From assembly GCF_000003815.2 (NCBI RefSeq), contig NC_049993.1, forward strand, positions 11,057,026 to 11,121,025: DNA of 64,000 bases. Reading direction: 5' to 3'. The notes below the pieces were generated by a model that was given only the letters and a program-made list of their open reading frames with translations, had not been told where the DNA came from and did not search any database. Made by a program: the position numbers and the translations under genes. Below, in pieces: positions 1 to 64,000 of this stretch (its first letter is position 1; every line of letters begins with the position of its first letter). Source of the DNA: Branchiostoma floridae (taxonomy: Eukaryota; Chordata; Leptocardii; Amphioxiformes; Branchiostomatidae).

Positions 1-3000
1 TTATTACCGGCGATGCGGAGATATAAACAACAAACGATGTTAGACCGGCCACATTAGTTTCAACAGCCGCACTTGAGCAGCGTTATCGCCGCTTGGCATG
101 GGGCGGTTCGATTTGTGACTGGCGCCGTCTTTTCTGTCTCAGTAACGTTTCCAAATAACTTCTTTCCTCGGGCTACGAGAAAAAGGCTTACTGGATAACT
201 TGGACCGGTCTCGTGCCGAGATAAAGGCGTGAGGAAACAATAACTCTTTATTACAACGGCTAAGTCATGCAGCCGCCGACGATAGTCATTCAACTTTCTT
301 TACACAAACCTACGAGGTTTTTACGAGCTAATCTAAGCCCATACTGAATGCACACGAACTTTTAGTAGGGGTGGTTTAGCGCTGTTTATCACAAGTGATA
401 AACATTGTCAATGAGGTAAAAGAGAAGAACGTCTTTTCTGAGGTTCGTGTCGCTATTCCTAAAAGTCAAAGTAAGATATCTTCCTAATCAGATGCGTCAG
501 TAGTGATTGTCAAACATAAGACGGGAGTTCGCAAAACGACAACCCTTAAGAAAAAACGGTTAGGTTCTTGTTAAGCAGGCGTGTGTAACGGTAACACGGG
601 ATTTCACGAAACGAGACCGGCGAAAATCTTACCGTCGATTTTACCCGAAACAGCATAGACCTCAAATTCTAGTACTCTCTCTGTTGTACCGAAAGATGTT
701 CAGAGGGACATTAAAGGGCACTGTGTTATGTTTCTTTCCACTTTCCGTGTATGCGTGTCTTTTTTGTGGATTGCGTTGACTGTCATTACATTAGTTTTAT
801 AAGAAACGCTGCTCAATGATTAGCATTTCTGCCTGTACCTAGAGCATTATTGTGACGCATACTTGAATTTTAAATCCAAAAAAAGACTTAAAACATTAAA
901 TCTAGTGTACGAATAATGTAAAAATGGCATTTACTTACTTGATGAGGAACGTTAGATGTGCGTGTTGTGTTGTGTTGTTAGACGCGTCGCCTGGCGGTGA
1001 GCCGGTCCCTCTCCCAGTCTGGTCCCTCTCACCACATGTGTTCATCAGCAGCCTGGTGTGAGTCCGACTAGTCCGCTCGGATTAAAGCGCCCCCTGCACG
1101 TGATTTATTCCCGCCGAATCAACTGCCCAAGAAAAGATCGGAGATGAGTTTTTGCTGAGGCGAAGGATAATTGATTTCAGTTCAGCAAGTTTGCCGTTAA
1201 GTGAGATACAGGATATTACACTAGACGCGAGGACGTCATCCCTCAAAACGCTGACTGGGAACAGATACCATCTGGGTCGTTCTTCATGGAAAGGCGCTCC
1301 ATTCTTCCGCGCATGACAATCCAAGAAAAAAAAAAGTTGGGAAACTTTTCCCGAGTGGAGTTGGTCGTGACTAATCACGGTGTCTGCCCCATCACAAGTC
1401 GGCAACACTCTTAAAGAAGTAGGGGCGTGAAGACGTAGGAATGGGGGATCATTTCTCAAGACGTCAAAGAAGAGGCTAGGTGAGACGAGAGGAGCATTTC
1501 TCATCGCTGGAAGGGAGGCTGAGTCGCTCCTGATGCCGACATCCTGGCGTCGGTATCTCGTCAGGGCCGCCCAAGATTGGACCGAACAGGAAATGGTGCT
1601 CACCGCGGGAGATTCCATCAGATAAGCGGGGAAGATCAAGATAGGCTGGGCGGCCTCTTTGGGAGCGGCGCCCGCCACAACTCTTTATTCGTTTGAAAAT
1701 TAGTTAAACTTAAGGAAATTCGAATGTCTCTGTTCCGACATTTCTTTCTCTCTCTCTCTCTCGTTCTCTCATTCTCCCTCTCTCTCTCTCTTTGTGTATC
1801 CGTATCTGTGATGAAAAATTAAAACTGAAAACTAGATACGTTACTAACGACCGAAGAAAGTTGCTTTATTATAATTGAAATAAACTTATTATGAGACACA
1901 AAACTTTATATCATTAATTATCAATACATTGTAAAAGTTGCACATTGGACTAAATGTTTCTACAAGCTTAATTAAGCTTATTGATGCCTTCTTTTATTAG
2001 TGCTCATAATGAAGACACACCTTTATGGAAAGAAAAGTGGACACCCTGCACAATCATTTATAAGAACATCGATGATTCAAATGGAACAACATACGTTAGG
2101 TGGTTATGTGTGTAAGAGATAATCAGCTAAACGGCTGCATCGTATGAATTTAAATGAACGATGAGCCGGTGATATAACAGGTTAACGTAGAGTGGTCGCG
2201 CTCCGTCAAATTCAAACTGGCGCAAGTTTTACTGCAACCAAACATCGTCTCAATCAATTTATGTCTTATGATAATGGCCTCGAGGGTTTTATGTCCGAGC
2301 TAAGGATCTTTTCGGGTGCGATTCCTTTTCCCTTGACTATTGGGTTGTTGTAACAGACTTTTCACAATGTTAATCTTTGTTAATTAAAGATACCATTTGG
2401 TTCACTGGTCAATTTCTTACCGTGAATGGGACAATATGGCGAAATGTGTTATGCCTATCGTTCCATTGTATGACGTCATGGCATCTCAACAACCTAAGTA
2501 TGATGTAGCCGTCAATCAGACGTCCTTTTTGACATGCCAAGCTGTCAGATTCACTGGAAAATTTCCAAATAATCGTGCGTGAGTCACTACGTATGAGTCA
2601 TCACAAGGCTTCTTATAAGGACCGTTTTCTGAGTTTAGTGTGTTTAGAAACATAGGAATTAGTCATCAGTATCGAAAGTGAGCTCTGTTAAACTCGGATA
2701 GAATTTAGAATTAGTCACAGTAGAGGCCTGCGTTGAATTTCAAATCTTTTTCTTCTATCATAAAGATTTTCCTGTCATATATTGCCATTCTTACGTCATC
2801 AATGGCCCAATACACAAAGTTTTTGCATTTTAGTGGGATTTTCATTTCACCTTTGATTTTAAATCTTTCTCTCCTTGCCAAAGCGATTTGTGTTAAAGCT
2901 TTCACAGACCTCCATATGTTTAATGTCTTACACTTAACACTTCAGTTGAATACAGTCACCGGCTATTTAGATCTATTTCAGAAGAGATCATTTGAAGTTA

Positions 3001-5639
3001 TGGGACGCGTATTAAAGGACTACTGTTTTGTAGAATTTTGCAACGACAAAACAGCCTTTTAGTGCAATTTACCCATGAACTAATACGCTACCACTGTATG
3101 ATGAGATTGCAGTTTTAGCTTCAGTTTACAGCTTTCAATTCCCTCGTATCGCCGACTTTAGTGTGTAAGAACGTGGAAGCGGTGTGTCTCTATCAGAAGG
3201 CTGTGTCGGTCATGCTGTGTTATATACCTCTCCCTTGTATCTGCTTCCGCGTGAGTGTTACAACCATAACTATCATCGCTATTACTGCCACTGCAATTTT
3301 CCGCACGAGCGGAAGTACACGTAGTGAGTTGAAGCAATCTGATAAACACATAAAGTTAGACATTTGTATTCATTTTCCCAATTGCTGCGGCTTTTCTGTT
3401 TGTTGTCTTTGCATCTTTTGTCTTTATATTTCCTAGTTCCCAAAAGGGACCGACAGTACTTTATCTCATTTACCCACCAATGATGAATCCCGTGAAAACT
3501 AGGCAGAATAAATAGATAGATGAATATATTTTTTCTTGCAGTGGTATTAAACGTGTGGTTTGGCTGTCATGGGTGGAGAACGTGCGAGAAATATGTAGCA
3601 TCTAATTCGCGACATCATTCAGGGACGTGATTAAGCTGACGTCCCGGCGTGTAATATTGTTTGCCGGTGCAGCAGACGCAGCGTGGCTTCAGTACCCCGT
3701 AGGGGTGGCGTCGGTGTGTCGGTCCTGGAGCTGCCGAGCTGTCAGCTGTCAGCGCACAAACGATGATCTATGTTGGAGATAATCAGAGATAGTGAGCCGC
3801 CAGCTTTAACGTCATTACAGAACCCCACTGTACGTCGCCGTCACATCTACATCCGTTTGTGTTTCGCACTTCTTGAAAAGTTTTCTTCGCAACTTTGGCC
3901 GCGCCTGTGCGTGATGGATGCGGGTGCTGAAGTGAATTACGATGTATGCGCGTGGAGAAAAAGTAACACAGCTTTCAATTAAGCCGTCCTCTCTCAGAGT
4001 AGGCTTGTCTGAGACGGAGGGTTAAGGGTTCGCCGTATGTCAGAAGTCTCCTTTTCGGAGCAGGGCTTCGCCCTCCCCGCCATCCTGGCGTCGGAAGTAT
4101 CGGCACATTTGACCCGAGGATTTACCGCGAAAAGAGCCAGCTGTCAGTCTATATCTGATGGCCTTCATTAGTTCGACGCCCGCGAGCTGAACGCTTTTCA
4201 TGGAGAGACCAGTGCTGACAGGTGGAGGGATTCTTCAAGGAACCGGCGCGCATCCCTCGCCAGCCCGGCGTCTGAGGATCGAGGAGGCTTCCCAATATTC
4301 AACAGATGTCAGAGACGCAACTGGCAGCCGCTGATGGCTGGGTCTGATAGCAACCTCGGCAAACTGAGAAAGAAAAATGAGACTTGGAGAGAAAAGCCGA
4401 GTGACAGGCTGACCGTATCTCTCTGCCCTTCCTCTCGGACGGAGGCGCGCTGGCTCCCCGCCTGGCTGGCGACGCCGCATCGATCGTGGCCGCGGGAGCA
4501 GCCGAGAACAGATGAGTTGTGGCGCCGGACTAGACTGATTTATGGCACACGACAAACGCATGAGAGGGGCTGTCGTTTGTAAGAGGCTGTGATGGATGTG
4601 CGGCCTGATTTGTTCATCAAATGTCGTGATTAAGGGAAGGCTGAAACGCTCGGTAACCAATTTCGACACCTCGTACCCACCAGTTCCCACATCGGATTCC
4701 GCAAAAACACTTAACAAAGCCATTGGCACGGCAGTGCGGCCACAAGAAACAAGCCCCCCGTGCCATTCACTCATCTGTGTGACAACCGCCAAATTTTCAG
4801 CACCCCGGTCAGACCACACTTTTGTCAGGCCGGTCTTTTAAAAAACGATTGTCGTCGTTTGGTAATAAAATGATACGTCTAATGAAAAAATGAATACAAA
4901 ATAAAAGCAGCTGTGGACAACTTTTAGACTTTTCTTTTACTTGGTAAAGAGATTGCTTTGTTGTTGAGCTGTGCAGAACAAACTAAAGGCCAGTTGGATG
5001 AAATATTACGTGAAACTTTTAGAAAATTGATTATTCTTTATCACATTTCGTAATCAAGTAACAATTTCCATTGAAGCAGGAGATGCATGGAGAACGGAAA
5101 CTTTGTTGACATCGGAAATACTTTGATAGACCACAGAAGAATTTATGTTAGCGAGGGGAAAGCCTGTTGGACATTGCGGCAATAAACTGCTGAAAAAGTC
5201 TCTGATACAGAGGAAAACGACTTGTATCTGCGGGCATTTCACAATTTACGATCGGCACATAGAATTTATGAAGGATAGACTCTTCATGCCCGGCAGTAGG
5301 ACAATATTTCTTCAATTCTTCTCTTTCATTCGCTCTGATCCACGGCCAGCTCAGCTCGTTTGTTACGGTAGGAAAAGGGATACTAAAAGTCTTAAAATCT
5401 GCAAAAATGGGTAAAAAATGCACGAATATGTAGGTCAATGGTCGGGTTTTACAAAGGTCTCCGGACAACAATTGTTGAACCTGAAAAGTTAGAATATGTG
5501 AACGGGCACTATGTTCTTATCGTCAGCAGTTTTATGTCTTTTGTATGATAAATGTAGATGAAATTCAAAACATGTATCTTATTGAGGGCCGTTTACTGGT
5601 CGTTGCGGCCATGAGTTGAATTGCATTAGTGACTGTACA
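1..5639. other. Intergenic stretch without a supported gene
   Basis: I see no exon with recognisable protein similarity or a consistent splice series. Two open frames of about 195 codons on the minus strand (1082-1678 and 4235-4819) lie in GC-richer patches and have low-complexity, unrecognised translations. They may mark CpG-rich regulatory DNA. A TC-rich microsatellite is at 1741-1793. The phrase catcctggcgtcgg occurs both near 1540 and near 4083, which hints at a dispersed or conserved non-coding motif. Confidence 0.5.
1741..1793. repeat. (TC)n microsatellite
   Basis: Interrupted runs of tc dinucleotides are visible directly in the sequence. Confidence 0.85.
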
Positions 5640-5642
5640 TTA

Positions 5643-5765
5643 GGCCACACAGTAAGTACATTTTATGAATGACAACCTCTGTAGACTCCAGATCTAATGC
5701 AAGAGGAGGAAAAAAAGAAGATGGGTAGAAAAAACAAGATGCCAAAACTAGACAGAAATATTGTA
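5643..5765 (+). mobile_element. Partial Harbinger-like MITE (one terminus)
   Basis: The sequence after TTA at 5640-5642 begins ggccacacagtaagtacatt and resembles the terminal inverted repeat of the complete element at 33,079-33,570. The following stretch (aagatgggtagaaaaaac) resembles the reverse complement of the internal part of that element (cacccatcttgttttt). Only one terminus is recognisable, so the copy is diverged or truncated. Confidence 0.55.
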
Positions 5766-7880
5766 GAAGCAATTGTAGTGGCAAACATGGTATCACCATG
5801 AGGCAACGAGTTTTTTTTTAATTCCAGCATTGAAGAGGTGCACAAAGGAATGCTTGTGTGGTAGACTGGTATCGAAATACCAAGTTGGAAACTTCACTAA
5901 ATGCTACCACACTGGTGCCACTAGTGCCATTGAACAAGTTTCACTTCTACAACTACTGTCATGGCTATCTCAGCTAGCGTCACTTCTGCAAGTACAAATC
6001 AAAGCTAACACACGACATATTTCCCATTTTCTAAAATTTTCTCCTGATATTGATCATCCCCTGAGGGAAAATCCTTTTGTTTTAAATTATGCTAAATTAA
6101 TAGTACTTTAAGTCAGGCACAAATTAATAAGCGCGCTAATGCCATCCTTAAAAGTTACTTGCTGTAGCCATATTCGGGAATAAAAGATGTGTGTATTTGG
6201 AAAACAGAACAAAGCATAATTTATTAAGCATTTTGATTTATGTAAAAAACTGAAGAACAACAGGGTGTTAACTGTGTGTAATATTGATAGTTTTTGATCA
6301 TAATGTTCTTATGACATTTATCCAGAATTATTCGTTGTGTGGCAGCGTAATCCAATATTCCTTAATGAAAATATTTCCCGCCATTCCTCATGAACACATG
6401 ACATGTGTCGTCTGCGGCTGACCCGCCAACCCCGCAGGAGGTCGCGCCAAGTCGGCCGACTCAATAATTTGGTGACGCGATGTCGCAGCAGTCCATACAG
6501 TAGTTAATGAATGGGGGTTTAGTTAACACTTATGGTGACGTACTTATTATGTACTTGCACGCCTATCCCTGAACCGACATGGATCTTTCCCTTACCGTGA
6601 TCTAAATGTCATATTCGGCGATATAGATTAGATAGCGAGGTAATAAGATACACCAAGTTGCATTTACTCAAGCAACTGGGTATGATTTTAGAAGCGTTCA
6701 TGCTTTTCAAGTAGCATTCACCTTTCGTCTAGATCAGTGTGGTACTGCCATATTACTGACCGCATTACTAAACCAGTACTGCCTACCACATGTCGTAACG
6801 CCTCGTCGTTCCAGAAGAAATGCTGATGCCATGGTCACCTATGTGTCTGATCTGTGATGTGAGTACCATCCAGCGTAAAACACGCTCTCAGCGCTTGGGT
6901 TAGTAACCGATTGGACAACATTGAATATCACGTGAAATGCTGAGTGCGAAAAGTCTGAAATATGTGGTTTTTAACCGCAGATCTATGAATGAAATACTAT
7001 ACCGACACCTTTCTGCTTTGATAGGTGCGTATTGATGGAAAGAAATCCATCTACACCAACTATCACTCAGTTGGCAAGGTCACGGTACAAACTTCCTGGC
7101 ACCTTTGACCCATTACTTCGGTCACGTGACCAGTGGCTAAGCGCACGAAGTGGTGGGATATCTAAACTCAGGAAGACGGTAAAAAACAGGTGTTCGTGTT
7201 GTGTCTTCAACACAAGTATCAAGAAAGAAATCCTATGAAAAAGTTAGTGCTATACATTTTCTCGAAGGCAATAGGCTAATTTAAGTTCTGTCAATGTTTT
7301 TCTGTCAGCTTTGTCGTGGTGCCATTTTGTTCAGTTCTTCCGTGCAAACGCATTCTTCCATTTGCACACACACCACGATCCCCCTAATCTTTCCCGTAGT
7401 AGTGGCATTAGTTACGCACGTATCAACGCGACTCCAGAGATTAGCCAAACAGATCCTCGCGTCCGCATTCCACGTATCACCTGGTTAGCGGCGCCATCGG
7501 TCTGAGCCGGCTGATGACCGCGACGAGGCTGGCCTCCAGGCGGGAGTAAGACACGATATCTACCGACACCTACAGTCAACACACCGCCTGTTTCCCTCTG
7601 TTCTGCTCCTTATTGATGAGACCTGGCTTATCATAACCTCGCGCTACAGGTATGCCATCCATTAGTGTTCATTATTATTACCCTACAAATAAATAAAGAA
7701 AAAAAAACGGGAAAAGGTGGAGAAGGCTACGTACGATCAGGAGTGGAGGTGCTGTAACTTTTGAAAGTTTGCTGTACTTTGCTTATCGATCACGATTGTC
7801 TTTTTTTTTCTTTTGCTTTTGGACAGACGAGGACAATGTGGCACTGCACTCAAGTTTTGTAACTTATATTAACAGTGCCA
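5766..7880. other. Intergenic, no gene supported
   Basis: There are short open frames only, none with recognisable domains. GC-rich islands near 6,400-6,500 and 7,390-7,560 stand out from AT-rich surroundings and could be conserved regulatory DNA. Sequence alone does not decide this. Confidence 0.4.
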
Positions 7881-7884
7881 CATA

Positions 7885-8056
7885 CACGGTACAGACAGAA
7901 GGTACCCATTTTTACACCTGGGTGAAGTGAGGAAGGTCGTGTAGAGTGCCTTTCCCAAGGGCACAACGTCGGGGCGGGGCACGGCGGGGATCGCGAACTC
8001 AGAACCTCTAGGTCCCGAACCGAACGCTCTACCAGTTACGCCACGCCCGACGCCAC
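7885..8056 (-). mobile_element. tRNA-derived SINE
   Basis: Read on the minus strand, the head (about 8,056 to 7,990) is tRNA-like. A box-A-like TGGCGTAACTGGTAGAG is followed about 35 nt later by a box-B-like GAGTTCGCGATCC. The body that follows contains cacaacg and ggtgaagtgaggaaggtcgt. A diverged copy of the body occurs near 25,040-25,120, supporting a dispersed family. It is not a functional tRNA gene, because acceptor-stem pairing and an anticodon arm are not convincing. Confidence 0.65.
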
Positions 8057-8264
8057 GAACGTATCTTTTTCTGCTAAATCATAACGAATAAATATTTTGT
8101 AATTCTACTTTAATACTGAATTGTTTCACCCACGAACTTCAAACACGCGATAACCTCAAACCCTCTCCCCCTCGAAATGAAACCGCCGCGAAAGTAACTG
8201 CATTTCCGCCAAAGAACGTTTATCACATATTGCTGCGGTACAATGTGAGCCAGTTAGAATTGTC

Positions 8265-8298
8265 CTGACGAAGGTGACAGACGGTCACCGAAACGTTG
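8265..8298 (+). repeat. Hammerhead-like hairpin (Penelope-type retroelement remnant?)
   Basis: CTGACGA (8265-8271) is followed by a perfect 6-bp hairpin, GGTGAC/GTCACC with a 5-nt loop, and then GAAAC. This resembles the CUGANGA - stem II - GAAA hammerhead core. An extra A between the core and stem II departs from the canonical core, so catalysis is doubtful. Penelope-like elements are known to carry hammerhead motifs. No reverse transcriptase is visible nearby. Confidence 0.4.
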
Positions 8299-8621
8299 GT
8301 GGAAATAAAGCAGTGTAGTCTCTTTATTCAGTGACGTACCAACCTGATGAAGCTATTAAATGAACGTTTATCTAATTAACCGCAGTTCAAAATTTTCATT
8401 TCAAAGAACATCCGGTGTAGCTAATTAGGAAATTAAGTAGAAAAAAGTCAATAGCAATGAGATATGGCACGTAATTTACTTTCCCTTGTTACTTGTAGAG
8501 TAAAAAATATACCAAAATGTTAGATTCGGCTTGAAAGCGAAGGTAGGCAGACTAAAGTGCGCCTTACTAGAAAGACGTACAAAACGCTTTTAAAAGGTAC
8601 GCAGAACCGGCTGGCGCCACA

Positions 8622-8944
8622 AATATACATCTACTGATAGGTTTAAGAACATGGGCCATTTAGGGGGTTGCAGGGGACGTACATGTATTTGAATTAGGCT
8701 TGCGTCAAGGCAAAAATATGAAAAGTTATCACCTACGAAGAAATCGGGCCAAAAGCTTCAAAATTTTACTCCCGACTGAAGGCATATACATCTGCTGATA
8801 GACTAAAGAACTTGGACCATTTAGGGGTTTGTACGATGCGTGTTTGAATTAGGTTTGCATCAAGGCAAAAGCTATGAAAAGTTATTAAGAAATCGGTCCG
8901 GGACCATGTCAACTTGAAGTTTTCCTCCCGACTGAAGGCGTCCC
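8622..8944. repeat. Direct tandem duplication, about 161-bp unit
   Basis: Two diverged units begin near 8,622 and 8,784. Both contain catct(a/g)ctgatag, ccatttaggggg/ccatttagggg, tgaattagg(c/t)ttgc, tcaaggcaaaa, gaaaagttat and cccgactgaaggc in the same order. Confidence 0.8.
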
Positions 8945-11900
8945 ATCTCTCCAGTGCCTGCCTGCCCGTGTCTCTCCCCCGATACTTGTATGAGCGATAA
9001 TCGCCTGATGCGGTGGTGGCCATGGATGGGAGCCAAACATCGATCAAACCCACCCAGGCTGCACGTTAGCTGATCGTCCCGCCCACACCCATCCATCAAA
9101 CACGCCAAGCCCAACTCACCCCAGATGTCTGCCGATCTCTTCCGATCCCGCTATTCAAAGGGACATCCTTTAGTTCTCATCCTGAAGGATATCTGCAATT
9201 ATGGACGGGAACTAAGCGGCTCTAGGTAGCTATTTAAAACTATGCTGCTCCGATGTGATACCGTGGCACGAGTCCACAAGGCAGAAACAAAAGTAGCTCC
9301 CCATCTATCATAGTTTTGTGGTCTTTTACTGCACTTAGCGTGACTATGAAGTACCTCAGACATATCACCGGTGGCGACGAAACTTTGAAACGGCAGAGGT
9401 GCACTTATGTGTTCTTCTGACGCAAAACACGGTTATTTTCTGGTTGTCTTGTCTTCCCGTTCTCTTTTCGACATGAAAGTAGCTTCGAATAATCCTTTCT
9501 ACCGGAGGACTTCCCGATCTTTTTTCCATTCGGCTATCTTTTGGGAGTTTATGTTAGGAATCAACGTTTTTAAAGTCCGTAATACTTTGTTTGTATAAGA
9601 GGTTGAAGAATGACATTCTACGGAAACACAGCCTGTCCAAATGTAGAAAATGCAGTAGAGAACAGTATAAGTGCATGACCAATGGACTAATAAGGGACTC
9701 CAATAGTTATCTTTGCGTCTAGCAATTGAAATGGCTGGAAAGATCGGTTCCTGTCCCGTAATCTGACTCAAATGAATGATTGCTTCCCTGTGCAAGATGC
9801 TGACTGTCTACCTTTACATGAGTGAGATAACTTAAGTCTAAAAAGACAAATATTACACATACAACAGATAAAGCCATAGTATGTAAAAGAAATGCTTCCG
9901 TCGTCAGATTGCTTCAAGATCACGATTACTCCAACCGATGTCTGTCTCAAAGATTCTTGTCTATTACGCACTGCTGGCCATATCTTTGATATATGACCAC
10001 TGGTCGTCCACAGTGCAAAGTAAGACCTAAGAATATGACAAGTTGATATAGCAAGATGGGGGATCATTGAATTGAGTTACTTTTATATCTTGATAATAAT
10101 GATCGATATCATGTGTGGTCCGCCGCGCATGGAAGGCGCGTTTCTATAATTTTGCAACAGTTGGTTAGACGACTGCAGCTGCACAGGTAGAGCTGTGGCA
10201 CAAATAAGAAAAGGGGTTCCCTCAAAGGCAGCCATAGACTTAATGCTATGTTCTTTCCTTAAGAAACGGACAGTGGTTCTAATTTTCTTAAAGGCCACAC
10301 AAGAAAAAGTACTGGTACATCTATGTCCTTGGGGCAAGGAATGAGCTGTTGGGAGAGCACTGGGTCTTTGTTTTCATACATGGTGATCGACCACATTTAC
10401 CTAAATACTGAGTGGATCTAGGCAAGAATCGGGGTGGGTTTTGAGATGTAGGGGTGCCAAACTAGGTGTTGGCTTACCTCTTTAAATTGTCTTTTGTTTT
10501 TAATTTTTCTTCCTTTGTGGCAATGTTAATTTTCTATCATGACAGTGTAAATCATCTTTATCATTTTCATTTTTTGTCATTTTCATGTCCTCTCCCAAAT
10601 GCAGTTTCGTGGCAAGGCCCTTGCTTATATGGATGCCTTTAGCTGTACCTGAGGTGTAAGGCAAAAGCAAAGGTCTCCCTCCACAAATCTATCAGAGTTT
10701 TACCGTGTCTACACTGTCAGATATTTGCGACCATACATTTGTTATAGTGCAGTAAAATTTGTCAGTGTGGTAAGGTCCCTGGAGTTTGGGGGCGCAGGTG
10801 ACATTCCTACCGGCAAGGGATATTTCACAACTCTTTCAGATGGTTGGTACAGTGCACCTGGACAGTTTGGACATCCATACACATTAGAAAACTGGCCGTC
10901 ACTATACTTCCCCATCCTTTGTCATTTCAGTATGTGCTGTCTGTCACCAAGTGCAGTGGACACTTACAACTGGCTATCGCGTAGTAGATGCTTTCTCGTC
11001 AACGCGTTCTTGATCAACACAAATTGAGCAAGTTTGAAAGGTTAGCCGTTCCTACAGACAACTGAATCCCGAAAAGTGCACTATAAGGCAAACGGAAAGA
11101 CAGGTGAAATGGCACATTAGCACTAGTGTTAAGAGTTCATATTACAAGAAGTGCGTAGAAAAGTACTGTGATGACTGTGGTTCAATGAGTGTCACGAATA
11201 TATTGCCACTTAAAATTAAAAACTTTCGAAAATTTATGCCACACCAGGCATCTTTCTACAAAACAAGTAGACCGCTTTATGCGTAACACTTTGTCTGTCC
11301 CGCTAGCTCTTGAGACTATTTCCACAAATGGTTTTGTCGCCACAACGCGCACTGGAAACTGTGACAACCCCGTCCATCACCTGATGGGTCGATAAAAAGA
11401 GGAGCAGGGGGATAAGAGGCGGGCGGGGTGACAGGATTAGACCGGTCCTAACCGCTTTCCATAGTCGTTATCCCGCGCCCACAGCCATACACACTCCCAG
11501 AGTCTTGTCACAGTGGTAAAGTCAGTCTGAATGTGGTAAGGAAAGAAAGGACAACTGTGACAAACAGACAGAAATAGAAATTGGACGATGATATCAATGG
11601 AAGAAAGTTGTAATGTTTTCATAGTCTACAACCTTTCATCCTCGGTGAGTGAATATTATTTTTTTTCACACCGAGGGTTTGGCGATCCAACACTTACATC
11701 TCTGTCACAGCACAGAAAGCGTGCAAGTTTTCTGACAGGTAAAACTTATGAAGCACTGACGCTTTGTTCAAAGAAACGCGGCGTTGGTAAGGTGAGCTTT
11801 GTCACTTCTGTCGTGAGAAGTAATCCTTCGCTCACATTTGGTCGTCCCGGTTACCTGCAGACGACATGAAGTGCACATCCGGGACACTGGGGTGGAGCAG

Positions 11901-14060
11901 AAAGAGCGGGAGGGGGCAGGCGGAGGATCAGACAGGCGGCGCCACGGAGGTCCTGATAGATCAGGCAGGGTTGTGGCCGCCTACAGCTGCAGTTCCCGTA
12001 GAGAGTCGCTATGTCCGCAGACTATAGCACTCTGAGGAGGACAAAGGAGTGGCTTGGTCAGCAAGAAGATGGTACAAAGATAAAACGTTTGACTTCCGTT
12101 CTCATTAGTTCTTACATGCGGGCTTAATTTGTCGTCCATCTAACGTTATATTTCACTACGTAGAGTTCTAGTACAGCATGTAACAAAGTCCACTGGTTGC
12201 TGAATAAAGAGCATAACATATACTCTGTCCCTTATCTGACAAATGAGTTCCTCAAACCTCTGTATTCTACTCTGTTAAACTTTTGCTTTAGTCATATCTT
12301 GTACCTTGTACATTTGCTGCGCATATCTGGGATAGACTGTTGCGCTTTGATATGATACGAAGTACCCAGGAATTTCTGTTGTAATATCATCTGGCAATGT
12401 GCACAAAATATCTTCCTCCGTTGCGGCTGGCTGTGGCGTGACTAAAGTTGGATTGGACGGCGATACACTCCTGATTCCTCCTGCTATCTCTCCCGGATGT
12501 TGTTACGGCAGCCTCCCCGGCTCGGAACAGTTTAACTATCGGGGCCTTCCGGCCTCGGGGCGGTACAGAGGGCAGCTCAGGGACGCAGACTGCTGGCGCC
12601 GAAATTCGGCATGATTTACGACGGACGACACGAGCGCTCAAAAGCACGCCCATCATAGCTGGCGCTGATGGATTTACCGCGCCGTGCAATCAATGCGCTG
12701 GCTAACGCAGGCTAATGCAGCCTGTCGGTAAATACATTTCGATGTGGTGTTTACCATCCTTTATCAAAACACGCGCTGTGGCGATCATCTACTGCGGTTA
12801 CACTGGTTTTAGTCTGCGGTTTCTGAAGGCGTGTCATTCTCTGTGCAAGGACACAAAAAGAGCTGTAAAATGTCAGATGATTTCTTTTTAGAGGAAGGGA
12901 AAATATCTTTTTCCTACATAGTACAATCGTAATACGCAGTTTTACCTTATTCACTGGTTTGAACAAAATGCTTCTTGCCACGTTCCCTGCAGGAATTGTC
13001 ACCGCCATTGCTGCTAATGGTTTAAAAGCGCTCAGGAATATCATAGATCTTGAGACACTTTTAGTTGTGAAATGCCTCCAGAATCAACTATTTGACCGGA
13101 GAAATTTCAATACCATTCACACTAGCCCCTAGCCCTGTTGCTTCTCTTGTACCTTATATAGGCAGATGATTTTACCCATGAGCTATATGAGTGCGTAGGT
13201 TTTCCCCGTACGAAAACACTGTCCGTTTCGGTAGCGTGTTGTTGTAATGAAGAATTCAGCACCAAGGACAGGTACATAACATGAGCGGGTATATCGCCAA
13301 ATTCACTTCTATGGATTGCTTTCAAGCGTAGTATCAAATGACGATCTGTATACTTACGAGACTCCACCTGTTTTCCGTACGCGTATCGTATTTACTTGGG
13401 GCATGTTAATTCGATTATAAGGATGGCATCCACTGGTAACTCGAAAAATGCGAGTGTGTGAATAAATAAAGGTTGGCAAAACAAAGTTGCCTCCATTATG
13501 AAATCTGGGTTGTCAGGAAGGTTGAACAGATAACTAAACGCACAGAGTATTGTATACCAAACAATAGAATCTTTGGTTTTGTTCTTTCACATCTTAATTC
13601 GTTGACTTTGGAAGAAAGTTTGGTATCCTACGACATTAGTAGCCGTTTTGCAACATTTCTTTCTGCAATTTGCGGCAAATATTTGCATATTTTGCAGGTG
13701 CTCTGTACGATTTACAGTATGGTCAAAAAAGTTTTTCTGGAAACTAAAATTGATGCGCGCATCCATATATTTTTTTTTTAATGGCATTATCGCCCAGTTG
13801 GGTCTGTAGTTTTGAAAATGGTCGTAAGGTGGCGCAGCTGACCTACTTAAACAAGATGGCACTGAAACTTCCAGACAGCCGTCGGTCTTTAACATAGGCT
13901 TAGAGGAATACAACTACTTTTAACAGCTAAATTTAGTCAAACGCATAATATCTACTCTAAGGAAAATTAGGGCAAAACATTACCTTAACTATATAAATTT
14001 CGCCTTTTGCCTGCTGAAATGTCACTATATACTTCAACAAAGATTATGACATGACACAAA
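8945..14060. other. Intergenic, downstream of the dehydratase gene
   Basis: No recognisable coding exon, RNA gene or complete transposon was found. Open frames of up to about 108 codons occur on both strands with unrecognised, composition-driven translations. A GC-rich patch lies at about 11,870-12,030 and another at 12,420-12,700. Confidence 0.4.
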
Positions 14061-14078
14061 AATCGTTCCCAAAGTACG

Positions 14079-14084
14079 TTTATT
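14079..14084 (-). promoter_or_regulatory. Poly(A) signal for terminal exon D
   Basis: AATAAA on the minus strand, about 1.4 kb after the exon D stop. It is the first canonical hexamer I noticed in the AT-rich stretch below 15,500. Confidence 0.5.
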
Positions 14085-15499
14085 GTTCTGCAATGCCCTA
14101 GTACACTTTTGCAGCACATGCAACATTGATGTCAGTGAAGAAACTATAAAAGCTCTTACATGTCATGTCATGTATACACAAGATACACATAATAATTTAC
14201 ATCCTCCTGACACCATGTTATTTCACTTCCAAAAATAGATGTTAAATATCTGCACTATATGTTATATGGTATGACTGCCTGATAGCATACTTTTAAGGAC
14301 ACCATTTTGTAGTTTTCTTAAACCAGAAACAACAATAATGGCTTTTATGACCTGAGACATATCTAGAATACACACAGAACTCTTTTGCCCACTTTGGTCA
14401 GATACACTGATGTTGTTGAATGACAACCTAATACAAGCATATTTCTATTTTTCCTGATCTGTTATGATTTGTTACCATGTAGAAATTTACATATTGGATA
14501 TTTGATTTTCACATTTTGCTTGTCTAATGGCCACTGGCCCTACCGCCTAAGCAAATACTTATTAAGGACTACTAGGTACATGTGCGTGAGTGAATACCAC
14601 ATTCCTTCATACTCAACAATTGATACATTGTTGGATAGTTAAAATTTTGCTTCAAAATCCTGAAAATGACAGATAGTTCAATGTGTACAAATACATGTAA
14701 CTACAAAATCCAGGTGGCTCATTTTCACTGTTATTATTATCAATGTGTGCCAAGACTTGCTATTTCATGATACTTGATCAAAGTATTCAGTTGTCTTCAA
14801 AACAAGAAAAAAAATCTTACAACCAGACATTGATGCACTAGATGAATATCATCTAGATTTAACTTAAAACCAAAACACAAAATACTACACAACATCTATG
14901 CATAGAAAATACACAAAAATGACATTCCGACCATTTACAATCCATTGTAGAATAAAATTAGGGACCAAAACATATTAATTGAAGGAAACTTAATTAGTTG
15001 AAAAGAAAATTCTGCTTGTTTGCAATTTCATAATAACACAATGGGGATTGGTGTGCAAGCTAATACTGAAAGCATGAAAGAACATGCAAAGAAGACCAAA
15101 AACACTCAGAAAAAATGTACATAAAAATGTATCATTTCTTACGTTGTAAACTGAGGATATCTCATCATATGTCATCATCAAAGCTGATACACCTTAGACA
15201 TACCTTAGACGTAAAAGCCGGAATAGTCAGAGTTGGGACAAGGTATTTTTGAACAAAATGTATTCAAAACCTGATGCTCTCGGAAACATTCAAATGTAGA
15301 AGGCAATGCTCTGTCATATTTTGCTCCTACTAAATGGCATTTTTGGAATGTGCTATTGGTGCAATTATTTTTTTTTTGCTTTTTGCTAAGGGCACTTAAA
15401 CAAGTCTTTAAGAAAATGCATCATTCCCCTCTTGCTGTTGGCATGGTTAAAGAAAATCAGTACATAAGTACAATATTTAGACACAACCATGTCTTAGCA
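14085..15499 (-). other. Probable 3' UTR of the exon D transcript
   Basis: An AT-rich stretch with no coding signal lies between the exon D stop and the AATAAA. Its extent is an inference from the poly(A) hexamer. Confidence 0.45.
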
Positions 15500-15676
15500 T
15501 CAAGGGTCTTGATCCTGACAGTCAGTCCAGTCAGTTGAAGATGACACCTGCGGTGGTTGTGCGGGGGAGTGGTGGTAAAAGTCGGGGCCCCAGGTGACGT
15601 TACCATAGCGACTTCGTAGTTCTGTCTGAAGTTGCTCTGCATGTTCTTTGTCACGTGTCTCCACCACACACTTTAC
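15500..15676 (-). CDS. Alternative last exon D of the dehydratase (ACT domain C-terminal half)
   Basis: The acceptor is a long T-rich tract ending in caacag. The exon opens in phase 0 and encodes 58 residues to TGA: VKCVVETRDKEHAEQL, then a helix, then NVTWGPD as the last strand, and a 28-residue His/Pro/Ser/Asp tail found in no other copy. It is homologous to exons A-C, sharing K..VETR, the HA.(E/Q)L helix, RY/KY and WG. Any transcript using it must skip A, B and C because each of those ends in a stop. It is the most distal copy, about 5.5 kb from the shared donor at 21,191. Confidence 0.88.
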   Translation of the reverse strand, partial: VKCVVETRDKEHAEQLQTELRSRYGNVTWGPDFYHHSPAQPPQVSSSTDWTDCQDQDP

Positions 15677-16078
15677 CTGTTGAAAAAAAAGCTGTTTGTT
15701 AGAGAAGTACAAAAAATTGGTGAAGCGGAAGAGGGTTCGTAGGGCATGTGGCTTATAATTTGACATCTTAAAGTTAGTCACATCAAATTGTTCTCGCTTC
15801 ACTGGCTATACCATGTTTCTACCCTGCCTATGATTACTAGACTTGTAGCATAGGCTCTCATTGTGCATTGCTACCCTCCCAAATACCTAAATGAGTAATT
15901 ATATATTTTTAGCAATCTTGTCTAGATCTTTCCAAGTGTTGATTAGTCTTGACTAGTCAGGATCATTAGCAACTGAAACTAAATAGTCCTTAAATATCTC
16001 CTCACTTATAATACATATAGCAGCTATGTGAGACAATTTGTCTCTCTCCTTTCACCTAGGTTTTTTAACCTATAGAGG

Positions 16079-16440
16079 ATGATGAATGAAGCATGCACTG
16101 ATTGGATGTCTGGACCACCTAACCATAAAAGCTGCAATGATTGGCTGACGACTGAATCACCTAACCCTAGTAATAGCTTCAATGATTGGCTGACTGAATC
16201 ACCTTATCCTAGTAAAAGCTTCAATGATTGGCTGACTGAATCACCTAACCCTAAAAGCTTCAGTGATTGGTTATCTGGATCCCCTAGTGCTGATGAGGGC
16301 TGCAATGATTGGCTGACTGGATCACCTAGCCCTAAAAGCTTCGATGATTTGTTATCTGGATCCCCTAGTGCTGATGAGGGCTGCAATGATTGGCTGACTG
16401 GATCACCTGACACTGATAGAAACCCCTGTTGGTTATCTAT
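16079..16440 (+). repeat. Minisatellite with 39/42-bp alternating units
   Basis: Imperfect repeats of gattggctgactg(a/g)atcacct alternate with gattggttatctggatcccct. The later part shows an 81-bp higher-order unit (39 + 42). Because the periods are multiples of three, the plus strand stays open for 125 codons with repeating NDWLT(E/G)SP. It lies opposite the gene's strand between terminal exons C and D, so a coding role is unlikely. Confidence 0.85.
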
Positions 16441-16460
16441 TCACTGTAACTTGTAAAGGC

Positions 16461-16878
16461 TAATCTCCAAGCAGATCTTACAATGGCATAAAATAGTACC
16501 AAACTGGCCAAGGAGTGTAATCAGCCAAGAGGTGTACATTTGCCATGTAAAATCTGCCCCCAGTCGGCTAGAACAAAGGCTATTAACATCCAATTGTTTC
16601 CCATTCAAACTGTGTTTGCAGAGTAGGTGCTAATTGCCCTCCTTCCTGTTTGGTGCTAACTTTCAACTGGGACATGTGCTGGCCAAAGACTTTGTCTCAG
16701 TGTAAGTTGCTCGTAAAATAATTAGCACATGGCAACAGGGAGGGGCAGCAGCACCATCGTTGAATAGAAATGCTCCTCCCTGTTTCAGTGCAGGCAGATC
16801 CCCGGTAGCCAAACACACTCCTAACCCGGCTTCACTCCTCTGCCAGCTTTTGCTACCATAGGATCTGCTTGGAGATTA
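16461..16878. mobile_element. hAT-like MITE, copy 1 (418 bp)
   Basis: The terminal inverted repeats are TAATCTCCAAGCAGATC and its reverse complement. The element is flanked by a perfect 8-bp direct duplication, gtaaaggc, at 16,453-16,460 and 16,879-16,886. The 8-bp duplication points to a hAT-type transposase. No transposase ORF is present. It lies between alternative exons C and D. Confidence 0.88.
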
Positions 16879-17063
16879 GTAAAGGCATCATATGCCTTTC
16901 TGAGAAGTCCATCTATGTTTTCTGAGTGATGACTGGTCTTGCATACTGCTGAATTTCCTAAGGGATAATGAGATTCAAAATCTGCCTACTTTACTTCTGT
17001 CTGCATGCAGCACACAACCTGTGAAGGAGAATACCCATACCCAATATTCTGCAATACTGCTGC

Positions 17064-17177
17064 TTAACGAAAGGTGGCGCTGTGGGGTCCCCAGTCCACA
17101 CGCTGGTATCTATTCATCAGTGTTGTCCTCAGTTCCTCGGCGTGATCAAAGTCTCGTGTCTCCACAATGCACTTGAC
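17064..17177 (-). CDS. Alternative last exon C of the dehydratase
   Basis: The acceptor reads gctgtctag|GTCAAG, phase 0. The exon encodes 37 residues to TAA: VKCIVETRDFDHAEEL, then helix residues ending RY, then QRVDWGPHSATFR. It has the same length as exon A and aligns with it without gaps. It supplies the second half of strand 3, helix 2 and strand 4 of the ACT-like fold. No canonical AATAAA was noticed close downstream, so its polyadenylation site is unplaced. Confidence 0.88.
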   Translation of the reverse strand, partial: VKCIVETRDFDHAEELRTTLMNRYQRVDWGPHSATFR

Positions 17178-17828
17178 CTAGACAGCGGGTGTAATCATTG
17201 TTTATAGCAAAGTTAGTCCATAGCAGCAGTTAACCATACTTTTTGGGACCTGATGGAAGAGAAGTTGGATCTAGCAGATGCTGAATTCCTTCTAAAACTT
17301 ACAAACAGTTCTGTTAAACCATGCAGTAGTTTACCATTACAGTCAAACCTGTCTACAGTTTTGTACTCAAGGGATAACAGTAGACAGATGTCCACTATAG
17401 ACAGGAGTTAACTACACTGTATAGACCACAACAATGTTGCCACAATGGCCATGTAGTCCCAAAATACAGTAGTGGAGGTTTATATCATTGATCATCCCTT
17501 TGATGTATATACATGTACACTGCAATGAATCAATACACAAGGAACATTCAATTCTTATCACATAGCTCATGGTAAGAAGCAAAATTAAATATGTTTTGAA
17601 TCCCCTAAGCTTTCTCTTATGATACATGATGTAACACAGAGGTTCAAAGGTCATAATACATGTAATCTGTAAATATTAAACATTGTAAGAGGAGGTCAAG
17701 TGCTATTTTTGAAGCAGGTGGTTATAAGAAGTTTTGAAGTGAAAAACAAGAAAAGACCAGTAAAGACAGCGCATGTTTGGAAAACCCAAGACATCAAGAT
17801 CAGAACCTTTGGAATCTTGGTCAAAAGC

Positions 17829-17834
17829 TTTATT
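17829..17834 (-). promoter_or_regulatory. Possible poly(A) signal for terminal exon B
   Basis: AATAAA on the minus strand, about 1.06 kb downstream of the exon B stop and upstream of exon C. Confidence 0.35.
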
Positions 17835-18184
17835 GCTGATTTTGTAGATGCCAGCACACTATACAGATAGCACCAAGCAATGGTGTTGTACAAAGCATAT
17901 ATCTTCTGAAGTTTGCACTTTTAGTACATTTCTTTCTGCTTCTATAAAACTTTTTTCCTCACTAGAATTACGATATTTGCCATAGTTGGTTTCATTGTTG
18001 TGCAATAGTTCATTTTCTATATTGACATCATCTTATATACTCTTACCATTGATAGGACCTCCTAGATACACAAGCTTTGGAATGTTGTGCACTCTGTTGA
18101 TAATAAATATCATCTGCCACATGTCAAGAGAACTCCAAGACAAGATCTACCTGGCTGAAAAAGAGACAGAGTGTCTCTCAAAAG

Positions 18185-18319
18185 TAATCTCCAACCAAAT
18201 CCACGGTGCGTAATGTATAGTATCAAACTTCCCGTACCTGTTTGACTCTATTAGCCGGCTACACTCCTTGGCCAACTTTGATACTATCTTATGGCACCGT
18301 AGGATCTGCTTGGAGATTA
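18185..18319. mobile_element. hAT-like MITE, copy 2 (135 bp, internally deleted)
   Basis: It ends in TAATCTCCAA and TTGGAGATTA like copy 1 and is flanked by tctcaaaag on both sides (18,176-18,184 and 18,320-18,328). Internal sequence (ctccttggccaactttg) resembles copy 1. It is located between alternative exons B and C. Confidence 0.85.
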
Positions 18320-18893
18320 TCTCAAAAGCTCCCCAAGTAGCAAGCTTTGTTGTGTAAAATTGTTTATATTTTGCCAATAGCACTCTGTTGACTTCCAGTT
18401 CTATCATTAAGATATATTCATTGCTTCCACATCTTCTTCCATAGTGGTAGCATTAAGAGTGGGAAATTCATTGTCTACACCACGAGGTATATTTACATTA
18501 GAGTACGTGGAGTTATTTTACTTTTTTGAAAGTGTCTAATTGTATTGGATGAGACATAGGGAGTAGACCACTCCTAAAGCCAAAAGACATCTCCTGCACC
18601 AGTCAACTATGGCAAGGTCATATTCATTGTATACCTGTCAAATGATCACAAATTTTGGCCATTCTTGAACTAGTCGTGCATGTATCAAACAAACTTAAGC
18701 TGTCTTTTTCCGGAAATGCAGGCAGTTGATTTGGTCACATCTTCTTTTAAAATCCTTGGGCAAATGTACATGACCATGCCTCTACCAAGGAATGACTGGA
18801 TGTGAAAGATGTTGGCTCGCATGAGGGATTTCTAGTCCACCCCATATGTCTATAGAACTATATAGGATTGCTAAACTCAGCAGTTCCCAAAGC

Positions 18894-19112
18894 TTAGGAT
18901 TTTTTCATGAGTTTTTTGTCCAATGTTCCTCTGAAAAAGACATCCCCTGAAGCCTGCAGGTCCTGTAACAGAGGGCCTGGAGACGACACGTGCTGTATGA
19001 GCATCTCAGCCATCGTGTTCTGGCCCCAGATGACACGGCTGTATTTCTGCTCCAGGGCCTGTTTCAGTTCCATGGCATGGTCCCAGTCACGCGTCTCCAC
19101 CACAACCTTGGC
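18894..19112 (-). CDS. Alternative last exon B of the dehydratase
   Basis: The acceptor reads caccttgcctcag|GCCAAG, phase 0. The exon encodes 72 residues to TAA. It starts AKVVVETRDWDHAMEL, has the helix ending QKY and the last strand SRVIWGQ, then adds about 40 residues (TMAEMLIQHVSSPG onward to LDKKLMKKS) with no counterpart in the other copies. It differs from A, C and D at the Cys after the first Lys (Val here), so it is the most diverged cassette. Confidence 0.87.
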   Translation of the reverse strand, partial: AKVVVETRDWDHAMELKQALEQKYSRVIWGQNTMAEMLIQHVSSPGPLLQDLQASGDVFFRGTLDKKLMKKS

Positions 19113-19759
19113 CTGAGGCAAGGTGCATGATGGGGAGGGCCAGGTGCATGGTGGGAAGGAAGGGTGACGGAATGGACCAACCATGACAGACAAACCAATG
19201 ACGGAAGGGCCGTTTGCATGATGGGAAAGGTATGATACCTCAAGCCAATTGCAAGAGCAAGCATATGATGAAAGAACATAAACCATTTGTAAAATGTGTG
19301 ATTGAAGTAATTTAAAAGCAGAAAGTAAAATGGGTTGCACATACATGAAGAATATGGTTGAAAAGGGTTTAAAGGGATGGAAAAAAAGAACCACCTGTTA
19401 GTAAGTATGGCAGTATTGAATGAAAGAAATAATGATAGACATGCAAACATATATGGCTATCTTTTCTTTACAGAATTACTCTGTGATTGTATCCATATAC
19501 GAAAGCTGTCCAAGTTTCAGTTTACGTCAGCAGGGAGAGAGACAATGCTTGAGAACTGCATCGAAATACATGACTGTTTTATCATACTACTAGGCTGTAG
19601 GCCTCGGCGTGTTTCTACTGTATACTGGCTTTCTGTGGGCTGATACTGATATCATTTGATGATTGGCAAAAGCGGGTGCTAGGTGGGTGCTGAAGCTAAT
19701 CCGTGAGTTCCAATCAGCGAGTTCCAAGAACTGCTCTGGTGGGGAAGAAAAATTTACTG

Positions 19760-19900
19760 TTGGGTCCATGGAGCTGGGGCATGGGTTGTATCGTACTATA
19801 TGTATTGCAAAAGTTAGGTGTGACAGGTCCTTCGGTGTAATATAAGCTGCTGTGTTACGCCGAAGGACAGTTATACCTGCTACATAGATACAGATACTCA
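19760..19900. repeat. Dispersed repeat fragment (gaaggacag / agatacagata family)
   Basis: gtgacaggtccttcggtgtaa, then ccgaaggacag and catagatacagatac. Related, diverged stretches occur at about 23,960-24,060 and 27,190-27,250 (gtcacaggtcattcaggt, atacagatacagata). The family is not identified. Confidence 0.45.
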
Positions 19901-19990
19901 TTCAATTGTCTTACATGTAGTTGATCTGAAGTTCAAGCATACAGTCAGAGACAAAGGAAGTCAAGAAAAACAAGGAACACAATTATTAGT

Positions 19991-19996
19991 TTTAAT
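19991..19996 (-). promoter_or_regulatory. Possible poly(A) signal (ATTAAA) for terminal exon A
   Basis: ATTAAA on the minus strand, about 630 bp after the exon A stop. It is a variant hexamer, so support is weak. Confidence 0.3.
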
Positions 19997-20499
19997 TCTC
20001 TAGGTACAGGAGTGAGGGAACTTTAACTTTAAGTTTAAGTGAAGGTGGCAGGATTTGTGTCCATTTTGCCTATCAAACAAAGACTGTAGCCAAAAATATG
20101 ACTATGGCAAAAATATTGATGATTCGTAATAGATCAGATAAATGATTCTCCCAACTTTTTGCAGCCACAGTTCAGCACCTCCCCTTCAACAAAAAACTAT
20201 GATCTTAAATGCACCTTAGGATGAAATAAAACAGCAAAATAACTTGTACCATACTTGTAGCTACAGTTGGGCCTTGGGATAAGTACCTGATTTCTCAACA
20301 ACTGTTATAACAAAAATGTCTATATTAACCCTACAATTATCAATCCCACCAAAAACATGGGCTCACTAAAACAATCCTATTCATAACTGAAGTTGTAACT
20401 TATGCAAACCACAAACACCCGCAGTAATTTCAACCTTATTCAGTTAAGGAATTATGTTCTTTTTGGTCTCTACTGTCACTTTGTATGTCTCTGTAATGT

Positions 20500-20580
20500 T
20501 TAAATATGGATGTGTAGACCACAGAATGAATAGCCTCTTATGAGGCGAATTGTGGATATAAATAAACTCAAACTCAAATC
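20500..20580 (+). mobile_element. Probable retroelement 3' tail
   Basis: The sequence ends in aataaactcaaactcaaat after a short hairpin-capable stretch. An aataaa followed by a short (aaactc)n-type tail is typical of non-LTR or SINE 3' ends. No coding part remains. Confidence 0.35.
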
Positions 20581-20622
20581 TTATTCAGTATAGTATATCA
20601 TACACATCTTTGTCTATTTCCC

Positions 20623-20736
20623 CTATGGCCCCATGAGGCTATGTGGGCCCCAGTACACATGCTCGTATTTCTCTTCCAGAGCTCTGCGCAGCTCGTCTGC
20701 GTGTTCGTGACCTCGTGTCTCCACGATACACTTGGT
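20623..20736 (-). CDS. Alternative last exon A of the dehydratase
   Basis: The acceptor reads gcccgtccag|ACCAAG, phase 0, 455 bp below the shared donor. The exon encodes 37 residues to TAG: TKCIVETRGHEHADEL, helix residues RRALEEKY, last strand EHVYWGPHS, then LMGP. It is the proximal copy and the default partner of the shared exons. It completes the ACT-like domain with the second half of strand 3, helix 2 and strand 4. Confidence 0.9.
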   Translation of the reverse strand, partial: TKCIVETRGHEHADELRRALEEKYEHVYWGPHSLMGP

Positions 20737-20741
20737 CTGGA

Positions 20742-20809
20742 CGGGCCACAGCAGGGGATGATGGGACAGGTTAGCATGGGCCACAGCAGGGGATGATGGG
20801 AAGGGTTAA
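20742..20809. repeat. Two-copy short tandem repeat beside exon A acceptor
   Basis: gggccacagcaggggatgat occurs twice, 35 bp apart, directly upstream of the exon A acceptor in transcript orientation. Confidence 0.7.
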
Positions 20810-21191
20810 CAACGTGACACAGAGGATAGCAGGACATAGACACAACAACACAAGAGAGAGAGGAAACACAAGGAGTGAACTTCCATACTCAGGGAAATCA
20901 AAAAGGACAAAAGAACATCTTTTATCTATGATAAAAGTGCCAAGCTAACCCCTGGTACACATGTGGACATTGCAATGCATTGGGAATAGTTGGTATGCAT
21001 GTACTACTGCCACATATGAATATTGACAGATATGTGTTGAGCACTATAAATCCTGCATTTGGAGTGGCTATGGACGGAGGCAGGGGTTAGGTAATGGAAT
21101 CCCTTTTCTCTAATTGTTTGTAAGACTATCTGTGTTATGAGCTATCCTCATAACAGAAAAGTTCTTTTACATTAAATAGAACAATTCTCAC

Positions 21192-21249
21192 CTGTACACT
21201 GAAGATGTCAGATGTGAGCCACGCTCGCTCGTGGAAGATGTCTTTAAGG
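21192..21249 (-). CDS. Dehydratase coding exon 10 (last shared exon)
   Basis: It encodes residues 395-414, SLKDIFHERAWLTSDIFSVQ, which is strand 2 and the first half of strand 3 of the ACT-like domain. The acceptor is tctttacag|C and the donor is CAG|GTGAGA in phase 0, so any of the four terminal exons can join in frame. Confidence 0.92.
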
Positions 21250-21413
21250 CTGTAAAGAAAGAAAAAATGTATATTAATAGCTTATAATTTACTTCAGAAG
21301 TGCAACTTTCATTCAGTAGTTAAATTCTGCATTATTGTGACAGAGAAAAGTAAATGTAACCTACAGTGATAGGACATTTATTAGCCCTAAGACAAACTTT
21401 AAGTCATGCTTAC

Positions 21414-21581
21414 CTGACTCCTAACTTTGCGATGATCTTGCACAGCTCGGCAATTCCACCCGGTCTGTCGCTAACGGTTACGACAAATCTACAGAGTCTT
21501 CCGTCCGCCGCCAGCCCCCTCTCGATGCAGCGCCCCAGAACTGTGGTGTCAATGTTGCCTCCACACAGTGGAATCACCACC
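21414..21581 (-). CDS. Dehydratase coding exon 9 (PLP site end and ACT start)
   Basis: It encodes residues 340-394. VVIPLCGGNID carries the residue facing the PLP pyridine nitrogen: Cys345, where serine is usual in bacterial threonine dehydratases and serine racemase; mammalian serine dehydratase also has Cys. Then GLAADGRLCRFVVTVSDRPGG begins the ACT-like domain. Donor is CAG|GTAAGC, phase 2. Confidence 0.92.
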
Positions 21582-22127
21582 CTTTTTGTAAAAAACAAAA
21601 AAATTGATATTCATCAATATAGCCTTTGAAAACTTACACAAACTGAGAAGGTATTTTTGCATGATAATCTTTTAAAGGCATTACAAGTATTTACAAAAAA
21701 ATTATAATGCCCCAGAACATAGCATATCTAATTAATTATCAGTCAATGAAATTCAATAATCTCTAACATAAAAACTTATTTCCCAAAGGGAAACATTTGA
21801 CTATTACAGTACCTTGCCAATACACAAGGGAGCAATTGAACTATAAGCATTCATAAAACAACAACTCTCATCACAAGTTTGCATACTGCCCCATGCCTGT
21901 AGCCTGTGCAATACATACAAACCAATCAGTTGACAGTAGAATAATATAGCAAATGCACCCCCCCAAAAAGTATTGAATGATTGTAGGGTGAACAATATAC
22001 TGATTCCCATCACATCTTGTGAGGCTGATTCTTACAAACATACGAACCACACAAAGTCCCTACATTTGTGTGGACTTGCATGCTCTATGGTACACAGTCT
22101 CTATTCTTCTAAACCCCTCTTGCTGAC

Positions 22128-22253
22128 CTTTTCCCCTTGAGTTCGGGCAGCAGTCCTGCCAGCACAGCGGCCAGCCCCGTGGCGCCCGCGCCCTCCACCA
22201 CGGCCTTCTCCATCTCCACCAGCCTCAGGATTGCCAGGGCAATAAACTCCTCC
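22128..22253 (-). CDS. Dehydratase coding exon 8
   Basis: It encodes residues 298-338: EEFIALAILRLVEMEKAVV then EGAGATGLAAVLAG, the helix and glycine-rich loop before the final PLP-contacting strand. The acceptor is cctccacag|GG. The first 18 nt of the exon are part of a 44-bp tandem repeat that runs into the intron. Confidence 0.92.
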
Positions 22254-22404
22254 CTGTGGAGGGAAACAACAGTTACAGTAGGGCGATAAACTCCTCCCTA
22301 CACAGGGAAACAACAGTTACAGTAGGGCAATAAACTCCTCCCTACACAGGGAAACAACAGTTACAGTAGGGCAATAAACTCCTCCCTACACAGGGAAACA
22401 ACAG
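22236..22404. repeat. 44-bp tandem repeat duplicating the exon 8 splice acceptor
   Basis: Four units of gggcaataaactcctcc plus ctacacagggaaacaacag are present. The first unit spans the true intron/exon 8 boundary (exon start 22,253). Three more units (decoy starts at 22,297, 22,341 and 22,385) carry the same boundary as tgtgtag|GGAGGAG. Confidence 0.92.
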
Positions 22405-22766
22405 TCAGAGTATCTGTTTTAGTGTAAACCTGACTTAAAACTTGTGGTGGTGGGCTTGAATAAAGTAGTTCTTGATGTTTGTTATACTTTGTTGGATTAA
22501 CTTTCATTGCATCTATTCTAGGAGGGGAGAGAAGCTTCATAGTGTTACCAGTATTGTCCTGTTACTCCTATCCCCCTTCTGAACATCACCCTTGATCTAA
22601 ATAGGGGTAACCCCCTAGAATTTGAAGTCAGTATTGACCTCCTGCTTCCTTTTCTAAAGAGCTAACCTCTCCTTTCCCAGATGGTCAAGAACATGAAACC
22701 TCACAATGTCAGGAAACATCATGTTTGTCTGAACATTGATAACATGGAAGCTTGAGTGTGGCTTAC

Positions 22767-22842
22767 CCCACTGTGACCATTTGGTCAATGTAGTTTCTGG
22801 CTGTGGCAAAAGCGTTAACCCCGACTGTGGGAACAGCAAGAC
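22767..22842 (-). CDS. Dehydratase coding exon 7
   Basis: It encodes LAVPTVGVNAFATARNYID followed by QMVTV, residues 273-296, joining exon 6 (...TLAD-G) to give the family's ADGLAV motif. Acceptor tgtctttcag, donor GGG|GTAAGC, phase 1 in and phase 2 out. Confidence 0.9.
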
Positions 22843-23236
22843 CTGAAAGACATAGCAGGGCACCATGATGTAAAATACAACTTCCATTTTCACAAGTTCA
22901 TCTGGTGTAACATCTGTCATAATGTTTTCCCCCTCCGCCCCTCTTGTACAAGTCATAAAACATGTTAAAAACAAGAGTGGAATAGTTCTACCAGTATGAT
23001 GTGTTTCAAATTGTGAAAGTTTGACAAAAATCTAAAATCCTGTAATTATAAAGAGTTTGTATGCCAGATTCACCATGATGTCTTATTGATGTCTTTTGCA
23101 ATTTTTTTCTTTTGCATGTTTATTTTTTTTTGCACGCATGTTTTTTTTTCTTCTATTGTATGTTCATTTATCCCATATCTTTTTTGGCTATATTTAAGCA
23201 TGAATCAGTATTGAATCCATCCATGTCCACCCTCAC

Positions 23237-23327
23237 CATCAGCCAGTGTAGACTGTGCTCCTACAGTGACGACCTTCCCAGCCTTCATAGACTCTGTGAA
23301 GCCAGCACATCTCTCCGACTCTACTCC
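23237..23327 (-). CDS. Dehydratase coding exon 6
   Basis: It encodes GVESERCAGFTESMKAGKVV then TVGAQSTLAD, residues 242-271. This corresponds to the family's 'GVEP...S...AGK..T....T.ADG' region. Acceptor gcatccatag, donor GATG|GTGAGG, phase 0 in and 1 out. It has no start codon of its own, so only the phases and family motif reveal it. Confidence 0.9.
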
Positions 23328-23678
23328 CTATGGATGCAAAGATACATGTAATCATGCATACATACATACATACACTGACACAATGGGCTCATATATCATA
23401 AGTGATGGAAATATCCTACGAGGAGATCAAAGTTGAGCATGATTCAGGGTTGTCCTTCCTCCTTGCCCTAAATCTTTCCAACTATGTGTACTCTTAATTA
23501 TCAGGTTTGTCTTATAACAAGCCTTGTCAGTAGTGTATACCTGTATGTAAAAGAAATGGTATACCCTTCAAACAACAAAAAGAAACTTACAGCCCTCAAT
23601 AGAAATGAACTAGGAGCACAAAAGTTCAACTTAATTCTTATACATCTACTCATATTGAAACAAGTGTACAGTACTTAC

Positions 23679-23841
23679 AATAACTTTAACACTGGGGTAT
23701 AGACTCTTGATAGCCAGGGCTGATCCAGCAATCAGACCCCCTCCCCCGATGGGGATGACCACTGCGTCAATGTCGGACACCTGCTCCACGATCTCCAGCC
23801 CCATGGTACCCTGGCCTGCCAGGATGTGGGGGTGATCGTAG
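23679..23841 (-). CDS. Dehydratase coding exon 5 (phosphate loop)
   Basis: It encodes [20 protein letters not shown], residues 188-207, and [13 protein letters not shown]. The glycine loop (219-222) binds the PLP phosphate in this family. Acceptor ctctccag|C, donor ATT|GTAAGT. Confidence 0.94.
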
Positions 23842-24309
23842 CTGGAGAGACATGACAATTTGAGGAGGTGTCATTAAGGGTTATCAGGCTCATGTTGGCT
23901 CTTGTTGCCACCAAGTACTATGGGGGACCCTCCATAGAAAGCTTTGGTCATAGCTTGCAGCCAGGTGTGCAAACTTAAGGCTAAGTGTCACAGGTCATTC
24001 AGGTTAATGCAAATACATAACCAGGAGAGTGGTCACACCGGCTATACAGATACAGATATAGATGTTATCCACTGTACTGGAAATGCACAAACTTAAAAGT
24101 CATGATATTTCAATCCTCTAACATCATTCACAGACACAATTTCAATGCTGAGGAGAAACCAAATTACATGTGTAAAGCAAATTTTCTTGTTTAGCAATGA
24201 TTGCATAACCTTCTAAGCCAGATACATATCAACGGCTTTGACACCCTGATCCTGGGATGAATTTTACTCCAGCTTCTATAAAAATTTTCAAAAAAACAAG
24301 ATTCCTTAC

Positions 24310-24365
24310 CCGTTGATGTAAACCATCCCTGAGTCCTTTGCAATCTTCAGAGCGTGAGCCCTGGA
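24310..24365 (-). CDS. Dehydratase coding exon 4
   Basis: A 56-nt exon encoding SRAHALKIAKDSGMVYIN, residues 169-186. Acceptor gatttacag, donor AACGG|GTAAGG, phase 0 in and 2 out. Confidence 0.9.
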
Positions 24366-24630
24366 CTGTAAATCAACAACACAAAAAATATCTTCATTGA
24401 GGAAAGCACTGGCTATGCTAGGTAAAAACAGACGTTTTTCTGCCATTTCCTTTTTCATCCCTGTTTACTTTCTTGTGGAAGTGTTATTTTTTGCAAAGCC
24501 TATAATTATTAGAGAACTATTGCATCATACATGTAGTAACATTTACATCACTCCAAGTATGGTCAATATTGTATTTCAAATCTCAGTGTCAGAACTATAA
24601 AGGATGGTGTCAGTACAATGCAAAACTGAC

Positions 24631-24862
24631 CACTCCGATATCTGCTCCCTTCACGATAACGTTCCCGCCGTACTGTCGACACAGGTTGACCTTCATCAGG
24701 GGTGCGATGATGGGCATCACTACGGTAACGGGGATGCCAAGTTGGTTGCCATGGTAAGACAAGGCTAGGGCGTGGTTTCCTGCGGACGCTGCTACAACAC
24801 CTATCTGTTTCTGTTCCTTTGTAAGAGCCATGAGGGTGTACCGTGCCCCTCTTTCTTTGAAG
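24631..24862 (-). CDS. Dehydratase coding exon 3 (Schiff-base lysine and SAGNHA)
   Basis: With the split serine codon it gives SFKERGA at residues 91-97 (Lys93 expected to bind PLP) and ASAGNHA at 116-122. VTVVMP and GADIG follow. The donor was set at GTG|GTCAGT because that keeps phase 0 with exon 4 and gives GADIGV-SRAHAL. Relatives usually have Glu where Val is read, so the junction is the least certain of this gene. Confidence 0.92.
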
Positions 24863-25039
24863 CTGTAAAACAACAAATCGTGTGGTTAAAACATTATTCT
24901 AAAGAGTAAAGGTACATGTAATCCCATACCCCTTTTGAGACAGTAGGTGTAGTGGGTTCTTTATCCACTGTGCTTAGGACATGATATCAGCAGGAGGAAC
25001 CCATCCCTCTCCTCCAACCACCTTTTACCTCCCCAACCA

Positions 25040-25120
25040 AAGTCAGTTAACCATTTTTATACCTCGGTTCTTGAGGAAAGTCGTGTATATTGCCTATCCC
25101 AAGGATACAACGTCTAGCCA
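25040..25120 (-). mobile_element. Diverged SINE body fragment
   Basis: ccatttttatacctcgg, gaggaaagtcgtgtatattg and cctatcccaaggatacaacg match the order of motifs in the SINE at 7,885-8,056. The tRNA-like head is not recognisable. Confidence 0.5.
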
Positions 25121-25382
25121 AGGCTATTATACAATGCTTATACATGTACAAAGAACATTCCAGATCCACATAATCTACTAGGAAAAGTAAAGCTCGTTCC
25201 AAGTCTGAGACAAAATACTGACTGAAATTAGTTGATTAGATATGGCCATGTTAGACTTTGTAATAGACAAGACAGGAAGTCAACATTCCTGAGCAAGGTT
25301 TCCTTCTGTAAAGGGCATCTTATCCATAATTCTTTATAATTTTTTTAAATTGCTTCCAAAATCGTTGCCCGGCCACGCCTAC

Positions 25383-25456
25383 CTTCCTGTCTGCTGTAGG
25401 AACTCCTTTTTGAAGTGCAGGTCGATTCCTGTTAGTGCTGACAGCTGTACTGATTT
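25383..25456 (-). CDS. Dehydratase coding exon 2
   Basis: It encodes KSVQLSALTGIDLHFKKEF and LQQTG, residues 67-90, the 'TP...S..LS...G..L..K.E..Q.TGSFK' region of the family. Acceptor ggttacag, donor GGAAG|GTAGGC, phase 0 in and 2 out. Confidence 0.92.
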
Positions 25457-26268
25457 CTGTAACCATGGAAACAACAAAGTTACAACAACAGTCCACTTTC
25501 TAGCAAAAACTCTTCTGAATCACAAACTTGCAGGTTCAATCCTGGTCTCGGACTGAAATTCAGAGTCAGGACTTTCATTGGTGTCCTGACTCTGAATTTC
25601 AAGTTTTTTATACAAATAAACAAACTAGTAGTTAATTGTTTGAGTACCTGGGCAATGCAAGTTTAAGTAAACAAAAAAGTTTTTGAAAACATAAAGCATA
25701 CTAGTCTTGCAGGTTGATGAACTCAAAGCTGGTCATTGTTAATCTTTGATTGGGCAAGGTCCATTTTACAGTGACCATACATGGTCATATATAGGTCAAT
25801 GAACCCTTTGATCATCATTTTATCCTTTAGTAGAAAACCATGAGTACACAATGGCTTCGAATTTTTCTGTATTTTTCCAAATCAGTATACTGTCATCTTA
25901 GTTAAAGTACTCTGTTGACAGTCTCAATACTTCAATGGTAACTAAAAATAAAATATGGTATGATCACAATTTCACATTATGGATTTCACATTCACAGAAA
26001 CTAACACTGGGACGAGCAAAAGAGAGATAGTGATGAAAGCAATGTCTAGACCAGCTGGCGGAGGGTATCTATAGTAGAGCAGTAGAGGAAACTGACTAGT
26101 ATTCAGTGAGAAAGAGCATGAAATCACATCCTTGAAGTCTCCATCCCAAACTCCTCTCAGTCTCTAGCTTCTTGCTTGGTTACATCAATGTTCTGACATC
26201 ACATCATATACCATTGCCACAGACAGGAATTTACATCTATACATCCCGGTATATGATTATAAACTTAC

Positions 26269-26475
26269 AGTGCACGGCGTTCTCTCAATGCCGTTTCTGA
26301 TTTTGTACGCAGCTGCGCTGACATCCTGGAACTTCACAACGATGGGATTGTCGGGGTCGCACATGGGGTCGAACAAGTCCTCCTCTGCAGGGATGCTGTT
26401 ACTCTTCTCCAGGTGACCGTTCACCATCACACCTTCAGATGGGGAGGTGGCTTCTTCCCCAGGCATCTTTAGATT
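26269..26475 (-). CDS. Dehydratase first shared coding exon
   Basis: The ATG at 26,466 starts a 66-codon segment: an acidic, probably flexible N-terminus, then VVKFQDVSAAAYKIRNGIE and RTPCT, the usual start of the catalytic fold. The acceptor cctgttaacag lies just before AATCTAAAG|ATG, so nine transcribed bases precede the ATG and an upstream exon must exist. With the 29-kb exon an in-frame TAG lies upstream, which fixes this ATG. Donor ACT|GTAAGT, phase 0. Confidence 0.9.
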
Positions 26476-27785
26476 CTGTTAACAGGCAGGTCAAAGGTTA
26501 ATGGAGCATTCCAACTGACATGGGGGTGTGTAAATGTTTGTGCTTTTTTTTCTTGTGGCATCAGTTTGTGCTAATGTTTTGTTTTCTGGTTTTCTACATT
26601 TGTGGGACTAACTCTTGCCAAAAATCTAGATCTAAATCCATCTACATGTCCTTTATTTCCTATATCAAATGAACAAGATAATGTCATGTTCTAGAAGCTG
26701 CAGATGACCAAGATCCATTCTGTAAACTTTAGCGTTGGTTACGTAAAGTTTAGTTGTTTCTATACAGACAAACTTTCATGTTGAGAACAAAAAAATGTTT
26801 AACTAGATGCCATAGTGGTACTTAGGAATGAAAATGTATGTAGATGCACTAATATCATACGTTACTTTTACAAGTGTAACAATATGAAAACAATAAGACA
26901 AAGTGTTTTACAATTACAGTGTTTGTACATGCCTAGTAAGAATATTTGTTTCCTTTTGCAACTTGTTCAAATGATCAGCTGACAATTGACAATGTTTCCA
27001 TCATCACAAAATGACCTTGACTTCACATGAGTGGTTCTACACAGGGTAAGTCCAAAAATATACTCAAATCATTTTTCGTGCCAGGCCTAACACGGAGAGC
27101 GATGAATATTTTATCATGACTATCACAGCATTATGAGTCCAAGGCCATTTCCCTGGCGGAGACAATACACCATAGTTTTATGACCCACAACAGAAGCTGG
27201 TGAGAAGCTGGTGTGTTATGCCTAAGGATGGTTATGCAGATACAGAAGACCAATTACAAATTAAAGGTAGTAGGTTGCGTTCTTGACAGATTGATGCATC
27301 TTGATTTGGGCCTGTTTACTGAGACTATATAAAGTTTTGGCCCGCTGAGTTTTTAGGAGACATTGCACGCTCTATGGTGTAACGTGACATATTGCTCATA
27401 CTTGTGAGACATTGGGTTTTTGTCATTGGGTTATTGTTATTGGGTGGGACGACTACAAAGTACTCTCTCTTCGCAGCCAGGGGCTGAATTGCGAGGTGCT
27501 TACTAACACAGATAACCTCAATACGACTGCCGCAAGAGTCTGGAGCAACTAGGAGGGCCTGCATGCTCTTTTCCGTAAGGCGTAGGCAGCTTTTTTTTAT
27601 TTGCCGTAACTCGTAGGGAAAACCATCTTATCTACGTAATTTGTAGCAAGGTGACCAAATTTAGCGTAATTGCCTTCCTTGATTTAGCGAAATACGTAGG
27701 GGATTCTTCTGAATTCAGCATAAATCGTTGTGGGGACCCCCATGCAGACCCTCAACTAGCTGCCATTCGGCGCTAACTTAGGTGA
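26476..27785 (-). other. Intron 1 sequence
   Basis: No exon was seen. The remaining intron 1 (to 28,986) contains a hAT-like MITE. Confidence 0.6.
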
Positions 27786-27793
27786 CCTCAATG

Positions 27794-28130
27794 CAGGGCT
27801 CTAGCCAGCGTCCGTTTTTCCGTCAATTGACGGAAATTTGCTGCGTGTGACGGAAAATTTTTTAAACCAATCCGTCAACCTTGACGGACAAAAATTCTTG
27901 GTGGAAGCTACAGGCAGCTTGGGGACGCTGTCCACGGTCGTAAAAGCCACACACTGTTTGTTTTGCTATTGTTTGTTGACAATGTGTGTCGGCGCCCTTT
28001 TGCATATGATAATCTCATTAAAAACCCGTTTTTCAAGGTCTCCGTTCCGTCTGTCTAACTTGATTTTTGCGGTTTTCGCGACAATGGGAATTGGTTGACG
28101 GAAAAAAATTTCGAGCTGGCTAGAGCCCTG
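27794..28130. mobile_element. Non-autonomous hAT-like element, 337 bp
   Basis: The 16-bp terminal inverted repeats are perfect: CAGGGCTCTAGCCAGC at the left and GCTGGCTAGAGCCCTG at the right. Perfect 8-bp duplications cctcaatg flank it at 27,786-27,793 and 28,131-28,138. CAGGG ends plus 8-bp duplications are hAT hallmarks. Several internal gacgg/ccgtc motifs are subterminal repeats. It has no transposase. Confidence 0.93.
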
Positions 28131-28986
28131 CCTCAATGTGACAGCAACTGCTCCATGTGCAGCCATGGAACTGTAGGTTTTAAATCACTAACAAAGGGAG
28201 GGGCCCCTGCTCTTTTCGATAAGTGTGGTGGGTTCTTTAACATGCTCGGGGTGGGGCTCTCCTTAAACATGGGACCTCCATTTATGTCCTATCCATCAGT
28301 TTAATACTTGTTACTCCTGCTAATTTGGATGATTAACCTGATAATTATAATGATGATGACCCTGATAAACTGGCTTCAGGATTGAATTGCAATTATGTCT
28401 GAATTTGTCTAAGCTGCTCTAAAGGGCTGATCAACATGCTTTCAGTGAAAAATGATCTGGGTTTTTACTTTTTAGGTACCAAAAACTTATTATTAAATAC
28501 AAGGTATTTGCATCAATAGAATTACTCAAAGACTAAATACTACATGCCTACTACTTGGGAATGTAACTACAAGCAGTAAAGTTTTAAAAAATCACGTTAA
28601 GGTGACAGTGAGTACAACACACACGTAGTTTGATACAAATCTATTTAGCAAATCATGTAAACGATTTATACACAATTCGTCAACGACAAGACCCCCCTCC
28701 CCCATTTCAATCACATTTTACACGTAGATCAGTTCGCTTCTATGCATATTGGCTCAATTCCCGAGTACATGGCGGCAAAAGTTAGCAAGAACCAGAGCCT
28801 ATGGGTGGAGTAAATAGATTTCCGACATGAAGACAATCAAGAAGAAATAATGATACATAATTAGATCCCAGCAAAACTGAGCGCGTAACGTCAAGAGTGA
28901 TCCCATTTTTTCAAGACGTCAACAAAAAGAATTCCCAGGTTTTTCTCGGTCCTAAGCCTCGAAAAGTGACATATGGTAACCCTTAC

Positions 28987-29110
28987 CTTTCTGATTTCCC
29001 CTTCTTGCGAAATCTAGCGAGTCTGTGGCGTTTAGAAAGTTTTAAATCGTCAGGAAACTCCGGTGCCTCACGTTGTTGTTTTGGAAATCTCTCCGGTCCC
29101 AAGGTGAAAA
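28987..29110 (-). other. Putative non-coding first exon of the dehydratase gene
   Basis: A consensus donor, CAGAAAG|GTAAGG, lies at 28,986. The exon has no ATG and has an in-frame TAG upstream of the junction. Its 5' end is estimated from CCAAT boxes, so it is approximate. Splicing to 26,475 is inferred. Confidence 0.5.
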
Positions 29111-29161
29111 CTGGGGGCTCGGCCTCTCTGACGCAATAGCATCGCCGGTTTGTCAACTCTG

Positions 29162-29197
29162 ATTGGTCAAAATTAACAATGCTTCTGTGCTATTGGT
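29162..29197 (-). promoter_or_regulatory. Paired CCAAT boxes
   Basis: TGACCAAT occurs twice on the minus strand, 30 bp apart, 50-100 bp upstream of the putative first exon. CCAAT pairs are typical of TATA-less housekeeping promoters (NF-Y sites). Confidence 0.5.
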
Positions 29198-31690
29198 CAA
29201 TCGGGACAACGCCTTCGTTTCTGACTCATAAAGAGGGCTCTTCTTGTGCTGCAGGAATGACGATATGAAACGAGCTAAACATTTGTGGCCTTTCTTAGTA
29301 AAAATGCTAATCATACAATACAACGACGAATTAATCTTCGAGTCATCTTATAAAAGCAATGTTTTATCTATATATGTAGCAAGATTGAACAGAAATATCT
29401 GGTGTTATGAGTTAGTTTAGGGGGCTTTGTTACCACAGTAAAGTGATATCATTCCTCCTAGTACGTCAGTTGCGCCGGAAAATCCAGTTCGAGTCGGTTC
29501 CAACAATCAGCTGACGAATGACGTCACAGGTGACATTAATACGTTTCGCGGGAAATGATTGGGATGTGCGCGGCAGAGATTACGCAGTAATCAGCGAATG
29601 GTTCAAGCAAGGACCTCCTTGGTTCAAGCAATGAGGTTAAAAAAGGTGATTTTTAACCTCCTTGGTTCAAGAATAGAAATCTATGGCTGTCAGATTTCTA
29701 TTTTGTATTATCTAGGGTACATTCAACGCGCTTGAATCTTCTTCAAGTAGATTACGTGTCTGAGATTCTTGTGGTTCTATATTAAGTAATTTGCATGGTG
29801 TTTACAGCGTACCACGAACTTTTACGGTGGTCACATGAGACAACCTTAAGCTAACCGAGTCACGCGATTGTGTTTACTTCCTCTGGCATGCACTGAACGT
29901 GAATTTACCTTCATGTTTTCAAAAAGGTTCAAAACTGGTAGTTTCAAGAAGGAGGTTAAAATTAAATTCTTTCGTAAACAAACAAAAAAATCCCTGTCAA
30001 CATTTCACAATTTATCTAGTAAGCTTATTGCCCTCACCTCAGTTTTTTTTTTAAAATACAGAAATACCAATGGTAGCATACATGTATACAGTGCGGGTCA
30101 AGTATTGCTGTGTGCAAAATGTCAAGATACTCAGATCAATTGCTTTCTAGTCGATTAGCCTTCCGATACCGATTTTTTCTTTTCGAACCTGTCCCAACCG
30201 GTACCCACCACCACGGCTTGTACTTCATCAATGAGGTTACGTGAGCATATACATGTAACGTTATATCAAACCTCGTCGAGACAGGTATTTCATTCGTAAT
30301 GACGGTGTATTCAAATTTTTTCACGTCGATCACGTCCACAAATCATGACGCCACGTGCACGGCTACGTGTGCAAAATGCTAGGGCCTAGATCTATCTAAA
30401 CGAGTAATTAAAAATAGAATAGTCCAATCCTGTATGAAATATTTTGCGGTAACAAAATAAAAGTCAACCGGGCTTAAATGTCAACTAGACTCTTTTTAAA
30501 AAAATATTTGACGGTCTTCTAGTAACGATTCTGTCCTTATTCATTGAGCTGTACTTTTTTTTACACCGGGTGACCCCGAAGTTTGATATTACACCTTCTC
30601 ATATACGTGTACACACATATTACAGTGAAGGTGCTAGTATTAGACATCTACCCTAGTTTCATTCTTAATCGGTGTTTCGTTGTTGTTGTTGTTTTAAATC
30701 CAATTTCATTTATCATCATAACGTCTTTGATAAATGATAATTTGGGGTTATAAGAGTGCATCCCACAGGCATGGACAAAAGCGCCGACAAACGGCTAAAA
30801 ATATTATTGCAGGAAGCAACGCCTCCAGTTGATGCAAAAATATCGTTAACCGCTAGAGGCCCCCATTGACACGTGCAAATGAATCAGACAGCAATCTGAT
30901 ACTTTGATATCTAAACGTGGCCCGTGAACTTTAAAGAGGACTTTAGATAGCCTAGAACTCAAAGTATCCAATACAAGTGTCAAATTTTACGGGTCAGATT
31001 TGGTTAATGAACTACAGGGGAACTAACTGAGCATAGTACTAGTATATAGAAAATGGGCTACAAAATTGGCTGCCAGGCAGCTTACAGGGCAATCTACGGT
31101 GAAGAACACATAAATACATACAATCAAGACACATTTTAGTTCGCATTCATACATTTGTACATACCACCTACTGTATAACACCATGGTAGAAAAGTATTAC
31201 TGTACTACATATTCAGAGGGTAGATGCGTTCGGGCAGATCAGTAACAGTTGTCAAAATTAAAAGTGGACTGTTCGTTTGTATTACCCTTGGCGAGTAACC
31301 AGTAATTGTTTTCTTTGGTGTAGCAAACAATATATCATCAATGTTGACGTCTCTTTGACAAGATATGTTCTGGTGACAATATACAATAGAGTATTGACAA
31401 TAAAGTACGTATCTAATTTGAATGTTCCCACGACACCCCCATATCTGATGATCGTCACGAGACTTACAAATACATGTAATTTTTGTCTACAAGCTGTCAA
31501 GCAGACATGTCAGCTAGATGAAAAAAGATAAGGATTTGGCCAAATAATTTGCTATTGGATAGCGAAGGAAAAACATCTTACTGTCATAATGTCCAAACCA
31601 TCCTTCATACTGAGCGAGGTCATCCTTTCAATTATAACCTAAAAGCTGTCACTTGTCGCCTAGAATATGAGATTCAGAATGCTGAGTCAG
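29198..31690. other. Non-coding stretch upstream of the dehydratase promoter
   Basis: AT-rich, without recognisable exons. A short foldback repeat is at 29,613-29,671. Confidence 0.4.
29613..29671. repeat. Foldback repeat with flanking direct repeat
   Basis: gaggttaaaaaaggtgattt folds onto the adjacent tttaacctcc. acctccttggttcaag occurs on both sides. An inverted relative (aggaggttaaaaatcacctt) is at 37,423-37,459. Confidence 0.6.
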
Positions 31691-31696
31691 ACTTAC

Positions 31697-31906
31697 CTGA
31701 GGAGGGGTTGGTGATCTTGTGATGGGTGGAAGGGGGGAGGTGACTTTAAATGGAGAACTAATCCTAATCCTAGGTGCTTCTTTGTCAACTCTTTTTGAAC
31801 CCTGCTCCATATTACCTGACTCCTTGCTTGTAAAGTTTATCTGCCTTTGAGAGATTTTCCTTTCACACAGAAGTTTCTGAGGTTCTGCGTTCTGCAGAAT
31901 TTCCAT
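31697..31906 (-). CDS. Possible alternative first coding exon of the dehydratase
   Basis: An ATG directly preceded by an in-frame TGA opens 70 codons (MEILQNAEPQKLLCERK ... ITRSPTPPQ) ending exactly at a strong donor, CCTCAG|GTAAGT, in phase 0. Joined to the acceptor at 26,475 the frame continues as PPQ-NLK-MPGEEA, giving a 73-residue N-terminal extension. The peptide is basic and Ser/Pro-rich, with no clear signal or mitochondrial presequence. It is a prediction from splice signals and phase only. Confidence 0.4.
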
Positions 31907-32190
31907 TCAACTGATGTTGGTATTGTAGTGTCAAAACAGGGGTAACTATGCTTAAGCGACCCACCGATTTTCATATCAACATTGTCGGGTGCCAAGTAGC
32001 TAAGCTTCACTCTCTAGCTCAGTCCATGGGGAGAAGGTATCAATAGCAATGCGACATAGCCTGACGTGCAAGGCCCAATCCCCTCGAAATCATCGGGATT
32101 AATGCAGAGCTGGTTGAACAATTAGGATTATGGAAATCTTAGGACCAACTTTGAAGTACATGTATGAAATTGTTGTGGTACGACACGATG

Positions 32191-32450
32191 AGAGAGAGAG
32201 AGAGTACGGCCGGTAACCTTATATTCTTATATACCTCTTCAGCGTTAGTTTGTTACAATGTAGTAGGCAGATCAGTATCAAGATTATACAGCACTTGGCT
32301 AACATAAATAGATATGCACCCATCACCTGCGAAAATAGTATGAACCGCTAGAGGTCCTCATTACCACGTGTAGATGATATCGATTCCAATAAACGATTCC
32401 CTTGACGGTAAGACTGCAGTACTTTCTTCTAGGGGGGGGGGGGGGGGGTG
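32191..32450. repeat. Short GA run and 18-19 bp G homopolymer
   Basis: A gagaga run is near 32,191-32,204 and an uninterrupted G run is near 32,431-32,448. Both are prone to sequencing error. The rest of 31,907-33,078 shows no gene. Confidence 0.7.
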
Positions 32451-33078
32451 AGCTTTTGCAGAAGTTCAAGTTCAACCTGCATTAAGAATAGGCGCTGCCC
32501 TATCATCAATGATTGTGCATAACGTTTCTGTTGTCTCAAGGATGGGAATGTTCTAAAAGTTTTAAAAGTGTTTTGAATACTATAGTCAGCGCTTTACAAC
32601 AAAATGTGATCTATGTTAATATAGAGAGCCAATTTCAAATGTTTCGGAGTTGCATGTTTAACAAATGGTCGACTTGCTCACTCTGTGAAAAATAAGTTCT
32701 ACATAGTTGTGATGATATTTCATACATGTAGTAAGTATAATTTATGACATTATGACTTCATTTCTATAACAACCGGGAAAAAGCTTTCAGAGGGAAAGTT
32801 GTACTCTTCACATGAAAAAAACTGAATTTGTACTCGAAGAGCCAATGTCATTGTCATATACTGATGCACTGAATATTTATCGGACTGTAAACGTTGGAAT
32901 GCATGCAGATAGAAACAGGAGATATTTGATATCTGAATCTCTATCATGTAAGGTTTTCCGCTATGAAATGTTGCATCGCATTGCATCTATGGTTTGCAGT
33001 ATGGTTGAAAAAAGGAATAAAATACATGTACTGACTGACTACTGATATTATGTTCATGTGTATTTTGTTTGTTACTTA

Positions 33079-33570
33079 GGCCACAGCAAGTAAATTTTAT
33101 GGATGACATATGGATGACATTTTTTTCTTCTGCAGGGATGGTCAACATGACGATAAAGTGCCAAAATGAGCAAATATATTGTGTTGTAGCCTAATAATTG
33201 TATTTGTAGAAGTGACACTTGCGAGGTACCCAGGACTGTACTTGTAGAAATGAAACTTATTGGACTGTTGTAAAAGTGACACCAATATGAGTGTGGTTAC
33301 CAATTTTGCTGGTGATGCCAGTCTAACAAACTATTGTCAATCTTACCACACCAGTACATGTCTTAAATACAGGAATGAATGCATTGTTGGCTCTGATACC
33401 ACGTTTTGTCCCTTTAATGCTTTTCACAACAGTCATCACAACTTTATGGTGCCTATTTTTGAAAATGTAGCCATCTTTTTTTTTCACCCATCTTGTTTTT
33501 TTTTTCGCCCTATCGCACTATTTTTGCTGTCTGCAGAGGATGTCATCCATAAAATTTACTTGCTGTGGCC
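33079..33570. mobile_element. Harbinger-like MITE, 492 bp
   Basis: Terminal inverted repeats of about 31 bp begin GGCCACAGCAAGTAAATTTT and end in the exact reverse complement. They are flanked by TTA on both sides (33,076-33,078 and 33,571-33,573). A 3-bp TTA/TWA duplication is characteristic of PIF/Harbinger. No transposase ORF. Confidence 0.88.
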
Positions 33571-33784
33571 TTATCGCTAGTTAGATGAATCTCTGAAGAA
33601 CATTCCGTGCTACTCATAGTCGAATTCTTTTCATCTGTCAAACTTTCAGTCTAGATATTATTGTAAGGCATACAGTACAGTGTTCTTAGTGAAACGATCT
33701 AATGTAAAACTAGACTGTAATTCACACGTATGCGCATGTCCTTTCCACATCATTTTTTTGTGATCTGATGTCCAGATGTTTATT

Positions 33785-34385
33785 GTATGAGCGAATAGGT
33801 AACAGTCAGGTAAATAGTCATGATTAGCCATAGTAGAAATCGGATAAGGTCTCCAACAGATGTTGGATGGAAGATAGTAATGTTTTTCGAGTGGCGGACA
33901 GACTTCCCTGACCGTCCCTTACCCAATATAAGCAGATAAACAGTTACTTTAATGCCCAAGCTGTCTAGGACATTCAAGAGGACGTCCACATATATCCTTA
34001 AACTACTCATTACGTACAAGAAGTGATGCGTACATGAATGTAGGGGGCGCTTCGACGGACGACCACGGCGCGGCATGGGGCTACGCGCAGTGCCTAAAAA
34101 TCAGTCCTTTTCATGTCCATATGTAAACTATATGGAAAGTATTAGAAGTAATTCTATAAATACGTGAAGATGTCTGGATTTATCTGAGAAAGAGTTCACT
34201 AGCTTAAAGCCTACGTTTTGTTTATATTCCCATTTTACAATTCGGGACTACAAACCCTATGAGAGCCCAAACTGCAGTACCGCTCCCGGCCGCGTCCTGA
34301 AAAGTGGCTAAGACGACCGTCAAATTGCCAAATTTCGGTCTTTTCGGGAATGGGCAAATGGCGAAAGGCTCGTAAAGGGGTTTGA
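33785..34385 (-). repeat. Left arm of a large inverted repeat with an ORF
   Basis: It pairs with 36,290-36,865. The inner 140 bp (ccctatgagagccc, gcggccg, gtcctgaaaagtggctaaga) is highly similar to the right arm and the outer part is more diverged. On the minus strand an open frame (about 34,076-33,780) contains MSSLRIYVDVLLNVLD then a hydrophobic stretch and KSVRHSKNITIFHP. The right arm encodes a related peptide reading the opposite way. Protein family not recognised. Confidence 0.7.
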
Positions 34386-36289
34386 AATTTTATGTCTTAT
34401 GATAATATCTAACTTTGTTTTAAAAAATGCGACCGTGGAAAACCAAGAAGGACAATATTTGAGACATATGGCAAACCAAACAACTACATATGAGGTCATA
34501 GATGATATGTTTCCTTCATATTTAATGATAGATGTGGTTTGGTGTCCCGCAAATTATTGACATCCCAATTTTAAAACCTTTTCCATGTAGTGCTTATCAT
34601 ACCATGTATGAATTAGTTTCATAAGGTTTATGTTGAAAACAGGTGACTGAGTCTCATGAAAAATGAACACAGCTTCTCATTATCATAATTTATGGCTAAG
34701 AGTTTGGCGTTTTCCTCATAGATGCTAGCTTTTATAAACTGACGTTATGTTTATTTCATGTAGACACATTCATGTATGCAGTGAAATGTTGGTGTAATTT
34801 TGTACATTTGATTGGTTGTTGCTATTTGAATGTCGAATTTCTGTTGTTCAATAAACTACAAGTACAACTCTTTGAATCAGTCTCTACCGGTAAGCCACGG
34901 CTCGTCCATTACGTATTGTGTCTGCTCTTATAACAACCGACCATTATGTCTATGATATATTCGGATCAGTTTATAGCGACATTTTGGATCCCGTTTCCAT
35001 AACGACAATATATAATCGACAGGAAAATACAAGCAACGAAGACATTTATGTACTACTTTTCCGTGATATGTAATATACTATCCTTTCAACCTCATATTTC
35101 TGTCAATGGTTAGTAACCTTAAAGTCCAGCCGAACCTCATACAGAAAACTGACTACCCCGTAAGGTTCGTAAGTAAGAGAAAATGATGTTTCAAGCTTAT
35201 AAGGAAAAAACCAACGCAATTACCTGTTCCATGTCATTGTAATAAAATAAGACTCGTAGAGTTTTTCTTGTGGTTTATTAAACAGTCTGAACAACAGAAA
35301 GTCAAAATTTTAATAGCAACAGCCACTTAAGTGCAAAAATTACACCGATACTTCATAACATTAGTAAATGTGTCTTATATATATATATAAAATATCTCAA
35401 AATTTGTTTGCTAAAATGTAGCATCTATAAGAAGGACACCAAATTGATCTGGGTGAATTATGATGATGATCTACAGTGTATTCACCTCAAACCAGTTTCT
35501 GTCACATAATATCATAGCATTATTGTTATCCGTCATTTTGCTTCAAATACAGTCCATTGCATTTAACACTAGCTTGTTATAGATATATATAAGTAAAAAT
35601 AATGTAATAAGCGCTCTCCTATCACGTCAACCTTTTGCGCCACTTTTACTCTCTGCTCCTGTCTGATAAAAACCGTCCTGCATGGAGTATTCAATCGGCA
35701 AATAATTCATCCACCTGTGCGAATTCAGTAGCACAGAAGGCCACTCTGGCACCCTCTAGATACCGATCAAAGCTGATGCGAACACTCGCCAAAACAATAC
35801 CACGGAGTATATGAAAACACTTAATATACAGAAAATGGTATAATAAACTAGACCCGTAATGGTTGTTCCAAAGAAGTAGGTTGTATCATTTCAGAAGACG
35901 ATGTACTTAAACAAACTATCTTCTAAAACTCATGTGCCCAAAGCCCATCAAAATGACCCCTCCGGGTACTCGGGGTTATATTGTACAAGTCCACACACCT
36001 TACAGCAGATTGAAATGAGGGTTTGATCTATTGATAAACTAAGAGAAACACAGTTGTATATTTGTTCAATGTCTTACCACAAAATGGAATTGAAATGTGA
36101 CCGTAGTAGCCCTTCAGAACACGACAGTTTACATGTATACACGACCACTTTTACTCGTAGATTGTATGGGAAACGCGTCACTTGTGATCTATTACGCCAT
36201 AATTTCGTTTGTAAAATATCTTAGGTATTGCTATTCACGATTTCAAATGGTCACATTATTGAAAATAAAGTAAGAGATGTTTAAAAATC
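34386..36289. other. Spacer between inverted-repeat arms
   Basis: AT-rich, no open frame of interest, no transposase or reverse transcriptase seen. Confidence 0.5.
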
Positions 36290-36865
36290 TAAAACCCTTT
36301 AAGAGCCTTTCGCCATTTCCCCATTCCCGAAAACACGGAAATTTGGCAATTTGGCGGTCGTCTTAGCCACTTTTCAGGACGCGGCCGGTAGCGGTACTGC
36401 AGATTGGGCTCTCATAGGGTATATAGTCCTGACCGTCATGATATGATAATATAAATGAAATTAGACCTAACGTCAGTGCAAACCTTTCAAAATAGTTACA
36501 GAGATCATTATACACATCTCGAATGCCCCTTTAAGACAACAAGTAGCATAAAAAGGGTCGATTTTAGGCACCGCGTGAGGAGCCCAGGTACACCATGTCT
36601 GCCCGTCATAGCGCCGCCTACATTCATGTATACATCATACCTTGTGTGTTATGAGTAGTTTTCGGATATATTTGGAGGTTATTCGATTTCCCTTGAAAGC
36701 TTTGGCCTTTTATTTAATTGTTCGTTTGTTTACACGGGATGGGCGACTGTTCAAGAAGCCCCAGCGTCTCTCGGAAAACATTCCGATCCTCCACTCCAAC
36801 ATCTGCTTGGAGACCAATTTCCGACAACTTAGACCTTTTACTTGACTGTTCATCCGCTAATCAGT
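36290..36865 (+). repeat. Right arm of the large inverted repeat with a related ORF
   Basis: The reverse complement matches the left arm across its length. The plus-strand frame (36,642-36,845) contains MSSFRIYLEVIRF, a hydrophobic stretch and RLSENIPILH, clearly related to the left peptide (MSS[L/F]RIY[V/L][D/E]V). The two frames diverge outward from the shared inner sequence. Confidence 0.7.
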
Positions 36866-38200
36866 CACGTTTGCATGCGTCGTGCTAACAAAATATTATC
36901 AGACACATTTATCCTATGGAGAAATACATGTACAATGTATATGTATATGTATAACGTTATATATATATACCGGTATGTATCTTTTTCTTTACACATCATA
37001 CTAAAAAATGAGGTATTATTGATACAAAGTAAGCGCCTATTTGCCAAACATGAGTCTAGATAAATCGACAATTTACGATAATCCCCCAACAGACTGTAAA
37101 ACGACTTTTCTTTCCAATATCATGTACAAGGCTAGACACATATTGGTGAACTTGAAGTATCGGGAACGTTTAAGCCCTTTCAATAACCCATCAGGAGTCG
37201 CCTTATCTTTTCATCAATCCAGTAATTCTCCGTGCATAAATGATAGACAAGTCTTTGGAATGTTTCTTTTACCTCGGTGACTTTCAGATAGTCTATATCG
37301 TCTGACTCTAATATACTCTCCAAACAGAGGTTAGGCTCCGGCTGTTTTTTGAGTTTCTTTTTTTCGAGTTTTCTATGTTGTAACGTTTTCTTTATGTCTG
37401 GCGGTTTTCTTTATGTCTGGGCAAGGAGGTTAAAAATCACCTTTTTTTAACCACCTTGGTCTGGGTCATCCCCAAATTTGGGCATTCTGCGACTTGGGAA
37501 ACGGGATTGGTTCTTAAGGAGGGTTTCCCATCAGTTATTTTCAGCTCGTGTTCTTGACCTTGGGGCTATTTCTGACTGCCAAACTACCAGATCAAGGGTT
37601 GTTTTAGTCTTGTACTTACCACTTCTGATACATCAGTTCAGTTAAGTTCATCCATCCGGTGACACTATGTTCTTCCATACAAATCTGTCGCGCACGATAA
37701 GGCTTCTAATGCTAGCGTTGAGAGTTCAAGCTCTGATATTCGACCAAAGAACGGTCTTTCGACACCCAACAATTGAACTGTAGAACTCTTGCCCATAAAT
37801 CTCCAAAAGCTGAACTAAACTGATACATACATTTCTCTAGTTTGTCAAGGAGCGTCTGCATGTCAGCATCAGAGCAAGAAGTATAACATACATGAACAGA
37901 GTCACAGCTATCACCAGGTACTTAGGTTTTCCTTTGGCGGGTAATGACGGGAAAGTCTTACATCTAAGGCCGGACGGCAAAAAATCCTACTGTTTACAGA
38001 ATTCTGAGTACTAAGTACTAGTCCTTTGTTCTCTTGTAGTATGATACTCAAAACTCAGCTTAAGGAAATATCTTTGTGGTAGTATACTCACAGATTCCCA
38101 TTCCATTCCAACTTAATACATTCGCCCCAAAGTTACTTTATTCTCCACTTATACTTCAACTTTTTGTAAACAAGTCAAACACAAAGAAGAGGCAGAGTCA
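36866..38200. other. Intergenic, between inverted repeat and NFI 3' end
   Basis: A TA-rich tract at about 36,940-36,975 and a foldback copy at 37,423-37,459 are present. No gene seen. Confidence 0.45.
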
Positions 38201-38225
38201 AGTTGCTGAAGTTTGGAATGCAACA

Positions 38226-38231
38226 TTTATT
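38226..38231 (-). promoter_or_regulatory. Poly(A) signal of the NFI gene
   Basis: AATAAA on the minus strand (ATGCACAATAAATGTTG), with a second AATAAA about 80 bp further on. It would end a 3' UTR of roughly 4.6 kb. Earlier sites cannot be excluded. Confidence 0.45.
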
Positions 38232-41200
38232 GTGCATTAATGGCTATACGTTGTAAACTTGTCTGCTGTGTTGTGTCAAGTAACATAAGGTACTGTATCT
38301 TCCCATACTGTGTTTCACCAAGCTTTGCAATCAGAAATACAGAGGCACATTGTTGTCCACGTTTTCTTCTTCCATTGGCTCCCTCCAGAATATAGAAATG
38401 TGTCCTGCCACCCCTAACTAACATCATGGAATGTTCCAGGCATTACCAATCATCCCTCTACCTCTGGAACAGCTCATCCAACTCTGGGGGTGAGCAGCAT
38501 TGGAGGGTTCACAGTCGAGACATGGACATTTCCTACTCATTAGTTAGTTGTCTTATTTTATGCTATCACCTACGGTAAAGAAAAAAAACTGCAAATACAT
38601 TGTAAAGTACAGTACGGTATAACATTGTCAATAGAATGCATTTTACTGTAGATACGAGCCGATCTATTGATTAAGTAACTGTTCTAGCAGATTCATCATC
38701 CGAGGGTACCGGAGCAATTGAGTGAGGAGGGTTGTTTCCCAAGCAAGGGGTGAAAGGTGAAAGGTTGGGGGTCGTCTGGCTACCATGGAAACAGCAGTTA
38801 GGCAGTATACAGAGGCACTTCAAACAATTGCTCTAAAATTACTCAAAGCAGAGTTAGCCATCCCTAGTTTCCCATCCTTTAACACGACCCACACATTTTG
38901 CTTGCAGTATCAATTCTTATCATCAACATACCATCATTGTCTATATACAAGCCATAACAATTTCCAGATCATCACACATCTTTTAAAACTCTGTCCTTTG
39001 TGTTACTCCTTTCTTTATACAAAAATATTGCACTCTTTTCGATACATCTTCAGAAAATAAAATAAAATAAAATGCTGGTCCAAACCGTAACAGACCAGTT
39101 AACAAGTGAAGTTCCCATTCTTCGATTTTCTCCCCCCAACTTTCGGAAGCCCATTGTTTGTTTCTCCTTCAACATAATGGGTCTCTCAATGTCAACCCCA
39201 AAGGTGGAGGGGGTGGCTATATTGCAAAACCATTTAGTAACAGGCAATCGTGCATCACAGTAAATACCACAATAACCAATCCTGTGTTTATAACATACAC
39301 AACTATTTGCGGAACTGATGCACAATGGTTCCTGTTAAGGTTTTGCCGTCGTTTTAAGCTTTGTGCGGGTAAGACCCCCTCCTTCTAAGGGATTACACTG
39401 AGAGGTGCAAGTGGCATAAATCTAGGCACAAGGCATTTGCATAAAGCACTGCATAGCTACTAGATGTCCTTTGGCTACGAAACAGCAGGTACAAAAGCAT
39501 GGTACAAAATAACCATAGGCCCATGAACACAAATATAACAGTCAGCACACACAAGAACAACAACAGTTGGTACACAGGGGTGGCACTTTCAGGCCTACAA
39601 AGCAAAAACACAATGGAAAATAAAGGGGAACGTAATAATAATTGATTAGTTCCTACAGTTAATTGGAATAATTTAGACTTTTCAGTGCAAACAACACTTT
39701 CCAAGACATTTTACAGACACATTCACTGCCTCTAAAGCAGACCCATTTCAAAGATAGGGTCACAGTAGATGGCAGTTCGACCCACAAGTCCATTTCATCG
39801 GAAATACTTCTTCCTCTCTTGCATAAAATTGTTCCAAGTAAGGGGCTCTAAAAAAATACAAAATTCTGCATTGAAAATAGGGCAGAATCATACTGATCTC
39901 CTTTTCTCTCAATCACAATGTGCACTTGTCTATGATACATACCCCCTGTTCTAGAAACCATTTTATACAGGGATATATAAATATATATTAAGAATATCTA
40001 AATAATTTTCACACTTTTAGCTTATTTACATCCTTTCTGTACAAACCACTCTAGTCAGAAACTTGTGCAACTCTTTCTAAATTAAAATTTACACAAACAA
40101 TCGAGGAGGCAGGTCAGAGCAGAACATTGTTTGGGTTGGTTGTGTGCAGAACGCAACGTTTTCAGATTTGGAATGGACGTAAAGTGGTCGGGCTTGAACT
40201 ACGATGAAGCGGACGTGGGTTTGAAAACGTGGAAGACATCAGCAGGAATTGTCAGAGGCATCATTAGCAAGGTTAGGCTACGGCAGTGTGTCACGCGAAG
40301 TCCACCATCCGGACATATCAACATGTTTCCAACTCAAACAATCCATGTCAAAATTCTTATAGTTTCTACAACACTGAAATAAATTTCCTATGTCAAAAAA
40401 CTTCTGTTAAACATCTTGCCCTGTATGTGACAACAAGGCTGTCAAGATGATAGCAGAAGTCAAATAGTCTATCAGATGATGGCTTGGCGTGAGACACTTG
40501 TAAGATATACGTACATATATTGAAATAGATAGATATATATATAGCAGCGTTAGCAGAATCTCTCAAATGTTTCAGTTGAACCCTCGGTGTCAAGAACTTG
40601 ATACAACAAGGTGCCATCTACTTCACAGATAGCACGCTCGCAACGTTAGCACCAAGGTCTTCATGGAACAACAACTATGTCAAACAAATACTAGCCAAGT
40701 TTCCATAGCAGGCCACAAATTACTCTTCTATAGATCCCTGTCCTAGGAAAGACTTAGGATTTATACAGGAACTACCTTTGGCAAAGTCAAACATTAGACA
40801 AGGCCCCTTACTTTAATTTGTAATTTTTGGAACGACTGTTCAATGAAGACCTGGCGACAGCAAAAATAGGTTAGTAACATTTTCCTATAAATTGATCAGG
40901 ATAGTAAAAAAAAAGGCTTATCTACTACATTTATAGAGGCTACATCTTCATAGAATTCAAAGCATAAAATTTCTAAAAGCTTCCGTGTGCATTTTTTTCT
41001 CGTCTCCAGAAGCAAATACATGGCCAACAGGCCCATGAGATATTCACACTACACAATATTGATAGTTCACACTTTAGAGTTATTGCTGCAATTTCGTTTG
41101 GCTTCTCTTCTCTTCATAAATACTCTTCCTTGTGCTGATTAACTCCCCTCAAGGGTACAAAGTGCAACACCCAACAACATCAACATACAAGTTTGTCTCC

Positions 41201-42875
41201 ACTCAGCTCCGTCTTTTTGCTTAGTAGTCATCTCTTATAAGTCACAGAAAAATAGATTTGAGCCACGTTACATCTCAAATTCTTAACTAACTGGCAATAA
41301 TTGTCACAGTGGAGAAGAAGCTGACGTGGCTGTCTTAAAGTTCTGTAGGGTGCTACTTATAGGTTGCTGTGTCTTAAGGAAGCAGAAAACAGGCCCTCGA
41401 AGCAGTGTCTGCAGAATACCTGGTGATGTTAGAATCATTCGAACTGGCGAGTTTCCCTCGAAAACAAAGGACGTCAACCTCAAGAAGTATCTTAGCCATG
41501 TGGTTATCATTTAGAACTGATTTTCAAGCTTCAATGCCAGTTTTTAATGCTTAAGTTTCTTGGTTTTAGATAGTTTAAGTTGATTGGTTTCTATATAGAG
41601 CTCAGCCCTTATCCTAATCAACTGGAATTTCACATTTTTTGTACAGAAGCTGGAACATTTTTGGGTGGTTGACAACCTTCACAATGACCAAATACGACTC
41701 TAGGTGGCAGAAACTGCAACAAAACTGTTTCACCTTTACAACTGTTCCTGCTGCTATATCTCTACCTCAAAAATGAAAGTCAAGTAATCAAGCTTGGCTT
41801 ATACCTCTGTCTTCAACACTAAATCTTTCTAGGTAAAACGTATCCAGTATTTCATTTTCCTATGTCAAGAACATTCTGTGGAAAAAACGAGAAATTCTTG
41901 AGTGCAATAAATCCTTTAGGCTACTCTTCAATGTTGCCATACAATTTGAACTGCTGAAACACCTTCCGACCAGAATATGTACATAGTGGCTGAGATTATT
42001 TCACTGTGACTGATTCAGTCTTTCTCAGCCTCTTGCTTTTATACTCTAAACACTAAAGAGCTACTGTCAGTTCAATAACAAAGAAAGGAAAATGTTAGGG
42101 TTAATACTTGTCCATTTTAAAAATCAAATGTGGACGTGTCCTGTCTCTGCAACTCTGCCTGTATAATCTTATCTTATATAATTTATAATGTCATAGTAGT
42201 TAATCCAGCTTATCATCTGGACAGCCATAAATCCATCTGCTAAAAATTCTGTCCAACCCATGTCGGAAACTAAAGTCTTGTTATATTGATTAGCTAGACT
42301 TATTTTGATATTGATTATCATGTATTAGTATTCCGCTGTGTTCGCTTGTGTTAAAGGCATCTACATGGTAGGAGCAGCTTAGTTATGACTTTGGGTTGGC
42401 ACAACTCCATTCCCAAAGTCTTAAAAGTACTTCTTTCCCTACTTCTTTAAGTTCTACGTTCTATGTCCAAAGCAGAAGTAACCTAACCATATGTCTATTA
42501 AGACCTTGCAGTTGTGCAGACTGCAAGATGAGCTTATTACAATCTCTCCTGCCTTATCTAAATGTATAAATCCTTAAAACAGCTACAAATGGTCTCCTCA
42601 GCACTTTGGAAAACATGCACAGTTGGTATTAAAATTGTCTTTCATAGGTTTCTGTATCAGGAAGGAACTTTTTTTTGTTTCTGTTGTTGTTGTTGCTGTT
42701 GTTAAAGAAAAGACCCAGCTCCTCTGCAGACACTGCTTGGTAGGGCTAACCAGCGTATCATATTGTTTACTCAGAAAACCTTTGTCATCCCCTATTTTGT
42801 ACAAAGTTGTGCTGTCACAATCCTGCCACGACAGCCCCAAGGAACTACTTTCCTTTGGCAGCGGGACACAGAGGG
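38232..42875 (-). other. Probable long 3' UTR of NFI
   Basis: Unbroken AT-rich sequence without exons or recognisable transposons between the stop codon and the AATAAA. Long 3' UTRs are usual for vertebrate NFI genes. The extent is inferred. Confidence 0.5.
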
Positions 42876-42967
42876 TCATGCGGCAGCCTCCTTGGTGGGG
42901 CTGGTCTGTGTGCTGCTGTTGGCGGTTGTATCCATGGGCTCTGAGGGCATCATTGGGAAGAAGCGCT
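42876..42967 (-). CDS. NFI last coding exon
   Basis: Acceptor ttcttcgttgcag|AGCGC gives ERFFPMMPSEPMDTT then ANSSTQTSPTKEAAA and TGA. A second acceptor, ttcttacag|TCC, lies 26 nt upstream (exon start 42,993). With the same upstream exon it would shift frame and end in VPVHSSSLQSASSQ. The downstream acceptor is preferred because it keeps the longer frame. Confidence 0.75.
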
Positions 42968-43435
42968 CTGCAACGAAGAAGAGTGGACGGGGACTGTAAG
43001 AACACAGACGTGGTGTAAGTACAGTCCACAACAACCGAGTCTCATAACAACTACAACAAAACTGGACTAAAATTACATAAATACACAAGGGGTATGTCAA
43101 TTTGTGTAAATAAAGTTTGCACATCACTTCAACTTCTTGAAACATTACTTTACAGAGTACTATTTTTAAGGGAAAGTTATTCAGCACCAAGGAAAGGGCT
43201 TGGTGATAAGAAAAGGTTGTTTCATTAAACTGTAACAATACTTAAGGTAAATATTTTCTATTTTGAGACCTTGTAACTGGAGAGGGGAAAATATTCGTGA
43301 TGTGCAATCGTCTATTTTGTGGCATCAGAATTTGGGGAAACCTTGCAATACAGATATTATATTGTCAAAAGTTACTCGATCAAAGTGATTCCATAAATGA
43401 TGAACTGTGCAATGAAGAAATGATGTGAAACTCAC

Positions 43436-43480
43436 CTTCATTTAGCATGCCTTCCTCAGGGTTCATAGGTTGTACCATCC
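43436..43480 (-). CDS. NFI 45-nt exon
   Basis: It encodes MVQPMNPEEGMLNE between a gttacag acceptor and GAAG|GTGAGT donor. It is phase 1 on both sides and a multiple of three, so it can be skipped without changing frame. Confidence 0.75.
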
Positions 43481-43995
43481 CTGTAACACACAGGGAACAT
43501 TGATTACCAAACTGGTCTTTCACCAAATAGTTAACAGTGTGACATATAGTAAGGACAAAGTTACCTTTTTAAGCTACTGTGATTCCTGACTTTTTCAATG
43601 TACTTTTATGTTCACGGTTTTCACGATGACGGCTGTAACATGAACTTATCATTACTGATAACAAATAAATCAACGACTTTTTTTACATGCACCTGCCAAT
43701 ACCGTGAACATTTAGTTCTGAGAAAAGGTAAAATTTTCTCAGACCGTGAAAGTTTGGTGCCGAGAAGACAAAGTGAATTACAGTATGTTTCGTAATTTTT
43801 CAGTACAGTATTTTCCATGAACAACATAATCCAAGCATATGCATGTACAATTTTGTATATAACTAAGATGAAATCCTGTATATTTTGTTGTGGAAATAAC
43901 TTTTTCATTTTAACATATTCTTCAGCAGCAATTCTAAATGTTTGTTACCAGAAGAAAATGGTTCATACTTACTAAGTGTGAAACATTTGCCTTAC

Positions 43996-44164
43996 CGGCC
44001 ATCATGTTGTAGTCTGCATTCTCCTCCAGTGAGATCAACGGGGCCGTCCAGCGAGGGATGGGCGTGGATCTGGGCGTGGTCCGTGGCGTTGTCATGGGCG
44101 ACGCCAGCACACTGGGGCTGAGGGCAGTCATACTGACGGGGCTGATGTTGGGGTATGTCAGCAA
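43996..44164 (-). CDS. NFI C-terminal extension exon
   Basis: It encodes LLTYPNISPVSMTALSPSVL, a Thr/Pro-rich stretch (SPMTTPRTTPRSTPIPRW) and ISLEENADYNMMA. The acceptor is ccatcag in phase 0, the donor GCCG|GTAAGG. I know of no counterpart in the standard vertebrate NFI ending (…SWYLG). Confidence 0.78.
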
Positions 44165-44565
44165 CTGATGGAACAGCAGGATACTGATGAACAAGGGGGT
44201 AGGATGACAGAATAGAAGAGCCGGAGAGTAGGGGCAAGATTGCAATGAAAGCCGTGAATAAAGGCAGAATTAACGCAGCAATGTGTGGAAAGCATTTGGC
44301 TACTATCAAAGTTGAAACATCTGACCGTCAAGGTGTTTCTCATATAGAATGACTCAAATCTCAGTTTGAAACGGAATCAACAATATATGGATATCCCTCC
44401 GATTGCTAAAAACTGCATCATAGACAATTGACCACCTTAAAGCATGACAGCAGCTACAAGAAGCTGGGTAGAAAAAGATTTCAGACAAAGCACACAACAT
44501 CACAATGTCACACCTGTGCTAACATGACCTGACATGGTCACACCTAAGTGCAGAGGTGTTCTCAC

Positions 44566-44693
44566 CTGGTGCTGTGCCTGTGGGTGGATGAAGCCCGTCT
44601 CCGGCCGGCCCAGTGCAGCGAAGGGACTGGTCATGATGGCACGGTTACCAGGCGGGGTGGTGGGGCAGGTGGACCCCGGTGCACTGGCTGCAC
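44566..44693 (-). CDS. NFI exon (AAS-NR region)
   Basis: It encodes AASAPGSTCPTTPPGNRAI then MTSPFAALGRPE and TGFIHPQAQHQ, aligning with the final NFI segment (AASPTSPTYS...SPANR). Acceptor ttgttccag, donor CACCAG|GTGAGA, phase 1 in and 0 out. Confidence 0.88.
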
Positions 44694-45255
44694 CTGGAAC
44701 AAGCAGGTATTGATTACAACACAGTACAGGTGCTGGGTATGACAAGCCATGAACATTGTTCACACTTCTGTCAATGAAGGTTAGACATCCACGTAATAGA
44801 TATGCAGCAGCAGCAAAAATCAACAGTTGATTCTACAAACTTATCCCAGGACAATTTCATGAAACTTATCATCTCAAATCTGACATATTGCAATTGTATT
44901 ACAATTCAAGGACTGAATAGCTGACAATCCCCCAAGATTTACCGTGCAGATTGCTATGATGAGTGTTGCATAAACATGGATGAATTTTCAAAAGGAAATT
45001 TTCTTAGTAACACCAAAATTGCTATTGAAAGTCTTGATTAATTGTTCCCCAACTCAGAGATTTGTACTTTAAGAAAATTACTTTGGTGCCCCAAATCACC
45101 ATGTTTACTCGGGACCTCAAAACCTACAAACATGGGAAAATTCAAACATATTGACAAAAGAATTTAAGGTACGAATACACATACACATTTAATTACATAA
45201 ACAGTACCCACATCAGAGATATTCCCATAGGTAACAAATACAGATCATGACTTAC

Positions 45256-45493
45256 TTGATGTGGTGGTGGAGGTGGTGGGAGAAGGCGTGGCACTTGTCG
45301 TGGATCTCGCACCTGACGTCACCAGGGCGACAGGTCGCGCCATGGGTGGGGGCGGGGGTGGAGGCAGCATGGTAGCAGGAATGAAGGGTCCGGGGCTGCA
45401 CTTGGAGGGGTTGAACTTGTTCTCGTTCTTGCAGACCTGTGGGACGGAACGTTCCAGCTTTACCCAAGTCTCCCGAGTCCCATGTGCATACGA
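45256..45493 (-). CDS. NFI proline-rich exon
   Basis: It contains NKFNPSKCSPGPFIP followed by ATMLPPPPPPPMARPV, the hallmark NFI polyproline run, then a Thr/Ser-rich end. The first acceptor (pyrimidine-rich, ccacag|TCG) sets 45,493. A second acceptor, gtcccacag|GTC at 45,436, is 57 nt downstream and also in frame. Donor TCAA|GTAAGT. Confidence 0.9.
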
Positions 45494-45964
45494 CTGTGGA
45501 GAAGGGGGGGCAAGCAGTCATTCATTTAATAAGGGGCTCGTTTAGCACAGATTTGTCAGAAAATCAACAATGAATGCAAATCAGATTTTTAATAATGATA
45601 GTGACAATGTATTTGCTGCTTGCCGTGGCGCAGTAACAATCTTAAATATTTCTTCCTCAACTTCTATTTCAGGACTGTCTTAAGCTTTAAATTAGTTTCT
45701 GTCCCACTCGTTGTTTGGGAGCACATGTTGTAAATTTTAAAATTTTTGTTTGTTAAATCTGTCATTTCGAGGAAACAAAAATACATTTTCAGCAATTTCA
45801 AGTCATTAAATGCATTTTTTTTCTACAAATGGGCTGATATTTTTTTCCTGACATAACAAGCAAATTTCCATTCCTGGACAGATCAATGGGTCATGGAGAC
45901 AGCTCAGCTTATACACCTACTAGTAAGTGTATTTGGCCATTTGATATATACATACATGTACATG

Positions 45965-46062
45965 TAACGCTAGTTCACCTTTATCCGTGGGGTTACCTTT
46001 ATTCTTTGCATATAAAATCAACGGATATAGGTTACCACGCGGATAAAGGTGAACTAGCGTTA
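45965..46062. mobile_element. Palindromic MITE, 98 bp
   Basis: TAACGCTAGTTCACCTTTAT at one end and its reverse complement at the other, with near-complete hairpin complementarity between. It lies in the NFI intron and ends 31 bp from the donor of the 46,094-46,254 exon. I associate this type of hairpin with amphioxus, from memory. Confidence 0.88.
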
Positions 46063-46093
46063 TATAAAAACACAGAAAGTTGTGACTCTTTAC

Positions 46094-46254
46094 CTCTTGG
46101 TTCTGAGCCTCTTGGTTGCAGACGACTTGAACGAAGTCTGCCAGTGTGTTGCTCTCCGGGTTGTGGTGGAAGCGGAGGGGGTGCTGGTAGTACCCCCCTG
46201 GCTGTTGGAACGACCCCGCTGTGCTGAAGGCTAGAGCTGTAGGGTAAACAGCAC
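46094..46254 (-). CDS. NFI exon (FVQ-VC region)
   Basis: It encodes AVYPTALAFSTAGSF, then QQPGGYYQHPLRFHHNPES and NTLADFVQVVC, matching vertebrate NFI [20 protein letters not shown]...KEFVQLVC. Acceptor ccttcccag|GTG, donor CAAGAG|GTAAAG, phase 1 in and 0 out. Confidence 0.94.
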
Positions 46255-46498
46255 CTGGGAAGGGGGAGGGGGGTGACAGGACGGAACTTACAACTTTAAT
46301 TGGAATGGGACAAAAGTGTTCTCTTCTTAAGACACTGTAAGATCCCTTCATATGCTAGGATTTGAGACTCAGGATTCTCCCAGGCAGGGGATTGGTATGA
46401 ACAGTCTAAATCCAGCCTTAAACTGGTATTAATTCTGATATACCAAATCCTTGTTTGTAAATCCTGGTATGAACAGTCTGAATCTGCCTTATGGGAAT

Positions 46499-46515
46499 GG
46501 GGGGGGGGGGGGGTG
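46499..46515. repeat. G homopolymer run
   Basis: About 16 consecutive G, in an NFI intron. Confidence 0.8.
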
Positions 46516-47910
46516 GATTTAATCCAGATCTGTCGTATCTACCTCAGGTGGTAGATTCTGTTGTTGGTCCCATGCCTGGGTAAATCCCAATTACTATCCT
46601 GGTATGAACAGGTTCTAAATGTCTCCACACTTTTAAAAACTTTCCTCACAAAATGCATGCATAAATGATGGTAGAATAAAATTCTTGTTTTGTAATGGAT
46701 TCAGTTTCTAGAAGTTTGGAATGTTATGGAAACTGCATGCAACAACCTCTTCTGATAAGATAGAAATTTTAGAAGTTTCACAAGATAGTTCTTTTCCTCT
46801 GTAAATTCTCACATTGAATAAGACACATTCACACAAACTAGCACATTATCGCTACAACATTGTATACACCTTAAGAAGTTGTGTTCAGTCAGAATTGGAT
46901 GAACAAAACTCTTCCTTACAACAAACCAACCGTATGGGGTTGACCATCACAGAATGGAAAAAATTATGGAAAAGCAGTTAAGCAAGCAAGCAGCAGGGCC
47001 TCACGTACAAACTAGTAAGCACATAATCAGAATTTGAACTTCCTGTGCTGTTCAACATTCTGTGTTAGAATTCAACAGGTGAGTCATCATACATGTACAT
47101 GAGTATGTTTTGACCAATGCAAATTTATCAATCCTATATGTAACTGCCTTCATCACTGATGACTAGTACTGACCAGTGGATTTTGGGAGGAAGACAAAGA
47201 GTGAATTTGCATGACATGACGCATGTTAGTATGTACAAGTAGATGTTCTGGGACTTTACGGTATCCTATACTATAAAGTGACAATTTTAAGTGTAAAGTT
47301 TAAATATCCATTTCTTAACCACTGTAAAATGGACCTTGCAGCACTGTCACTGTCTATCGATTAAGGTCAGAAGAAATTTGTATCCCGTTACGTTGAATTA
47401 CAACTGATCAAGTCTTGTCTGGAATATAGATTGCTCCCTCTTAAGGTTTGGGAAGTGCAGTAAGTAGTTGTGACCAGACCAGTCCTTTGGATACGGGATT
47501 GGGATTTTTGAACGTCCAGCTATAGCTAGAACATTTCATTCTCATAAAGTAGGGTTGCCATACATTTGTTGGTCACTCTTACTCCACAAATCTACTTTGA
47601 ATATCAAAATCTTTCCGAAGTATCATATTCTAGCTGGAGCTGAGTAGAACATAACATCTTCAGTTTGCAGTTCAACTTCTGGGCCCAGAAGTCAAGAGAA
47701 GTTCCACCACCATTTCTGGAATAGCTTACATTTTGGTCACAATTAGGCTTCTTTCAGAAAGGAGAAAATGCAAATAAAATTAAAAAGTCGAAAATCATAT
47801 GTAAAAAAAAATCAAAGAATTAGCTTAACAGAGAGGCTGTTTTTTAGGAAGGCACTTTGTGGTCATTCAAGTTCAAAGGTCACTCCATTCAAGGTCTCAC
47901 ACCACTGTAC

Positions 47911-48084
47911 CTCCGGGCCCAGTCAAAAGAACGGGATGCGGGAGAGCATGCATGGCGGCGGGCGTGGTTGCGGTGGTCGTAGGAGCCCCACCTGTGCTAG
48001 CAGGAGAGCCGAAGTTGCCGGGCTTGTCGGACGGCTTTGGCTTGGCGTGGATGACGTTCGGGGAAGGCAGGGCAGGGCTGGTAC
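47911..48084 (-). CDS. NFI exon (HALPHPVLLTGP region)
   Basis: It encodes TSPALPSPNVIHAKPKPSD, a Gly/Thr/Ala stretch and MHALPHPVLLTGPG, aligned to the NFI block that ends QHHRPVITGPR. It is 174 nt, phase 1 on both sides. Acceptor catccacag, donor GGAG|GTACAG. Confidence 0.88.
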
Positions 48085-49935
48085 CTGTGGATGGCGAGAA
48101 GCGTCGTCAGCAACGTCATGCAGCAGCAAAGCCTAGCCACATTAACATGTCCGACCTTCTTACAAATTAAAATGTCTGACCTTATTACTACAGCACTCAC
48201 TTATTAAAATTATGTCCTCAACAAAAGGAATTATTGTCAAAAAGACAACATAAAATAGATACTGAAAAGGCTTGTCGGAATTTGATTTTAGAATACTCAA
48301 ACAGAAAAAAAATCATTGAAATTTTTGACATTCAATTTTGCACAGTTCTTATAAAATGTGTTTCACAAAATTTTGACTGTTTCAAAGAGTACATGTAGTT
48401 TGGGGAAAGAATGATTTTCAACTTTGACCACAAAGAGCATTTAATTTACTGCTTCTTTACAAATAGATTGTTAAGAAGCTAATTTTTATAAGTACCAACG
48501 TAAAAAACACAAGACAGTGAACACAAATATATACCTAGCCCTAATTAACTTATGTCAGGAACTGTTGCCAAAAAATATTAATTTCAAACTAAAAACACAA
48601 GAACAACTAATGTTATACACAAAATCATTTTTTTCTAAATGCCATGCAAAAATGATCAGAACTGAATTTTGTTTTAGATAACAGAGACAAAAGGACAAAT
48701 GATAGACAACAACAAAAGAGTGTTACAGTAGCTTAAAGTTACACATGCATAGACATCACAATGATATACCTAAAACAGTCGTGGAATGGCTACTATATCA
48801 CACCAAAACATTGTTGAATCTTGAATCCCTTTTACCTTTCTAACTAATATCAACTTCTGTATCAAGCATTAACCACTCTGTTCTTATGTATGTTTACAAC
48901 ATATACAATGTAGTTCTTAACATTTTTTTGTATTATCCCTTCTTTCACCATACAGTAGATGGAAAGAGAGCTTAAAATAATTTTTTCATGTGTAGTAACA
49001 TGTATTTCAAATGGATATAAGTTATGGTGTGCTGGTGTTTCTGAAGCTCTTGAACCTTCTACCCAAACACCATGTTTACTATGAGAAACAAACTGTATGT
49101 AGGGAATTCAGCAACAATGGAGACCATTAGATACAACAGTCTAGTTAACATGAGTTCACACCCAACCTTACACCGTGAATCTTTGTCTGCTGAAGACAAA
49201 AGCAAGCAGGCAAGCAAGCATCTATGTAAGCGGGGGGTTTGAAAAGCTGCTGGCCTCTACAAATGCAGTTGCTGCAGCGCTGAAATCAATAGGAAAACCA
49301 CTCCCTTCTCTGGTAGGTAGTGTACATGTCAATCATCCGGCCTCTGCTTGCTAGATAGAGTCGTACTTGTACACAAATCAAAACAGAAGGTACTTACCTT
49401 TTGGTCACAAGAGCCTGTTTTCTTCCCTCAGATTAGAGACCCAGACTGAAGAAGTTCTGCCTGTTCATGTACACTGAATAGGCCAGATTTAAATCTCAAC
49501 TGTTTCCTTTAAATATCATTCTTTGTTCTTGGTATCTTTCCTGATATCATAGAAAAGCATGCACAAGTATCTTTGGAAGAGTATGACAGTTAATCTGAAA
49601 TAAATCGGGCCTACAGTTGCATGGGTAGTTGTTGACACAACTCCTTGGAGTCATTTTTCTGTGCACAGTAATATCTAATGTATGACCATTTTCTTTTTGG
49701 TACGAATATGGTAAAATTAGCAAGAACGTGCACAACATTTTGGGCATTTCCAGTTAAATATTTTTCTTTGTCAACATAACTGTAGAGCTGACAAATCTAT
49801 CCACATTTAGTGCAAGTTATTTTCATGTACTTTCCTGTACACAACCAGACTGCAGTATTTCACATTACATGTTACTGTGACAGAACCTGACTTTTTCCCT
49901 GCTGAAGCAACTGAGGAGCATCAACTGAGTTGCAC

Positions 49936-50229
49936 CTGGTTCAATATCGCTCTGCCAGCTAGAGGACTGACTGCCGAGCGAAGCCGGCGACCGACCGTAG
50001 AAGCTGACGTCCCCGTCCGCCTCTCCAATGCTATCGGCGTCATCATCCACGGACGAGAGAGAACCAGCGTTTCGTTTGGGACGCTTGATGCTGCGGGGGG
50101 CAGTCTGAAGGCTGCGACGAATGGCCATACCTGCGGACATGGGCTGCTCGGGAGGCATGCTGTAGTAGGTGGGACTCTCCAGGTCTCCGATTGTCAAGTT
50201 CCCCACTCCTCCACCCTGCACAATGGGTG
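49936..50229 (-). CDS. NFI exon (DLES-YYSM region)
   Basis: It encodes TPIVQGGGVGNLTIGDLES, PTYYSMPPEQ, AIRRSLQTAPRSIKRPKRN, a Ser/Asp-rich acidic stretch and GRSPASLGSQSSSWQSDIEP. This is the clearest NFI match in the window. 294 nt, phase 1 on both sides. Acceptor tttcctgcag, donor CCAG|GTGCAA. Confidence 0.95.
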
Positions 50230-50630
50230 CTGCAGGAAACAAAGGACATTAGGTTAGTAAATCTACAACAACTGACACATTTCCTGTTCTTAAATGTCAA
50301 TGCAATAGAGCAAAGTAAACAACTTAGCCCAACTTTGCTACGATTCTATGCTACTGCACAGATGTGCTATAAGGAAGAACAGTATACTCAAAGGATAAGA
50401 GCTGCAAAATTTCCTTCTCTAACCTCCTACACAATTTAAGTTGTGTACAGTTTGTAGATCAAAGTAAACTACTTTCCCCCTTAACAATAGCTACCACAAA
50501 TAAACTGAGAAAAACAAAAATACCCAAATTTTGTGCCTGGTGACTATGGCTTTTCCCAAAGATATAGATTCAGAGTCATCCCATGAAAAGGTACATCCAT
50601 TTTTATCAATCCAACTAAAGAAAGACCGAC

Positions 50631-50792
50631 CTCCCATAAATTTGCCTCGCTGATGCTGGGAGTTCGGTTCCCAGGGATGGCTGTAGGTAGGTTTCGCTCG
50701 GCTGGGATCGACGCCGTTTGAATGGCAGTGACCCTCCCTGGCCAATCCCGTTCTGGTTAAAATACCCGACGCAGGAATCCACCGCGCTGGGT
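50631..50792 (-). CDS. Candidate unrecognised cassette exon inside NFI
   Basis: Between two confirmed exons lies a 162-nt open block with a strong acceptor (cctccttatttcag|AC) and a donor-like GGGAG|GTCGGT, phase 1 at both ends, exactly compatible with its neighbours. It would insert PARWIPASGILTRTGLAREG, then HCHSNGVDPSRAKPTYSHPW and EPNSQHQRGKFMG. GC content exceeds the surrounding intron. No NFI counterpart is known to me. Confidence 0.35.
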
Positions 50793-50842
50793 CTGAAATA
50801 AGGAGGACAGGCTTCAAGACAAGGTAGAGAGGGAGGACTTAC

Positions 50843-50917
50843 TCTTGGTGATTCGCTGCAGCTCTGCGATCCCGAACACCCCGCTAGTGATGAAGTTGTC
50901 GCTGCTTAGGACGGTGC
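50843..50917 (-). CDS. NFI exon (SGVF-ELQR region)
   Basis: It encodes TVLSSDNFITSGVFGIAELQ then RITK, matching NFI [20 protein letters not shown]. 75 nt, phase 1 on both sides. Acceptor gttgacag|GC, donor AAGA|GTAAGT. Confidence 0.94.
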
Positions 50918-53900
50918 CTGTCAACGACAGAACACCATGTTACAGGTCTGCTTCCCTGAAAGGTTTGTTAGCTTCAATGAAATATACACCTTTACACCAA
51001 ACACACTGCAGTAGCTTTGTGAGTCACAAGGTGGCACTCCTGTACGGTGCAAACAGGGTCCTTGTTGAGCAAGCAAGCCGTGCTAAAGTACAAATGTAGA
51101 AGTCTGTCCACCTATCCATGCCGGTATGTGGACAATGGGACTTCTGCTCAGCCGTTCGTTTCCACGGCATTCCTGCACGGGCAGCCCGGATTATCATCGT
51201 CTAGTCCCCCTGATTATGCTGCATTTTTGCCATGGCTTCTAGTACAAACATCTGCTATATTGGCCTGATGTACTGAACTTCGCTTCCCAACTACGGTATT
51301 TCTTACAAATCAAACATAATGATCAGGAATCAAACACCTTTTCTAAGCAAAAAGTATCTCCTTTTCTCCCAAGCTAGGCTCACCGTAAATGACCCTATTC
51401 TTTAAAATAATTTTCAAACTGAAAGTAGACACATTTGTTGGAAAGGGCCATTTCACGGATACTTTGGGAAGGACTGACCATTTCACTAGATTACAGTCTG
51501 TTGAAACCAGCTCCTTTTATTCCCTGATATTTCTGAAGCAGTTACAAATCTGTAACAGTTTATCAACTGTGTATGTGTAACATTCTTTCCATATTGCTAC
51601 TGACACTGTTACTTCAGGGAAGCCTACGTGAGTACTGTGAGTTTTAGCATTACAGATGGGGGTAGCATTGGGGATCAAACTCATGACCCCTGGCTCTTTC
51701 AATCCTCCATCTTTCTTCATCCCAAAGACTAAATGCACCCACCCTGCGGTCTGCTTGGCTCTCCCCATAAATCTTAAGCCCAGTGGGGAGGGGGGCATTT
51801 TCCATTTTGCACATAAAGCCCAAAGCTGCCGTAAACGTCAGAAAAGCCAGGGTCTTACCGAGGAAATTGGTTTAATGAAAGTTGGATCCAGCTGGTGTAT
51901 ACACAGGGCCTTTCCTAATGTTTTGACATCAGCGGGGTGCAGTACGAAAACTCTCACCCGTGGAACTTCTGCGCAAAGGTATGCACCAGTCGTAAAAACA
52001 CCATTCTTCACATATAAATATGGTCTGATTAGTTCTAAGGAGTGGGATGTCTGCCTCGTGAGCTCACTAGTAAAACATAACCCTTAGGGAGCCAGGTACA
52101 GCACTCCTTTAGGATTCCTATAGGTACATTTCCCCAGACACAATTAACTGGAGAATAGTAATGCGGGATATCTTCAGTAATATGACCTACTTCCATCTCC
52201 TTCATATCTTTGCTACATATACTATTTTTAAAAATGAGATACAGCATCCACATAACTCCAAGCCCCAAATCAGAGAAGGCTTTCATAATATTATTCCAGA
52301 CCTTCTGCTAACCTTTGTATTTCATAACTACTCGAAGATATTCATCATATTATGAAGATCTTGAAAGGCCGTAATATCAATGTCATAGTCGGCCCTAGTT
52401 CCCTTCATGTTGTTCAGTGAATCTGTCACTGAGAATCATTCTTTATTATAGAAACGACCCCCAAACTGTCTGGTTCTGAGGTTGATCCTCCCCAGGCGAT
52501 GCCTTTGTTTCTCCCCACAGACCCAACTGTTACTAAGATCACAGACGTGCAGGTATGTATTGGTCAATAAAATTGTGACCTGCAAGAGCTCCAAAATGTT
52601 TCCTTTCCCTTACAATCTCTGCAGGGTTTGGATTACAAAAGCCAAACAAGGACTTCCAATATATCATCGTGGCTCAGACGGTAATCCTGGTTCAGTTGAT
52701 AGATCATTGACTGGGTACAACGTTACCATTCTATATCATTGGCATGCCGGTCACGTTTAATACACCAACCTGAAGTGTATCAAATCTCCCATCTGCTGCT
52801 TAGTTTTTAACAATAATACACTGTGGCTGTTGTCAACGAAACCAATCTAAGTCAGACTTTCTGGAAACTTACTCTTCCTCCTTTCTATTGTCACACGTGA
52901 TCAGACAGCTTAGTGAAAGCCATAACGAGTTGGAAGCCCAGCTAGTAAATCATAGGTGAGATGGCAATATGTACCTAGGTAGGGAACTTGCTGGCCAAAC
53001 GTGCTTCTCATTTGGGTGTATAGGTGGCCTCCCATATCCAAATTTGCACAAAGCGAACGTGATGTCATTTCAGTCCGATAAAATCTGTCGGGGCCCAACG
53101 CAGATGTGGGCGTTCGTCTTCCTCCCTCCTCCTGATATTCCTCAACAACTCAGAGTCCTTAAAGCTGCTCCCCTGATCTGGTCATCTCTTAAATTGATTG
53201 GATTACTATCTGAGACATACATTACCAAACTTTCAAGTCTGCTTGTAACTGCATCAGCATCTAAACATGCTAAAAGTGTCTACCACTGCTCAACTGACTA
53301 TGAAGTTAACGTTAATTTTTGTCATCATGAGCAAATGGCTAATCAACCTACAACAAAGCACTGGTAGTTGCAATGACATTAAGAAATAAAAACATCTAAA
53401 AATTATTCCATATGATATCTTACTTCTTGACTCATTTTTGTTGAATCATCTCTGTGAATAAAATTGTCTTCTGGCAGACTTAACCACACACATTGTCTAA
53501 TCTTAACTACTTTATCTGCAGCAATACTAGTTGCTCATTCGATGAAAACCACATCTTATACATATTCTAGACAGCTAAGCTTCTTTGAAGAGTGAGAATT
53601 TGACTTCCATGGATGAGTGGGTTACAGAAAAGCTAAAGATAAGATGCAGAAATCCTCCAGCCTCTCATTATTTAACTTGTCAAGAGGGAAAGGTTATGAG
53701 ATTCAGTCTGCATCAGATACAGTCGGTCATAAAAGACGTCCTTTCTGGATGAAGATCAGGAACGCCGCGTCCTTGTCGGTCTATAACATCGCACCACGCA
53801 CAGGTGGCGCTGTAATCGTGGTACGAAGGGACTACCACGCACGCACGGGGTGCCGCACGTCCCCTCCGCACCCCGGGACACTGTCGCGCCACCGTGTTTT

Positions 53901-54906
53901 CCTCCCAGCCGGCATTACCTAATTAGAACTGACAGGGCCGTTCCCTTTCTTCAAAACAAGTTCAGCCCTCCTAAGGGCAGAGCAGCCAGATTAGGCTGGA
54001 GCTTTCTAGTTCAAGTTCAAGTGTAGCATTGCCTGTCTGTGGATCACTCATTAGTTCCACCGGCAGACGTGATCTGGAGAGAAAACAACCTCCTTTGTTA
54101 CATCCTGCCTGGTCTCATCAGACGTAGATTGCAGGCTAGATTAGAGAGCCCTTGTTGCAGAATGAATACATACATGATTGCAATACCACGAAATAACACA
54201 CAAACTTCCAACTGTCTGCGTCATTCTTACCATAATGACAGCCCAGAATGACTGTACTTGACTTTGTCAAGGGGTTCTAGGCTCTTAGATTGGCAGACAG
54301 GGACAAATTGAAGTGAAGATGACATTACACCCAGACCATCTTCAGTGGTACCTGAACATCCCAACTCTATCCCAATCACATCTAATGGTGGTTACTCAGT
54401 CACTAATGCCTTACCTGGGCTATTTTAGACTATATCTTTAGATGGTTTTATTTTCTTCAGAAAATGAAATGGTAGAACCCCTGAAATAATACTTTTCCAG
54501 ACAGACTAACAATCCAGAATGTGTACATGTCTGTGTACTGTATATAGCTATCTGCAGGGATTTCATGCTGCGTTATCCCACTTTCTAAATCCTCAAATTT
54601 GCAGAAATGACAATTATAACGACACAGCAAATCTTTTGGCAGTCTTTCATAATCAAGACAATAAATATACACTTTTAATGTATTTTTCCACAACATTTTT
54701 TAGTCTTTCATTTTTTTTCTCCATGAGTTTTCCTTCAAATTATCAAGTCTGTATCATAACTTTTGTAACTGCTTACTGACAAGACCTTGCAGGCACAGTT
54801 TGACAAAATACACAATTACCCACTCAAAACACCAGCTTGTTGAGCAACACCTAGTCGCCATAGCAACCCTTGTCTCTAGGGGCGTGGCATTGCCGTGGTA
54901 ACCCAC

Positions 54907-54966
54907 CTTTTATGTCGGGGTCACTGGAAACTGACATGCTGTCCCCAGAATCACTGCCAGTGTTCT
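54907..54966 (-). CDS. NFI exon directly after the DNA-binding domain
   Basis: It encodes NTGSDSGDSMSVSSDPDIK, corresponding to the NFI linker SSQSESPSQPSDADIK. 60 nt, phase 1 on both sides. Acceptor gtttatttttcag, donor AAAAG|GTGGGT. It is the most upstream NFI exon in the window. Confidence 0.85.
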
Positions 54967-55404
54967 CTGAAAAATAAACAAGAAAGAAAAACTTCAACCT
55001 TGATGGCTTTTCGGTATGTTAGGGAGGGTGAGCCTGCAGAAATGCTCAACTTCAAGGCCATGCTGCTGCAATTGTGTAGTCATCATCATCATCACTTTAA
55101 CCTTCCCCAGAACTAAGGATGTGTTTTTGCAGTGAGTGACTGTACCACCGTTTTTGAATGTTTTCATTCACAATGTTACCAGTAAAATTATGTCCTGAAC
55201 AGAGAAACTATTTTCTGTACTTTAGAGAGTCTGGTGAAAGATCTAACGACTTAAAATATTTGTGTGTTCTCTCAGCCTGAAACATGTATAGGACTAGGAG
55301 GAACAACCTTGAATACTTGAAGTGTGTGACTATTGAGGTACTATGAAAACAGTCAAGCAGTAAGTCATAAATGTCAATCTTATCAAACCTCTTTAACATA
55401 CACA

Positions 55405-55472
55405 CATGGCACACACACACACTGTGACACACACACACACACACACACTCACACACACACACACACAGCATA

Positions 55473-55515
<43 letters not shown>

Positions 55516-55533
55516 CAAACACACACACACCAC
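55405..55533. repeat. (CA)n microsatellite
   Basis: Interrupted ca dinucleotides over about 130 bp. Confidence 0.95.
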
Positions 55534-58439
55534 CCCAGGGTAAACTGGTAAGAGCACTGGGGACTTCTCTTTCCCCCCAGTGAATCTAGATTGCTAAAAC
55601 AGGTGTCAGTTGCAGTTGTGTCAGGGTGGGGGCACATAGTTGGTGTGCCCCTCCTGTACCAGACTGACAGGGAAGACAACAGTAGGTACAGGCTGTGACA
55701 ATACAGATGGAGACAGGAAGAAACAGACATGACCCACATGGGCGGGAGGGAGACCAACCTAGAACCTCAATGTGATAATGACATTGGCCTGTTTGAATCA
55801 GCTATACATGTTTGGCATCCGAGTACATACAAATGTAATGGACGAACTTTCGAGAGAGAATGACTTATGATAAGTAATAATAGTCTGAAGGATGAGGTGA
55901 CAGTGACACCAATACAACATAGATGCCATCTTCTTACAACATTGTTGCTAACTTGATAGTTTTTCCAAGAATTAAGGTTATTCGTTCAATAAACTTAGAA
56001 AGAGAATTAGGAAGATCGTAAATTTAAAGTGCAGTAAAATCTACCTAATAAGTCTGTCCTGATGAAAACTATCACACGATATTGCTCAGTCAATCAGTAC
56101 AGCATGAAGGGCACTTTTTGTCATGAGAAGCTGGTATCACATGACCTCAGTGGACCAATCACTGTACAGGACATTTCCAAGGGGACTGAGGATGCTCACC
56201 CATGTCACCATTTGGCTGAGGCTCAAGTTTAACCCAATAACATCTCTAGAAATACCCACCATTATCTGAAATTGCATTCAGGCGACTGATCATCAGGCCA
56301 TGTCACATAGACAGCCTTTCAAATTAAGGGTCGGTCAAAATCAACATTTGGAGGACTTTTCATGGAAAAGTAGATTTTTTTATACATCCAATAAAAAGAT
56401 TAAGAAAACCCGCCACACACCCATGAAAGATTGTGATTTTATCATATTTCTAATAATGCATTTTTATGCACAATTGATATAATATAAGTGGTTAACAATA
56501 CATTCAGTAAATCTGAAGATTTCAGCTTTTAGAGAATTGGTAAGATATAAACCTGAAGTTAAAGGTGAATCACCCCTGGAAAGCAGGGTTTTGGAGTGTG
56601 TTCAACTTTCACTGGGTAACCCTACTTGACACAAGATACCAAAACAACAGCTATATTTACATACTGGGTATCTCCAGTACTGGTAGAAATCAGCTACTAG
56701 CACATATGTGCTCCCAGAATACGTTCAACGCTGAATCATGTGCTTGTCTACATCATAAAACTACTTGGCTATATTTGTACATATCGTACACTTTTAATTT
56801 TGAGAAAAAGCAATCTAGAGAGTTTCGTATGTTTCGAATGTTACCTATCGCTTCTAGTTTGTTACAAATATACATTTTGCAATGAGTAATTAAGACGAGA
56901 CAATCCATTCCAAAAATAGTGTGCAAAACATTGGAACTAATCGGTCTCACAAGTGCCCAATCTTTCAGTGTTTCTTCATAAACTGGGAACTTCTTGAAAT
57001 AGCTTGGGAACTGCTCTTACAATGAGGGCCCAATTAGAAACAGGACGTTGGGATTTTCTCTGACAACAGGTTGGCGTAAGTGCTCATTACCCTTATCCAC
57101 ATAGGTCTGGGAACTCCCACCGTTTTGTCAAAGGCCACAGAAAGTTTGTTGCAACTCTAACAAACAGAAACTGAAGGGCAAACTTTCACATTTGACAAGC
57201 TTGAGAACTACACGTAAATCTAGCTTCCTAGTGTCCATACTGTATTGTCTTTGTTGCAATTTGAATAAAGTCAAAGTTAATATACAGATGCCAAATAAGA
57301 TGTAATGGGAGATATAACCTCATAAAGAAGGTGAAAATTATATTTCTGAGCATACTCGGCACCACTAACATTCTCCCTGTTGTCCTACCCCATAACCAAT
57401 AGAGAATTTGTCACCAAATTTAGGAATACTTCCATACAGCAAGTCTTTGGGAGGATCCTTGGTTTATAATCATACCTCCCCCACCTGGTGCTTCAAACCT
57501 CCATGTCCACACTGCCTGCGTTCCAACTCATTAAAACATAATTAACACCAGGCCACATCTGTGCCATGATTTCCTCTCAAGGTCATTGCTATACATTACA
57601 GTAAATACGACTGGGGATAGCTAATTGAAAAATTTGCAATAAAGGTGTGAGATGCTTCCTACTTCTACTACTGAAAAGCCAGAAGCTTTCAATGTGTACA
57701 GTTTTGGTATCAACATGTCACATTGATAACTGAAATTGCTCTGGTACCATTGGTCAGTCCTGTATGGCCCCTATGACCAATACGTTCGATCTGTAAACTG
57801 TCATGTGTCCCTGTCCTTGTATGCAGGACACACCCTATAACTCACCACCCCAGCACAGTGGGAGGGGCGGCCTCTGGTCAACCTGCTGACCTTGAGACAA
57901 GCTGTGTGACCTTGTCTCTCACCGCAGTCAGGAAATAGAAGAGGAGGATAATCCCTGATTACTTTATTATCTTGGTAGGTTCTACTGGATTAACTTTGAC
58001 ACAACTATAGTCCAGTCTGTCCTAAAGTCTGCATGCCCCTTCTCCAAATGACAAGCAAGGAAAGAATGAAATCTTTTTAAAAAAAGTCTGTGAAAACCTC
58101 CCGAAAATCTTGGTCTGATGGTATGAAATTCTGATAAGATATCAAGCTATACATACAGAATGAAATAATCACAGTCAAGAAGTATTAATAGAAGGTATGG
58201 GACTGATTTATGATGATGATGGTTTCAAAATAAAAGCACTGGGAAAAGACGGTCTAGACTTCTTTAAGGGTGGGCTATCTGAAAGCAAGGTAACTTTTTA
58301 TATCATTTATAAATCATACATCATACAATCAAATGAAATGACCACAGGGAAGAATGACTTTTGTGTTGCTTTGTGAGATGGATAATTCCTAAAGGGAAGG
58401 GAGGAAGGCGTGGAAGCTGAAGAGTCGTGTAAGACTCTG

Positions 58440-58868
58440 TGGAGTGGTCAGGCATGGAGAGAGGCTGGAGAGCAGTGTAACTTGTGTGGAAGCTGGAGAG
58501 CAGTGTAAGACGTGTGGAAGCTGACGAGCAGTGTAAGATGTGTAAGACACGTAAGAGTCAGGAGAGAGGCTGGAGAGCAGTGTAAGATGTGGTCAGGCAT
58601 GTAGGAGTCAGGAGAGAGGCTGGAGAGCAGTGTAAGATGTGGTCAGGCATGTAGGAGTCAGGAGAGGGGCTGGAGAGCAGTGTAAGATGTGGTCAGGCAT
58701 GTAGGAGTCAGGAGAGAGGCTGGAGAGCAGTGTAAGATGTGGTCAGGCATGTAGGAGTCAGGAGAGAGGCTGGAGAGCAGTGTAAGATGTGGTCAGGCAT
58801 GAAGGAGTCAGGAGAGAGGCTGGAGAGCAGTGTAAGATGTGGTCGGGCATGTAGGAGTCAGGAGAGAG
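58440..58868. repeat. 50-bp minisatellite
   Basis: The unit contains gaggctggagagcagtgtaa, gatgtggtcaggcatgta and ggagtcagga. About six near-identical copies at 58,552-58,868, preceded by degenerate units. Confidence 0.93.
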
Positions 58869-60019
58869 GCCATCTATGTGATCAGGGCAGGGCACAGGGT
58901 TCAGGGTCGGGGTCACCCTCTGTACCTCATGGTCACAAGGTCACACGAACTCCCACATGTCATGGACACCAGGCCATGAACGCCATAAATCACACCCTGG
59001 TTAGAAAAGTCTACAGGTACCAAGGCTTTCCCAGGCCCTTGGGAAAGATCAGACCTCTCAGCTTGGATATTTTTCCACCATCCCAATTCCCATAGACAGA
59101 ACAGTCCTAAACATTTTATTTTTTTGTCACTGAGTACAAATTTCTTTCATCGTTCAATTTACATACCATTTTTGGGGCGTGGTTTATCAAAATTTAGATA
59201 TTTCTATATCTTTGACAGCTTATTCAAGACCTCGGTACCAAGAAAAAAGACTGGAACACATTAGTCACCTGTGGGCCTCTCAAGGCCTCCCTTTTACCCC
59301 CTCCCCTCGCCACATATCAACTCCAGCAGTAAACAACTGCCGAACAGCAGGACCTTCACAACTAATAAGTGCAGTTCAATGTCACATCCCAACACGTGTT
59401 CAAATAATCTTCAAGTGATAGGAATTCATACTACCAGACAGTTAACTTTTAGACAGCATTTTGTACAAGAAGCTATGCTGCATACACTTGTATATAAAAG
59501 ACAGGCAAAAGTTGAACATCACACTTCAAATACAGTGGTATGGTTTAGTTCATTTCAAACTGCATGTACATGTTACTCCATTCCTTTTTACTTCCCTTTA
59601 CGACAATGCCTTCATTTTATAAGTTTACAGATAGCATCAACTTAATCAGTGGTACTCATATGTATCACATCATAGTCATCCTTGTATTGGCCTAGTATAT
59701 AGCTGATATATAGTTTTAAGGAGTCTAGAATCTGACTTGCACCTATACTACATGTCCTGACCAGCAGATTTAAGAGACAAGGATTATTGGATAAGCTGGA
59801 TAAGGCTAAGCTGAAGTAACGAACATAAGGAAGCTGTTCTGTGCTGACCTTTACGACCATGTGTCCAGGTTTTCTTTAAGGAGTTCCATACGGAACTTCT
59901 CATACCTTGTGTGACAGAGCAAGTCTACATAACCCTAAACAGAGATACTGGTACATGTCCACTTCATGAAACTAACCAACTTAAAGAGACTTTGGCTTCT
60001 TTTTGGCTATATTACAAAG

Positions 60020-60362
60020 TTGCCATTCTGCAACTTTTTGTTCAACATTCTAGATTATTTTCTTGGACTTGGAACAGTGACAAAGTTTAAACACTTTAGA
60101 GGAATAATGATTCATGTGATTGGATGAAATATGAGAATCCCAAGAAGTTTTGAAAAAAAAAAGGCTATTCCATCAATCATCCCAATCTCTTTTGCCTATA
60201 TTACTTTTTGTTCAACATTCTATATTATTTTCTTGGACTTGGAACTGTGACAAAGTGAAACACTTAAGACTAATAGAAAATCTTTATCATCCCCAAATCT
60301 TTCCTCCATATATTTCTAAGAAGTTTTGAAGAAGAAAAAAGGCTATTCCATCAATCATCCCA
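60020..60362. repeat. Direct tandem duplication, about 170 bp
   Basis: ttttcttggacttggaac, gtgacaaagt and ggctattccatcaatcatcc occur twice in the same order, offset by about 170 bp. Confidence 0.85.
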
Positions 60363-61220
60363 AGTGACCCTCTGAGGCTGCTAATATTTTGCTGAAACTT
60401 ATTTTACACTGACAATTTACTATTTTTGCATATATCAGCAATTTTATCACATTTTACATTGAGCTCCCTTGAAGATCAACAAAGCTAGCTGATAGGACTA
60501 TGAAATAATTTCCAAGATGAAGATATACAGAAAAGAAAAATCACAGAAATAATTACCCCTCTGCCCAAAATAAATATGCCATTTTTTCTTCATCCAATAT
60601 GACCACACAAGCTCTATTTCAATGAAGCTAATTTGCTGGTGACTTTATTGACTCCTCTGTGGGCTTGACCACTGACTGAAAGGCCAGTAAGTGAGAGGGA
60701 GTGGTCAACAACTATCAGGGATTAGCACAGAAGTGGTAAGTGGGACTAAACAAACAAATTGGTTCCCCCCTGGGGGAGAGAAACAAAACAGCTGTTTCCC
60801 TTTTGTCAGTTGGAGAGTGACCCATATACAAACATCAGGATTTTTTTGTTCACATTTTCAGAGCAGATTTTTGTATGAAGTTCTGTTTTAATGTTATACT
60901 ATCTCAAGGCAAACTTGTGATAGGGAAGTTCTGATGTCTGTATTAGTCATTGGCAGAATAGCTGTTGTGAAAGTAAGCTGAAAGTTTGGGCTGATCCAAG
61001 CTTGTGAGACAGATCTAATCAAGTATGTGCAGAGGAAGCAGGTAACATAAGTGACATATCTTGATAATGTGATATTTGATACTTGCCAAAGGCTATCCCT
61101 GTTACCAAACTCAAAATGGGTCAGTTCTTCACTCTCTTTCAAGAAATCATATTCCATACTTCCATAACTTTGCGCCAAGGGAGTGAAATATTTTTTGGCT
61201 TGTTAGACATCCAGGTAAGC

Positions 61221-61319
61221 AATATACAAATACAATTCAATCTCTACAATTGGATAAAAAACGGATAGACATTTCGAGTCACATCCATCACTCTTCTTCA
61301 GCATCACTAGAATGAACTA
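61221..61319 (-). repeat. Left inverted repeat beside the gap, with hammerhead-like motif
   Basis: On the minus strand: CTGAAGA, A, GAGTGA, loop, TGACTC, GAAAT, then GTCTATCCGTTTTTTATCC. It has the same layout as 8265-8298, including the extra A. It is an inverted copy of 61,429-61,490. Confidence 0.6.
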
Positions 61320-61420
61320 NNNNNNNNNNNNNNNNNNNNNNNNNNNNNNNNNNNNNNNNNNNNNNNNNNNNNNNNNNNNNNNNNNNNNNNNNNNNNNNNN
61401 NNNNNNNNNNNNNNNNNNNN
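61320..61420. other. Assembly gap (101 N)
   Basis: 101 undetermined bases; true length unknown. Confidence 1.
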
Positions 61421-61490
61421 ATAGTTTCACTCGAAACGTCTATCCGTATTTTTTATCCAGTTGTAGGGATTGAATTGTATTTGTATATTT
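61421..61490 (+). repeat. Right inverted repeat beside the gap
   Basis: TCACTCGAAACGTCTATCCG then tttttatccagttgtaggga and ttgaattgtatttgtatatt mirror the left arm. TCACTC pairs perfectly with the GAGTGA of the left copy. Confidence 0.75.
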
Positions 61491-62497
61491 TGGGGCTTCT
61501 CTTGTTTGTCTGTCTGTTCTTCTGTCTGTGTTTCCACAAACATCCCGATATACAAAAGGTTGTGGTACAGTATTGTGTGTGAGTAGGTTGACAGTTTTCA
61601 GATGAAACTGCCCCAAGAGTTTAGTGGACAATTGTTGACCACAGGAGAAGTGCTTTTCCATACTGGGTTGTGTCAAATAAAATGTTGTGTATTTTAGAGC
61701 AGAGCCTTATTCTGCAACTTTTCGTTTCCTTGTTATCAGGAACTACACGCTCTTTAGGAGGTCACAGGATGGGAACTTTCGTACCAAGAAAGCTGGAACC
61801 TCCTTTTTCTTTTAGTTTCATAATTCATTTCCCACTGGGCACAGCCAGGAACTAAATTCTTACTGAGTCATCATCTCACAACAGAAATAGGAAAAGCAGC
61901 TGCGATGATAGTCAAATTACAACATGTAAGATACAGCAATACTTAACTTTGCCTTCTCGCCCAAACTGTATAATTTTTGGGAGGGGGATATATTGCATAG
62001 TGACTAATGTAATAGAGGAAAACATTCAAATTGGTTTTTCTCTGCAGTTATCTCTGTATCAATATTCTAAATTCTAGTGATTGTAGTCGTAGTAACAACA
62101 CTGTTAGTACATCATGCATGGCTATTTTTTTTTGAGTATCTGTATAAATACAACTAGCAACTTTGTCCCACAGAAACCAGTGATATGACAGCTAGATGAG
62201 TACCAGATGTACCCTGTCATGATTGATGTCCCACTTGCATGACCAGAATCATCTGTTCTCACAACTATCCCTGACAACAGTCTTGTTTATCCATTAGATA
62301 CACCATGCTCATCCCCTGAGTCATCCTTCCTGATGAAATCTTACCTAGGATGAAGCTGAAACTATCCTAACGGTTCTGTTTCCTCAACACCACGCTTCCG
62401 GGAGGGGACCAAACGGTTCCAGCTGGTTCTGAAGGATTCTTTCATTGATTCGAGCTGACAAAAGCAGAACAAGAACTTCACTATTGTTATCTTATGT

Positions 62498-62764
62498 TTA
62501 TTCATGTTTTTTCCTGTTGCTTGAAGTTTTCACATCGATTGATACTTTATTAGGATTCCACTTGAATGTCCTTATGGTAATATCTATGGTCCTATCAAAC
62601 AGCCTTTGTGGGTCCATCCGTAATCCAATTTTTTCCTCCAAATTGTCTAGACCATTTCCGCCACTATCATCACTCATTAAGACTGGGCTAGAGTTTTCTA
62701 TGGAAGATCTGAAAGTATCAGTACAAATAAGACAGAGGATTAGCACATGTGATGTAAAACCCAC
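62498..62764 (-). other. Unassigned open frame
   Basis: An 88-codon frame. The part after an acceptor-like gatactttcag near 62,710 reads SSIENSSPVLMSDDSGGNGL, DNLEEKIGLRMDPQRLF and DRTIDITIRTFKWNPNKVS. Its composition is protein-like, but I recognise no family. It could be a retroelement fragment or a chance frame. Confidence 0.2.
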
Positions 62765-64000
62765 TTATACGCAGGGGTGACCCAATGGCTAAATATACTA
62801 ACCACAGTGAAGCCTTATTGCACTTCTCGCTAACGAAAAAGCATCTTCAGCTGAGGTTGATCAGAAAGAAGACATATCACTTCTAAACACCAAAAAGTTT
62901 TTCCTGCTTTCAAATTCCTCTTACACCTGCAAAACTTTTGCTCCTTGCTTTTTAGCTTTTAGCTAGTCCTAACATTCTTCGCCTCAACAAATGAAGTCCA
63001 TTTCATCTTTCAAACCTTAACTTAATTTTATTGAGAGGAATCTGTGCTGATAAAAAACACAAACAGGACACTAGATTCTAAGAAATAGTAGTAACGTCCT
63101 AACCCATGACTCATCCCCCCATGCAACAACTCACTCTGTCACAAACAGTTCCATTAATCTAAATGTCATGACCCCTTCTCTCTAAACCCCAGTTCCCAGC
63201 CAAACATGTTGACAACTTTCTGCCTCCTGTAGAAAAACAGCCCTGTAAAAAACACCCTGCTCTCTTCTGATTGGTTCAATTAGAGATACTCAAATTTGGT
63301 AGGATACTTCAAAACTTTTACAGAAAATAACAAACATGACCAAGTAACCAAATCCAAAGTTGAAAAACATCAAAATTGGTTTCAAGTTTAAAAACAGAAT
63401 TGTCTGGAATTCCATCATAAGCGATTGTTTTCTCTGTTTATCCCTGTCTCATATTGCTTCTGGAGCTATCAAATTGTTTGTTACATACCTTACCCATAAA
63501 AGCAATTAGAACAAAACACAGTAATCTTCTATTGACCAATCAGAGAGGTGTGCATACATTATTTAATAGAGGGCATGTCAGAGGATGTTTATACAGTGCA
63601 GGTTGTTTTCAAGTTAAAACCAACCTTTTGCCCCCGGCCTTTGTTCAAGGTTAGTTTCCTGCCTGCTCTACTGACCTTTTCTTGTCAACAGATTATGAAA
63701 AAGCCTCTCCTGGGCACCATCAAGTCACTTACCTGTTTCAAAGGCCAGTTCATATGAACTTAAGTAACCCTCATGAACTTCACGCACTCTGTACCACTTT
63801 TCTATACTTAGTGGTTAGGAAAAACAGAATACCATCAAGATCAAGTTGATTCCATTGGAATAAAGGTAGGTGCTATGACAAATGCACTTAGTGAGAATAA
63901 AGTTGTGATAGAGTCCATTCCAAGACACCATGCGGATGTTTGTGGCCATTCTTTAGAATTGATTTTAAAGTTTTGCAATTATATGTCTAGGACATTTGAT

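What the first reader, a model, noticed from the sequence alone, without database searches (positions are those of the whole stretch)
15500..20736. Four tandem alternative last exons recode half of the ACT-like domain of a PLP amino-acid dehydratase
Exons A (20,623-20,736), B (18,894-19,112), C (17,064-17,177) and D (15,500-15,676) are homologous. All start in phase 0 after good acceptors, carry K..VETR...(D/E)HA..L...L...Y..V.WG, and end in their own stops. The shared exon 10 donor is phase 0, so each can complete the protein. The split falls inside ACT strand 3, so the swapped part is half of strand 3, helix 2 and strand 4, the region likely to contact ligand or dimer partner. Variable helix residues and different tails (none on A and C, about 40 residues on B, 28 on D) suggest one catalytic core with four interchangeable regulatory modules. 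I know of no description of this arrangement for this family.
Basis: partly seen in the sequence, partly recalled or inferred. Interest (0 to 1): 0.92.

Follow-up and report, generated by a model that had tools for sequence, protein, structure and literature searches.

The report
Four swappable enzyme tail exons
A lancelet gene for a threonine-breaking enzyme carries four alternative final exons that each appear able to supply the last half of its regulatory domain, a plausible but RNA-untested way to make four versions of one metabolic enzyme.

Summary
Ten constant exons (1,242 nt, in frame, introns GT-AG) lead to a phase-0 donor at 21,192. Four homologous exons follow at exactly the stated coordinates, each in phase 0, with an AG acceptor and its own stop. 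The protein is a one-ACT-domain threonine ammonia-lyase, TIGR01127. Each tail restores the missing half of the ACT domain: isoforms gain 21-24 bits over the tail-less core, five shuffled tails under 4. The genome is lancelet-like. No fifth cassette was found in the window, nor a second such gene in the genome search.

Best reading: tandem last-exon duplication feeding alternative last exons. "Only one tail is functional" fits poorly (0-4 of 400 simulations in 12 settings; nested codon test borderline if that one is D). Four sequences from one genome cannot show that every tail is used, and no RNA could be examined.

Duplicated terminal exons are already described in lancelets (G-alpha-s, PMC5896119). 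New member of a known kind.

The parts
26269..26466 (-). constant exon 1 (coding part, ATG at 26,466)
   Evidence: open, donor ACT|gtaagt; assembled protein matches the PLP dehydratase family
25383..25456 (-). constant exon 2
24631..24862 (-). constant exon 3, begins inside the PLP-lysine motif SFKERG
   Evidence: motif name recalled
24310..24365 (-). constant exon 4
23679..23841 (-). constant exon 5, holds the glycine loop GGGGL
23237..23327 (-). constant exon 6
22767..22842 (-). constant exon 7
22128..22253 (-). constant exon 8
21414..21581 (-). constant exon 9: linker, ACT strand 1, loop SDRPGG and helix 1 (expected effector loop)
21192..21249 (-). constant exon 10: ACT strand 2 and first third of strand 3; phase-0 donor CAG|gtgaga
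20623..20736 (-). alternative last exon A, TKCIVETRGHEHADELRRALEEKYEHVYWGPHSLMGP*
   Evidence: CTAAC at -35
18894..19112 (-). alternative last exon B, AKVVVETRDWDHAMELKQALEQKYSRVIWGQ plus 41-residue tail
   Evidence: no yTnAy branch-point motif in last 60 nt
17064..17177 (-). alternative last exon C, VKCIVETRDFDHAEELRTTLMNRYQRVDWGPHSATFR*
   Evidence: CTAAC at -36
15500..15676 (-). alternative last exon D, VKCVVETRDKEHAEQLQTELRSRYGNVTWGP plus 27-residue tail
   Evidence: CTAAC at -23

Best explanation
This is a lancelet threonine ammonia-lyase gene (PLP enzyme with one C-terminal ACT domain) whose last exon was duplicated in tandem into four copies, A to D. The single phase-0 donor of exon 10 can be spliced to any one of the four acceptors. 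Each choice ends the message in its own stop codon and 3' end, giving four proteins with the same catalytic core, effector loop (ACT strand 1-helix 1) and strand 2, but a different second part of strand 3, helix 2, strand 4 and C-terminal tail. Shown by sequence: exon anatomy, phases, homology, and that every tail completes the ACT domain. Supported statistically: more than one tail has probably been kept by selection. Inferred: alternative last-exon splicing with alternative polyadenylation is really used, and the isoforms differ in stability, oligomer packing, coupling of effector binding to the active site, or in partners of the B and D tails, more than in which ligand is bound.
For: Exact in-phase anatomy of 10 + 4 exons, introns GT-AG. 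All four tails keep 13 invariant residues; that these face the core while exposed helix positions vary is my inference from the pattern (with secondary structure). E6, T7 and H12 are the residues conserved in 18, 17 and 15 of 18 prokaryotic homologues. Each tail adds 21-24 bits to the family match; five shuffled tails add 0.6-3.5. All-neutral evolution of the four is rejected (2dlnL 21.0, 1 df; one-ratio omega 0.08 on the best tree, 0.18 and 0.20 on the other two). Nested tests: branch D is constrained on all three trees (2dlnL 9.99-11.88). Joint neutrality of the other three tails is rejected when the spared tail is A, B or C (8.14-17.04) and borderline when it is D (3.31-4.55). With an independent prokaryote profile, 'only one tail constrained' reproduces the observed sum of scores in 0-4 of 400 simulations in all 12 tree-by-tail settings. 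Pairwise NG86 dS 0.90-2.24, and the 60 nt upstream are 18-33% identical, so the copies are old yet still open. CTAAC lies at -35, -36 and -23 of A, C and D (background 0.024 per 30 nt; none in the last 60 nt of the 9 constant introns; meaning of the motif recalled, seen after the fact). Donor-like sites within 700 nt after the stops of A, B and C are no denser than background. Precedent in lancelets: G-alpha-s duplicated final exons.
Against: No transcript, second species or polymorphism could be examined. A, B and C taken singly do not reject neutrality on any tree (nested 2dlnL -0.30 to 1.43; for C omega runs to its upper bound on two trees), and single tails reach their observed score in 3-89 of 400 runs. 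By the prokaryote 30-column profile the tails score only 11.7-15.0 bits against 43.3-68.9 (median 62.0) for the prokaryotic members used to build it. Canonical poly(A) signals are sparse: ATTAAA about 626 nt after A, AATAAA about 1,059 nt after B, none in 1,388 nt after C, AATAAA about 1,415 nt after D. B has no consensus branch point. Donor-like sites of 8.4 (656 nt after B), 7.0 (657 nt after C) and 9.6 (296 nt after D) fall within the range of the gene's real donors, 5.4-11.1, so use as internal exons is not excluded. The B and D tails were not searched for homologues on their own.
Confidence: 0.75

Rival explanations
1. One or two cassettes are the working last exon(s); the rest are fading relics of tandem exon duplication, rarely or never spliced in.
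For: Single-branch tests do not reject neutrality for A, B or C (nested 2dlnL at most 1.43); joint neutrality of A, B and C with D spared is only borderline rejected (3.31-4.55); B lacks a consensus branch point and C lacks a canonical poly(A) signal in 1,388 nt.
Against: All four are open, in phase and keep family-conserved residues despite dS 0.90-2.24; the one-functional-tail version is disfavoured by the prokaryote-profile simulation, 0-4 of 400. Two or three functional tails remain possible.
Confidence: 0.17
2. Some cassettes act mainly in dosage control: splicing to A, B or C yields unstable or inactive protein, or nonsense-mediated decay if a downstream donor is then used.
For: Proximal last exons with their own stops could lower output of the distal form; donor-like sites of 8.4 and 7.0 lie about 656 nt after B and C.
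Against: Poison exons need not encode a good ACT half, yet every tail does; after A, B and C only two donor-like sites reach about 7 or more in three 700-nt stretches, against a background of 0.91 above 7 per 700 nt.
Confidence: 0.05
3. The cassettes are remains of partial or whole gene duplications, or an assembly error, rather than parts of one transcription unit.
For: Tandem arrays can be misassembled; one run of 101 N exists in the window, but at 61,320-61,420.
Against: No second copy of a constant exon in the window (only stray hit E 4.7), no other full set in the genome search, copies only 57-69% identical in DNA, and the DNA search with D gave one place.
Confidence: 0.03

Closest known systems
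Lancelet G-alpha genes preGNAS, preGNAI, preGNAQ (PMC5896119, section 41 read)
   Same: Local exon duplication giving mutually exclusive exons in B. floridae and B. belcheri; in preGNAS the final two exons are duplicated and alter the C-terminus.
   Different: Two copies, not four; signalling GTPase; preGNAS copies 80-81% alike in protein as against 48-65% here.
Vertebrate GNAO exons 7-8 .1/.2 (PMC5896119, passages seen)
   Same: Local duplication of terminal exons, mutually exclusive splicing, swapped functional C-terminus.
   Different: Two sets of two exons; not a metabolic enzyme; no ACT domain.
Pyruvate kinase M exons 9/10, PKM1/PKM2 (recalled, no call)
   Same: A metabolic enzyme whose allosteric region is swapped by duplicated mutually exclusive exons.
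   Different: Internal exon pair, not terminal; two choices; different fold.
TIGR01127 threonine ammonia-lyase, medium form (ilvA_1Cterm)
   Same: The encoded protein (isoform D) scores 385.8 bits, over the 378.75 cut-off.
   Different: The 21 aligned prokaryotic homologues are single open frames with one C-terminus, most ending soon after ACT strand 4.
Bacterial threonine dehydratases with one ACT-like subdomain, BTD1 (PMC3901761 abstract and passages; PMC3851459 passages)
   Same: One C-terminal regulatory unit; in bacteria linked to heat and pH stability and activity, and in B. subtilis the enzyme is inhibited by isoleucine.
   Different: Single gene product; the lancelet domain matches Pfam ACT itself. 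Whether it belongs to their BTD1-A or BTD1-B group was not tested.

Membership tests
TIGR01127 threonine ammonia-lyase (ilvA_1Cterm) | Score over the curated cut-off across the whole model | tested here: met
   Isoform D: 385.8 bits over 378.75, model 1-374 of 380. The other three isoforms were scored only with a profile of 17 prokaryotic homologues: 406.1-407.9 against 409.1 for D.
TIGR01127 threonine ammonia-lyase (ilvA_1Cterm) | PLP fold-type II catalytic domain | tested here: met
   PF00291 276.6 bits over residues 57-346; the best solved relatives are threonine deaminases and serine racemases.
TIGR01127 threonine ammonia-lyase (ilvA_1Cterm) | L-threonine deamination activity | not testable with these tools
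   No biochemistry; the name rests on sequence.
ACT domain (PF01842) | Score over Pfam cut-off (27 bits) | tested here: inconclusive
   Full-length D 23.9 bits; ACT-region pieces of A 27.0, B 25.1, C 25.8. The modelled bacterial homologue shows the strand-helix-strand-strand-helix-strand order.
ACT domain (PF01842) | Binds an amino-acid effector at a dimer interface | not testable with these tools
   Effector of this animal enzyme unknown.
Tandem-duplicated alternative last exons | Homologous exons, each with acceptor, same phase and own stop, after one shared donor | tested here: met
Tandem-duplicated alternative last exons | Each with its own poly(A) site | tested here: inconclusive
   AATAAA or ATTAAA found after A, B and D at a distance, none after C within 1,388 nt.
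Tandem-duplicated alternative last exons | Transcripts using more than one of the exons | not testable with these tools
Tandem-duplicated alternative last exons | Selective constraint on each exon | tested here: inconclusive
   Joint constraint clear (2dlnL 21.0); D constrained singly (9.99-11.88), A, B and C not resolved singly; one-functional-tail model disfavoured.

The most novel reading that the evidence does not exclude
A lancelet metabolic enzyme whose ACT regulatory domain is completed at the RNA level from a menu of four C-terminal halves, each giving the same catalytic core and effector loop a different regulatory output (assembly, effector sensitivity or partner), switched by tissue or diet.
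Probability: 0.35. Interest if true: 0.7.

Novelty: new member of a known kind. Interest (0 to 1): 0.47.

Why it matters
ACT domains are widespread amino-acid sensors of metabolic enzymes, and their evolution is usually described in terms of domain fusion. Here one domain appears to be divided inside a strand, with its second half chosen by splicing from four diverged versions. If confirmed, it gives four natural half-domain swaps on one fixed core and fixed effector loop, a ready-made experiment on how helix 2, strand 4 and the tail shape allostery. It would also be a four-way case of terminal-exon duplication in lancelets, where a two-way case is described.

Tried and rejected
A fifth or degraded cassette: none seen in the window. 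A second copy of constant exons in the window: none. A second gene with such tails elsewhere: the hits outside contig C15 (31 matches in all, E <= 1) lie within query residues 32-357, short of the ACT domain, at 35-62% identity; the search is said to give lower bounds.

Neutral-survival simulation requiring the 13 invariant residues: rejected as evidence because those residues were chosen from the same four tails; replaced by the prokaryote-profile test. The branch comparisons set one omega against a model with some branches fixed at 1; the two have equal parameter numbers, so they are not nested tests, and I replaced them with nested ones. One nested value is -0.30, a small optimiser shortfall. 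Branch lengths reach their upper bound on two of five branches of the AB|CD tree, so the synonymous signal is saturated. The YN00 option failed in all six pairs; NG86 values are quoted. The 'cherry-clock' likelihoods assume equal branch pairs and are not relied on.

Rows dropped: the prokaryote profile used 18 of 21 aligned homologues (L024, L034 and L036 left out: other subfamily, same gene as L023, near-copy of L035). Alignment A2 used 17 of the 18 open frames printed (L029 left out); L023, L024 and L036 had not been put into.

The genome-contig scan with one protein gave one distant relative. The plasmid tblastn found 54 records, none used further. Fold comparison of the bacterial model only confirmed threonine deaminases as nearest. 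Papers: ten searches, of whose listings I saw titles and abstract starts; none points to this gene or to alternative ACT halves. Subscription journals are mostly not held, and lancelet gene annotations could not be consulted. PMC9081730 was looked at in passages and not used.
Full report
What is there. On the minus strand, ten exons from 26,466 to 21,192 join into 1,242 nt without a stop, introns GT-AG. The encoded protein is a PLP fold-type II enzyme (PF00291, 276.6 bits) of the threonine ammonia-lyase family with one C-terminal ACT domain (TIGR01127, 385.8 bits over a cut-off of 378.75). After the phase-0 donor CAG|gtgaga of exon 10 come four homologous exons at 455, 2,079, 4,014 and 5,515 nt of intron (from the coordinates). 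All are in phase 0 and all end in their own stop.

Whose genome. The assembly is unnamed (513,431,437 bases, 431 contigs). A GFP family search at E <= 0.001 gave no match. At E <= 10 it gave two weak matches on contig C17, E 1.49 and 1.51, both under the family cut-off. The frame of one of them (31 residues) matches amphioxus GFPa1 best in the PDB (53.5 bits, 4dkn). That supports the lancelet label. The species was not determined; from recall the size suits B. floridae.

More than chance. The four tails share 13 invariant residues over about 30, score 76.6-86.1 bits with their own profile against 14.4 for the next six-frame hit in the window, and 21-24 bits above the tail-less core with a profile of 17 prokaryotic homologues; five shuffled A tails add 0.6-3.5 bits. 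E6, T7 and H12 are conserved in 18, 17 and 15 of 18 prokaryotic homologues. Against this, in the 30-column prokaryote profile the tails score only 11.7-15.0 bits, the prokaryotic members 43.3-68.9: they are distant members, and Y24 and the closing WG are not the common prokaryotic residues in those columns.

Where the split falls. In the AlphaFold2 model of a bacterial homologue (L026, mean pLDDT 90.5), ACT strands and helices are 325-333, 338-348, 352-359, 369-377, 381-393 and 398-400. The invariant E377 is cassette position 6, so the cassette begins at residue 372: three of nine strand-3 residues are constant and six are swapped, with helix 2 and strand 4. The constant exons hold strand 1, the SDRPGG loop, helix 1 and strand 2. 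In E. coli phosphoglycerate dehydrogenase, serine bonds to His344, Asn346 and the partner's Asn364' at the ACT interface, and Pro348 moves to cover it (PMC6300728, passages). Equating these with the exon 9 loop and exon 10 strand 2 is my inference from the motif. One caution the other way: in M. tuberculosis PGDH the residue whose change lowers serine inhibition most, Arg501, lies in the ACT domain but at another interface (same passages), so residues away from the pocket can matter.

Are all four kept by selection? DNA identity between tails is 57-69%, protein identity 48-65%, NG86 dS 0.90-2.24, dN 0.31-0.49. A codon model with all branches neutral is rejected (2dlnL 21.0, 1 df). Nested tests on the three trees: branch D is constrained (9.99-11.88), while A, B and C singly are not resolved (-0.30 to 1.43). 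Joint neutrality of three tails is rejected if the spared one is A, B or C (8.14-17.04) and borderline if it is D (3.31-4.55, shared omega of A, B and C 0.32-0.40). Simulating neutral branches from sampled ancestors and scoring with the prokaryote profile, the observed sum of three tail scores is reached in 0-4 of 400 runs in all 12 settings, though single tails reach theirs in 3-89 of 400. More than one tail is therefore probably functional; that every one is remains open.

Signals for terminal exons. CTAAC lies at -35, -36 and -23 of A, C and D; it is absent from the last 60 nt of the nine constant introns and of B. The background is 0.024 per 30 nt, and this was noticed after the fact. Donor-like sites within 700 nt after the stops peak at 5.8 (A), 8.4 (B), 7.0 (C) and 9.6 (D, 296 nt after the stop), against 5.4-11.1 for the ten real donors and a background of 0.91 sites above 7 and 0.21 above 9 per 700 nt; the score matrix is recalled. 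So A, B and C look more like ends than poison exons, without proof. Poly(A) signals are unhelpful: neither of the two canonical forms within 1,388 nt after C.

Origin. The 60 nt upstream of the acceptors are 18-33% identical without gaps, and no constant exon is duplicated in the window. The genome search found no place matching the tails beyond the four (said to give lower bounds). This fits old tandem duplication of the last exon alone.

Known kinds. Duplicated, mutually exclusive exons are described in two Branchiostoma species for preGNAI and preGNAQ (single exon) and preGNAS (the final two exons, changing the C-terminus) (PMC5896119, section 41 read). Vertebrate GNAO is alike (passages). 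PKM1/PKM2 is the closest functional parallel among metabolic enzymes (recalled). The listings of my ten searches, seen as titles and abstract starts, point to no such arrangement for an ACT enzyme, but the library lacks most subscription journals and I could not consult lancelet annotations.

How it most likely works. Splicing from 21,192 picks one of four last exons and its 3' end; the products share catalysis and effector loop and differ in the distal half of the ACT domain and tail. In bacteria a single ACT-like unit goes with higher heat and pH stability, and specific activity rises with the number of such units (PMC3901761 abstract); B. subtilis BTD1 is inhibited by isoleucine (PMC3851459 passages). 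Animals do not make isoleucine (recalled), so the lancelet effector is unknown. I put 0.75 on alternative last exons with at least two used, and 0.35 on real regulatory differences among four isoforms. The added nested tests did not change these odds.

Noticed in passing
22,236-22,400 (minus strand): A 44-nt tandem repeat copies the exon 8 acceptor and the first bases of exon 8 three times just upstream of the real one (acceptor-like sites at 22,389, 22,345, 22,301 before 22,257). Read from exon 7, each extra copy runs into an in-frame TAA (my reading of the sequence), so mis-splicing there would truncate the enzyme.
   Followed up: partly
last 60 nt upstream of A, C and D: CTAAC branch-point-like motif at -35, -36 and -23 of three alternative exons, none in the nine constant introns of the gene; background 0.024 per 30 nt.
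   Followed up: partly
16,087-16,419: Minisatellite of 42- and 81-nt spacing between cassettes C and D (family D1).
   Followed up: no
20,734-20,803 and 19,117-19,158: Short imperfect tandem repeats (35 nt and 21 nt) directly upstream of the A and B acceptors overlap their pyrimidine-rich tracts (families D6 and D5).
   Followed up: no
16,847-16,878 and 18,288-18,319: A 32-nt element, 88% identical, between C and D and between B and C, perhaps part of an interspersed repeat (family D7).
   Followed up: no
61,320-61,420: Run of 101 N, probably an assembly gap.
   Followed up: no
L056 1,480-1,572 (contig C17 of the same genome): Frame like the start of a lancelet green fluorescent protein; a second GFP-like stretch lies about 52 kb away (L055).
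   Followed up: partly
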